Source of the DNA: Paramacrobiotus metropolitanus
Taxonomy: Eukaryota; Tardigrada; Eutardigrada; Parachela; Macrobiotidae
Assembly: GCF_019649055.1 (NCBI RefSeq)
Contig: NW_026570259.1
Location: 930,001 to 994,000 of the forward strand
Length of the DNA stretch: 64,000 bases
Direction of reading: 5' to 3'
Shown: piece by piece, positions 1 to 64,000 of the stretch
How the letters are laid out: each line of letters opens with the position of its first letter
Position numbering within the stretch: position 1 is the first letter of the stretch
The notes under the pieces: generated by a model
Database searches by the model: none
Seen by the model: the letters and a program-made list of their open reading frames with translations, nothing else
Told to the model about the DNA's origin: nothing
Program-made: the position numbers and the translations under genes

Positions 1-71
1 GCAATGTCGTAAGTACGTTGTGGATATTTCTGCTTATTAAGTTTTATTCTTCAGTAGGACATGGTGCCGTC

Positions 72-127
72 GCAATTTAAGTCGATTAACGCAATTTAAG
101 CGTCGTCGATTAACGCAATTTAAGCGT
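72..127. repeat. Short tandem repeat, unit about 21-24 bp
   Basis: The segment GCAATTTAA followed by a GTCGATTAAC block recurs: CGATTAACGCAATTTAAGCG is seen twice, with a partial third copy at the left. No gene is visible from 1 to about 930, and apart from this repeat the stretch looks like AT-rich intergenic DNA. Confidence 0.6.
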
Positions 128-932
128 GAAGACTGTATTTCTGTTTTGTATAATGATCTGTCAAAAGTATAATAATATATTTATATTTTAAATGTACATT
201 CTGTACCATAAAATACGTATACTATAATTAAAGTACAGAGTACTTGCATTGTACTCTGTAGTCTTCAGTAAGGTATATCGAACATTGGTTCTGAAAAATG
301 TTTATTTAAGAAATTTATTCACACCCGGCTTTCAAATTTAAAATTAGCCAACGCTAACTTTCGGCTATTGGATACCCAGAACTCATGTTAACTCATGTTA
401 CGTGCCCAGTACGGCTATAACGGACAAGTTCGAAAGAAAATATCTAATTGTTTTGCTTTTAAATGAATAAAATATTCCTGGCTCAGCTATGCAGCCGGTG
501 TACCTGATCTAGCACAGTAAAAGACCAAAGTTCCGGGAGCGCCGCGCTCACCCTCAGTAGTGACGATAAAGTGGCAGTCAGCATCATTTAGGGAATCTAA
601 ATAAGCATAAAATTAAGCCCACATCTACTCTCCTGCTTTGGTCAAAATTGTAACTAGCGCACATTGCAGCTCGGTTCTAAGTCCAAATACGTAATAGTTC
701 AGTCAAAGATCAGACCCTGACTCAAACAAGCGCTTCCCTTTTCCCCATGGTGCCCGGCAAGCATCGCTTTATCTCACGCATTGGATCCAGATTAACGCGG
801 CTGGGAGAACGTATTTACGCAATGTGACCAACAAATTAGGCAAAATTCCTTTTGAACCACCGCTTGTCTGACAACAAGAGCTAATTATTCTGTAAAGTTT
901 AACGGCAACGAAGGTATTTAACGGCATCGGCA

Positions 933-938
933 TATAAA
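933..938 (+). promoter_or_regulatory. Candidate TATA box of the corazonin gene
   Basis: TATAAA lies 104 bp before the corazonin start codon. A pyrimidine-rich stretch with TCAG-like initiator matches follows about 30-60 bp downstream. The position suits a core promoter, but the call rests only on motif and spacing. Confidence 0.4.
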
Positions 939-1041
939 CGCCGACATGACGGTTTGGTTTCTGTCGATCTTCCGAACACTCAGCGCACGAAGTCATCAGC
1001 GGTTTTTCGGTTTTTTACACTTTTTATTCCATTCTCTTGTC

Positions 1042-1826
1042 ATGGAGAAATTTATCTTATCCGTTACTCTGTTGTTGACCATGCTGTCCTTCTCCGTTGC
1101 CCAACAATTCCAGTTCAGCAAGGTAAAGTACTATGGCGTAAAGGTAATCGTTTTGTGTCATCTCATAGTTAGGTGAGCGAGAAGCTAATACTCCAGGCAC
1201 AATGACAATGCTGCATATTTTCCAGGGCTGGACGCCAGGCAAGCGTAGCGGCCTCCCGCAACCCGGTAAGCCAGCAAAAAGATCTCGATGTAGATGTTTA
1301 ATTGCCGCGCAATGTATTCTGTATCTGTGTTTTCACGAGTTTAAGGGACACAAAATCCCCCTGGGCCGCCGCACTAGGCGTCGGCTTCTTTAACATCACA
1401 GAAGCCGACGCCTAGTGCGGGCGGTCCAGGGAGATTTTGTGTCCCTTACACTCGTGAAAATACAGTAAGTACATGTGCCACTCAACAGGCCCTCCCATAG
1501 CGGTGATGCCGACTGGAGAAAACGCTTTAGTGGATGCCAGTTTGTTCACCAATACCAGACTGCAAATGGACACCGATGAGCTTTTGGGCTTGTGGGCCAT
1601 TCTGAAGCCCAATATCATTGACCAGAATATGGGAATTTCGGCAAGTGGAATTTTTTGCTCTCTGCTGTATTCATGGTGGCCAGTAGTAACATTCGGTAAT
1701 CTCGGTAGGTGTTGCCGCCTTCAGGCATTAAGGGAGACTTCAAATCTAGGATGTTGGCCCGGAAATAGCTGGATAATGCGCTTGTCATCAATAAGTCCGC
1801 ACTATGTAGAATGTTTAGACTTTTAA
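1042..1826 (+). CDS. Crz: Corazonin-type neuropeptide precursor
   Basis: Three exons join in phase: 1042-1122, 1226-1265 and 1489-1826 (152 residues). Residues 1-20 form a hydrophobic signal peptide ending SFSVA. Directly after it comes QQFQFSKGWTP followed by Gly-Lys-Arg, an amidation and dibasic cleavage site, so the predicted hormone is pGlu-QFQFSKGWTP-amide. Arthropod corazonin is pQTFQYSRGWTN-amide: the length of 11, Q1, F3, Q4, S6 and GWT at 8-10 all match. The first intron falls between Lys7 and Gly8 of the peptide. The rest is a spacer of about 110 residues with no second dibasic-flanked copy, as is usual for corazonin-associated regions. AATAAA occurs at 1937-1942. The end of exon 3 is less certain: a GC-AG intron at about 1640-1723 is also in frame. 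AKH or ACP is less likely because the peptide has 11 residues and a GWT core. Confidence 0.85.
1325..1465. repeat. Long near-perfect foldback repeat in corazonin intron 2
   Basis: The left arm (1325-1389) and right arm (1400-1465) are inverted copies of about 65 bp with only a handful of mismatches and a loop of about 10 bases. Both arms carry GGGACACAAAAT and GCACTAGGCGTCGGCTTCT, in opposite orientation. This could be a foldback MITE or a strong RNA hairpin in the pre-mRNA. No terminal duplication is clear. Confidence 0.85.
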
Positions 1827-2488
1827 ACTGCTAAGTTCTGTATATGTTAGCATTATATTAATATTGCACTGTATCTTTCAACAACTGCCCTGCTGCTGCT
1901 GTTATTTGTCGATGCTTCGGGAACGTGCGTAATCAGAATAAATACCACCGGCTCATCAAGTATGTTCGAATTGGGTTCTTTGAGCTAAAATTATGTACCA
2001 TGCAAATTTCGACATTTACATATATTTAGAAAAACAATATAGGCATTTGCAATTCAGCTCCAGCGCATTTGTGACGTGTTGACATGTAAACCGATCGACT
2101 GGTTGAGAGAATGCGCTTATGCAGTTGCACGCCTTTTTGACAAACCTATGTTTTTAATGGCTTTTACTGTGGTCTTCAGCAATAAATGACAAAATGATAA
2201 ATGATAGCATGATAAAATTTGCGAGAAAATTAATGAGGTAGTCAATCAGATTAATTCCAGTTAAATTAATTCTTCGTCACTCTTTTCCCCAGACGCCAGC
2301 CACCGTATGCTCTGGCAACAAAGTGTACAACAGTAAAAAACGCAGACATTTGTGCTAGGAAAACATTATCAGTGCGTGAAAAACCTTACAACAGACACTC
2401 ATAAAAGCAGTTAAAATTCAGAGCATTAGTGAATCACATTTATTATAAGCACGATTCTGACCTACGAACAACTACTACAATTTTACGT
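1827..2488. other. Intergenic, converging gene ends
   Basis: AT-rich sequence holding the probable corazonin poly(A) signal (AATAAA at 1937-1942). I see no other gene. Confidence 0.5.
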
Positions 2489-2944
2489 TCAAATTGTCAC
2501 CCAAAGCGCAAACACGCTAGCCATTAGCGTTACAAAAAGAAGGCCAGGGCGGCTAAATATTATATGGTCAGCTCCGTTACAAAGTTCGGTTGTGCACATG
2601 CACACCGTTGCACCTTTTTCCGATCGGCATTCATTGATGTTTGTTCCAGGGACACCGCAAGCGCGAATCACATTCCCACTGACCTTAGCCTTCACACAGG
2701 TGTTAATCGCGCCGAGAGGACTAGAGCACTTCTGTTTCATTTGTTCAGTAATGTCTTCGCACGCTTCCCCATTTTGGCAGGTGTAACATGAAAATCCGTT
2801 GGCCACTATAAAGCCGAAACAGTGGCGTTACTGTCTGTCACTTCCCCAGTTCAGGTAAATTAGTAGCTTACCCGTAATAAAACCTAGTATAATCAGAATG
2901 ATTCCGCTTGTGGTGATAACCAGCTTTGCCTGTAGTTTCGGCAT
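2489..2944 (-). CDS. Ly6/uPAR three-finger protein, probably GPI-anchored
   Basis: Exon 1 is 2944-2872 and exon 2 is 2805-2489, joined in phase 1 (129 residues). The first 25 residues include a hydrophobic run (LVITTSGIILIILGFITVA) that serves as signal peptide. The mature part starts SCYTC and carries ten cysteines ending CMCTTELCNG, the ten-Cys pattern and C-terminal CxxxxCN signature of the Ly6 fold. A final hydrophobic stretch of about 18 residues (LLFVTLMASVFALWVTI) with nothing charged after it fits a GPI-attachment signal. Ly6 proteins act at the cell surface in receptor modulation, septate junctions and neuronal signalling; which role applies here cannot be told. The two exons are separated by a 66 bp intron. 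Confidence 0.8.
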
Positions 2945-3315
2945 TGCAATGATAAACTATTTTTACTGTTCCCAATGCGGAACTTCAAGTTTTGTGTAGA
3001 ACGTCTTATACAACCTACAAGCGCGGTCGGAAGATAACAGATTAACAGTGCGTATGTTCCTGTGGTAACTCAAATATTACTAGTAATGATAATGTTTTCA
3101 ATACAAATTACTGCATGTAGACGTAAAAGTAATGTAAGCATTAATTTGTAGAACTGCATTTAAATGGCAGAGGATAGTTTAATTATCAGCGTACAATGCG
3201 AAAATTCACCTGAAGGATTACATATAAGCATTTTACGCTTTTTACATAGCTTTTTTACATAGACAAAAATTGGGGTACAATACACAGCTACTTTACGTAT
3301 TTAATACAAATTACG

Positions 3316-6093
3316 ATGGAAGCTGCAAAGGAATTTTCTTTCCCGTATGCGGCGTTTACCCAGTGTAAGCGGATTGGCAAGGCAAAGAATCAGGCGAAAA
3401 CAACATCTTCCGTGGGAAATACGGGCAGCTCCGTTGGGATTATTTCTAGCGCGTATAACGAACCGGAACTGCACGAACAGCTGCAATTAAAAATCGGCAA
3501 GCTCTCCGTGGAAAAGGCTAATTTATTGAACAGAGTTGCATCCTTGGAAAATGAGGTGGATTTACTAATTACCGAGCGAGAAACTGCTGCCCACGCACAT
3601 GGTCAGCGTATTGAACTGTTGGAATGTAGTCTTGATTTGCGACAGAAAGATTTGGAGAATAGTATGATACAACGTTCAGAGCTCGAATCGTTTTTAGTGG
3701 AATCCCAAGGAAAGTTTAGTCAACTGGAAAAAGTCTCCCAGAAGGATGCTCAAGATTATCAAAACGGAATACGGGAAAAAGATAATTACTGCGAAAGGTT
3801 AGAGCAAAAGGTTACGCAACTACAACTGGAGATTCAAGAAAAGGAAAACTGCTACAAAGAATTGATTCTGCCAAAAATTATACCAGAGGTTAAAGAAAGA
3901 TATCCTACGGATGCTGATTGCGGTGATTGTCAGAAACGGAAAACTGAGACTGAGCGAACGCGCGAAGAAAAAGAAATTCTCCAATTAAACATTCAAAAGC
4001 TAATGGATGAAGTTGTAAACGTTCGCAGAGAGTCCCAAGCCAGAGTCGAGCACTACGAATCAAATGCAAAGTTTTTAATCGAGAGCGTAAAAACAAAGGA
4101 ATCTGCAGTTGTGGAGCTGGAAAGGTCACTAGAATCCAACAGGCAGGAGAACTGCGGTCTGATGACAGAAAAAGCCATGTTAAAAGCACAGATGGATAAT
4201 ATTCTGCGTCAGCTGGAAGAAACACAATTAAAGCTGTCTTCCCTGCAAACTGAAAAAGAAGCCATACAGAGTGACCTTTGCCGTAAACTTGAAAAGATGG
4301 CTGGCGAACTGAACGCAGTAAGGTTTAATGCCGTTAATACAATCTCAGAATCCAAATCAGAACTAGAGCGCCGGTTACGTGAAGCCGAGCAGAAATACGC
4401 TTCTATGGAAAAGGAATTTGAAATGCAGCTGTCAAAACTTCAGTCAGAAAAAAGTGCTCTTAAGGAAGAGTTCGATAAACGATTAGCAGAGAATGGTACA
4501 CAGACAGAAGAAGAAGGGAAGCGCAGAATGCGAGCACTGGAAGAACGGCTACAAAATGAAGTTCAAGAATGGAAGCAGGAATACGAGAAAATGAAGGACA
4601 GCCACCAGCAGTATACTAAAATTGTCAACGAACGTTTGGAACAGCACAGTGCAACATTGAAAGAACGTTATGCTTCGGAAATCAACGAACTTCAAGAACG
4701 TGTAAAATTACATTTAGTTACGCAAAAAGAAAAGGATAAAGAGGTGACAAAACTGAAGCAGACGATTTCCCACAAAGAAATCGACTTAAAAAGCGCCAAT
4801 TCACGAATTAATGCGCTCCAGAAGGAAATCAAAGATTTAGCTGAAAAGGTCACGAGTTTGGATAAAGCGGACAAGGAGAACGAGATTTTAACTGCGGAGG
4901 TTAATCGTTTAAAAATGCAGAAGGATCCGGCGACCATCACTCAAACGGTCATCAGAGTGGAACGAGAAATTCTCGAGGAAAGGTTGCAGGAGGAATACGC
5001 AGAGAAACTCAACAAATCTAAGGACAATCTAAAACAGGAGTGGTATAATCAAATCAAAGAGATTAATTCTAGACATGAACAGGAATTGTACGCAGTGTCT
5101 GGCCAGATTTCACAACTGCAGCATGAACGGAACGAAGAACGATTACAGATGGCCAAATGTCGCAGTGATTTTGTTGAGAAAAAACGGCATTTGGAAGAAC
5201 AAATTACGGCATTGGCCACACAAAGTGCCCATGACAGCAAATCTATACAACAGAAATATGAAATGGAGATGAAGCGCATGGCCAAACTCCACGACCAGAT
5301 TGTAAAGAAAATAAAAACGGAAAATGTTGAGTCGATAAAAACTCTTCAGAAAGAGCATAAACATGAGATGGAAGATGCCGAAGAAAGGCTGAGAATGGAG
5401 CGAAATGTTTTGTTAAGGCAGCACCGAGAAGAACAGCGGAATTTACTGGCAAAGTTAGGTGCAACGGTGCAACACTGCGCCGACAAGGAGCAGATTCAAG
5501 AAATTCAATATCTACGTAATCAGAGCGCACAAATGGATTTCGAGCACCGAAAAATTTGCAGCGAGATGCAGCAGGACTTTGATCGGGTGTTGGATCGGTA
5601 CAAAGTTGACTACAAAACAACGGTCGAGGCGCTGGAAAGACGAATTAAGGACAATAATAATCAAGCGCAGCAGGAAATTGTGCAGTTAAGAAATGCTCTG
5701 ACGGATGCCGAGATTCATAACCAACACTTAGAAGAGCATCATCAAATCGAAATCCAAAGGATTCTTCGAAATCGCGATACCGAACTGGAGGAGGCGTTGG
5801 TTGCACAGGAGGATAGCTTAATGCGGGAGAACGATGCCAAGTTAGAGAAGTACCAGAAGCAATCCGATCTGCAGATCCAACAGCTGGACAGTCAAATGCG
5901 CGAGCTGTACAAAGCGTTTGAGCGCAACACCAGTGTGCAGCACGAGACGCATGCTAAACTCAGAACGGCACTGGATCGCAATGATGCACTGGAAACCAAG
6001 CATGCCTTCCTTCATAGAAAGCTGCGTCAGTCAACTGACCACTGTCCTAGAGTAGTAGCCAGTGCAGAGTCTTTGGCGCGAAAAAAGCGATGA
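3316..6093 (+). CDS. Long coiled-coil protein, single open frame
   Basis: One uninterrupted frame encodes 925 residues. After about 55 Ser/Gly-rich residues almost the whole chain is heptad-rich Glu/Lys/Gln/Leu coiled coil, with no recognisable enzymatic domain, signal peptide or membrane segment. The length and continuous heptads suggest a centrosomal, ciliary or cytoskeletal scaffold, but I cannot assign a family. A conserved-looking tail (about residues 740-905, MDFEHRKICSEMQQDFDRVL onward) would be the best search query. It is the longest intronless gene here; neighbours are cut into many exons. The start at 3316 is the first in-frame Met, but a 5' exon cannot be excluded. Confidence 0.75.
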   Translation: MEAAKEFSFPYAAFTQCKRIGKAKNQAKTTSSVGNTGSSVGIISSAYNEPELHEQLQLKIGKLSVEKANLLNRVASLENEVDLLITERETAAHAHGQRIELLECSLDLRQKDLENSMIQRSELESFLVESQGKFSQLEKVSQKDAQDYQNGIREKDNYCERLEQKVTQLQLEIQEKENCYKELILPKIIPEVKERYPTDADCGDCQKRKTETERTREEKEILQLNIQKLMDEVVNVRRESQARVEHYESNAKFLIESVKTKESAVVELERSLESNRQENCGLMTEKAMLKAQMDNILRQLEETQLKLSSLQTEKEAIQSDLCRKLEKMAGELNAVRFNAVNTISESKSELERRLREAEQKYASMEKEFEMQLSKLQSEKSALKEEFDKRLAENGTQTEEEGKRRMRALEERLQNEVQEWKQEYEKMKDSHQQYTKIVNERLEQHSATLKERYASEINELQERVKLHLVTQKEKDKEVTKLKQTISHKEIDLKSANSRINALQKEIKDLAEKVTSLDKADKENEILTAEVNRLKMQKDPATITQTVIRVEREILEERLQEEYAEKLNKSKDNLKQEWYNQIKEINSRHEQELYAVSGQISQLQHERNEERLQMAKCRSDFVEKKRHLEEQITALATQSAHDSKSIQQKYEMEMKRMAKLHDQIVKKIKTENVESIKTLQKEHKHEMEDAEERLRMERNVLLRQHREEQRNLLAKLGATVQHCADKEQIQEIQYLRNQSAQMDFEHRKICSEMQQDFDRVLDRYKVDYKTTVEALERRIKDNNNQAQQEIVQLRNALTDAEIHNQHLEEHHQIEIQRILRNRDTELEEALVAQEDSLMRENDAKLEKYQKQSDLQIQQLDSQMRELYKAFERNTSVQHETHAKLRTALDRNDALETKHAFLHRKLRQSTDHCPRVVASAESLARKKR

Positions 6094-7503
6094 ATGGAAT
6101 GCAGCTGCTTCCTCCACTATAAAGATGGAAACACCAGTTATTTAGCCACTGCTGAACTGGACGAACACCTCAAGTTCCTAACAACGGAACTTAGTTGTTC
6201 CTAACAACGGTCTGGCTTGTTAATCCAAACGTCGATCGAGAATGGAAACAAAGGATACCGATATATCTATATACATTTTTTGCGCGAGGTTTGTCGAACA
6301 AAATATTGTATTAGTATAAGACCTTGCAGACACTTTAAAACGAGACCTACTCTGTATTAGTTACAGATTATAGTTCGGAAAAGTAGCCTTTTTTATTTTC
6401 AGCAATGCTGCTGCTCTGACTAAAAATTAATGTGACAACAACGCAGTTAAGGTCTACATTTTACCATGAAGTACAACACTTGTCGAAATTGCTGTGGGGC
6501 GTGAAGTACTTACTGTATATCAAATTTAAATAACCATAATTTTAATTTCAATCATAATTTTAATTTGCACAGGACTCGGAAATTACGAGCCACGAAAAAC
6601 TAATGATTTGGTTTTTCAAAACTTTTTCAAAATTTTTAAATAATTTAATAGCAGAATTGTATATAATTGGTTGTTGACTTTTTGTTACTGTGTGGCAATG
6701 TGTTAATTGTTTTGCTTGTAGCCAAGTCAGGGATCCAAGAAAATTGAAGAAATTTAATGGGAAAACGAAAACGGAGCCGTGGCCGATGCGGCACTCCATA
6801 ATCTACACTCTGTAGTCTAGATCGGGTGAGTCATTGCATGTGACTGGTTCAAATGAATCCATCCCATCCAATGAGTGCCGACTTGTAATGAAGCCAGCCA
6901 TTGTATCTTGATTCCCGGTGTTCGCATAAGCATTAACTGAGATAATGACAGGAACCTAACCGTATGAGTATAATTTAGTCAGGTAACTACAGACAGGCAT
7001 CGCAAATCCGCATTGTTGCGGATTCTGCACTGCAGGTTGCTTTCATCCACCATTTTGGCATTTTTGACCAGTTTGTATTTTACGATCTACCATCTACCCG
7101 AGTTTATTGTTTCAGCTGTTTTTAAAATTTCACTTTGCTATCTTGTTGTAAATCGTAACAGCATTTTTCGCAGATTCAGTGCTTCACTAAATATCAGGTT
7201 TCAGTTGTTTCACGCAGACAGAGCTGCACTTGGCCCTGCGAAAGAGTGTGTTCACTGTGTTGATGCCTGTAAGTCTCCGCAGCGATAGCAGTTTCCTTGT
7301 CACCTTGTCCTTGGGTTTCTTCCTCATTTCAAGTCATTTTCACTTGATCCCTTTATTTAGTGATAACAACCAGATAGTCCTTGCTTGATAGCTGACTTTC
7401 TTTTGAAAGGAAGGTGTTTTCGGGTTGTCAGTGAAGTGCAATAGTTCACTGGCAGTTTTGTGATTATTTACTTCGTGCTTGCAGTTAGCTGTCTGCTGCA
7501 AAG
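6094..7503. other. Intergenic, no gene recognised
   Basis: AT-rich. A short direct repeat, GTTCCTAACAACGG, occurs twice near 6173-6212. The few open frames here show no protein-like composition. The part next to 7503 probably holds the 5' UTR of the Tudor gene. Confidence 0.4.
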
Positions 7504-10500
7504 ATGGGCAATCCCAGTATTCCTGAGGATTATGCGAGGCTGTTTGTTCGTAACCTTCCTTCGACGTTTAGCAGTGAGGTACGTCATTCTTACAAGTTTA
7601 CAAGCATTTCTAGCATCAGCATAATCGTCTTTTAAACCTGTAGTTTTTTCGCCCGACAGTTCTTCCGTCTTGTTTGGGTATCTGTCATCACATGAAATTG
7701 AAATCAGCTGACGACTGACGTGTTGTTGAATAAAATTGTTTATCTACAGGATAAAGTTCGTGAGTATTTTGGCCAATGTGGATTTATACGACGGTGTTTC
7801 CTGTTGTCCGCCAGGCGTGACGATTCCAACCGAGCAGCGTAAGAGCAGTAATTTTGGGAAATGAAAATGCATCTGGTCAACAGGGCAGATGGGCCATTAC
7901 ACCGTTTTCGATTATGAAACAGGTACATCTCGTTTCGACATCATAAGGAGGCCGTGGATGCGATTGCCACGTTGGACAAGCAGAATGTGGACGGGTCAGA
8001 GATCATGGTTGACTGGGATTACGAAAAAGTGGTCAGTGTGTCTTGCTAATCGCCCTGTAGAAATTGTTTATGCATTTAATTCAGGTAATATTCAAAAGGG
8101 ACCCATGATCTGCCACGAATATCTGTTCAGTTTAATCGGCAAATTTTGGAATTGGCTGCAAATTGTTGGAACTTTGCAAATTTTATAAAATTTGCCGCTT
8201 TTGGCTGACCGAATTGTTAAGTATTTTGGATCACGTTTTGTTTTCGAACTACGGTACAACGCTCTGCATAATCATTAATATTAATTCATCATGCAGGTAT
8301 TTTTTAACAGATTTCCCGAAATGTTGTTGTTTCAATTTCTAAGAAAACCTTGACTTAATAAAAGAAAATGGACCTTTTTGTGCGACTGTAATTTATTTGA
8401 TTTTGGTATTGGAAGTTAGGTTATGCAGTGTATTGTTGAATATTTTGTGCACTTTTTCCCGCCAACTGGTGATAACTCCATTTTTCTCTACCTTTTTGAT
8501 TATGTTATCTGCTCCTTCTGTTAACCAATAACGAAATGATTGTTTTCGATTCTTGGACACTTGTTGATAAATTAATTTCTACCACAGGATACGCATATCA
8601 CTGAGCGCGGGCGACGGGTCAACGACCCGGAAGTGAATGGGGCACATGGTCCTCCTCGAACGCAGTCAGCTGGCGATTCAGGTGAATGCCGAATACAGTT
8701 GGTTAATTTCTATAAAATTTAGCTGATGTGTGCGCTGATTTTTAAGGTATTTTCTCAGACCAAGATCAGGAACTTCCGTTCTTTTGTGAAAAAAACGGAC
8801 GGCAAGTATGCGTCGGCAAATTGAACGCTGAAGGGTTGGCCAGCCTGCTGGGCGGTGGTTGGACAGCCGCACGCGTACCTTCATCTCCTGGCGGACGGCC
8901 GAGTGCGTATTATATTACTTGCTTAAATTAGCAGTTAAATCAAAGGAAAAACATAATATTACTTTAGAAAGAAATGAGATGTTGTTTTTATTAGGGTTTG
9001 GACCACAAGAAGCGAAGCGACTGAGTGAGCCGCCTTGATTTTATTTTGATTTCTTTATGGGTACTTCGTACAGTTAGCTCAGATAGATTCGGCAGCAGCC
9101 AGTACATATCAATACGCCTGCGCAGATTTCCACTAATTAAAATCGCTTGACGCGTAGCATTGATTTCTTTATACGATCTTTCTTTTACACTCTGACTGAA
9201 TGCTCTGTAGGCTTCTCCTCGACGGATGATTCAAATGGCGCATCTACGAAGCCATCGTTAGCGTTTCCGTCAAAATTTTCGTCTGGTTACAGACAGAACG
9301 GTTGTAATTCTCCCTTTGCAACAGTATACCCGCCCATTGATGCCGCAACAAATGATTCCTCAGCCTGCCCCGCGGCTTCCGCCGTAGATGAAGTGAAAAA
9401 AGAGGTAGCCGCTGAAAACACGCGGACTTCGTTTAGCCAGTCAAATACCAGCTGTACCTCACCCTTGATGAAAAGTTCCGCGCCGCATAAAAGCAGATTT
9501 GGCTACGTTTCTCCTGTTCCTGTGGTCTTGGACTCCGCTGCTCACCATGAGAGTTCGGAGCTTTCAAACGCGACGGCGCAGAGACCAGCGCGGGGTAAGC
9601 CATTTACTACTGAAAAAATTTAAAGTTTTGTTGTAAATCTTGGTTATTTTGTACTTACCGGTAAGGCCGACCGAATGGGGCTTTTATTTTTCGATTTTAT
9701 TTTAAAACGCTACTCCCGATTTTGCTTTTATATGCTTTTGTTGCAGATACGAAACGCATTAATATTCTGAGAAGCTCTCGCTATATCGCTCCTGTTCCCT
9801 CGACTCGAGAAACGTTGAAAACGGAGACTGCGAAGGTTCATAAAATTAGCCCAGCAAGTGCAATAACCTCTAACACGTACGTATAATTACTTCATTGCAG
9901 TTTTTATTTCTAAAAACATTGGTTGACTTTTGCGTGCATTATAGGATTTGGACACATGGGCACATGCGTGGATGGGAGACTGAAAAGACGTTCATGGTTC
10001 AAGCGCTTTTCCTGGAGGCCATTGCTCCCACGGGCCGATTTTGGGTTGGACAAGAGATGCTGGGTGGTGTGCCGGAAACCGTTGCAAGAATAGCGAAAGA
10101 AATGACCGGCTTCTATTCTTCTGTTGTTATACAAGAAGACTTCTACCCCAGCAGAGTGAAACAGCCCGTGGCCGTGCTGTTGGACGTGTGCGAAGGTTAT
10201 CCGCAGCTGAATGGCATGTGGCATCGCGGCGTTGTTGTGGAAATCCAAACCAAAGGCGATCACATCGTCTTTGTGGAACTGATTGATATTGGCTACGATG
10301 AAGCTGTAGAAATGCAATCGCCAAAATGTATTATTCAGCCGCTGTATGAGCGGTTCGCCCAGGAAATTCCGCAAGTCTTTCGGGCGTTGGTTGGAGGGAT
10401 TTCCCTGGATTCATATGACACACGGATGGGCGATTGTATTCGTAAAGCAGTAAAATTGAACAATCAGCTACTGACAGCCACGCTGGAAACACAGAAACCG

Positions 10501-12645
10501 TTTCCAATCATCAGACTGTTTGATATGACGTGGTCTATTCCGGTGGATATCACTTGCTTGGTGGTGCAGTTTATGGAAGCTGAAAAGAGTGGTAAGGACA
10601 ACGTTCGGATTGGAATGCCGGTGTGTGCTAACAATGACCTTAAAGACGACTCGTACGATTTGCTGCTGTGCGACATGGAGGATATGGAGCAGTTCCAGGT
10701 ATAAAATCGATTTTAAAACTATATAAATAATAAAATAACTGCAGTTTGAAAAATCGTGATGATAAACAGTCTCGCCCATTTGGAAAATAAAAAAATTTAC
10801 CGCTTTTTCTTTAAATGACTTGGGCAGCTTTTTTTAACGAATCAGAAGTTTTCATTATTATTCTAACAGAAATTAATAAAAAACTCAATAAAATTTAAAA
10901 AAATGTCTAATTAATTAAATTAAAAAATTAATCGATTTCAGTAAATTTTTTGTAAATCACGTGATCACTTTTGAAATGAATGGACAGGCTAGAAGAACAG
11001 CAAGAATTATACGAAATGATTACATTTCCTCCAGTTTTCTTAATCAGGGATGCTTCCCATAATAGAAATTTCGGACGTATCGGTTTGTGCAAGGGGATCC
11101 TTGCTGTAGTGAATCTAAAAGAGGCTGCTACAAGGGGTTCTTCAATGAAAAAATATGCGGTCAGTAAAAATTAATTTGTTAGCTGGCCTTGTCCGCATTA
11201 GGTGCGCATGGTTTATGGAAATTTGTAAGCGTTACGAAGGAGATCTGATAATCTCAAATATTTATTCTTTTTCTTTTATCGTAAATGAAAATTGATAGTT
11301 CTGTCACTCAAGAAAGTTCATCATTTGCGAATTGCAGGTAACACAGAGTGCAGTGGCTAAGGCTATGGATATCTCAAAGCCACCGGCAAATTTGGTGAGG
11401 GGTCAGGTGAACGCGACGTACATCAAGAAAGAACAAGCGTTTAGACGGTGTCTTATCGATCTTGGCGGTAAATTTCCTGACTCTAACGGCAATGTTACTG
11501 TGGAACTCCTTGATGTTGGTGGAGTGAATATTGTTCCTCTTCATGCAGTTCACGCTTTGCCGGAAGATCTTCAAACGGAGACTGTGGTGAAGATGTGCCA
11601 GCTGGGCCTGGACGATTTGCCGGATGTTGAGCGGATGACCGTCAGAGAAGAGTTGCGAGCCTTAGTGGGCAAGCCATGTGCATACCGAATGCTCACCGAA
11701 ACTGCCAATGTGTGCCAGATAATGATGTGGAATGTGAATACCATGGCCGTGGTTGGCGAAGGTTTCACTGCTGAGGAGGCGGCGGGTAAGGACGAAAAGG
11801 AGACTGGAGACGAAAACATCGCTCATGTATCGGAACTGAAATGCTCCAAAACTTTGAAGCCCGGAGTGGTGGTGGATGTGGCACCATTGGAAGTTCTGAC
11901 TGGGGAAATTTTTACGGCAGTGGTGGATCAGGCAATTCATAAGGGTAGGTTTATTGGTTATACAGTTGCTGGAGGTCCTTGAGGTCATAGAGTGGCGGTT
12001 GCGTCACTTGCCGGGTTGTAGGTTTTTAAGAGTTTGTTATCTTCACGTAGATCTCGCGTTCCGCACCATGCAAGAGACCATTCAGAAAGAGTGTGAAGCG
12101 GCATCAGCGCCGGACGCCTTCCCGGAGAAGTATTCCGTGGTTTTCGCTCGCTTCGCCGTGGATAACGGATGGTATCGCGCTGTCATTGAGGCCCACAAGG
12201 ATAAGACCGCGGAAGTACGGGTGCTGTTTATTGACTATGGAAATCAGGAATGGAAAACTCTGAAGGATATTCGACTGATGGATCGCAAATGGCTGGCCGT
12301 TCCACGAGCCACGATTCTGCTGTGTGATGCAAGTACGTACCGAATCCTGGTGTATTGCTGTTTTGACGGCGTTCAGTACCCACCGATTCACTGTGTTTTC
12401 CAGATTATATGCCGGCCGTGGAAGAAGAGTGGACCGATGAGGATATAAAGGATATTCGTGGGCTGATTATCGGGAAAGCGTGCCGCTTTGAGCCGGAGCG
12501 ATGGGATGAAAAGATCGGTGTGTGGTTGGGCCGGATGATGGTTCCCAAGAAGAGTGGTTACGAATACTTGGCCGATGTGCTGGTGGCAGCCGGCATTGCT
12601 GCATCGGGCAACAGCCAGGCGTACCAGCAGTTGATTCATCGTTAA
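7504..12645 (+). CDS. RRM and multi-Tudor protein (Vreteno/TDRD type)
   Basis: Twelve exons join in phase: 7504-7578, 7750-7838, 7923-8031, 8588-8681, 8747-8902, 9211-9594, 9747-9876, 9945-10698, 11001-11159 (tentative), 11338-11944, 12051-12332 and 12404-12645 (about 1026 residues). An N-terminal RRM shows RNP2 RLFVRNLP and RNP1-like AYISFRHHKEAVDAI. After a Ser-rich linker come three extended Tudor units: exon 8 (MWHRGVVVEI, VELIDIGY), exon 10 (VELLDVGGVNIVPL) and exon 11 (GWYRAVIEA, VLFIDYGNQEW). Only the third keeps a canonical aromatic cage for dimethylarginine; the second has lost it. RRM plus Tudor is the plan of Vreteno and TDRD10, germline granule proteins that bind Piwi proteins. 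I see no MYND zinc finger. Exons 3 and 9 end at GTCAGT donors. A possible poly(A) signal is at 13034-13039. Confidence 0.8.
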
Positions 12646-13250
12646 CCTACCAAACGGTGGACCTTCGCGCACATGACAGAATTTGCTTCCGTTAATGGGG
12701 ACCGCGTGCTGCTCCTGTCCACTTGTGGTTAATACTTAACACTGGCGGATGTGTTCAGTTTATAACATTATTGTCGTTCTGGACAGACGTTTTGTATTGT
12801 TTTTATTGTGTTACAGAGTTCTGTGCTGCCAGTATTGTTATTGGCTTTTTGCCTTTCGTTGTGTTGCCTTTAGTGATAAGGGAAGACTTTTGTTGCACTT
12901 TTATGTATAAGCGGAGTATCGTTTTCGGTTTTATTTTGGTTGTCGGATTGTTGGAAAATAATACGGTATTTCGATTTAAAATTTCTTGGTTTTGTTGTAC
13001 AGAATGGCTACCGGCGCTTGCAGTCATTGCTACAATAAATGGTTATTTCACTGTCATCACTGACAACTGAACCAAAGTACGTACAGCAGAATGAGGCGAC
13101 ACAGTTAATTTTAATGCAACCGTCGACAATTACAAAGACGCAAATATCGGTAAGCCGGAGTGGTACTGTACTGGTTATTATTGGACATAATATTGCGCAC
13201 ATATGCTTCGTTTGGTCATGATCCTAGTCCTATGCACCGCTTTCAAGTTT
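12646..13250. other. 3' region of the Tudor gene and converging PDI gene
   Basis: T-rich stretch with AATAAA at 13034-13039 on the + strand. I see no further coding exon. Confidence 0.5.
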
Positions 13251-15176
13251 TTATAGTTCGTCTTTCTTTGCCTGCTCAGCCGTGCTTTCCCTGTTTGGCC
13301 TTCTCACCGCGCGTTTTGACAAAATCCGCAAGCTTTTTAAACGTCTGACCTTCTCGAAATACAACCGGCACTTTCTCACCTCTGCGATACAGATGTATTG
13401 TTGGGTAATTAGAAATCTCGACGTTGTCCAAATCATTTTCGGTAACATCCAGCTTAGCAATTATGATGCTTTCATCATTCTGGAATTTTTCGGCTAAGAA
13501 ATTGTAGATCGGCTCCAATGCTTGACAGGCTCCACAGTGAGGAGAATAGAATTCCACGAGAACATCTTTTTGTGACTCGGAAAATAACCTTTTCAAAGTT
13601 CACTCGCGTTAATACTTTAACCGGCCTTTTGTCCCAGTTTTTTGGCAGCTTTTGAGTTTTCTTGAATTCCTCAGTTTTTCCGTCTAAAACCTCTTGAATC
13701 ATTTCTCGCAGTTGATCGGTTGTTGTTGTATTGTCCACCTTTAAGTTGATATCTGACCCATTTGTCCATCTCAGTTTCTCCAGCCTGGAAAATTCGAACC
13801 GCAACCTTTTCTTGGTCGGCTTTAATGCCCAGTTTACTGTTCATGTAAGCATGCGTCTTATTTTTGGGGTTTCGCTAAAGATAAACCGCAGTGTTCCGTG
13901 GAACTCAGGAGATAACTTCTTGGTAGCTCGCTTTAAACGCTTATACGCGGCATCTTCGGGAGATCCCGTGAAGAAGAAGAATTTACGAATTTTGCCAGCC
14001 AGTAAAGTCCGAACATTCGTGTCCTTTAATTCGGACACAGGATCAATAGTTGCTTCGCGTATGAATTCAGCCAGTTGGCTGCTGTTGTACACATCACCAC
14101 TGTACATAACTGGAGGCTTTCTGCCGTTGGCCACAGCCACAATGTCATCCGTTTGATCAATGTCCTGAAGCGCCGCTGCTCCAGCCATTCCGAAATAGAC
14201 ACCATCCACCATACGCGCGGCTTTCTCGAAGGCGGTACTATAATTATTATAAAAAAATTACTATTTGTCCTTTTAAAATGCGAGCTTTTGATATTAAGCG
14301 CAAAAACGAGACCGGCGTAATAATCGTTTTTGGACCATACGGTGTACACCGCATTGTTTACCTGCATAATCAAAAAAGGAGTCGCCGAAGCTGGCGCATG
14401 CAGAGTTATGTACTGTACCTGTTGCCAGATGGAAACGAACCAATTGCACGCCACCCCGGAATGTCATGCACCGCCCTCTGCTCTTCCATTGTGTTCAGAA
14501 TCACCACCGGTTTCACAGCTCGGATGCCGAAGTCGTACAGCGCTTCACTCGTCTGTTCACCAGAATAATGTGCCAGAAATTCTCCGTCGTGGAAGTACTT
14601 TATGGTGGGGAATGCTTTGATGCCGTGTTTCTTGGACAGCTCTTTATCGGCTGTGGCATCAACTTTTGCCAGAACTGTGCTTATTGCGTTTTCTCGAAGT
14701 TTCGTCGCTGCTTGAGCATACAAAGGTGCCAGCTTCTTGCAATGACCACACCAAGGAGCGTAGAATTCAACAATAAGATCAGGAAACGTGGCGACAGCGG
14801 TGTCAAAATTGCTTGCATTTAGAACCAACACGCCTTTTTCTTCCGGAAGTTCATTGAGTAGTTTCTCTACTGCCGCTCGGCGCTTTTCTTGCGCTAAATA
14901 CGCTTCTGCCTCTTTTCGAGCGGCACTTTTCGGCTTTTTGCTTGATGTCGTGCTGTCTTCGGTTTCGGATGAGGAAGGATGATTGCTGCTGTTTTCTTCG
15001 AAAAGGTCAGGGTTTTCTCCAAGTGTTTTATCTTTCAGAGCATCAGCGGAACATCCCGTGCGTTGCGGGAAAAGGTCGCTTTCAACGGTCACATCGTCAT
15101 GATCTTCCGCGGTAGTAGCAAATGCGGACAATGAAAGAAGCAATAGCAGAACCAAAAACCGTAGCGTAGCCGCCAT
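13251..15176 (-). pseudogene. Protein disulfide isomerase with four frame breaks in exon 2
   Basis: Exon 1 (15176-14419) encodes a signal peptide (MAATLRFLVLLLLLSLSAFA), an acidic stretch and a full thioredoxin domain with active site WCGHC, followed by FPTIKYF. Exon 2 (14237-13251) continues through b and b' domains to a second thioredoxin domain and an ER-retention KDEL. Reaching KDEL takes four frame changes, near 13861-13865, 13757-13759, 13581-13584 and 13286-13291, all at homopolymer runs. Each piece between them reads as good PDI sequence, and the net change restores a frame of about 580 residues. The second active site reads HCGAC, not WCGHC. PDIs oxidise and isomerise disulfides in the ER. 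This is either a young pseudogene or a locally error-prone consensus; I lean to the latter because coding constraint looks intact. Confidence 0.7.
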
Positions 15177-15735
15177 GTTTACTTACAGTCTTGAACAAAA
15201 AGGATTAAAATTTTAAAACATAAAAGTAACGTAATTATCGGATGTTGAAAAGTTTGTGTAAGAAATACTACCTACTACTTCCAGAATAAAAATGACTGAC
15301 TTCGCAATAATATCACATACTAATACCATTGAGTACTGACAGATGAAACGGTCAAAAAGAGTTTATCTGACCAACAAATACTTAAGCACACAAATACAAA
15401 TTGCATTAACTATGCAATTAATTTTCCTCGATTATAATGCGATTCTTTAACACATGTTGACTGTTGCTCAGTAAATACTAAGGACACAGAGCACTTGTTA
15501 GTTCAATGTCTTAGAAAATTGATATTGACGTACAGTACATTAACATAGCGTTCTCAGACTTTTAATGTGCCCAAATTTTCATTTAAACTTTTATGCATTC
15601 GTTTAGTTTGAGAAAGTATCGCTTTAACATTGTGTACATAGCGTGCGCTTTATGAAGATAGGATCAGCGGAGTAAACTCGTAATTGGTCCACGATTATCA
15701 GCAGTGCAAGATGATGTGTGTAACAGATTGTGGCG

Positions 15736-18020
15736 ATGGAAGCACGGCAGTGCGAGGTAAATAGCGTGTGAAATTTTTGTTTACACTGTCACCTTTCTAT
15801 AGATGAGCATTTTTATCAGGAGCGGGATTTAAAATGCGAGATCCAACTGGCAAACTTCAGAAAACTAAAGGCTGTTCGGTCAGGGAAGACTTGGCCGTGG
15901 TCCGCAATATTACTCCTCCACGAGATCCTGCGTTATGTGAATCAAGAATACGCGATCAACATACGTAAAACTAAAACTAGTATAGAGCTAAAAATTATTA
16001 ACGACTTTGTATAATTTGTGCTTTTGTTGCAGATGTCCAGCACCAAAAACCTCACGCATATGCAAACTCCTACAAGAACTTTATCATCATGAACTTGTTT
16101 CGCAAAGATTATATCCTTTTCTACAATTTAAACATATATTTATATTTTCTAGTTCTGAAAAGCGACGGCTTCCTTATCTATTGCTTTTGTGTGTACAAAA
16201 CAGGCAGCGATCAAACCATATCCATCCACTGTCGAACGGAAGATACAGGCCGTTAGAGAGCAAGTTAATGTGGGTACAAACAGATAACCTTTTCCTGTGC
16301 ACTGGAATAATTTTATCTGCCTTTTCGTATCAATCCTTAGTAGTCTTTTAGTCTATACTTAATTGACGTATTAGGCAGCCATGCAAGAGTTATCCAAACT
16401 GCGCGAAGCAATCACGTACTGTGACGAACAAGCAGCTCTACTGCATCAACAAAGAAAAGATTTGACAGACGAAATTAAGCAAGCCGAAGGTTCGCGTTGA
16501 CACTGTTTGCTAAAGGTCAAGGAACTCAGTTCTGCTTCATTATTATTTTCCATCGTATACAGAGCAGCATAAGTGTGATCTGGATTCTGCCATGAAAGAA
16601 TATATCTTCTATCGAAAAGAAGTTGATTCCTTCCATGAGGAGGCAGACGGAAGTGTTGTTGATTTGGGACAAATATCTGCAGAAGTGGAACAATGGAAAA
16701 CGACCCGCAACCAATGGAAAAGCGATCAACTTGCCATTGAACCGGAATATTACCGGTTATCTGCCGAATCCCAGCGATTAGAATGCAAACGGTCGTATCT
16801 TGATCGGGCACTGCTGCTAATCGGCAAATCTATTGAACGAATGGAACTGGCGATCGGTTTGTGCGAAGAAGAGTATAATGAAAGTCCTATTCAGAAAGGT
16901 GTCAACCAGGTAAGTGAAACATTCGACAGCTTTAAGCGCTTGTTTATTTCTTGTTTCGCGCAGGTAGAGCGCACTTGCCAGTGCAGTGCTTGAAAAAGGA
17001 TACTTGACATTTCAGTTACAACGGCTTTGCCAAGCAGCTCTATTGGTACGTATTTTGCTGACGTTTTGCTTATATAAAAGTGCCCCCGAAATGACAATGA
17101 TAGAGAAAAAGCCAACTGGACGATGCCTTGACACATCGTTACCTTGCCGAAGACGACTCCCACAATATGCGAAACGCCGTGGTGCATGCCGAAAGGACTT
17201 ACCCGGTAAAAGGTCTCAGTAATACCGATGCGTATGCGAGCGTGGCGGAACAACAGTTGCAACTTGATCGTACCAGTCTTCAGTTAATACTCCAGCAAGC
17301 GGAAATCGTGCAACTGACCGCTAAAGAGGAAAAGCTTTTGCAAAAAGTTGGTACTTAAAAGCGGAAAAGCTAAAAGTTGGTACAGAAAAGGTCCACTTAA
17401 AATTGTTACGATATTAGTGCATCAGTCGCAAATTGCGATCCAGTTGCCACATACATTGTACAGTGGCGAAGGCCGTATAGCTTTGACATTGTCGGTTGTA
17501 ATATTCTATAACGATCTTCCAGTCGGTCAACTTGCTTTTTTGATAGAGAGCCAAACTAGACAAACAACAAGTGGATATAATATTCAAGTTAGATCCGGAA
17601 AGTGACTTCGCTGTAGAAGGCAGAAGGCTTCATAACAATTTGGATACCGCAATGGATCGCTACGGGAGCCTCCAGGATGATATATTCAGAACCAATAATG
17701 ACGTCCACCAAAACACCATGGCGGTGAGCTGAGCTTTACTTCTCAGCGATTTTATCACGCAGTCTTGAAGTGTTGGTACATGTTACTTTCAGCTTCGAGA
17801 ACGGGAGCACCACATTGAGGAGGCGGAAATATACATAACTTCTTTGAAAACTAAAATACTGAAGGAGGAAGAACAAATAGACAACATAAAAAAGCGGACT
17901 ACAGAAACATTCCAGACAACGGTTACCGACTTACGACAACAAGTGCAGCATTTGTTACGACAAGCCGAGCAAGAGTTCGAATCTAACAAACCTTGCAAAT
18001 CAATTTTGGATTTGACGTAA
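15736..18020 (+). CDS. Coiled-coil protein, family not assigned
   Basis: Exons that join in phase: 15736-15756, 15820-15964, then (after one unresolved exon near 16033) 16204-16269, 16375-16489, 16563-16909, 17016-17045, 17104-17346, 17547-17723 and 17793-18020. From exon 4 on the protein is helical and coiled-coil, for example VERKIQAVREQVN, LSAESQRLECKRSYLDRALL and a C-terminal QQVQHLLRQAEQEFESNK. There is no signal peptide or membrane span. The pattern resembles axonemal coiled coils (tektin-like or CCDC type), but no family signature such as the tektin nonapeptide is present, so that is only a suggestion. AATAAA at 18023-18028 follows the stop codon almost at once. The first two exons could belong to a separate upstream gene. 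Confidence 0.6.
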
Positions 18021-18022
18021 CG

Positions 18023-18028
18023 AATAAA
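18023..18028 (+). terminator. Poly(A) signal AATAAA
   Basis: Canonical AATAAA two bases after the TAA of the coiled-coil gene ending at 18020. A very short 3' UTR is implied. Confidence 0.5.
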
Positions 18029-18350
18029 ATACTTACGTAATAGGCAAAGTTAGTTCGAGGGCGCAAGTGAGTTCGTTCTCTGTACCGATCATTGAATACT
18101 ACACAAGTGCATGCGACAGTTTTGACAACATTACATTTTTAATGCGGTACATATGCTGGAGCCTATTATGGTCATACGACTGCCAAAATAAATATACAAG
18201 ATAAAAAGAAACCAGATTAAAAGTACATGAGGAGTTAAACAGAAACCAAGAAATGTAAATAAACACGATTATTTTAAAGTAGAAGAAAACAGGAAAATAG
18301 TTATCACAGTACAAAAACATAAATGCCAACAGTGAAAGCTGCGGAACATT

Positions 18351-21064
18351 TCACTTGGACTTCCAGGAGCGCATATATAGACTATTGGAAACCTGTATGT
18401 AATACGATTCATGGGGAGAGGCTTTGACGTCGACCTTAGCTGAAAGATGGGTGGGATTATTAGTGTCTGACCCGGGCGCCACTCGATTGGAAAAAAAGCG
18501 CCGGAATCGCCCACCTGTAAAGGCCGTCTTCTCAGGGGGCCTTTCTTCGGCTACGACTGGCGGGGGCGGCTTGACGACCTGTCCCTCGTGGAAGTCATAT
18601 GTCACTCGTCTGACCGACTTCGTGTCGTGTTTCCGCTTCTTCGATTGGGAGCGCAGCAAACTTTGCACGACCACCCCACCAATGCTCTCTTCCCCAGGCA
18701 TAGAGCTGTGTCGACCGGCCCCGCTGTTGCCGAATATTCTTTCATGGGTGGCTTGTCCGAAAGCAGTTCGCGTATGACCATGAGCACGATGGTTATCATG
18801 TAACGTGTGTATCGTTGTTAGTTCTTCCGCTTCGTTTAAGTCAACTTGGTACAAAGCAAAGGCTCTCCAGTTACACGATAAAAGCCAGAACGCTGAAACA
18901 TAGAAATCATATTTGGATTGTAGTGTTATTGCCCTTCTTATTGTTTCTTACTTTTCATCTTGCCCTTTCCCTTGACGTCGAACGTTCCGGCCGGCTTTGT
19001 CTCGAAGTTGGGGGATACAATCTCATAGGCGGTCTCGCTCAGAAGAATTCGATAAGGTCGACTTTTAGAATTCATCCGGGATGCTGTATTCACCGTGTCA
19101 CCCAGCATGGTGAATAAAGGGAATTTGAGGCTTAAAATTGCACCCGCTACCGAACCGGTATGCATGCCTGCTTTGACAAGTGGCAGTCGCGAGTTATGAG
19201 GTGGAGGGAGGAAACTGTCTTTTGCCATGGTCATCAGCCGCAGCATCGCGAGAGCAACATTCTGGGCGTGGTAAGCATGCGTTCCAGCCAGTAAGCAATA
19301 GTGACCAGCCGTGGCGACAACACTGCAGTTGAATCCCTTAACAGCATTTGAAACCTGGGAAGTAATAAAGTAAACATATTAATAAACCAGATCAGTAATC
19401 AAAGAAAATAGCTTGAAAAAACTGTTGAAATATTATGGATGTTGAAACATATAATGTTAATGAAAATAAGAGCAAAAGCTGTTTTCGTACTTCGAGCTTA
19501 CAAGGTGGTAATACCAATCCAGCAAGGCAACATGTTCCGCGGTATTGTAAATCTTGCATAGCTCTTCGTACTGCATTAGCTCCACAAATGCCACCGTGGC
19601 TTCACTGTAGAGAACAACCGGCGGCAATGTCCCTTCATACAGGTACTTGAAATTAACCTCAAAAAACATTTCGGACACAATCTTGTCGGAGCGGAGCTTT
19701 TCCTTCTCAATAGCTCGCCTTCGGCACAGCTGAATCCACTGAAAACGGTAAGATTCCGAGAAGATGCTCATGAGGCTTGTTCCAAAAAGTCCAAGCAGAT
19801 TAATCAACACGAAGACCATTAACAACAGCAATAGCAGAGTGATGACAAAGATCAATATTGCGTCGTGCAAGTCAATGCGGAATTTCTCGGTGACAAACGC
19901 TTTACAGTGTGACTGGGCTCTGTCGGCGGCATAAAACCCATCCACCAAAACCTGACTGAAGAGAACATGCGTAGGGGAATCGCTGCGTAAATCCGAAACT
20001 CCGGCATTGAGGGCACGCTGACGCGCAAGATTTAAGATTGTAGTGTTGTCCAAACTTATCAAGGCGAACATCTCTTGCAACCAGAACTCTTTGCTTCGGT
20101 ACCGGAAACCGGTCCATTCGCAGTCGCTGCATGATTCCTTTATTCCTGACAGCTTGAACTGAGGGTACGCGTACCGTTCGTGCATTTCCATGGCCCGAAT
20201 GATCCGCATGTACCGCCGAACGACGGTCAACCGGAGACGCTCGGTGATTGGTGGTCCGTCATAAGCGAATTTACCGAATGATAGCGTATCGTTCAGTCGG
20301 TAAACTAGTTCATTTTGAACTAGTTCCTGAAGTATATTGTTCCATGTTGGCCCGCCACGTACATTAGTAACATGGTGAGCTGCAAAGAATTCGCGAAGAT
20401 TCCGAATAATAGTAGAAATGTTAGTTGAAATCGAATCGGGGTCCACAATTGTTTGGGAAGTACTCAACCGTGTTTTCCATCTTTGGAGCGCTTTGATTTG
20501 CCGCTGAGGAGTGTTGCGTTTATGTTGCTCTCGTAACTCTGGGTAATCTTCATCAAGCTTTTGCAGTTTTTGCACGGCTTCGTTGTAACCATCATCGTCG
20601 AACTCCACTGACTTTCCCGGGGTAAAAGCTAACAATCCGCGCAGTAAACTTTCTTGCACATGCGTCAAAGAATCCACAATAGCCTGCACATCGCGAACAC
20701 GATGCTGGAAATTCCTGACATCAACAACAATTTTCAGATTTTCTGACACTTCTTCGAATCCATAGACGTTAAATGCCACACCAAGTAAAACTGGCCATGT
20801 TATCAGCACCGCAACACCCAGTACTTGACGAAAGTCGACGTAGGGAATGACCTTAATGTCTTCAGATTTGTGTGGTGCGACGCTGGGGCGTTTCTGGAAA
20901 GCGGTGCGCATATGCTCTTGAATGGATTGTCTGGCCGAATTTCCGCGAGGAACAATGACAGCCTCTTCCGACGGAGCGTGAAAAACCGCCACATGATCGC
21001 GCTCGCCTGGCACTGGATGGAAAGGGTTATCGTGAAATTCGTGGAGTTCCGGGACATGCAGCAT
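18351..21064 (-). CDS. Membrane guanylate cyclase with NIT-type sensor, degenerate catalytic site
   Basis: Exons 21064-19502, 19354-18952 and 18892-18351 join in phase (835 residues). The order is: cytoplasmic N-terminus; membrane helix around residues 80-103 (VLGVAVLITWPVLLGVAF); a helical extracellular region of about 290 residues of the nitrate/nitrite-sensing (NIT) type; a second membrane helix (ILIFVITLLLLLLMVFVL); a class III cyclase domain; and a tail of about 170 residues with charged and Pro-rich segments. The cyclase fold is clear from GMHTGSVAGAILSLKFP, LGDTVNTASRMNS and KGKGKMKTFWL. However, the first metal Asp (FSDIVGFT in active enzymes) aligns with YSEATVAF, and the second (ETIGDAY) with VATAGHYC. 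Both Asp residues and the purine-binding Glu are missing, so it probably cannot make cGMP alone. It may pair with an active subunit. NIT-cyclases are known in several invertebrates. Confidence 0.8.
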
Positions 21065-21585
21065 AAGATCGGATTCTTACACCATGAGAAACTGAAACTT
21101 CATGTGCTGCACGTTATCATCAGTTCGTAATTGTAATCATTTAGCTGATGCAACGGGCAAATAGGTTTCTCAAAAACGGTGTATTTCACAATCTGGGTGG
21201 TTTAAACTTTTTTTTTACTGGCCCGTTTAGTTGCAAGTTTCGACGAAGGCGCCAAGTGTCATCACATTGTCGCTATTGATAAATTAATCAAGATTATTGT
21301 CTGCTTTTACAGTAAAAGTTTTACTGACGACACAAGTCATAAGTACTTGCTTTACGTTCACCGTTCACGTAACACTGTGCTGGTGAATCGACGGGAGTTC
21401 GTACGGTTCTGCGCTAGTCATCCAATGTATTTCGGGTGTGTTGCCACAGCAACCTTTATATACGCCGCCTAATTGCTGTTAAGTATACAACAGCGCTTTG
21501 GTAGCACTACGGCTTGGCTTCTCGGTTTATTCAAATAGAGAAGCTTCGATTGATTGTAGTTCATTCATCATCGTATTAATACAGC
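21065..21585. other. Divergent intergenic promoter region
   Basis: Separates the cyclase (leftward) and the disordered-protein gene (rightward), so it should hold both promoters. I see no TATA box that I trust and no further gene. Confidence 0.4.
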
Positions 21586-24500
21586 ATGGACGAAACAGGT
21601 GGTATTCCTAGAAGAAACAGTCGCCGCGATAGCGGAAGACCCGACGCAGTGATCGGCGATTCGCAACCGACCGAAGTTCCGGAATCACAGACTGATAGTG
21701 CGAAAAAGACCTACTCGGTTCCAGCATCCCAGTTTGCCCGGCCAGCAGCACGCGAAACAGGCCGTTATAATGGGCGCTCCAGTCCAATTTATTTCGACAT
21801 TACGTCGCACCAGGAACTTCCTGAAACAACGCATGATTTCCGTGCGCACTCTGTCAATGAATTTAGACAAGCAGATTTACGGCCGTTGGATTTGTTCATG
21901 TCGAACATCGAGGACAACGAACCCGCGACATTCCTCGACATGTCGGATAAATCTTTTGCTGACCTCACACAGGTACGCGCATCGAATACGGCGGCAGAAG
22001 CAGGACGAGATATCAATGATAGTGATTCGGAGATACCCGATAACACTCATTTGATTCGTCCGACCTTAGTTGAAATGGCTATGGCAGAGCAGAGAGCCAA
22101 AGAAGCGTTGAGAGAAGATATTGAGGAAGTGGCAAATCCCTTGCACGATATAGTTGATTCATTAAGCCGTCTAAGTGAAGCTTTGCTTTTTCGGCCGGCT
22201 CCCTTGGACATGTTTGCACCAACGCAGCAGTGGGATTACGCTCACCATTCCCAGTATGAAATGCGGGAGAATAGTCCTGGTCAAGAACCAGCGCAGCTGG
22301 AATCTTGGTCTGAACTGTCTAATGCGCCAGTAGGAGAGATGCCAATGGAGGAAGAGCTTGTCGGAGATTCAACTGCACCAAAGTTCGAAAAGCCGGAGGT
22401 TCGGCTTCAAATTCAGTCTGCTAATACGGCAACAGATATTTCAGGAGGATTTATCAAACCCTCTTCAAAAACTAGTGGTGATGACGCTGCTCTTGAAGAG
22501 AAACCAAACGTTCAGTTGGTTGTGGCTGGGGAAACGAAATCCGATAAACAAGAAATGCAGTCGCCTTCCGACGCTTCCGCTGGTGTTGCACCTGCCGATG
22601 ATTCACTTGTCGAGCTAATGAAGCACCGACCCGCACCACTGCCGCTTTTTAAGAGTGAACCGGATAGCGAAGTTTCCGACTTTGTAGACGACATTGAGGG
22701 TGCAAAAGCAGAACGGGGCATCAGTGATAACGATTCCGAGATACCTGATAACACTCATTTGATTCGGCAGACACTGGTTGACATAGCTATGGCAGAGCAG
22801 AGAGCCAAAGAAGCTACGGGTATCCCATCCGAGACAGTCGCACAAGGTGAGGGCAAGTGACGCAAGCGCTGCACAAATGAGCATCTGCTCCTTTAGGCTT
22901 TAACTACTTACCAACAGCGAACGTCGCGGAATTATTCGAGTTTTCTTAAGTGCATATTTTAATTTTCTTGCTGCATATACACGCAAAACCAGTTCTTTTT
23001 CGGGAAATGTTCTGCTTGCATATCTATATGTTTAGCTTGCATATGTTGTACTTGTGCTTGCATATGTTTGCTTGCAAGCGGCGGTCTGAATAATCGAGGC
23101 TTTGGAGACTGCGAATTTGTGAAACTCGGTTTTATTTTGTGTTAATTTTGCAGAAGCGGAAGCATCCCCTACAACGCAGCCGGAAACAGAGAAGTCCGTA
23201 TTCCAAAAACTCGGTGACATGATTCTGCACCCCATTCAGTCTATTGTCGAACCAGCCATTGAAATGCTAGTCGGTCCGATATCAACAGAATCAAAAGGGG
23301 AACCGGCTCCGGGGGCAACAGATGGTAACACGGCGGATTTCTGTTATGAGTAAAAATTATGTAATGGTGATTATTATGGTCCTCTGATAAACTGTTTACG
23401 CTTTTTAGCCGATTTCAAACCCGATTCACCTTCCGAGGCAATGCTAATGGGCACGGTCAGCCAACAGAGCGGAATGTTGTTACGGGACATGCCGGATTCG
23501 GCACTGACTCCTCACAGTTACGAATACTGCTATCCGCGCGTGGCATACTCGGAGTTTCTGGATGAACTAGCCAAAGAAAAAGCCAGGCGAGAAGCAAAAA
23601 AATTGGCTGACGAATCAGAGAGCGTCGTTTCTGTTGATTCGGCATCCGTAAGCGAACTGCAGCGCGTTGGGTCAGGTGGATTTGAGCCATCCGACAGCGG
23701 TGTCCAGGATGAATTCTTCAATGCCGCTCCAGACCTTCAGAAGTACCGCGCAAAGATTCACGCTATGTTTCCGAAAAAAGACAAGACGGCTTCGCCGCAA
23801 CCAGTCAATAAAGACCCCTCGGATGCTGGTCCGAGTTCTGGCGCCGACGCTCGCATGAGTACATTGAATGACAAGTCTGCTGGTCTTAGTGCCTTATTTT
23901 CACCAAAGCATGCAGCGGAACCTGAGGTCTTCTTATGTTCCATGAGCGGACACATGCATCCCGAAACCGATCTGGATGGAGAACTGGAGCTGGGACCGAG
24001 AAGTCCGTCCGGACATGAACTTTGTTATACGGAATCGGTGGAATGTTTGTGCAAAGATGCGACGGAACCAATGCACTGCGTTCACTCTGACCCAAGTTTC
24101 GAGTCGAAGAGCGCAACTTTCATCGAGCGCTCCATGGTATCACGGCAGCCGTTCGGAGATGGAGTGAGAATGCCCGCTGGGCTGGGTGCTGACGCACATT
24201 TGGCCAGGATTAAAGAGATCAGAGTCAAAAGCGCCATTGAAAAAGCAGAAGCATTACTTGCGACACTTTGCGGGAAACCTGTTGCGAAAGACTCGCAGCC
24301 GCTGACCTTAGGTCCGTATAATTGTCACACTGTTGAATCCGCGGAGGTCTTTGAACGCCTTATGCAGTATGGGGCAGACCCACAAGATATGTCCTTCGAC
24401 TCGAAATCACAAAGCCTAATGCACGAATTTGAAAGCAGCTTAAATTTGCCTTCCGGAAAAGCCACTGGTGTGTCGGATCAGCCCGGCAGAGCTGTGAAAA

Positions 24501-25109
24501 AGCGTAGACTGACTGAGCGTTTAAGTTTGTTCTTCGAAGAAGAAAAGCGATTGAATCTGGAAGATGCGGAAATTCTAATGCGACAGGATATGTACCAAGA
24601 AATGTCCGGGGTACCAGTGGAGAGTTCCCCGGTCAAACGAAAATCCGGGTTTCTGGCCACCATACGTAAACTGTTCCGTCGCAAGGAAAATGGTAAAAAA
24701 GAGGCGAATTCTGCTCGTTCTTCTGAACAGGATGTTGCAACATCAGCTGAGGCCTTGCATACTGCTAAACCTGGTGTTGAGGAAGACATCGATGACCTGG
24801 AACCATTGGGAATGCCCTTGCGTAGTTGTCCAGCGATGATCTCATTTCCAAATCTTGTAACGTTGCACCTGGATGACGATACAAAACGCAAGCGGAAGTC
24901 CGTTGAAAAGTTGTCATCAGCAAAGCCTGGCGAATTCGGTGCGTCATGGCCAACCGAGGATGCATCAACTCTGCGCTCAGGTACTGATTTGACTATGTAG
25001 TGGAACTAATGCGTAAGAAATTAACTGTATCAGTTCTCAGTTCTCTTTTTTTGTAGCTAACACAACATCTGAGGGTGAGCATTGTCCACTCTTTATCTGC
25101 TGCATGTGA
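21586..25109 (+). CDS. Large Ser/Glu-rich disordered protein with an internal duplication
   Basis: Four exons join in phase 1 throughout: 21586-22846, 23154-23324, 23409-24980 and 25057-25109 (1018 residues). The composition is Ser, Glu, Asp, Ala and Pro rich, with few hydrophobic runs, no signal peptide and no membrane helix, which predicts intrinsic disorder. A block containing SEIPDNTHLIR, then TLV, then AMAEQRAKEA occurs twice, near 22020-22115 and 22730-22815, and is also very similar at DNA level, so the duplication is recent or under constraint. Basic clusters (VKKRRLTERL, KRKSGFL, TIRKLFRRKENGKK) could be nuclear-localisation or phosphorylation sites. The C-terminus ends FICCM. I do not recognise a family; it is probably lineage-restricted. 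Confidence 0.7.
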
Positions 25110-25205
25110 CAGGCCACATGTTCGGCATTGTATCGGCATGTCTTTCCTTGAGGTTATTACAGCCGGCCATTTGCAGCATCGCGCTGGGATCGCTCGGCAG
25201 TCGGC

Positions 25206-26533
25206 ATGGAGCCAGGAATGACCGACTCGGTGCAGATTGACCGGACTGGCATTGCGCACATGGATTTATCCTACTATGAGCCGAGTAATCATAGCGGAGA
25301 TGCGGGAGAGTCCGGATTCCGTGGTGGAACGGTTATGCCCGGGGGACCGTCTAATTTGCCTAGTAAGAATGGCCAATGGGGCATCACAACACCTACTGTA
25401 TTACTTTTGGAATTTAGTCGATATGGATGCTGTACATCCCTTTAAGAAAGTAATGGAGTACGGTGGACTGTATGAAGATCATTGTTCCATTATCCTCTTT
25501 TGGGCGTGCTATCTTCCTTCTCGTCTGGGCACTAACTACACTCATACGATGGAGCATCTGTACAGGTACTTGTACTTAAACGCTGGCATTCTTAAACGAA
25601 TATCCATCTTGCTGTCAAAGCTGTTGAGGCTGCACTGCCAACTACAGTGTAAATTTGCTTGTGACAGATATGTGGCAACCTGTCTGGACTTGTTGGCGGA
25701 TAAAAACTATAAGCTTGTCTTCTTTAACGGAGCTACAGCTCATGAATGCGAACCACCGCTCCCATGGCTGCGCGATGTTTTTGCTCTGATGAATCACGAG
25801 TAAGAAAACCTTTAATTGAGTTTCGCTTGCTTTTTTTCACGAACTGTCCTTTCAGCAACTCAAAGAAAATGTTGGAAAAGATCTTAATTGTACATCCTGA
25901 CGATCATCTAAGAAATCAACTGAAGTTTATTGATAGCACTGGTTTCAGGTAAGTGCTTAATTGTCACGAGCCAGGTTACGCACCTGTTAACCAGTTAACC
26001 GTACGTACCGGTTAACCTTATTTACTGCGGTATATGTTAGTCTTTTCACTTTTGTTGTAATTATTCTCTTAAATCCATCATACATAGTCACAATTTCTTG
26101 TTAATGAGTTCATTTCAGCAAAGCGTTTACCGGCAAGATTGAGTATGTAAACAATTTGGCATCCCTTGAAGAATCCATCTCACCGGAAGCTATGGTAAAG
26201 CTTTGTCGAACGATGTCGACTACTTTTGTGCTTGCGATTTTTAGCGTTTCTCGAATAATACCTCTATTTCAAAGCGATAATCACAATAAATTCCTAATTA
26301 GACACATGGCAAAACTTAAGAATAATTTTTCATCATGCATGATACAATAAGTTGATAACATAATGGCCCGGTTAAATCTAAAAAATGTATTTCAACGTTT
26401 GTGATTGTAGGAATTTATGACGATTCCGGATCACATTCGGGCCTACGATACGGAGCTTGCTAATGGAGTAGTCCCACCCGGTCGTACAGTTTATCATCCA
26501 ATGTCAATGCAGTTTAGAGGAACTTCGGCATAA
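25206..26533 (+). CDS. BCH / CRAL-TRIO domain protein (BNIP2-caytaxin-like)
   Basis: Six exons join in phase: 25206-25362, 25418-25565, 25668-25799, 25856-25948, 26119-26194 and 26411-26533 (242 residues). After about 50 residues the BCH fold begins: IDMDAVHPFKKVMEYGG, then IILFWACYLPS, TMEHLYRYVATCLDLLAD, YKLVFFNGATAHE, ILIVHPDDHLRNQLKF and FTGKIEYVNNLASLEESI. These align with the conserved blocks of BNIP-2, caytaxin (ATCAY), PRUNE2 and the Sec14-like part of ARHGAP1, including the LNGAT and IVHP motifs. Such domains bind small lipids or Rho-family regulators and kinesin light chain. It lacks a RhoGAP domain. Two introns are under 60 bp. The start Met is the first in-frame one, and an earlier exon is possible. 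Confidence 0.8.
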
Positions 26534-26976
26534 TGTGCACATATATAGTGAAACAATTGTGCCGTTGTGTATGTCAACCGATGTTACTTGTAGTTTTGTG
26601 GTTTTACGGTTTTATCTTTTTAATCAAGCAGTGCTGCTGTTTGTTGCTGTTTTTTGTGGTGGCATGATGCCAACTTCCCAGATAAAAATGGACTGCTTCG
26701 AACCTCATCGTTTTTATAGTCAGTTCGAACAACGAGGTTGCTCGTCCGACTGGTGCAATAAGATGCATCCTCACACTCAGGCCTTCGTTTTTGTTGCTCC
26801 TCTGGTTTCCCTGCACTTCCCGACAACATCACCAGCGGGGCAGCAGATTTTTAGTAACTAATTTCCAAGAAAACTAGTTGTGAAAAAAGTACGTACTACG
26901 TACAGAATCAACTTGTCACAATAAAACCACATTGGCGCTACCGCATTGGCACATTACAGTAGCGCATTGGCGCCGG
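26534..26976. other. 3' UTR of the BCH gene and short intergenic
   Basis: AATAAA at 26920-26925 is a plausible poly(A) signal. Three copies of a GCGCATTGGC/CGCATTGGCAC-like motif lie at about 26935-26975, just before the Unr gene. Confidence 0.45.
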
Positions 26977-27016
26977 TGACGTAAATATTGATGAAAAGCA
27001 TGGATACATCTCAGGA
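26977..27016 (+). repeat. 40-bp exact direct repeat, copy 1
   Basis: Identical to 27385-27424 over 40 bp. It contains an ATG (26991) and reads MKSMDTSQD, the same N-terminus as the Unr start at 27399. An open frame continues from this copy to 27221 and could be an alternative first exon ending near a GTAAGT at 27209. Confidence 0.8.
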
Positions 27017-27384
27017 TCTGCGGGTTACCGGAAGGCTCGGGAAGAGTGATGGGTATAATGGTGCAAGCCACAAAGGGACACTGCACGCCTTCCAGCAAGT
27101 CGAATACTGCTTGGCAACTATTGAAAGACACGGTACAGCTAAGACCGTTCGGAAAACTCATTTTAGTTTGTCGATCGTACGAAAAGATGGGAAAGATATC
27201 GTAGAATATTGTAAGTTCTGATGCACATGCTGTTTATCACTTAATGATAATGGATGCATTTTTAACCCATTACATTCCGTGTTTTGCAGACTTCTGACAG
27301 CGTAATATAACAAAATCCAAAAAGAGGTCTTATTAAGAAAAGGATAAAAATTTCGTACTAGTACCGAAACCTGATACGGGACGC

Positions 27385-27424
27385 TGACGTAAATATTGAT
27401 GAAAAGCATGGATACATCTCAGGA
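27385..27424 (+). repeat. 40-bp exact direct repeat, copy 2
   Basis: Second copy of the repeat at 26977-27016. It carries the start codon (27399) used for the Unr model. Confidence 0.8.
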
Positions 27425-30400
27425 CGCCAATGTGGACTACAAGCAGCTCTTAGAACAACAGATTAAAACTAATGCTGAACTGACAAGTGTGAGTAACTGA
27501 TCTGTTTACGCTTCTGATAATACATGTAAAACTTGCGAATAACGATTTGGAGGTTGACTTAGGCTTTGGAAAGACTTACTCTGGGAGGACGCCTTCAGTT
27601 CATCCCACCTGCTCGTTTTATCAAACCCGAACCCAAGCCACCCACCCCAGCAGTTTTGCCTCCGCGTCCTCCTGCTGCTACCGCCGAGCCTGTAGCTGTG
27701 GAAACACCTAAAGATATTGAACTGCATCGCGTCAGAAGCTGTCCCGTTAATCTGGACCACGCCCGCTCAGCCTTGGCTTTAGTATGTGTGAAAGTTTCGT
27801 TAAGTGATTCTTGAGAGGTCGTCAGATTGGTTCGCTATTTAATCTGGGTCTTTTTCTTGTAGCATGGCAACCAGTCGCAAAAGCAGCGTCAACTGGACAA
27901 TTACTGTAAGCAAAAACGACTTGATTTTTGCGAAATTACTTGCATGTTGCAAGCGCAGGCAGGCTTAGGAGGCGGCAAAAAAGTGACCTTTAAAAAAAGT
28001 TAAAAAAACCTTTAAAAAAGCATTTTTTTTGGCTTGGTTGATGCCTTGTTTGAACATACAGGGGTGCCGCGCCAAATTCGGACAGTTGCGTAAATTAATT
28101 TAAAAATATTCCTTTACTTGGTTTTACTCTTCTTCTTGCCTTTTTCTAGTGTAACTTTTTATTGCGGATCCAAATATGCTAAAATTTGAAATGCTGGATG
28201 GGACATTACGCAGCCGACCGGTTAAAACCAGGATGGGGTAGTGGTCATTTCCAGAGGGCTTATAACTGACCTTCTAGAAAATTCCCCAAGTGACATTTTT
28301 TCATAAAGATTTTTATAAACTGTTGAGTGGCCCTAAAGGTATGTGGTATGGGTCAGCGAAAACTTTCCCGTGATTGGTGCTCGAGGTGACTCAGAAAGAA
28401 GGTGCACCTCCCATAGACTTGAATGTTAAAAGGTGCTTCCGGAAGAATGTGGTTGCCTAGCACGCAGAGATACATAACTTCGAGATGATGTTTTTGAAGA
28501 ATGAGAGATGCATTAAGGTAGAGGATTTTTGTATTCTATCTGTTTTCTACCAAGCATGCGATAAGACAGAGCAGGCAGAAGGATCAAAGAAAACACCGAC
28601 AAATCAGTGGCCAAATAAATAATGCGCTGGTGCGAAAATGTGTTGAAACGGGATGTCTCGGGCCTTTTGGTCATAAACAAGAGCTTAAAGTGTTGCTCAG
28701 TGCTTAGTCACAGAGTTTTTTTACATAGTACACACATCCGACCTTCCGCGATTTCTGTGCGAGCTTTTAAAGGGCACCGTCCACCATTCTGACAATGCCT
28801 CCAGTAATATTGCAAAGGTCATGTCCCTGTCATTGGAATAGAATGAACTCAGCCGAATTTAGTAAGGGCATTAAATGGCAAACAGCCCAGCGTAAACATT
28901 TTTGGACTGTAGCATCAGTGGAATTTCTTAACAAATTTTAAATGAGAGGGAGACTAGGATGGTCTTTGGGTCGAACCACATTTTTATTCGGGTCTGCTTT
29001 AGTTTAAATGTTGCTGTATTGCAAGCCACGCCCTCAACCTCGCGACCCATAGTGAAAAACATGCATAAAGCATACAGTAATAATAAAAAATTGAATAACT
29101 AACAATTTATTAGTGGGTGGCCTACAGTGATTTTTAAGAGAAACTGTCCGAACTTGGCGCGGCACCCCTGTAGTATTCGGGTTTCAGTGAATTAAAATAG
29201 TTAGAACTTCCTTTTACTGATCCTTTCTGTTTGTTTTTATGGCACAACCATTTAATTCGAATCTGTTGAAATGCTAGTTGCTTTAATTTGAATTCATCCC
29301 CACATCCAGTAATTATTTTCATAAGTAACTCGGTTTGCAAATCTTTTTTTAGCAATAAAATATAATGATCTAGAACACGAATTATAGTTTTGTTGTGAAG
29401 CACTTAAAACACGTGGCAGGGGTTCGCAAACTTCATATTCATATAGGCGAGAAATGGTGAATTCTAAGATGAAGATCATCTTATAATTTTCAAAGTCTGC
29501 TACCTATGCTAAAATACAACTTATTTCTATCAAAATTTAATCCCATTTCCTAGACAAATAAAACATTTTCCACCCACTTTGATGTGGTTAGTCTCCCACG
29601 GAGGCACGCCCTTTATGGTATACTTTTTTATATTGTTCATGCTCATACCCGATCACGAAATTTGTTCACTATTTTTATTTGATTGTTTAGGCGAAACCTA
29701 CTTGCACCGTATTGGGCGTGCTGCGGACGGGCAGACCATGTTTAGCGTTGGAGTCATTGCTCAGCCCTGCGCCGCCGATCGCTTTGGAGTAATATCGGCG
29801 AAACTGCCTAACGGGTGGGGTACCTGGACATGATTTCTTTTGCAGCAGCCATTTCTACTCTAATGCTAAAATTTATAGTGATATCGGGGAATATACGTAT
29901 AACGAAAGTGATCTAATGGGCAAACCATATGCTGCACCGAACATTGGGGATTTGGTCTACTTTGTGTATCCAAATCGTGGACCGAAGGATGTCCGTACGG
30001 CAGCGTTTGTTATGCCCATGAAGTTGCAAAGTGCGAGCTGGTATCGTGCGCCAAACCACCGTGAACGTGTACGTAGCTTTAATGTTGCTGATATTCCAAT
30101 ATTTCCAAGTAACTGATTCGCAAAATTTTATAGGGAATCGTCCTGCGAGTGATGCGTCATCAAGGAGGAGTATACATTGGCACGGCATATAACAATGTTG
30201 TAATGTTCGCTCCTTTTCGGGCTGTGGTTCATCCATGCCAGTACACGCGCCGCGGCGATCATGTCGAATTCAACATTCCGCCAAATTACGTGCCCCCAAA
30301 GGTGATGCCAAATACAGCTGAAATAGAAATACTTCGTCCAAATGAATATGGTTTTTTTAAGGACACGAACGCCTTCAGCTTCACGGAAGGTCTGATCAAT

Positions 30401-32721
30401 GTTTGTGTGGTGCCAGCCGGTAGTTTATGGGAAGGTTCTCTGAGTGAGGAGAAGATTGTGGGATACGTTAGTCGAGTTCCGTCCCAACAGAACAACAATA
30501 CCGGTTTAATCCAGTTCATGGATGAAAAGAAGATTAATCCGGATCAAACTCTGAAGATGTCCTATATTGCTTTTAACCCGAAGGATGTTAACTACGACCA
30601 CAGCTCGTTGGTGAAAATGAATCACAAGGTGAGCAAATGGTTTTCAGTGCTGTTGCGCAATTACATCAAGGGTTCTGGATTTCTAGGTTAGTTTTAGAAT
30701 TCTCGCCTGTGGTGAAAAGCGAGCTCCAATAGCTGTCAATATTGGCATCGAGGAAGGTCTGGAGAAGTTCCGCGGTCATATTGTAGCCGTGTGCAACGGA
30801 TATGGATTCATTGAGCATGAGCATTTGACCGATATCTGGTTTCACTTTACGTACGCTGCTTAAAAATGATCACTTGCAAATTTTACATGAGAGCTGTACG
30901 GAAACTTTTTATTTCTTTGCATCTGCAGTCGTTTACGCCCGGGTGTGGACGGCAGAAAACTGCGCATTGGATGTTTAGTTGAGTATTCGCTGCTACCGCA
31001 AAAGCCGGATAGGAGTGGCTTGCAAGCCTGTCAAGTGCAGCCGCTGTTGCATCAGTATCTTCCGGGATATCAGGTAAACATTACGGTTTTCCGATTCTAC
31101 TACAATTTTAGTTTGCTTACTAAAACTATAATTAAAAAAAATTAGGATGATGGTCACTTTCTCGATACCATTTTCGACTAAAACCATGGTACCATTATTA
31201 CAGAGACTGGAGGACGATGCATGGCACGTGGGAGTTGTGGAGCGTGCACTGCGAAACACTAACCCAGCACAAAGCCAGTACCATGGTTTAATTCGAACTC
31301 GCATTAACGGTAATGGTTAACTCTGTATTGCCTCCATATTAACGATATTTTTAGTTTTGCGGTCGTTTGGCTTTTAGATCAAGAAGAGGTGTATTTATTC
31401 TCCATGAGTGGTATCGTGCGGAAATACGAAGCGCTGCAGGTTGGAGATCGAGTGAAGTTTCAAGTTGGACTTGACGGACAAACTACGCTCCGTAGAGCGG
31501 TTAATATAATTCGCACGGCGTATGTGCTACAAGTGAAGACTTTGCGAGCCGATGGCGAGGTGCGTCCCCTCATTAGTAGAAGTCTTTAAATGCAGATCAC
31601 ATGGACGGTATCGAATACGCGTTGCAGTTTGGATTCTTATACTTTGGAGGACAGGACTTGTTTTTCCACTCTAGCCAAATTAGAAATCGCATGCGACCAC
31701 ATCAGGGTGACTGGGTAGAGTGTGCTTTGGCTAAAGACCGACATGGAAGATTGTGTGCATCTAGTGTGCGGATTCTGCATCCACGGTACGGTTTTACTCT
31801 TTCAGTTTACAAATAATAATTGCCTGGAAAGCGGACATTATTCCAACATGAGAAGATTGGATAAAACTTTCCTTGACTACTCTGTACATACAATCAGAAT
31901 CAATACACTGATTTGTAGCGAAATGACACGAGAAAACTATGAGAAAGCGATGACACTGAATCCACGGGTAGAAGGTGATTTCCCTCGTCCGCACATCCAA
32001 CCGCGTAATGGAGGCATGAGTGATAAAGACTACAGTAATATGGAGGACTTTGATTTGGATCATGGTTATGGGTAAAGTCAGACCTAACTCTACAGTAACG
32101 AAATGAAATTCACTGAATAGTGATGGTAAACTGTCTGCATATACGTGCAGCCTGCATAGAGTGATTTCGTTTTGGACGCTTCGTTTTTAAAGACCTTCAA
32201 CTTTTTTCAGAAGCTCCGGGCAACCGCGCAGCCATAATGTTCCCCGAGAGCCCTATTGGCTGGTTGTCGTGCCGGATATGTTCCGTGACAGCTGTAAAGC
32301 TAAGGCTAGTCAGATTAAGGTGCCTAAGCATCTGCATGACGCTTGGCTTAACGGAATGTCTACCACCATCAACTTCAAGCCACCGGACGTTCCCGCCTCC
32401 GTGGCAACTAATTCAACGTCCAAGTATAACGGTGAACTGGGCGATTTTGAGCGAACGAAGGCTAGCGAAATTTCAATTCAGGATCTGGTTAAGGCGCAGC
32501 AGGAGTTCAAGCAAATGCGCTCGAGCACCGGTGAAAAGGGTGACAGCAACGAACTGCCCAGTATACTTCGGGGAGCAATTACTACACCGCGTACTAGCAA
32601 CTGGTTGGTTGAGAGTTCCAACACTGTACGGGCTTTGCAGCCGGATCCGCGAAACTTTGTGCGCGCCACAAAGTCACACGAGTTTCATATGGGTCGTGGC
32701 CGCGCTTTAAGCCGTTATTGA
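27399..32721 (+). CDS. unr: Unr/CSDE1-type multi cold-shock-domain RNA-binding protein
   Basis: Thirteen exons: 27399-27488, 27563-27781, 27863-27905, 29691-29814, 29846-30068, 30134-30628, 30687-30850, 30929-31073, 31204-31309, 31378-31559, 31596-31785, 31919-32071 and 32211-32721 (about 880 residues). After a Pro-rich N-terminus come repeated cold-shock folds: GVIAQPCAADRFGVI; FRGHIVAVCNGYGFIEHEHL then DIWFHF; WHVGVVERALRN; and QFGFLYFGGQDLFFHSSQI with RPHQGDWVECAL. These alternate with degenerate CSDs, as in Unr. The C-terminus (ALQPDPRNFVRAT) resembles a SUZ-C tail. Unr binds single-stranded purine-rich RNA and controls translation and decay, often with PABP. Intron 3 (about 1.8 kb) holds a transposon. 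Exons 10 and 11 join only if a GC donor at 31554 is used or one base is off. Confidence 0.85.
28059..29170. mobile_element. Tc1/mariner-like non-autonomous DNA transposon in Unr intron 3
   Basis: The ends are inverted repeats of about 30 bp: the left begins CAGGGGTGCCGCGCCAA then ATTCGGACAGTT, and the right end is its near-perfect reverse complement. Both sides are flanked by TA (28057-28058 and 29171-29172), the target duplication of the Tc1/mariner group. The 1112 bp interior has no long open frame or visible DDE/D motif, so it is a non-autonomous or decayed copy. A hAT origin was considered because of the CAGGGG tip, but there is no 8-bp duplication. Confidence 0.75.
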
Positions 32722-33547
32722 CGCAACTGGCATCAAATTTTAGTAGCAGTACCGGTAGGCTGCAACCCATCAGCAGTTGCATTTACCGCTCGTTAAAATT
32801 ATATTGCTATCGATGTTATAATTATTAATCTTATTCTTAGCATGAACGCTCGCATCAGAGATAGATAGATATGCGAGATATGTGCTGTTATTTTGCGCTG
32901 CGCTCCCAGTGAAATAGATATCAGAAACTAATTTTCACATTTCTTTGTCTATTATTTATTATGGTCTTTTCTGGTATTCTGGTTTCTGGTGGTGGGATAT
33001 TCCTGTTTCTATTGTTAATAAATACATTTAATATTTATTTCTATAAAAAATCTTAATGTTATTGCTGCGTGACCTTTATATAAATCATATTGAAGTGCTA
33101 CCGTAGGCCGTAAATGTAAAAGCGTAGACGCCAAAGGGTACGGTACGGTGGCATTCCACTACAGGAACTGAAGAAACTAATTTGCTTTCCAATTATAAAC
33201 TAACAGCTGGAGACAGGCCAAAGCTGTTTCTTTTACTGCCGAACCCGGAAAGCCGTTGCAAATACGGAAACATGGGAGAAGTTTTTTGTTGACTCTATTG
33301 TATTTTACTTCAGAATGTTTGTTAAAAACACACCACCATTGCTTTGCAATGCTCTTTTTGCCTTTTCAAACCCAATAAATAACCTTCATAATATCGAACA
33401 CTGCAAAATAGGGGCAAAATTATATCGCAGTATTAATCTCCTTAGTGCTTGTCATTAGAAGCTCAAAATACAGATCACGGTTGTTAACAAAACAATTCTG
33501 GCGATGTACAGCTATAAATTTTGTTGCGAGATCGTTAGCTACACCAG
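32722..33547. other. 3' regions of converging genes
   Basis: AATAAA at 33017-33022 is a likely poly(A) signal for the Unr gene. No other gene seen. Confidence 0.45.
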
Positions 33548-35458
33548 CTATTCCGCGGTGGCCATTTTCTCCATCCCGTGGACATTAAGAGCCGAGGGTG
33601 ATTCCGATGGCTTCAGCACCTTTCTTTCCACTGAAACAACCTCTTCTGGTTTATTCACTGCTTTATCCTTCTTTTTTTTCGATTTCAACCAGAATTCCAA
33701 GGACATATATTCGTCAGGCAGTATCAGCACAAGAAATGATATCGCTGTCATGACACTCCCAGCAATCTGAGCAGCATGCAAGCGCACACCGCGAAAGGTC
33801 ACGTCAATCGCTACAAACATGCAACAGAACAATCGATCTCTTGGCGTCAGGTTCGGTTACTTAAGTTAAAAATCTTCGAGCCGAAACAACAGTGCATCAT
33901 ATTATTTTTGTTTCGGATTGATACGTACTCGTATTCGTCGCCAGAATCAAAAGCTCGGATATGGACATGAAAAAGGGATTCGATAACACCAATCCGTAAC
34001 CGGCCGCAATGGAACTAACTGAAAATAACCAATATCCACAAACCAGGTTTTACAAAGTGCGTTTAGCTGTGGAGTACCGGATGACGCTATCCATGCTCCG
34101 AACAGCAAGCCGTAAGGCATGTTATGTGAGTTGAACTTTTCCACATTAAAATAAGACAGCACAATTGGGACAGGCCAGATTACGAGGCAATTAAATATGT
34201 ACATGTTGGTTACAACATAAGACGTTTGTCCGAGATCCAATTCCGAAAATGCTTTCTTAAAGGCAATCTAATGTAAAGAGTCATTCAGTTTATTTTGCAG
34301 TTTAAAAGGAAAAGGTCCTGTTAATTGTACCAGATGTAGCGCATCAAAGAGCGCTGCTGCAAGTACCGCGACGATGCCGATGATAATGAAAGCGTTGATA
34401 CCATTGGCAAAATTACCGTAAACTATAAGACATACTCCACCGAACGCCATGGCTACAAACAGGCTCTGAAACGGACATAGGTTGATACGTTCATCAACTG
34501 TTAACAGATTTGCCAGCTTCTTTACCCACTTTGGTCACCAGACACGCTTGAGCCATACAGCAAGTGGTGAAGAGATAGGCAAAGGCCACTGCAGAACTGG
34601 GAATACGTCAGTAAATTGATCGTGATTTTTCAAAGCTGAAACTGCAAGGTGTAAAGTGGGCTCCACTTTACACCTTGAGCTTTTGCATTTGATAAACCAG
34701 GCCACTGGTGTCTAGGCCCTGATGAAGGTTTTAACGAGCAAAGCAAAGTTTACCAGATTATCGCTGTCGCAACGGATGTCGACAGGTGCGCTAGGCCTAA
34801 TATCCAGCCAATTTGCGTCGCCAGAACGGTCACAGCTGAAGGAACCATGCATGTGCCAAACTGTTTCCACGTGAAACCTCCTGGCCCATAAATGTCGGCG
34901 CAGTGTCTAACAGGCAGAAAGTTCAGAACCAAAGTTAGCTGTAGGTCAACTGCAAGCAAGGATCGATTAAGGATGTCACCTGATGTTTTCTTTAACATCG
35001 GCTTCTCGACCACGGAGCTTTCTTGTAATGCTGCTGATGAGCAAATATACGGGAAATGTGAAGATCCGAAAGGACATTTTAATAAGCAGAAACAGAAATG
35101 GCGCATGGAATTTCAGATCGGGATCGGTAAAGGCGATATTACTGAGCTGAGACGACAGCGTTATGAGGGTCACCACAATCAAAAGCATGGCGCATGCCAG
35201 CAGCCAGTTGCGTCTTCGTGCTCGCCTCTGCAGCAGGGATATCTCTGACGGCGACTGGTCCCCATTGATGCCTTTTGATATCTACTCTGCAGCAATGAAC
35301 TAGTTGATATTCTTTAATGTCGAAAATTAGGAGCTACGGTAAAAAATTACTCGTTCGTCAGCAGCGTACATATCCATGTACACCAATTCCCTGCTGGATA
35401 GGCTTGGTGTAATTGGCTTTCCGCGTCGCTTGCTTGAGTCATCGTCGTCGGTAGCCAT
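33548..35458 (-). CDS. SLC35F-family (thiamine/nucleotide-sugar-like) membrane carrier
   Basis: Exons: 35458-35351, 35281 to about 34980, about 34938-34754, 34596-34526, 34497-34331, 34267-34078, 34018-33929 and 33810-33548. The protein has about ten membrane helices and no signal peptide. Family blocks: LKFHAPFLF and FPVYLLISSI near the first two helices, LAHLSTSVATAIICSAVAF, VDERINLCPFQSLFVAMAFG, FDALHL/IAFKKAFSELDLG, and a last helix TAISFLVLILPDEYMSLEFW. This is the drug/metabolite transporter fold as in SLC35F3/F4, one of which is linked to thiamine uptake; the substrate here is unknown. The C-terminal tail has a KSKKKKDK cluster. The exon 2/3 junction is unresolved, and the intron between exons 4 and 5 is only 28 bp. 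Confidence 0.7.
34645..34677. repeat. Perfect 15-bp hairpin with 3-nt loop
   Basis: CAAGGTGTAAAGTGG (34645-34659), loop GCT, then its exact reverse complement (34663-34677). It lies in an intron of the SLC35F-type gene. Confidence 0.85.
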
Positions 35459-36265
35459 CAAACATGCTCTATTCTTCTATGACGGCTATAAGGAGCGCGG
35501 CCATTAAATATGAGGAAACGAAGAAATACTGCATCATGAGGTCAGCGCATCAAGAGACCCGAAAGCCTCCTTCCTCTATTTTCAGCTTCGCTATATAATG
35601 AGTCATAACTTTACTTAGCAACGACTAAAAGCTGGTTATTAAACAAGGTGTAAGCGCAGTATTTATAATTAATGCGCAAATACCAAAAACTTGGATATTA
35701 TTGCAGTAATAACCGTGACAGTGTAATCGTCGATGCATCATGCATCCATAGTTTCTCCAGCAATGTACGATGTACATGTAAGGTGTACAACAGTACAACA
35801 GTACATGTTAAACAAGTAAGGGGGCATCCATAAATTACGTACGCAGAAAACCACGTTTTTTTCACTAAATTGTGGCAGCAGCGTTTTCATCTTGCGTACA
35901 GTATTTTATTAATACTTACTGAAACGTACAGGGTTGGTGTTAGTTAAAGAATGCATATGCAACAGCAAAAATCTGATATTAAACACTAAATAATGTACTG
36001 GTATACTAGTAACAATACTAGTACCAATACCACTACTGTACGAGTACTATAATTATGATAATGTACCAATGTTAACGTTTTTGCTGGTCGTTATGAACGG
36101 ACACCTTTTGCAGCAGAGAGCTTGGGGACCTCTGGTTCTGTCAAAAGTTACGCAACTTCGGTGACAACAAACCGTTGCCTATCAGTGAATTTTAAAACTA
36201 GCATAGACTCGTTCTCTGCTCGTGATAGGTATAATTTGGTAATCACTTGACGATCAGTTAACTGG
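35459..36265. other. Divergent intergenic region
   Basis: Between the SLC35F gene (leftward) and a coiled-coil gene (rightward). It contains runs of small palindromes built on ACTAGT, GTAC and AGTACT around 35990-36060. No gene recognised. Confidence 0.4.
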
Positions 36266-39200
36266 TTGATGCACCAAGTTTCTGCAATTTTTCATCAAGG
36301 TGCAGAAGATGCGCATGTTGCTACTGCGCATTTACATCACGTTCTACAGCATGCCCATCAGCAGCTAGAACCTCCAAAACAAGCCTCGGCTACACTCCTA
36401 CCCGTAAAGACACTCAGCGAACTCGAATACTATAGCCAGTCTGCCATATTCCATGATTTGCATCCTGTCGAACAAAAGCTTGATCTGACTCTTGCATACG
36501 CTGCTGTTGAGCAAGCATTCGACAAGCGTTTTCTGTCGTACAGCCAAGCAGCAAACCTACGTAACAAAATTTCTGTGCTGCTTGACATCTACGGGCAACG
36601 CTTCAAATTTCAAAAGAATCTCCAGGAATTAGTCACTGGGCAGGTCAGGTACTATCAAGATCATTTTGAAGAGGTGCACGAGGCGGAAAATTTACCATGG
36701 CTAATGAAACAACAGCTTCAAGGGCTTCGTGGCGATGCGCAACGGCTCAACGAAGAACTTATCCGATCGAAAGCACATCTGGAACAACTGGAACAAGAAA
36801 TTCATAGGTAAGGAGGCGACAAGCTCGAGGGTACTGTAGAGCCGCTAGTACGAGAGTACGGAGCTCTTCGTTTTTTGCAGACTGGATAACGAAAAAAAGC
36901 ATCTTAACGATGCCCTGGAGATCATTCCTACGGCGAACGAATACCAGCAGTTTGTGCAGCTCATGAATATCGATCAGGAGAACGCACAGCAACAGCTAGA
37001 CAAATACAAACTGGTCATCAACCGAACAGAGGAGAGCAAAAGAAGCAACGAAGCAGCCATTGTTCGATTGCACGCACGATGTCAAATGGTGAGCGAGGAG
37101 GTGGCCATCAAGCATAAGGAGCTGTCGGTCATCACGAATAAAATTCCGCATATACATAAAGAGTGTGGAGCACTGCAGTCTGAACTTCAGTAAGTTTCCT
37201 AGCGTCACCGACAAAGGCAAGAAAATTTACTTTTCCCAAGAAAACTTGCAAATCTCTTAAGAAAACATACTTTTTCCTGATCCCAGACGGTGTACAGAAG
37301 AACTACACTTGCTCAACGTAGCCAGGCATAAGCTGGAGCACAGTATGAAAACCCTTATCGAAGTCGCTGCGGAGCTTGCTAACGACATTGCGGCAGCTAC
37401 TGCTGAAAAGGTCAGCTTGGAGATATTGACGGAGCATCGGTTGTATGATTTTCATGAACTGCTGAAATCCGTGGAAATGTACGACGCAACAGAAATGCAC
37501 CATCGAGCAGAAAAGTAAATTGTTTATGAGCATGTGTTCGGCTCGGTGTACGTTGTACTCGTAGACCGCCGGTGACATGATCTTGCTAGAGCAGCTCTGG
37601 AGTGCGAACTAGCCAATGTTATTGCCACCTGCAAAACTTTACAAACAAACCGGTTACAAATTCTGCGTGAGCGAGATCATCTTACGCTAAAAAAGGTCAA
37701 TCTGGAAAATGAAATAAGGCGTTTACGGAATGGCAATGCCAACGAACGGGAAAATATGCAGCGACTTGAAAAAAAGGTTGTGAAAAGATGTATTTGAATG
37801 GCAATGGCGCGTCTTTTTAGCGTTCTTGATATCCCTAGTTTGACGAAAAGGAAGAAAGGATAACGGATTACCGAGAGGATCTGAAAACTGTCGAGGGTGA
37901 TGTGTCACAATACGGAGTTCAGACTCAGGCGAAAAAGGAAGCTGTTTCGACCCTGAGGAGGACAAAGCGAGACCGCAAAAGGAGGATGTTCTTTTCGTTT
38001 GTGGAATATAAACAGAAGAGCAAAGAGCTTCGGAAATTAAGAGATGAAAAATATAAGATGGTCTGAGCAACACACTGAAATGTTCGCTTAGTGGTTACCC
38101 CACTTTAAAACAGATTGGTAATTTAACAGGAAGCGCACCAGCGGATCTTTAACAGCGAATGGTCCAAATTGCGGCAAAAGCTTTCATCGCTCAATGAAGA
38201 ATATGAATACAAGCGAGTTTCTCTGAGATTTCTGGAATCAGTTACTCTAGGGAAACGAGACCGGCTGGCTGATCTTCAGGAGCAAGGATTGCAAACTGAA
38301 AAGGAACGTCAGCGTTTCGATGATCTAAGCCGCGTAGTCAAAGGTTTTGTACACCAAAATAAAGATCGGACCATGTACATCGAAGACGAGTTGCGGCAGG
38401 TGGAGCAGACTTACCGCAAAGTTGAACTGTGAGTAATGCGATTTACGGTTAGATATCAAATAAATATGCAGTTGCCGTTTCAACTTTCACCGTACATATT
38501 ACAGGAACCTGGAGAGAATAGCGGTAGAAAGGAAGCGCGAAATGGTCGCCTTACAACAGCTGGAAAAAGCGCATTTTTCGGAGAAACTTGTTCTAAAGGA
38601 GCTAGAGGATAAATATGAAAGGGAATTTACGAAAGTACTGCTGTAAGTGCAATTATGAAACAATAAAGATAAGTGATGTGTATACCGTCTGGATTGACCG
38701 CAGATTACGTCGGGAATTGGATGTAAACTTGTTGCACTGTGAAATGTTTACCGACACGTTTGAAGTTATTTCGGAGCTTCGCGCGTGTGAAGCAGCACTA
38801 TTTATTGATGTGACGACTCAGTTCATGCTTCGGCTGATGGAAAAAAATCAAATTGGTAGGTCCGATTTGCTCCTTTTTTGCTTTCGCTCTAACCATCATT
38901 GCTGTTGTCTGAGGTAGAAAAGCATACACACGAGACGGATTTAAAGCACCGTGCCCTGGATGGATGCATCACATGGCTACAGAAGACTGCCGAAACAGAT
39001 ATCAAATTATTGTACAAGCGTTTGAAGTGGAGAAGTTCCCTTATGGAAATCTGTGTCTCTACCAGAGACAATTTAAACCGAGAGGTTGGTCATGAATGCG
39101 TACCGTTGGACTTGCTTTGGGCCTTAAATCTACTTAATTCCAATTGGTGATCAGCTAGTGGCGACATCATTGCGACGAATGCAGTTAATCAATCGCGTAG

Positions 39201-39768
39201 TGGGTGTACGTGAAAAAGAATTCCTTCAGCAAATCCAGATGAGACTTACTGATGAGGAAGTGCAAGATTTAATCAGGAAGGAAGAACAGGTATGAGTTGT
39301 AACCAAATGGGGACAGCCTTTATTCTCGGTGTAAAGGTAATAACGGTTTAGTTTGTAGTTAGTCGGCTTGCTGGTGAGAATGGACCAAAAGAGCTTTAGC
39401 AGTCATATAAGATGTGCTTTTCTCAATGACATTTGCAAACAAATATCGGAAGGAGTCCAGGAAAAAAGGAGTACATTTGCTGCTGTTCAAAAGGCAACGT
39501 TAGTAAAACGCAATCGGCTCCGAAAAGCAGAAAGGAACAGAAAATTGGCCCTGTTGGATATCGCAGCCGTAAAAACGAAGTAACCTATCACAAGAAAAGT
39601 TGAAAAAGCACTACAAAAACGTTTTACTTCTCCTTAATGCATAATCCTTCGTGATCGTATAGGTTATGCAACGAGCTGGTATTGTCGGAAAATCTTCAAA
39701 GCGTACACAAGCTGGCCATTGAAAAGTATGGAAAGCCTGCATTAGCAATTGAATACCCACATTATTAA
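36266..39768 (+). CDS. 901-residue coiled-coil protein, possibly CCDC146-like
   Basis: Twelve exons, all phase-consistent: 36266-36807, 36881-37189, 37287-37514, 37590-37776, 37839-38060, 38130-38428, 38505-38642, 38704-38855, 38918-39084, 39155-39289, 39359-39579 and 39663-39768. After a His/Gln-rich N-terminus of about 40 residues, the chain is nearly continuous coiled coil with no catalytic or membrane segment. The block AIKHKELSVITNKIPHIHKE resembles the TIP-containing segment of CCDC146, a centriole and flagellum protein, and overall length is close (about 955 in human). That is a weak, by-eye similarity; other axonemal coiled coils remain possible. The start could be 36266 or the next Met codon at 36269. 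Confidence 0.65.
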
Positions 39769-40154
39769 CCTTAAATTATGGGAAAGCTGGCAGCCGAACA
39801 GTAGTTATATGCCGGACATACAGTATTTCTGCGAAAAGCGTTCTAAGTATTTATAATATTTCGTACTGTAAACTACGTACTGTCATTTTTAAGTACTTAT
39901 ACGTTTAACGTTCCGTACTGTAGAATATTATCTACCTTGTGTTCACACGTTTCCCGCTTCAGCGTTTTTTGCAAACTGTGATTGCTGTGGTCTTTGTTCT
40001 GAATACTTGCAGCAATAAGCAATTCTGGAGAAAGTAAGCAGCGATGGAAGTGTCAATGGTAAATAATTATGTGCTGAGACAAACAAACAATGCCGTATAG
40101 GACCGCAACTCAACCTGGATTGCCCAAACCAAAACAAAGTCGAACAGTACACCT
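39769..40154. other. Intergenic, converging gene ends
   Basis: AT-rich spacer between two gene ends. Nothing else recognised. Confidence 0.4.
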
Positions 40155-41505
40155 TCATAGGAACAGAGCACCCGTGCCGTGAAGGTCCAGTAATTCATCT
40201 GTAATGTCCGATGTTTCGCGTTGCAGCGTTCTTTCTGAATGGTGCATGTTCATATTCCGATTGCTACGCCTGTACATATCGGCTGCGCTATTTACACCGG
40301 AAAATCCTGATGTTGTTGGCCGCTGAGTATAGGCAGACCTTCTGACATCTGGCGGATCAGGGCTGCTTTCTTTTGGGCTTCCAGGACGCTGATTGGTAAA
40401 CAGTTTTTCTCGAGCTGATTCTCCCAGTTCGCGGTGCTGACTTACGGATGGAAGGTTGGGCTGACCTTTCGCACGTATCGATGATTGAGGTTGTTGTGAA
40501 AGCTCACTAAACACAATGCCAAGCTCGTCAGCCAGTACCGCTCGGGCGATTTCTTCTTCTTCGGTGCCGGATAGAATAGACTCGGACGTCGTGGCCTGGT
40601 GATAAGAGCTTGGGGTGGCGTTCGGTGTTGATGTTAAAGAGGACAACATGTTAAACACCGAAAGTATGCTTCGAATAAAGAACCCCAAGATGGCAGACAG
40701 CATCTCCCTTAGTTCACCGTAGCGGTCTGCATGCCTGCTAGAATAGCGTGCAATGTTAAGGAAACTTGAGTTGATGAGGTTTTTATGGGGTTCGTTGCGC
40801 CACAGCGTCCACAGCCATTGATCCACATGGCTTGAATAACCGTCAGCTCTCAGCATCTCAATATAATTGGGGAAAACCAAAGAGAGTTCTTGGTTGGCTT
40901 CTTCTCTCTGCACTAAATAAAAGCTTAATTTGTGTTCAAATGTTTTTCGAACAATCGCTGATTGGCAATACAGTTTTCAGGCGGCTGTAACGTACCAGTC
41001 ACGTACAAGAACAATGTAGACCATTCTCGGAGAGTCTATTCCCACCGAAACGCGCTCTCAAAGAAGCTGGATGGCTTCGACGGGCGATCTGTGGATCAGC
41101 GGGACCTAAAAGCTCCCGTAATTTTTGACCAGCTTCCGTTCCAGCAACCAACACAGCTTCAGATGGTCCTTCTAAAAGTGATTCCAGGGTCGCCGCATGC
41201 TCTTCCACGTCTAACGGGGTTCCCTTTGCTTGAGCACGTATAATGGCAAATCGAACAGCTTCGGGTCGATCGAACACATGCTTTTCCCTTGTCACTATTC
41301 GAAGCCCCTCGTTTTTAACCAACTCCACTACGTCGTCTTTCTTGTGTAAACAAAAATTTTTTATCAAAAGTAAGACGAAATCATAAACGCCCATGAGGTC
41401 CATATCCTGTTGGAAAGTGTTCTTAAGTCTGTCGTACGTTGAACGATCAAGATTAAGCAGGCGTAATGTTGCATCGGACACCCCGCCATTGTCCGGCATC
41501 GCCAT
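40155..41505 (-). CDS. NME5-like nucleoside diphosphate kinase domain protein
   Basis: Exons 41505-41007 and 40912-40155 join in phase 1 (418 residues). Residues about 45-190 form an NDK domain: FVLLLIKNF at the first strand (LIKPD in active enzymes), LLGPADPQIARRSHPASLRARFG, then ENGLHCS, and EEANQELSLVFP as the last helix. The catalytic His, its Asn and the SLR arginine are kept; the K-P-D-A nucleotide loop is not. The HPxSLRA...NxLHxS pattern and the following WLW/NEPHKN segment match NME5, a radial-spoke and sperm protein, better than the housekeeping NDKs. The C-terminal 200 residues are Ser/Arg-rich and disordered, where NME5 carries a Dpy-30 motif that I do not see. Catalytic activity is doubtful. 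Confidence 0.7.
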
Positions 41506-41713
41506 ATTGAAGGTAGTTTATGCAATGGCATCATGGAGCCGTTCTGCTCGACTGGTATGCTCTACGACTTCCCTCTTCGTAAAGGCATTGTTGTTAAGGG
41601 AACTTGGGTTGAAGAGGTAAACCGGAAGTTGAATGGTTTCTTGGTTTGCAAAAAAAATTGTTTGAATTTTTTTATTTTAAGCATATTCTAGAATTTGCCG
41701 TATTTCCTACACA

Positions 41714-42412
41714 ATGAACATGGACTATTTGGATTTCGAAGATAACGAGGCGGATCGCTGCGGATTATCAGATATTGAGATTACTATTGTGAACGGCAAC
41801 CCACCTGACTGGTGGACGCGCTCGTCCAATTGGCCACCGCCTAACGGTTCCATGAGCTTAATGACCAGGCTAAGGGTTAATTATAAGAATCTCCCGGAGG
41901 CACTAAAAACCGATTTGCGCAGTGATTATCCAGATTCGAGTAATGGACCAATACTGCGAGTGGGACCACCGTTGCATTTTGGTATAACTGGCGCGTATGC
42001 GGTGGAAAACGATTCCGTACGTTAATGATAGGTAAAGTATGCTTTGGAGAAGTTCATATTAGCAGTCAAATGCCGGTACATACTGTAAACTTTGCGGTCT
42101 TTTACGTTTTTAAAATTTCAGATGTTGTACCGATCCTTTCCCGCCTCAGATATCGAGAGCTGCACTCAATGTCCAGTGGAGAATACTGATCAAGTGGTGA
42201 CCGGTCTCCGCAACCGGATTGTAAACAATATTTTGACCAACAGTCAAAATGAAGTGAACTTTTACGTCAGCTCCGTAAATTCTCAGGTACAAATACCGAA
42301 TCCACAGGACGATCAACAGGATCCGGTTGACGTTACCCCGGCGAAGGAACCGGAGCGACTTTCAGCTAGGTGCGACTGCGAACAGCATTCTGATGGGAAG
42401 AACGGGCAATGA
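41714..42412 (+). CDS. Small acidic protein of unknown function
   Basis: Two exons, 41714-42016 and 42122-42412, joined in phase 0 by a canonical GTACGT...TTTCAG intron, give 197 residues. The first Met codons are 41714 and 41720. The chain is hydrophilic, with PPDWWTRSSNWPPPNG near residue 30, an ESCTQCPVE CxxC pair in exon 2 and a CDCEQH near the end. There is no signal peptide, membrane helix or known domain. Whether the cysteines bind metal is unknown. Part of a lineage-specific family is the simplest guess. Confidence 0.5.
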
Positions 42413-43879
42413 TAACTGAGTGTTGATAAACGATTTTTACACACTAGTGAGGGCTTCAGTTAATGTGGGACTAATGCTGTGATAAAACGGTTTCTTTTAA
42501 AGGCTTTGATTTTTTACAACAAAAAAATAATATTTGTTGGTGCTGAAATTTATGCAAGAAACGATATTAAAAGAGACGAGATTGTTTGAAAGTATGGTAC
42601 TAGTTTACAAAGTACTAGTTTACAAAGTATGGTACTTGTTAGTATGGTATGGTACTTGTTAGCAAAATACAGGAAACAACTTTGGCTCCGCGTTTCTTCT
42701 CGTTCTCGGCCGGCTTGATCAAATGATTTAGATTTTTAATAGCACCCGGCGTCATGGAGTATCGTCGGCTGCACCTGGTAAATGCTCCGCACATGTGAAT
42801 CCGGTGATTAAGTTCCGTCCGAGGTTTTGGGGTAATGTGCAGCCCACATCTCGTTTATCTACATGTTTATTGTATTGTACAAGTACAAATTTCCTGTTCG
42901 ATGCACAGCAAAACGTATGGCGCCGTATAAAAATATAAAAGCTTAAAAAACCAAGCTCGCTAATTGCGAAATATAAAAAGAGAGATCATGGAAAATTAAG
43001 GTACTAGCACACATTTGACAGTGTATGACCCCTATAGACGGCTCAGCAAATCAAATCCTTCAAACGACCAGTTCGAAAGATTTTCCGTCAACATCGCAAA
43101 GCCGTAATATTTATAGCTGCTCCTGTCCGGTGACTGTCCTTTTGAGCTGGATCCAACCTACAATAAATCAGAGAAAGTCTTACCCTACGCCATGAATAGA
43201 TTCCACTTCAAGGCTTGCATTCGGGTTACTCCTCGTCAGTATCAAATAGACTCTTTGTCGAAAATCAAATTACGAGAGTAACAAAAGCAACATGTTACGT
43301 CAAATTTATATATTTAGTAAAAATATTACGTATATGATTTCGGTTATGAGGCGCAAACTAGACAACTAGCGTAACGAATCAATAATACTGGATTAAATAA
43401 GTTCGAAGAGTGACAAGAGACTGTCAGCTATGTAGACTGCACGAATTAATTGACAGCTGTGCTTCTAAAATTGGCGTTTAGATGGTCGGCAAACTATAGT
43501 ATATCTGTCCACTGAGCAGCTGGATCACAAAAGACCGGAAATCATAACACAGGTACGAGCTAATTGCACCGGTAAACATGCAATTTTTTCTTTGAATATC
43601 CATAATTATGCTATACAGTAAATGCGACTATGCTATACTATAGACTATGTTACCCATAAGAGCCATAATTATGCTATACCTCAGGTAACACATGTGATAT
43701 AAAGTGATGTGATTACAAATTTTAAGTAGCAGAATTCAGTTAACTGCACAATTAGTACGTGTTTAATAAAATTTTGAACAAAAGTAAAAATGCGGGGTTG
43801 TTTAATTACAATTTAAATGTGATCTTGTAATCTTAATGTAAGATTTTTTTGCAGAGAAAGTTGTTTAATTTCCTCTGCA
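42413..43879. other. Intergenic, small repeats only
   Basis: Short tandem units of TAGTTTACAAAGTA and TATGGTACTTGTTAG lie at about 42597-42662. A 17-bp direct repeat (CCATAATTATGCTATAC) occurs at 43600-43616 and 43663-43679. No convincing gene. Confidence 0.45.
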
Positions 43880-43969
43880 TCAACCAACGTAGGGAGTATC
43901 ATGGTTAATCATTCTAAGGAGGTTTTGTGTGCGAATGAATTCCCAGCACGAAACGTTACTTACATCAAT

Positions 43970-44068
43970 AACGCTCCGTGCATCAAGGACCATATCCCTT
44001 CCCGCAACTTGACATAAATTTGACAAACTTCCACCGGCGCCAAACTCGGTTGTCAGGAACAGCCACAA
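43970..44068 (-). pseudogene. Protein-kinase-like fragment (hinge region)
   Basis: The frame reads SLWLFLTTEF then GAGGSLSNLCQVAGRDMVL, which resembles the hinge and helix D of STE20-type kinases (LWLVMEFCGAGSVTDL). It is followed by a good donor, GTAAGT at about 43969. I find no flanking kinase exons such as an HRD or DFG motif on this strand, so it is either one exon of an unrecognised gene or a relic. The similarity is short and by eye. Confidence 0.25.
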
Positions 44069-44084
44069 AGAGTTTCTAGTTGGG

Positions 44085-45866
44085 CTACATCAGCGGTTTG
44101 TCCCACCGAGAATTGGCATACCATAAGTTTACGGGATTTCTCCATACCGACGCCGCATACGGTGGCCGATATAAGGAAGGGTTCCCCGGTCGTAGTCGAA
44201 AGTTATGGTCATAACTGCCACTGTACACGGAATTGCCGCTGCCGTCATAATTTACAACAGAACCTGGTGAATTTTCATCAGTATTGCTACTGTAAACCGG
44301 CCAGCGGTTATTATGGACTGCGTTGACATCGTTGTTTCCGTATAAGGCTGGACGTGATGCAGTTATTTCATCCGCGACATTCTCATCCATGCCGGTGCCC
44401 GCCACAGCAGACGGGTTCGCAAGTGCCGATTCGCTGCCAAATAATTGCACTACATTCGGTGGCAGAGAGGGTGCAACAAAATCCATGTCCCTGATGTGAA
44501 GAAGATAATCTTCATTCAGCAGCCCGTTGTTCCAGTCCTCCGTCTGCCCAGTCGCCGGCACCGGAGTTACAGGGTTCCATGTGAAGAAATCCGTAAACGG
44601 TTCCGACGTACTGAACTGATAGGGCCGACTGATTGTATCGCACTTCAGAATCAAAATCCATGCAGCACAACAAGTGCGCATGAAGGGCACCGTGGCGTGG
44701 TACTGATCCCATTTATGCGTAACGTCATCGCAGAAGTTCTTCACAGTTTCATTGGCCACATCGAGGAAGTATCCGCAGACGATACCGTTCTGTACAGGAC
44801 CAGATAAAAGGCTCATATCGGATGTAGGCTCCGGGCAGCGCTTTATCGGTGTCGGCTTTGGTGTGTCTGTTGATGGCTTTGTTGTTGACGCGGCCGGGTT
44901 TGGAATTGTCTCCGTGTTCCAGGTGAATGGTTTCACAAACCAATCGGACGCGCCTGTAGTAGTGCTTGTATCTACTGGATTTATTACGGGTGCAACGGTA
45001 ATCGGCGCATTATATGGAGGCGACAGCGTTGATTGTGTCAAGGGTGACGAGTCCCAATTCGGTCGCCAAGTCCAAAAAATCTCCGTTGGCGCATTGCTAA
45101 GTGTCGTCGTGGAATCAACCGCTTGGCTGGGTGAATCGGTAACCGGGCGAGTTGGGACACTGGCCGCAGCTGGCTGCGAAGAATTCTGATTTGGATCATT
45201 ACTTGTGGCCGCAGATCCATTGCTGCCGGCAGCGGTCGCAGCGACCGATGGAACCCTGGGTTGAAGGTGAAAATTTTGGCTAATGTTGAAACCCACATCC
45301 GCTGTCAGATTGCCCCCGGGATAATGATTGTTTGATTGTACAACTGAAATCTTAAAATTCCCCGACAGAGATGCCACGGCGTTGTGTGTGTCGTTAACAG
45401 TGTCGAGACTCAGATTAATGAGATTACCCAGGAACGGTAGACTGTTCAGATTGTTCAGACCGTTGACAGGGCGATTATTCGGGTTTACCATGGGATAATA
45501 CGCACTGCCCATGTGACCATGGGATGGGACGAATGCGCTGATTGGTGTCGTCGTGAGTGGCGGGCGTCGTGTAGGGAGTGTCAAGATAGTAGAATAGTTT
45601 ATAGCGGGAATAGTAAACAGAATTCTTATATCAGGCAGCGGATCGCGGCAGACGGGGACATTCGGAACTGGCTCCGAGCCCGGTAGACGATAAAACGCTA
45701 AATTGCCATCATCGGCTATGGGATAAAATACTGGTAGACTAGGAAGTTCCACTTCTTGACACACCAAAACTCGATGGTTTCGGCGACGGCTATCAACCAC
45801 TGGTAGCGGAAACGACACAATTAGGCAAAACAGATATACACAGCATGAAGCGCAGTTAATAAGCAT
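44085..45866 (-). CDS. Secreted Thr/Pro/Asn-rich protein, mucin- or coat-like
   Basis: One open frame of 593 residues. It starts with a signal-like segment (INCASCCVYLFCLIVSFPLPVVDS). The middle is rich in Thr, Pro, Ser, Asn and Ala with many N-x-S/T sites, as in extracellular coat or mucin-like proteins. Three spaced Trp motifs stand out: FWTWRPNWDSSPLT, FTWNTETIPNP and FTWNPVTPVPAT. A cysteine segment follows between the second and third (KRCPEPTS, IVCGYF, FCDD, RTCCAAWILILKC). The C-terminus is Asn/Tyr/Arg-rich (NPSLYRPPYAAS). I do not recognise the family; egg-coat or cuticle material is only a guess. The long frames on the other strand here are shadows. Confidence 0.65.
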   Translation of the reverse strand: MLINCASCCVYLFCLIVSFPLPVVDSRRRNHRVLVCQEVELPSLPVFYPIADDGNLAFYRLPGSEPVPNVPVCRDPLPDIRILFTIPAINYSTILTLPTRRPPLTTTPISAFVPSHGHMGSAYYPMVNPNNRPVNGLNNLNSLPFLGNLINLSLDTVNDTHNAVASLSGNFKISVVQSNNHYPGGNLTADVGFNISQNFHLQPRVPSVAATAAGSNGSAATSNDPNQNSSQPAAASVPTRPVTDSPSQAVDSTTTLSNAPTEIFWTWRPNWDSSPLTQSTLSPPYNAPITVAPVINPVDTSTTTGASDWFVKPFTWNTETIPNPAASTTKPSTDTPKPTPIKRCPEPTSDMSLLSGPVQNGIVCGYFLDVANETVKNFCDDVTHKWDQYHATVPFMRTCCAAWILILKCDTISRPYQFSTSEPFTDFFTWNPVTPVPATGQTEDWNNGLLNEDYLLHIRDMDFVAPSLPPNVVQLFGSESALANPSAVAGTGMDENVADEITASRPALYGNNDVNAVHNNRWPVYSSNTDENSPGSVVNYDGSGNSVYSGSYDHNFRLRPGNPSLYRPPYAASVWRNPVNLWYANSRWDKPLM

Positions 45867-47590
45867 TTGTGAGTACGGCGGCTGAAATGGATATTACCCA
45901 TATTATAGTGCTTGTGTCATCACATTCCCGTAGTACAACACTACCATGACCCCGAGCACAGCCATGTTCTAGATGATTATGCAAGTAGTAAGGCAAGTAA
46001 CAGTACTTAGCTGTAACTTAATACTGATTTAGGAATGTACGTTTGCAAGCGTACTTTATCTGTTTTCCGTGCAAGCGTTGCCGGGAGAATGAGAATTGGA
46101 TTATTAAACATGCATTTACAGTCATAGTTCAGGCACACAGCCCTGCTGCCTGGAGGTTCTAGTTTTCATGGTCGAATGGTCATGAGTGGAAATACGGAGC
46201 TGAATTCGGAATTTTGTAAGTAGTAAGTACTGCATTTCTACTACTATCTGACCTGATTCAGTAGAAGTACTGACAATCCAGTGCGGTATTGCAGCATCGC
46301 ATTTGCTATCTATATACATAGGCAAGAGTGCATCCTGCATCCAGTTCGTGAGAAACATGGCTCGCAATGTTTTATACTGTGAACTCAATCGGAAATTCTG
46401 GATATGAGTACTGGTTAATTTGCCGCTCAGATCGTATGGCATTTTCCTTATGTTTGACTTATTTTTAAAAAGGTCATTAACTCTAATTTTGAACTTTGTG
46501 TTTTCGACGCAGCAACAGTAATATCAACTAATTTCTGTTAGCCAATACTGCTTGAGTAAATCATTTTAAGACTGAAGTCTCTACTATAAGAATTTTAACC
46601 ATTTCTTGATTTTTCTAATTTTCAGTTCACGTGATTAAACATTGCTTAACAGGCGTGAAAAAAGGCGTGAAAACAGCGCGAGTTCCACCGAAGTGCGAGA
46701 AGAGGCTACCCTTAGCGAGAAAAAATGGCCTTTCAGCTCGTTGACTGTGCTGTACGTTACCGTTTCCAGTAGTTACACAAGTTAAAAACAATCTTTGGCC
46801 AGAAAATTTTCCCACGGTCATCACCGCGCAGCAGAGGAATATTTCTTTTCGGTGCCGGCAAGTTGTCTGCAGCCGCAGGTGAACACAAGTTGCACGCGCA
46901 TTTCGAGCTTAATTGGTATACTGTAGTTGTTCAATGTTTTGAGCGGAGCCAATTTTCCATTACAGGCGAACCCAATTTACATCCACAAACAGAAAACCAA
47001 ATCTTTGAAGGTTTTTATGGTCTACTTTGGGTGGAAACTCACCTAAATGAATTAATATTGCTCTGAAATTTTTCTGCTGACGTTTTGGCGTAGTCGAACC
47101 AGTTCCCCGCGCCCGTTTTGGCGTTTGAAACAAGAGCTGTTTTGAGAGCAGTGCATGAATACTATATCCGCGTTTCGGACTATGGGCTTTCAGAATATAC
47201 GGCTTTCGTATTACTGATTTTGGTAGGTTTCCTCTGGTATGGTGGCCCTTGATGTACAGTATCGCACACGGGGCAATACACAAAATCTGTTTCTGGAGAA
47301 TCTGGATAGAACTTTTGTATTAATTTTTACGCTTTCTATCTGTCGGCAGCACAAAAACACACAAGCTAATTAAAAGCTTTAGGATCTGAAATTTCTTTAA
47401 GAACAGTGTTTTTATATAGCATTATTATATCTTTGAGGTAAATAAATTGAAACGCCCGCACTTAACATTTGATAGGGTTGCAAACTAAATTCGTTTTCCT
47501 TCAATAAATATTCGCACAAGCGTAACGCCTGCCAGAAATACCACAATATACGGTACTTGTACGAGTATTTATGATAATAAAACTGAGTGG
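45867..47590. other. Intergenic, no gene recognised
   Basis: AT-rich. A small direct repeat, GGCGTGAAAA, lies near 46652-46675. Short open frames lack protein-like composition. Confidence 0.4.
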
Positions 47591-48541
47591 TCAAAGGTTA
47601 GTCGGTTGAGCTTGAGCAGGCGCGTGGGGTTCGGGGGGAGGAGCGGTCGGTTGCGCTTGGTTCTGTGTGACGTAATCTGGCTGTCGTCGAACTGGAACAT
47701 ATAACTTAAATTCATGTGGCACTTCCTCTTCTGAATACAACCGGTCTGCGAAATAGATACGGCGAAGGCGGCAGTTGGCGTGGACCTACAGACAAAGTGG
47801 TTTATTGCGCTGATTAACCGAAAATTTCAAGGATGGAAGAGAGGCCTTACAGTTATCCTAAGAGTTTCCACATAGTTTGTTCCATATGCTCTTCGAACGA
47901 AATCCGACAAATTAAACTGGACTTGGTTCCATCCATCATCTAGTCGCAAGGGCATCGTACATATGAATGGCTTTACCCGGGTGGCGGTTTGGTAGTTGCT
48001 AGCACGAAAACGTCTCCGTACGTTTTTGTCATCGATAACCTGAAGGAAAGGATAAATTCAGCTACACGAAGATGCACTGTATTCCAACGCTGATATTTTG
48101 ATTTTACCTGAATTTCAAACGTAAAATATTTCTTCAGATTTTTGACAATCATGACCAAAAACGGCAGCTTGATCGCCAAAACCTGTTTCTTTTCTGGAGG
48201 GCATGTTATCCACGTTGTGCTGCGAAACACAATTTTTTATGCAATGATACTCCTACCGAAGTGCATGAAATGGTACCTTACGTTACTGCTCAGCAGCTCC
48301 AAAACAAGGCTTTGCACGTCCGCATCCGTAATTCGTTTGATGTGGCCGTTGTGAACCTTGAATGATTTTTTAATTTAACACAGTTTTCGGCTTCCGGCGC
48401 AAGGGCAACATAACAAAAAATATCCGCGATTATTATGCATTCCCTCTTCAGCCGTACCTCTGTTGACCATAGTTTTAAGGGTTTGCTGCCCACGCTGTAC
48501 AAAACGGACATAAAACCGCTTTGAAATGTATTTCTGAACAT
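47591..48541 (-). CDS. CFAP20: CFAP20, ciliary doublet-microtubule inner-junction protein
   Basis: Five exons: 48541-48458, 48356-48277, 48219-48108, 48039-47851 and 47785-47591 (219 residues), all phase-consistent. The sequence follows animal CFAP20 nearly throughout: [142 protein letters not shown] and [12 protein letters not shown]20 forms the inner junction between A and B tubules of axonemal doublets and affects centriole and cilium stability. Here a Pro/Ala/Gln tail of about 26 residues extends past the usual end near residue 193. Confidence 0.97.
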
Positions 48542-49100
48542 GCTGTCGGGTTTTGCAAAAACGTTAACTTTTCAGAACGCAAACACTGTGAAAAGCAGCT
48601 TTACGGCCTCATATTTTCATGTACACACTACTTTTGTTCTTACTGCCAGTAGTTGTGGATTTCTCACCGTTGCTAACTTACTGGACCAGTAGCGTCATGC
48701 CGCACGTTCACGAACATCTCTGGTTTTTGCAATTTTGTTTCAAGCTTAATCTTATTTCACCTATATACAAAGCAAAAGCCATGTTTGAGAGCAAGTGCAG
48801 AACAAATACAGAATAACACAAAAACCACTAAACAAATATAACACTGTCGTCTGCCGCGATTGGCGAAACAACAGTGTCCTAATTATTTAATACGGTTTCA
48901 TAATTATTATAAATTATTACAGTGTTATTTTCCTCTTATGCAAAACATTTTGGTGCATCATTGTCTTCCGTGATCCGTCCACAACCTGCATCCAACCATC
49001 CCTCCCGAAAGAAAATCAATCACGACTGAAAATGTTTATGTCTTCCAAAAACGAAACATTTCCCTTCGCCATTGACGGGGTTCTTGGCGTTCCCAAAATA
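48542..49100. other. Intergenic between two leftward genes
   Basis: Upstream region of CFAP20 and 3' end of the BTB gene. No coding signal seen. Confidence 0.4.
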
Positions 49101-51000
49101 TTATTTTGTATAAATTCTATCAAAAGCTTCACTGAGTATTTTGTAGGTATCTTTTCCGCCGTTTTTCGTAATCAGAGAACCGTTCTCATTAAAGGTCATC
49201 TGGCTAAAGTTTGCTACGCTGGAACAATGGGATCGTGCGCTGTTCTGTCTGGTGGGCTCCTGAGGTATCCTCGAAATTAAGTTGTCAGCTGTAGTGCGAG
49301 TTAGCGAATGTTGAACGGCAGTGATATCCTTTCTGATGATGAATGCCTTGTTAGCTTCGGGCTTAGCATCCTCGGTAATTTCATGGACATCAGCCAAAGT
49401 GCCGAAATCCGGACCGTCTCCAGATATTATTGTAGGAAGATCTCTGACATATTTGGTGTCAACCCGCGCGACAGCTTTTCGGGAATCTGGGAAAATGTTC
49501 GGCTCTGTTATAAGGCATGATCCGTTGCTCTTTTCTTTGAATGTTGTAAAATGTTTCAAGATATCTGAATTCCTTGGCGCAGAAAGCTCGAAACGCTCGC
49601 AGAACTCCGTATCGTTCTCCAGGATAAACGGACGCGCCATGTAGGCCAGCGCAATGGTATCCGCTACCGGTTTGCAAGTCGAAAACATGGGGTCTTTGTT
49701 TTGGCATTTTGCAAGTTCTCGCGGTGTCATGTAGTGGAATCGGACACAAGTCATTAATCTGGAAAAATGGATTAATCTGGTTGGGCGGTCCGCATTCACC
49801 CACTGATAGCAAGCTTTAAGCACATCGTATTCGGTTGGGAGGTTAAGGCCGTCTGATGACATTATCTGGCACATTTCTGCCAGCTCCAGTGCAACAAAAT
49901 CTCCTTTTTCAAGCAGGACGGAGATGCGATCGAGAAGTTTGACCCACGCCAGTTCTTTTACAGGATGATCACAATCGCCGTGGAAGATTATAGGAAACAG
50001 GTGGTCATCGCACAGCAGGTCTTCGACACTTTCCTGAATTTCTTCATTTAATGTGGTCAGTCCAAAAAACTCTCCTGCCGCAATGATTTCCGCCAAGTAT
50101 TCATAGGGCACCTGGAACAGTGTAAAATTAGGGCAAGCACACGTTTTCTAGTAGGGTCGAGCAAAACAGTAATGTTCGATGTTTAATAGTGCCCCTTATT
50201 CCCTATACCAGGCAGGACAGTTCGTCAAAGGTCAAGAATCAGACAGAAGCCTGATTAAATTTGGCTTCAATAGCAGTAGCCATAAACCAACACTCTTAAC
50301 CCAAAATTATCGGACAGTAGGTACAAAAACAACTATATCGTCCATTTGCTTGCCTTTGGCGTACTTCGCTCTGCCCTTCATAAACATAATCCATCACAGC
50401 GCGAAAAGCAGTCGGACTGATTTCTCCATAGAGATCTAGTTGGAGGGGCTTTTTCACATCTCCGGGATTTTTGGGGCACAACTCTGGGAATCTACTGCAA
50501 AATTCCGAGTGCGCTTTGAACATCATAGCATGCGCTGGGGTAGCAGAACGTCCAAAGAGGAAAGATAGATCACACAGTTCCATACTTTCAAGTGCTTTCT
50601 TGATGTATTTAATGCGCTTCTGAATATGCAGCCGAGAACAGATTTTCTGACGATCAAGATCAAGCTCCGGCGGCTCCGCTATGGAGAAAATACTGTCATG
50701 TCTTTGAGATACAACGTGTAAGGTTTCGGTGTCATCCTTGGCGGGGCTATCAGGCTGACCAACCAGGACCCAGTTGACTCCAACGGATTTCTCGTCAGGA
50801 CTCTGGTAAGAGTCTGGGTGCAGGGTCACACCGTCGAGAGACTTCAGCGAAATAGTATCCGCTGTTGACGCCGCTTCTGGGACAACGTCCTCGCCTCCGT
50901 TCTCCGATTCCGAGGATGAGAATGTCGCAGTTGGTTTGCTGGGTGGAGGCTCCGTCTTGCTCCTGCTTGTTTTCGTGCGGTTGGTTTTAGATATGGACAT
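49101..51000 (-). CDS. BTB-BACK domain protein without kelch repeats
   Basis: Exons 51000-50365 and 50111-49101 join in phase 0 (548 residues). A Ser/Thr/Glu-rich N-terminus of about 140 residues precedes a BTB/POZ domain: DLSFLFGRSA, HAMMFKAHSEFCSRFPEL, LQLDLYGEISPTAFRAVMDYVYEGQ and then VPYEYLAEIIAAGEFFGLTTL in exon 2. A BACK region follows (LPTEYDVLKACYQWVNADRPTR, FSRLMTCVRFHYMTPRELAKCQ). There are no kelch repeats; the last 200 residues look disordered. BTB-BACK proteins usually dimerise and bring substrates to cullin-3, which is the likely role, but the substrate is unknown. Confidence 0.8.
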
Positions 51001-51788
51001 TTTAATGTTTAAAAGTCGACAAAGTACACGTTATGGATTGATGAGAGGTTTCCGATGACAATTTTGTTTATCCAGCCAGCACAAAATTGATTGTGGTCCG
51101 TTTTGCCGAATTCAGTTAACACTTTTGCAAACACATTGTCAACCGAAACCAGTTTAAAAATTTTGATTCTTGCACAAGAAATACGCAGCTATTCCATCAT
51201 ACTGATCAGTTTGTAAAAGTACAGTACTTTCGGGTTTTTTTTACAAATTATTCAATCTTATATTCAAATGCTTATATTCAAATACTTCTATTCAATCTGG
51301 TACTTTAACTAACTATAAACATTAAATATTTTAGGAGTCTATCTGTACGACAAGTTAGCGCAACGCTCGCCAATTGATTGTTATTGAGACTGGCAGATTG
51401 CAGTAAGGTATATGTAAAAACAACTTTGGCCGTCTGCAAGGATACTTAGGATAGTATCAGCCATTACGCACTCAAAAACAATTGCATCAGTTTTTTTACA
51501 GAGGTGTCATCTTGATGAAGTTATGTGAAAATGATGTGAAGAACAGGTTCTTGACCTTTAAACTGATTTCCTTTATTCTCGAATTGTTCGTGATGAAGTT
51601 CGCTTCTGGGTTTAGGTTATCCAGCTGTTGCTCCCATTAATTTACAGCGTCAAAGCAATCTCGTCAATCAAATCCAAGACTGGAGAACATATGATAATCA
51701 TCTACTGCACCACAACATTATTGCCCTGCTACATCGGATATGGGATAGCTCCATGAACTTGATGATAGCGCTCTTCTAATTCAGTGTT
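51001..51788. other. Divergent promoter region
   Basis: Between the BTB gene (leftward) and the exchanger gene (rightward). It has repeated ATTCAAAT(A/G)CTT units near 51250-51295. No gene recognised. Confidence 0.4.
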
Positions 51789-54700
51789 ATGCGTTTATTG
51801 GGCTGTTTATTTATTGTTGTATCCTTCGTCGATATCGTGCAGTGTGACAACAAACGCGCATTCTCTGGTAGGGCAAGAAACCTCGGTCGGAGGATTGTCA
51901 GGACCGAAAACGATTTTCCTATTACAGTGAAACCCCTCGTAACGTACACCCTTTTATAACGTTCACCCCTGTATTATGTGCATACAGCGGGGAACCAGAC
52001 TATCCGGCATGTTATAACAAAGGGGAAGTTCTCTTTATAACGTTCACCCCTCTACAAGTATAACGTACACCTATCATGGAACGGCAGACCATATTTAAGG
52101 TGCATGCAACCCCTGTGTTACGTACAGCTGGCTAAGAACGAGAAACAACAATTTCAAAGAAACCTCCGGCTTCTGGGTTTAAGTCTGCCCAATGCCGGAT
52201 CTTGCGATGCAGAACAGCGAAATCATAAAAAAAAACAACATTTACATACGTAGATGGGAACTTACCTTGTCAGTTACGGTACTGTAGCTGTTTAAAAATG
52301 GACGCAAAACGTAATCGTCAGAGTTTTTCTTTGGAGAAAAAATGGAAATCAGTAAAGGCGTTACGTTGAGAGGTCAATAATTCTTACGTTCCACAACATA
52401 CACGGCGCCGCCTCAGGTTGCTGACCCAAATATATAACTCCCCCCTGGGAGCGTTATTATGCTAAAAACGGAGGGTGTACGTAGTAGAGAAGTTTCACTG
52501 TACCTACTTTAATTGTACAGTATTGTAATTTCAGATGGCCTAAAACTGGTTAAACGCGCCGCGGTTGCCGCTGCGGTTCAAAAACCAACAACTCGAACAA
52601 CCCACGCCCCGGCAGACAACGCAACTGTTGCGAACACCGCGCATCATGAAGAAGAGATGCATGGGGAAGAATCCGAACTGGAAGCACCGGCCATTTTTTT
52701 CATCACGGTGACCCTAGTAATCGGGGCCATCGCTCAGCTGTTGCTGCATTTGGTGCACCAGTACATCACGATTCCGTATCCGGTCTTCCTTTTGGTCTTG
52801 GGTTTCGCGTATGGAATTACAACCAGCAAACATGTGGGCATTGCATCGTTCACCTGTGTGGCGGCCACGAATCCCGAGGTGCTGCTGCTTGTCTTCCTTC
52901 CCATTCTGATTTTCGAAGCGGCCGTTTCTATGCCCACTCACCTGTTTCAAAAACTTTTCCCACACATGCTGATAATTGGCACCATTGGAATGGGTAAAAA
53001 AACACACTTTCTAAGTTTCCTCGAAGAGTTTTTTCCGAATCCTAACCTAATGGGTTTATTCCAGCAATATGCCTGGTGTCAACTGCTTACGTCAGTGTCG
53101 GCCTATTTCAGTCAAACTACGACTACAGCAATGTTGGGCCAGATCTGTTAGGAGATCCGGATAGTCCGGAAGAGACTGTAACCCTGTACTCCCATGCCAC
53201 TGATTTGCACGAAGCGACTGAGCATGGCATCCAACAAACAGCAGCCCCTAAGTCAGCATCAAATGACGAAGCGGCTCAGAGTGGCAATGGAGATGCTGAT
53301 TACCACCTGGCCAATCAGTTCCCACCGTTAAGTGAAATGCTCAAAAACGATGACGACAGTGCTGATCATGATGTGCCGCGAGGTCTGAAAATTACTGTAA
53401 TCACTCTAGCGTTGTGGTAAACAAGTATGAAGACACATTTTATTTGTACATACTTGGGTTTTACTTTTTTAATTTCTTCTTTTTTTATAATTAAATTTAC
53501 AGTTTTCACGCTTTTACTTGCAGCGCGGCGCAGTGCAACCGTTGAATCCAGTCATGGTGCAAAAGTATCCAACAGTAGTTCAGAACTGGCACATGGCGGC
53601 AATGATGATGACAAGTGGACCATCCAAGTGGGATTACTGTTTGCTGCTGTGATCAGCGTGACCGACCCTGTCGCCGCCGTTGATTTGTTAAGACATTGCG
53701 GTTAGCATCACGTTTTTATTGTGGACTTATTCAATGAGAAAGCTGCGCTATATTGTTTTTCTAGGTTCCGCCAAAAGCTTAACGATTGTGTTAGAAGGGA
53801 CATCCTTGTTGAGCGAAGCGACCGGGATTGTATTGTTCAACATTATTGCCAGAGTTATTGATCCCGACACCGAAGTAGTTGCATCATACGAAACCGGTTA
53901 CATTTTTCAAGTTATCCTGGGCGGACCCGCATGGGGTAATTATGAGCCATTGCAGTTTACGAGTTCAGCAGCTATTCCGAAATTTTCACGGGTTCAGGAC
54001 TCTTGATGGGATTCATCGTCACTCAGCTTATATCGCGCATGTCAAACATGTGGGAAGCGGAAGCCATCCTAATTATAAGTGCACCATATGTCACCTTTTG
54101 GTGTGCTGACGCGGTTTTTCATGTGAGCGGCGCTCTGGCCGTTATGGTGCTCGGATTATATATTAGCTCCCATCGGGCTTGTATGAATCCGGAAGTGGAA
54201 GATTTCATTCACAAGTAATTTGCCATCTACTCCGAGTTTAGAGCAAATACCTAACAATGGTTTTCGGGACGTTTCAGAATGTGGGAGATCTTGCAGCTGA
54301 TAGCCGACACGCTGATTTTTAGCATTTATGGCATCTTGATTTCCCAGATTGCCCTTAGAGGCGTGCCTGCCGATGATTGGTGGAAGCTGCTTGTGGTTAA
54401 CATTTTCATTTTGTTTATTCGGTAATTTATTAGTGGTATTCTGCCAAATTGCCAACACAGCTGCAGTTCTGCTTGTTTAGCGGCTTCTCATTTTGCCTGC
54501 TGAAACCAGTATTATCATCAAATGGCCTGGGTGCAAAAACGTTCACCTGGCCCCACACCGGTGTTCTGGTATGGACAGGGTTTCGTGGAGCGGTAACACT
54601 TGCGCTCGCAGCGCATGCCGCTGAAATGCCCTACCTGGAACATCGTCCGGCCCTGGCAGAAAAGATGGTCTTCCATTCAGCTGGGGTCGTCAGTTTCACA

Positions 54701-57700
54701 CTGTTAATCAATGCCACAACGCTGCGAATGCTTTTGCGATTTCTTGGTAACACCTAGTTTTTTGTCATGTCTAAAAGGTGAATAAATGGCTTCTTTAGGC
54801 ATGCTGGAAATGCCCCTGTCAAAGCTCATTGGATTGAATATGGCATTTCAACATTTGCAGCACGTGAGACGACTGGATATGGACAGTATGGCAATGGACA
54901 AATATATGGCTGATGCCGATTGGAAAATGGTCGACACTTACACAAAAGCTGACGGTCACGAATTCGGGCTCAAACAGTCCGATGCAGTATGGTTTAGTAA
55001 TTTCCGCTTACTTATGAGATTGCTCAAGAGATAGTTTTCTTGTGTTAGTGTAGCCTTAATTTTACCCTATTACTTTAAGAGCAGTTAACGATTTTGCAGA
55101 AAATGGTATGGGCATCGCAATACTTGAACCATGCTTACCATTGTGAAGAAGCCAACAAAGAAAAATGTGGGGAGGTAACACCACAAGAATTAGCAGAGAT
55201 GGAGAATATCGCCAGACTTCGTTTAGTAAAAGCAAAAAAGGTAATGTAAATGTTCTCTTAAACTAAAAGTTGCACGAGCACACAAACTTTACACCTTTAC
55301 ACGAACATTGTTGTGGTAGACAGCTTACTGGAAACAGTTTGCCGAAGGGACCTTAAGCGGGAAAGGGGTGGAACATCTGGACGATCTCACGGACATCGTC
55401 TTGCACAGCGATAGCGGAGTTATATCAGCGGACGATATTCGGTTCTACTTAGAAAATGAACAGTGGACCAACTTCGTGAGTTATTTAGGTACTGATACGT
55501 TCTTCTTCTTGGGAAACTCAAATAACCTGATCACCACAACAACACACTGTGACTTATATCTGTAGAGACGACGATTCTCCTCTATTCAAAAGTGGATTGA
55601 CCGGCGCAGATCCGATATTTTCGAAAGTCCAATAGAACCACACCGGCTGGTGTGCTTTAAAATCGCAACCTCGAGATGGTTTGATGTTCTTATTTACGTA
55701 GTAATCCTTTTGAACTGTGTGGAGACTATCACAGACTGGTCTCTGACCGGAACAACAACTGCGGAAACCAACACGCGAGTGCTGTTTCTGTATACCAACT
55801 TTACTTTTATGATGTTGTACACCGCTGAAGTTTTGATCAAGGTAAGTACGAGGCGTTCGCTTCAACATTAATGAAAGAAACAGTCATCGGTGATTCGGTG
55901 GCATGACTTCAGGTTGTCGGATTCGGATGGAGTGGCTACTGGGGTCACACGTGGTTATCCTTCAATCGGCTAAACCTATTCATTTTGTGCGTGACGTACA
56001 TTGACCTTATCATTGATTTCGTGATCGTATACAGCGCTGTGGGAAACAACATCGATGCACAGACTTTGTCAAATGTACGGATCATTAGGTTCTTCCGGTT
56101 AGTTCGATTCGGGCGTGCTTTCCGTTTATTGAAGGTAATCGCAGTTGCATAAAACGTGCAGTATCTGATTGAGTATTGTGAAATAATGATCATGGTAGGC
56201 ATTTTAGCCAACGGTTCCGTACGTCGTGGAATTTTTGGATAACCGCATCAGCGCGCACTTGTACTACGGATATGATATTGCCCGCGCTTACGTTATCGGG
56301 CAAGAAGAATGCAGTGGACTGGTCAGCCATATCATTGGCTACACTCCGTTGGTGCTACAATTCAAAACGCAAATTGAGAGCGATGGAAAGACAATTGCCA
56401 AAGAGATCGGCCTTCTGAACGAAACTCGGCCGGATATCGCGACGGCAGTAAAGACACGACAGGCAGCGCGGTGCATTTTGAATTACATGATCAAATGTTA
56501 CCAAGATTTTCGAAGAAAAGGTTTGCTTGAAGAAGACGATGTTGAACACTTGATGCACGTAAGTAGCGCATTCGGTTTACAAAAAGACTGGCGTGCTTGC
56601 GATAATCATGATTGTTTAGACCGTGGAAGAGCAACTGAAAAAGATCCGTGACCTTCCGTATACCGTTTGTGTGCTCGGTGACCGAGATCGTTTGTGGAAT
56701 GTACCATGGATCAACGGAAACAAACAAGTGCTGGAAATTGTCAAATCTCTTTTCATCGAAAAAAGCTATGAGAAGAACGATATTTTTCTTCCCATTAAGA
56801 GCCAGCCCGATGGGATCTTTTTCGTCACCAGTGGAGTCGTGTCGTTGGAGTATTCCGAGCTGTTTAATGACTCTGTGGAATTAGGTGAAGTTTACAACTC
56901 GGATAACATGGAGATATCAGCAGACTATGATTTGGCATTTGCCCATCATATGCCGGTGAAGATTGATTATGCATTGGCGGGAACCATGCTCAATGTGCAG
57001 AGCGTGCTGCTCGACTTACCCAGGCGCTCTCAAGGAAAATGTGAGACCGGCGTGTCGGTAAGTCGGTAGAAAATTAACCAAGACAAAGATTCCCAAACTT
57101 GCAAGAGTATGATAGGCACTGTACATGGATGCCGTATCGCTGTTCAAAGCAATGGGAACCGTGCCCGCGCTGGAAGATGGTCTGTGGAGGCGGATATGTA
57201 CCAGTGTGGCTTTGAATATAATAATAAAGAGTGGCACAATCATGGTTTGTAAAGCATGAGGAAGTTTGACGATCCCCAGAGTTTTAAAACGAATAAGTTT
57301 CTGATGTCCAGGACTATGAAACTTTGGACGAGCAAAAAGCTCGGCTTTCTCGCGGAGCGGTGCGTCTAGTGAGACCTGGTGTGAAGATTAAAGGTCTGGA
57401 TAAATTTCCGGAGACTTACCTGATTTCCGGCTCAGTGTTCATTCCGGGTGGACGACGGAAAACTATCGTGCACATTCATCGGGATAACCCAAGTCAACGC
57501 TCAGTGCTAAGCCCTGTTCTGAGCCAGGGTACAAAACCGATTAGCAGCAGACTGAGCAAAAGCAGTAAACACAGCAAAACCAGTAAAGATAGCGCTGCTC
57601 TTGTTCCGCGCAATGTCACCTCTCGACACAGCGATATTCCCGGAGAAACATTACATGCCCCAAGAAGACTACATGCTTCCATACAGGAAATCGAGATTCA

Positions 57701-58135
57701 TAAAGGGCGAAATGCAGTTGTCGATGAGGTGAAACGAGCATCTGGGATAGATTAAAACTGGAAGAGCATATATCGACAGTGATTTCTGTTTTCTAGACTG
57801 GATGGACAATCTATCCTGAGTATGCGGTATTGTTACTTATTCCGCCAGGAGAGCACGACCTTAGCACCATCAATATTCATGACAGTCAGCTGTTCTCCGC
57901 CGAGCCGGAGCCACAACACCATCTCGGCCACATTGAAAGTCATGAGCGACGAGATGCTGTACTTGCAACAAGCGCCCATTCCGAAAAGACGCATGAGACT
58001 CACCAAGACACGCCTCACCAGCGACACCAGAGCGACGTCGGGGAAATTGTGACAATCGTTAAGCAAGAAGAGAGAAGAAGGTCCAGATTGTCGTACACTG
58101 CTTTTATGCAACATCGGCGATTTTCTCAGGTTTAA
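51789..58135 (+). CDS. SLC9C1: Sperm-type Na+/H+ exchanger with voltage sensor and cNMP-type domain (SLC9C)
   Basis: Eighteen exons keep phase: 51789-51867, 52535-52993, 53065-53416, 53534-53700, 53765-53935, 53998-54214, 54278-54421, 54481-54746, 54799-54986, 55100-55240, 55320-55475, 55566-55841, 55913-56134, 56208-56558, 56620-57057, 57116-57244, 57312-57728 and 57797-58135 (1503 residues). Exon 1 encodes a signal peptide. The exchanger domain shows ISVTDPVAAVDLLRH, VLEGTSLLSEATGIVLF and GFRGAVTLALAAH. A voltage sensor follows with S4 RIIRFFRLVRFGRAFRLLK, then a linker and a cyclic-nucleotide-binding-like domain (YEKNDIFLPI, GIFFVTSGVVSLEY). This three-part plan is unique to SLC9C, which alkalinises sperm when hyperpolarised and is tuned by cAMP. 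The cation-site Asn-Asp reads Ser-Glu, and the CNBD lacks a clear GE...R phosphate cassette. A loop of about 70 residues separates two early helices. The tail is disordered. Confidence 0.93.
51925..52500. mobile_element. Pogo/Tc1-like MITE in exchanger intron 1
   Basis: The left end CAGTGAAACCCCTCGTAACG and the right end (reverse complement CAGTGAAACTTCTCTACTAC) form inverted repeats that continue into ACGTACACC. TA flanks both sides (51923-51924 and 52501-52502). The 576 bp interior contains repeated TAACGT(T/A)CACC units and no transposase frame. The CAGTGAAAC tip with a TA target fits pogo/Tc1-mariner non-autonomous elements. Confidence 0.75.
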
Positions 58136-58683
58136 AATTATTTGTTTTAAAATTATTTTGAATTACAGCCGTGTGTGTTAAAGCACTCAAGCTTAAAAAA
58201 TGTTTTTGATTGTCTATATAGCAAATGAAGCGAAATAATTTTCGTTTTCTTCAGCAGCTTTTCCGCCTGCTGCTCTTATCAGATAAGCTTTATCAAAATT
58301 TGAAACTATGTAGCAGCTTGAATTGCATGCTTGAACGCGAATATATATTTTTCTTTTATTTTGGTTGGGATGTTGATGCCGTACAAAAATGTGCCAGCTC
58401 TGTAGCGCACTGTCTTTTTACATGGGACATACTCTACTTTGGAAACATTCACCTAAATTTGTTGCTGCTTAAAGCACAGTACTTAACCAAAAGCTGATCC
58501 TAGCAACGTATATGACATACTTACTTGATTATTAGGCTATAATTAATCAGTTTAAAATGAAAAATTGCTTACTGTAATGAAACGCTCGCTGTAAGCCTGT
58601 AATTAACATGTTCAGTTCGGCCACAGCGGAAGTGCATCATCGACAGTTTTCTAGACAGCCGCCCGTATTCCGAAAATTGTTTC
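58136..58683. other. Intergenic
   Basis: AT-rich 3' region of the exchanger gene and upstream region of the four-repeat gene. An open frame continues upstream of 58684 to about 58605 without a Met, so a 5' exon is possible. Confidence 0.4.
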
Positions 58684-60117
58684 ATGGATCCCGAGAATGC
58701 AGCCCTCGGATTTGTAGACTTTGTGCCGCAAATTACCGACCGAGTCGCCTTAGAAGGACGATTTAAATACGAAAAATTACCAGCCCTGCTGCAGCGCATT
58801 AATAAGTGGTTTCTGAAACGACCGAAATTGGAAATAATTTCTGTCGAATCGATTCAGATCAGTCCTGGTCACCCTGTACCCGAGTCAGCTTTTCCATCGG
58901 TCAAGACGGAATTCGTTACCGCATATCCGTTCTCGCCAACTTGTCCGGTAGTAATTAAGAGAGGCGTACGAGTTTGGATACGCTCACGAGAAACGACATC
59001 TAAAGTGCATCACGAAATTCTGAAATATATTACGGTTGTACCGAATCTGAAAATAAACTGTGCAGAAGACGGTCTCCAAAATTATCTAACTGTTCCTTAC
59101 CAATCTCTTTTAATGCGTTTGAACGACTATATTCGAGCCAAAAAACTTACTGGACGGGTGCTTTCAGTAGAAATGGTACCAGTGTATATTACGTCGGATC
59201 GAATTTTGCCGGACTTATGCGCTTGGACGCCTTCTGGTCGTATTCAAAGATACTTTGACGTTATGCGATTATTTTACATAGCTGACGAATTTTCACTCTT
59301 ACCTTGCAACCTGGATTGCTATCAGTTTTGCGCGGATCCTACAAGTTCTTGCCATTGCTTGGATATCTTGTACGAAGCCTTAACACAGTGGTGCAAAAGT
59401 CAGCCGCATGCTCAAATTCTTCGCATACAAACCGTACAAAAGATGGATGACCTTTGTGAGATGCAGGCCAAGTGGCCGAGAAAGATTGATAGCGTTATGC
59501 AGAAGATCAGCGGAATACGAGTATTTTATTACCATGTGGATGGCGTTAACCCATTTTCAAGCTCGACATTACACTCGCAAACTTTCAGCCCTAAAATTTG
59601 TTATTCTGACTCGCTGTTTTCTGGTGTAGTTGTCCGTCATGAATCACAGAGAGATCTTTCCAAACGAATTGATGATTGGTTTAACAGTCAAAATCCTGAA
59701 ACTGCTGTTTTGCAAATTCTTGCTGTGGAAACCTTTTTAGTAGTTGTGCCGACTGGTGGTCGCTTCAAATGGTTTTTTGCTTTTATGGATTGGTGGTGGC
59801 GGCGACAAAGGCGGATTACAGATTCTGTTGTACTCAAGTGTTGCAGAGTTTACTATTACATATCAAACAAACTGTCTTTCCTTTTCATTGCTGCTTTGAA
59901 ATCACCCGGTTTTTGGCAGGAAGCTTTTTCATTCGATAGTAAAATACAATGGGATGTTTCATATTGTTTAGTAATTGTACCATGCATACGCTGTATAACC
60001 CAACCGTTTCAAAACTGTCATTATGTAATTGTTTACAAACGGAACATAAGCGCATGTAATCACAAACGTATCAACACCGGGGGAGGAGGAGGAATTTTGG
60101 AAAACAAATCCTTTTGA
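58684..60117 (+). CDS. Protein with four diverged repeats, family unknown
   Basis: An open frame of 477 residues. Four copies of a motif are visible: LLQRINKWFLKRPKLEIISV at about residue 35, LLMRLNDYIRAKKLTGRVLS at 142, LYEALTQWCKSQPHAQILRI at 229 and LSKRIDDWFNSQNPETAVLQ at 325. The pattern is L-x-x-R-[IL]-[ND]-x-[WY], about eight variable residues, then [IV]-L-x-[IV]-E. Between copies, strands such as GVRVWIRS, VMRLFYIA and GIRVFYY suggest a repeated alpha/beta unit of about 90-107 residues. There is no signal peptide, membrane helix or catalytic motif that I know. Beyond about residue 357 the sequence looks like read-through into an intron (possible donor GTGGTC near 59755), so the true C-terminus is uncertain and the frame's last bases overlap the opposite-strand gene. 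Confidence 0.6.
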   Translation: MDPENAALGFVDFVPQITDRVALEGRFKYEKLPALLQRINKWFLKRPKLEIISVESIQISPGHPVPESAFPSVKTEFVTAYPFSPTCPVVIKRGVRVWIRSRETTSKVHHEILKYITVVPNLKINCAEDGLQNYLTVPYQSLLMRLNDYIRAKKLTGRVLSVEMVPVYITSDRILPDLCAWTPSGRIQRYFDVMRLFYIADEFSLLPCNLDCYQFCADPTSSCHCLDILYEALTQWCKSQPHAQILRIQTVQKMDDLCEMQAKWPRKIDSVMQKISGIRVFYYHVDGVNPFSSSTLHSQTFSPKICYSDSLFSGVVVRHESQRDLSKRIDDWFNSQNPETAVLQILAVETFLVVVPTGGRFKWFFAFMDWWWRRQRRITDSVVLKCCRVYYYISNKLSFLFIAALKSPGFWQEAFSFDSKIQWDVSYCLVIVPCIRCITQPFQNCHYVIVYKRNISACNHKRINTGGGGGILENKSF

Positions 60118-61866
60118 AATGTATCTAACTCCCAATCCAAAGAAAAATTAATATTGTATTCCATATATGTCAGATCATCTCGCTGTTTGCTTAGCGCACT
60201 TAATTTCTCGCCGATCCAACAAGGTTCCGAATTAATGTGCAGCTGCACACAAGTAAATGTGGTTGGTACAGCCATTTCCCTAGCTGCGTGTTCCAGAACG
60301 CTTAAGAGGGGAAGCATGCCAAAGGTCATGCCGATCATGATGACATTACGGTATGACTTAGTAACGATTTCTTTAGTGGGCTCCTGCATAAAGGAAAACC
60401 ATCCCAAGCCGCGATACAGTATACTTCCAAATGGGCCGTCAACACTTAACGAATCATGACTAGCGAAGTGTTCCAGACAGAAACCAAATCGGTCTTGACA
60501 AACAATCACATCGGAACGCTGCTTAATGCTGCATCGATTTAGCCATAAAAAATCGACGAAGCCCAATGCATCACAGCCGCTAACGGGAAAAACTGGCCTG
60601 GAAATTCGAAACGTTCCAGCAAGACCTCCCACCTCTGATAACTGGCTCTTGCATCCACATTTGATACATGCAGTGAGTACCACAAATTGACCAGGAGGTA
60701 CGCCGAAGATCGGTGTCTCTTCCGGTAAACGTAAGCGCAGGTGAATCCATCCACCATCCGTTGGCGTTATTTGCAGATTTTCGGAGCACACGCTGAACAA
60801 AGTGCTTTCCTTTAATCTGGATTGCACAAAAATCTGGGAAGGGTTATAGCAGTATGGTAGAGGACTGGGAACAGGAGGATGGAACCGTGGAATGTTTTGC
60901 GCTCGCTTCGACGAACCTGGAGCAACTTCTTGCCAAATGTCGTACTGCTTCGGTTCTGGGTCATCATCTGTTTGTGCAATCGCACAATGGCAGTTAGAGA
61001 GTTCGTCATATGCAGACGGCGTCGACTCGGTTCCGCCTTCCACTCCTCCCATACCAACACATTTTACAGTTTGTGCCGGATAACTATTTTTCCTGTCGTC
61101 ACCTTTTTCTTTGCTCCAAAATCTGCAGCTTGCGTGTTTCGGAATCACAGTGCTCTCAGCACATTTAACCGCTGCTCCCGCGTTCGATTTTTCCTTGGAA
61201 TCTATCATGTTGAAACCAAATATGACACCACAACGTGCGTGACTTCACTGGTGCACTTGTGATATATCGTTTGTGCTACTAACCAATCAGATCCGAAACG
61301 ATGGTCTTTACTTCTCTCTGTAGCGCAATGGCATCTTCCTCCCTCGCACAGTTGCCGGTATTCTCGACCAGGTCTGATAAAGCATGATTCGATCCTTGTA
61401 GGGCTTTAAATACAGACTCAAAACTCGGCTGATAAGGTGCTGTGTGCAGCGAAACGGGAGTAAACTCGTTTAAGATTTCTGATCGCGTATCCAGAACCTT
61501 GTGGGTAACGCTCGAAACCAGGTGATTGCTGTCCGGTAGGAAGCAAGACCGCAATTTCTCTGTCCATTCATAACTGGTATCTGAGCTAACTACCCATTTC
61601 TTGGACAAGGCGAGAATGTTCGAAAAGTTATCTGCATCACTGCTGCCCGCTTTATCATTTTCAAGAGAGACCGTCTGCCGTACATCTGTAGCGTCCGGCG
61701 CATCGGTAGCTTCCAAACGAGTGCTTATGGGCTCATCAAGAACTGAAAAATCGTAGAAAATCTCTTGTGGCGGAGAGGCCGCAAATCCAAACAGCTCAGA
61801 AAATGGGCGTAAGTCAACGAGGCCAGCAGACTTCGAGTGCGGGAACTTAATGTCTTGTGGGAGCAT
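60060..61866 (-). CDS. Cytochrome-b5-reductase-like FAD/NAD protein with extra N-terminal region
   Basis: Exons 61866-61284 and 61201-60060 join in phase 1 (574 residues). The first 290 residues match nothing I know. The C-terminal half follows the ferredoxin-reductase fold: WIHLRLRLPEETP, GVPPGQFVVLTAC, FRISRPVFPVSG (RxYxPxS flavin motif), SLSVDGPFGSILYRG and NVIMIGMTFGMLPLLSVLEH (GGTGITPMLQ in CYB5R). It then runs to ISLDWELD-type sequence and KIPPPPPVLIRL and stops. The flavin arginine is kept, but the NAD-binding GGTGxTP is altered and the C-terminal CGPPxM motif is absent, so hydride transfer from NADH is doubtful. A donor-like GTGTTG lies just before the stop, so a missing last exon is the main alternative. 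Confidence 0.65.
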
Positions 61867-62809
61867 TTACGATACGCTTTTGCACAGAAAATGTCACACC
61901 CCGAAATACGAATACCCATTGCAGTACAGATGTATTGCACACTTTTCAGTTAGTTCGCAGAACACATAGCCAATACCAGTAGGCTAGATATTGTATACTG
62001 GATGCCACGAATACTATAGTGCAAAAATGTGGTGGTTCTTATATAGGGGGACAAACAAGTCTACTCGGCCCGTTTCCCTGTACTGCTGCCGTCACCCGCC
62101 TGGAGTGTGACGTTACGGCAGTACATACGGTTAAATCAAGCGCGGTACATAAGCACCATGTATAGCGGCTACTATAGCGACAAAGTAAAACACCAGCCGG
62201 TTGACATCAGAAGTACAGGAGACTGGTTCGGCTAGACTCATTTTTCCCCCTATATACCAAAATAATTTATCATATAGTATATGAGCATTTACTTATTTTA
62301 TGCGTGCTTTGAGCAAGCCTTCCTCTGGTGCCAGGTATTCGTTCCTATTCGTTCCTTCCTTTTGATGCCATGTGTGCTATTAAGATATACCATTATTTCC
62401 GTGTTCAGTTGGTCTTGGTTAGCGGTTACAATCTTAAAAAATATTATTTAACACGATTGCAGAAAAGATGATTTAGTTAAGATGCCGAGCTTTAATTGCA
62501 TCCGACCAAAGTCCACCTTTTAAAATTAGTGCGCCACCGAACAAGTGACCGCTAAAATAGTCAAAAAATCAAAAACCACGAAAAGCGAAAGTTTTACGAA
62601 GTCGGATAAGTATCAACTATCAAGAACACCGGTTTAATGATCGATAAATCGGACAGTATCGGTCGACCGCGACACGGGTAACACTTGTAAAATTCCGTAC
62701 GCCCACATGATTTTTAAATCAAATGAAAGTTTTTCTCCTTGGCCATTTTCGACTAAAATAAAGAAAACCAAGTTAAAGCGCTTCTAAATGAATCACGAGG
62801 GAGTTGTTC
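61867..62809. other. Intergenic
   Basis: AT-rich with no recognised gene. It should contain the promoter of the reductase-like gene (leftward) near 61870-62000. Confidence 0.4.
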
Positions 62810-63997
62810 TTACAAATCCGCAGGGATCCCTCTCTCGAAATAGTCATCCGCGTGGTCACTTTCAGGTAGAATTGTTAACTGCCGGCTCAGAAGCGTGGCC
62901 AGTATACAAGCGGGAGCAAACGTCAGTCCAGCAGCAACCAGTGTAAAGCCCAAAAGCAACTGTTATACAAACCGCTTCTTAAGGCAAAACGTTCAGCCTT
63001 AGGATAGTTGAAATGTATGGGCTTACCATATTACCAATTATACAGTGACATAGGAGACGGGTGAATTGCCCCATGGCCTTTTGAATAGGTCCACATTCTC
63101 TAGTGCGGTTCGCCATAACATGTAAAAAAATAACATAACATGAAAATCACGGTAAGGTAGCAATTATGGCAACAGTGTCACAATCCTACGTAATTTCATT
63201 ACGAGCGAAGCAAAAAGCGAGAGAAGAACATTCTGCATACTTTTTCCCCAACAAAAGTGGAATAATGCTCCAAATATCCAGGAATCCGGTTAATAAAATG
63301 CATAGTGTGCTGTAGTAAACAAGTCTAACAATGCAAGCTACCGACGAAAAAGTGGCTGCTTTCGGCATACATTTAACGTATTACGGTACATATTTTGTTT
63401 GGCATAGTTCTCAATAGCTTGTTTGCTTTCGGAAAATCGTTTGGGTGTGCGTTCGTAAACGGTCATTTTTCTTTCGACATCGTCAATCTCCTGCATTAGC
63501 TGCACTTGAGTAGAATGAGCAGGAAACAACCTAGTCTGGTATTCACGATCCAGTGCCGTCAAAATGCGATCAATAGCCTCCTGTTCACCCGGTTTTGATA
63601 TAAGACCATGCCTGACTTTTGATAATTCCTTCATATAATCATAAATAGGGACTTTTGTAATTGATAAGCCTAGCTAAAAATCAAGGCACCACTTGTTGCA
63701 CGGGCATTAACGACTGCCAATAAAATCGAAGATAAATACCTGGGTCCTTTGGTCTTGCAGGTTAAAGTGCGTAAGGTTACTTTGATAGGCAGCCAAGAGG
63801 CTGACCAGTTCATCCGGGAAATACTTGAATGTCGGAATTGTCGTTACCGGTTCAGGCTCCACTGTGATGCTTTCTGGTGCCGTAAATTCAAGTACTACAT
63901 CGTCCGTCGTGCTTGCGGTAGTTTCTGCAGTAGTTCTCACAGTGATGTCCTCAGCAGGAGTTTCCGTCCAGCTTATGTACGGCAGCATTTGATTCAT
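62810..63997 (-). CDS. Prominin-like membrane protein, 3'-terminal part only
   Basis: The gene enters from the right edge. Exons seen: 63997 (open at the edge) to 63740, 63673 to about 63338, one ending at 63027, and the last at 62959-62810. The extracellular part has Thr/Glu-rich and helical stretches (FPDELVSLLAAYQSN, ITKVPIYDYMKELSK, MQEIDDVERKMTVYE). The end reads ECGPIQKAMGQF, LLCHCIIGN, a membrane helix LLLGFTLVAAGLTFAPACIL and a short tail ESDHADDYFE. Layout, the C-x-x-I-I segment before the last helix and the acidic tail resemble prominin (CD133), a cholesterol-binding protein of membrane protrusions. The exon between 63338 and 63100 is unresolved. The match is by eye and moderate. 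Confidence 0.45.
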
Positions 63998-64000
63998 AAC

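Follow-up and report, generated by a model that had tools for sequence, protein, structure and literature searches.

A probable corazonin-type prohormone gene with an intron inside the hormone in a tardigrade genome, and its relatives

The stretch of DNA analysed here, a window of 64,000 nucleotides with a GC content of 43.35% (C39:930001-994000), very probably contains a real gene for a corazonin-type prohormone at positions 1042-1768. On the + strand, an ATG at 1042 starts MEKFILSVTLLLTMLSFSVA, which is followed by QQFQFSK with 1122 as the last nucleotide; after a first intron of 103 nt (1123-1225) with the borders GTAAAG...TTTTCCAG, the letters GGCTGGACGCCAGGCAAGCG from 1226 onwards read GWTPGKR, and exon 2 carries GWTPGKRSGLPQP. 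When read unspliced, the region of intron 1 leads to a stop. The predicted precursor has 110 residues over four exons, the last of which was deduced from a paralogue on contig C153. The features are as follows.

1042..1122, + strand: coding exon 1, signal peptide (20 residues) and hormone residues 1-7 QQFQFSK; 66 of 81 nt identical to exon 1 of the C153 gene, ungapped
1102..1122, + strand: hormone residues 1-7 (pGlu-Gln-Phe-Gln-Phe-Ser-Lys); the A|Q column also occurs in three related precursors, cleavage site placed by eye
1123..1225, + strand: intron 1, phase 0, GT-AG, between hormone residues 7 and 8; donor and acceptor identical in the C153 copy
1226..1265, + strand: coding exon 2, hormone residues 8-11 GWTP, amidation Gly, Lys-Arg and SGLPQP; 34 of 40 nt identical to the paralogue
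1266..1488, + strand: intron 2, phase 1, GT-AG, 223 nt; the counterpart in the paralogue has 83 nt
1325..1465, no strand: palindromic dispersed repeat (MITE-like hairpin) within intron 2, arms 91% and 100% complementary
1489..1640, + strand: coding exon 3, associated peptide PPIAVMPTGENALVDASLFTNTRLQMDTDELLGLWAILKPNIIDQNMGIS; compared with C153 61% identical as protein (E 8.9e-12), 113 of 143 nt, 9 gap positions
1641..1708, + strand: probable intron 3, phase 0, GC-AG, proposed from the paralogue; GCAAGT donor in both copies, 50 of 66 nt, 11 gap positions
1709..1768, + strand: probable coding exon 4, VLPPSGIKGDFKSRMLARK and stop TAG; compared with VWPPSAIKGDFKSRMLNRK* in C153, 52 of 60 nt, ungapped, stops aligned

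The precursor thus read carries a single peptide straight after the signal peptide (the cleavage site having been placed by eye), followed by a Gly and a dibasic site, which is the arrangement by which corazonin precursors are recognized. The 11-mer itself has the N-terminal Gln, aromatic residues at positions 3 and 5, Ser/Thr at position 6, Gly8-Trp9 and an amidation Gly after residue 11. A preliminary description of this DNA had proposed the same layout of signal peptide, directly adjoining 11-mer and Gly-Lys-Arg, which is borne out by a re-reading of the letters and by the C153 gene. The intron that it had placed after Lys7 indeed has GT-AG borders and phase 0, and lies at the same place in the paralogue; the four differences from pQTFQYSRGWTN that it had listed, at positions 2, 5, 7 and 11, are correct as well.

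The second gene emerged when the whole genome (169,799,020 bases in 533 contigs) was searched at the protein level; of the 10 matches listed, the two weakest (C152, E 0.73; C56, E 8.4) were left aside. The gene on C153, which was matched in exon 3 with E 8.9e-12 and in exon 1 with E 0.0013, encodes QQFQFSKGWSP-GKR, with a phase-0 intron after Lys7 as in the window gene. Exons 1, 2 and 4 of the two copies are equal in length (81, 40 and 60 nt) and align ungapped at 81, 85 and 87% identity; the alignment of exon 3 has 79% identity and 9 gap positions, and the gapped identities of the three introns are 70, 71 and 76%; the 150 nt upstream and downstream are 68 and 67% identical. In the encoded proteins, 78 of 107 residues are identical. 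Over these 107 codons, dN/dS is 0.36 (NG86), 0.41 (LWL85) or 0.50 (YN00), replacement changes thus being rarer than silent ones, and the differences are distributed mildly unevenly over the three codon positions (20, 16 and 24). Such a pairwise comparison points, although not strongly, to a protein that is under constraint. The similarity in DNA between the two copies extends only from about 469 to about 1952 of the window, and no neighbouring gene turned out to be shared in a comparison of the C153 flanks (8.5 and 8 kb) with the window and an 8-kb flank on C39. Since the similarity is so confined and the flanks have no gene in common, it was probably a small piece, carrying the gene and its promoter region, that was copied. 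The 141-nt palindromic repeat in intron 2 is present in the window copy only and is absent from the shorter C153 intron; it is dispersed in the genome, with at least 80 match rows on both strands (40 of 82 candidates scored).

The comparison with the paralogue also bears on the end of the gene. The preliminary description had extended the gene to 1826, a reading that passes through a probable third intron and was rejected, because on that reading the C153 paralogue runs into a stop within 14 codons. Since the paralogue suggests a third, GC-AG intron (1641-1708), the stop is probably located at 1766-1768, and a model of four coding exons spanning 1042-1768 is the most likely one. In the last 19 codons, 16 of the 19 residues agree between the two genes and an aligned stop follows. 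Exon 4 (60 nt) has eight differences, distributed over the codon positions as 2, 3 and 3, in which an excess at third positions is absent, the numbers being too small to count either way.

The occurrence of the hormone motif by chance was examined with the pattern Q.[FY].[FY][ST].GW..GG?[KR][KR], read across GT-AG joins of 40-400 nt. It is found once on the + strand of the window and not on the - strand. Forty random single strands of 64 kb, generated with the same first-order composition, do not contain it at all, and a less strict motif turned up in 2 of the 40. As the motif was defined post hoc, from the peptide that was already known, the paralogue is a stronger argument than this control.

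On the basis of what is known of prohormone biology, signal peptidase would cut after Ala20, the N-terminal Gln would cyclise to pGlu, a prohormone convertase would cut at Lys-Arg and a peptidylglycine monooxygenase would turn the Gly into an amide, which would yield the predicted hormone pQQFQFSKGWTP-NH2. This hormone would be made only if intron 1 is spliced out. Amidation is plausible because the genome has peptidylglycine-monooxygenase-type C-terminal domains (14 matches, a domain that other enzymes share). The released peptide would be expected to act, from neurons, on a G-protein-coupled receptor of the GnRH-receptor class encoded by the same genome. A search with a TM6 consensus probe, and then with a receptor fragment of this genome, uncovered exons of GPCR genes on C93 (two genes), C11, C270, C107, C22, C32 and C4. 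There are at least six genes of the GnRH-receptor class, three of which were checked against solved structures: for fragments from C93, C4 and C32 the best match among all solved structures is the GnRH receptor, which for the C93 and C4 fragments comes ahead of vasopressin and oxytocin receptors. Four of the receptors (two on C93, one each on C11 and C270) form a group with 57-74% identity; those of C4 and C32 and a TM6-7 piece from C22 are more distant (26-47%). The C93 genes stand in tandem (C93:526500-544500), and there the TM7 exon occurs twice (535887-536006 and 537851-537970), with identical protein over 38 residues. The receptor copy on C107 is close to that on C270 and has in-frame stops; the two may represent haplotypes that were left uncollapsed, or a recent duplication. 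The pattern CWTPYY was found at two places, neither of which has an in-frame receptor of the GnRH-receptor class.

The genome contains at least five corazonin-like genes, namely those of the window and C153 together with three others, and three genes of the AKH/RPCH type:

C227:26138, + strand: corazonin-like gene, QKFQYSRGWMPG-GKR, frame uninterrupted
C25:422599, - strand: corazonin-like gene, QQFQFSRQWRP-GKR, uninterrupted
C5:144506, - strand: corazonin-like gene, QQFQFSRLWHP-GKR, hormone uninterrupted, likely intron farther on
C227:28854, - strand: AKH/RPCH-type gene, QLSFSTGWGH-GKR, AKH Pfam 24.8 bits, above the cut-off of 22.9
C22:204574, strand not given: AKH/RPCH-type gene, QFNFSPNW-GKR, AKH Pfam 29.2 bits, above the cut-off
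C2:2750264, - strand: AKH/RPCH-type gene, QFNFSPNW-GKR, AKH Pfam 22.6 bits, partial sequence scored

All five corazonin-like peptides are predicted to end in a Pro- or Pro-Gly-amide. An intron within the hormone is found in two of the five genes (window and C153), whereas those on C227, C25 and C5, whose peptides follow QxFQ(F/Y)SRxWxP, are without it. The C25 and C5 peptides have no Gly before the Trp. A pattern for exon 2 gave 19 places in the genome, five of which were inspected: the window and C153 proved to be hormone genes, and the places on C12, C21 and C85 were rejected. Judged from their letters, at least three of the other 14 places (C6:350441, C95 and C240) could also read GWxxG(K/R)(K/R), so that the number of five genes is a lower bound. 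A pattern for exon 1 gave 10 places; four of them fell on the window or on genes found before, and one, on C5, was new. Those on C8 (twice) and C15 were rejected because they had no signal peptide or no GKR, and those on C62 and C70 were set aside, since the letters there give no Q.FQ[FY]S. An Adipokin_hormo match on C30 (14.7 bits) was dismissed as chance. The corazonin-like and AKH genes on C227 (C227:25000-27500 and C227:27298-30354) are oriented towards each other, with 2.7 kb between their hormone codons, and are possibly the relic of a tandem duplication. In the RPCH-like gene on C2 (C2:2748681-2751764), the signal-peptide frame is apparently broken as compared to its sister on C22, for which reason only a part of this gene was scored; the copy may have decayed, the assembly may be wrong at this place, or translation may start farther downstream.

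We consider it probable (about 0.82) that the window gene is a corazonin-type neuropeptide prohormone gene, with a peptide that would be processed, released and act on a GPCR of the GnRH-receptor class. Among Pfam models, the precursor scores 20.6 bits with Corazonin (PF17308) against 17.7 with Adipokin_hormo, and no other model was listed; both values are below the cut-offs (25 and 22.9 bits), which makes this a preference rather than a formal hit. The predicted peptide matches centipede corazonin at 8 of 11 positions and typical and locust corazonin at 7 of 11, as compared to 5-6 of 11 for the seven molluscan and annelid peptides among the ten published peptides used. For the C153 peptide the values are 8 (centipede), 6 (typical and locust) and 5-6 of 11 (molluscan and annelid), and its 6 of 11 with typical arthropod corazonin is no better than that of several molluscan peptides. 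The preference of the preliminary description for corazonin over AKH is supported by the 11-mer with its FQ(F/Y)S(K/R)GW core, by the sub-cut-off Pfam preference and by the location of AKH genes elsewhere in the genome.

The most serious competitor, which we nevertheless regard as improbable, is that the window gene encodes a GnRH-type ligand, or a peptide of the unassigned kind between GnRH and corazonin that is found in molluscs, and that the C227 gene with its FQYSRGW is the true corazonin gene. The Pro- or Pro-Gly-amide ends of all five peptides resemble those of several lophotrochozoan GnRH/corazonin peptides, and the C227 precursor scores in Pfam with Corazonin only, keeps FQYSRGW and has in QKFQYSRGWMPG a core that is nearer to arthropod corazonin (8 of 11). 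The C227 gene is also the only one that a genome scan with the Corazonin model detected (17.5 bits), but such a scan can easily overlook a hormone whose codons are divided between two exons. The C25 and C5 precursors favour Adipokin_hormo, also below cut-off. Against a GnRH-type ligand, the lophotrochozoan peptides with HFS(N/H)GWxP are not the closest match of the window peptide (5-6 of 11, against 7-8 of 11 for the corazonins), and the slot of AKH, the arthropod GnRH-type hormone, is taken by other genes. Intron numbers are no consistent guide to whether a gene is of the corazonin, GnRH or AKH type: the window gene has three introns, in Tian 2016 the deuterostome corazonin genes have two and the GnRH genes one, and a 2023 lancelet paper gives the opposite counts, one for corazonin and two for GnRH. 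A passage of PMC5024129 calls insect corazonin and AKH genes similar in structure.

That the window gene itself belongs to the AKH/RPCH type is hardly credible. Even though the families are kin within one superfamily and the precursor reaches 17.7 bits with Adipokin_hormo, the AKH hallmarks of 8-10 residues, W at position 8 and a W-, WG- or WGX-amide end (as given in a section of PMC5024129) are lacking in a peptide of 11 residues with W9 and WTP-amide, and the genome has AKH-type genes for QLSFSTGWGH and, twice, QFNFSPNW. These share with the window gene the superfamily, the precursor layout, the N-terminal Gln and the amidation Gly, and differ in having 8-10 residues, W at 8 and a hormone without an intron. 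Equally remote is a decayed or unexpressed copy. The repeat inserted in intron 2 might suggest decay, whereas the frame is open over four exons, the splice sites are usable, dN/dS is 0.36-0.50, and the hormone and GKR have been kept.

The nearest of the ten published peptides, the corazonin that Table 4 of PMC5592718 gives as pQTFQYSKGWEPa for the centipede Strigamia maritima, has in common with the window peptide the 11 residues, pGlu, FQ at 3-4, Ser6, Lys7, GW at 8-9 and Pro-amide at 11; in this comparison of peptides alone, the window peptide has Gln2 for Thr, Phe5 for Tyr and Thr10 for Glu. Lys7 and Pro-amide11 are not new, since both occur in this centipede peptide. Thus, the Pro11 residue emphasized in the preliminary description is present, but carries less weight than was assigned to it, because Strigamia corazonin shares it together with Lys7, and a GWxP-amide end is also seen in the peptides of oyster, scallop and Capitella. 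Arthropod corazonin, given as pQTFQYSRGWTNa in excerpts of PMC5592718 and PMC13167112, resembles the window peptide in its position right after the signal peptide, its length, pGlu, FQ, S, GW and T, and is unlike it at residues 2, 5, 7 and 11. The intron within the hormone is not universal, since in planthopper Crz the ATG and the stop are on one exon, as stated in a part of PMC13167112. The molluscan and annelid GnRH/corazonin peptides, such as pQNYHFSNGWQPa of oyster and pQAYHFSHGWFPa of Capitella (an excerpt of PMC5592718, in which the scallop peptide also ends in GWxP-amide), are likewise 11-mers, several with a GWxP-amide end, and differ in having an HFSN or HFSH core where the window peptide has FQFSK.

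Corazonin and GnRH/AKH are paralogous systems of which the ligands are hard to distinguish in molluscs and annelids. Koziol, in 2018, is said to have described both families, corazonin and GnRH, as present and duplicated in the tardigrades Hypsibius and Ramazzottius. The strings FQFSKGW, FQFSRQW, KFQYSRGWMP and FQFSRLWHP had no match in the literature searched, to which that study did not belong. Hypothetical tardigrade corazonins are mentioned in a passage of PMC10730642. With its five or more corazonin-like ligands, its three ligands of the AKH/RPCH type and its several genes of the GnRH-receptor class, this genome is a good place for studying the co-evolution of ligands and receptors and the ancestral C-terminus. 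Taken singly, the window gene is ordinary, and the structural curiosity, an intron inside the hormone that it has in common with one paralogue, is small. More speculatively, and with rather low odds, at least five genes of the corazonin/GnRH family would have radiated here, all keeping a Pro- or Pro-Gly-amide and two gaining (or keeping) the hormone intron; the C227 pair might then go back to an ancient AKH/GnRH-corazonin tandem duplication, and the GWxP(G)-amide end would be ancestral and the arthropod Asn-amide derived.

Some further features of the window may be mentioned. No Rfam family matched positions 1-5000 at the gathering threshold. A cysteine-rich frame resembling Ly6/QVR is located at 2489-2956 on the - strand (Pfam QVR, E 0.017, under the cut-off), and a coiled-coil-like open frame of 925 residues, to which no credible Pfam match was obtained, is found at 3316-6093 on the + strand. 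Upstream of the hormone gene, at 81-127, GTCGATTAACGCAATTTAAGCGT occurs twice, 24 bases apart.
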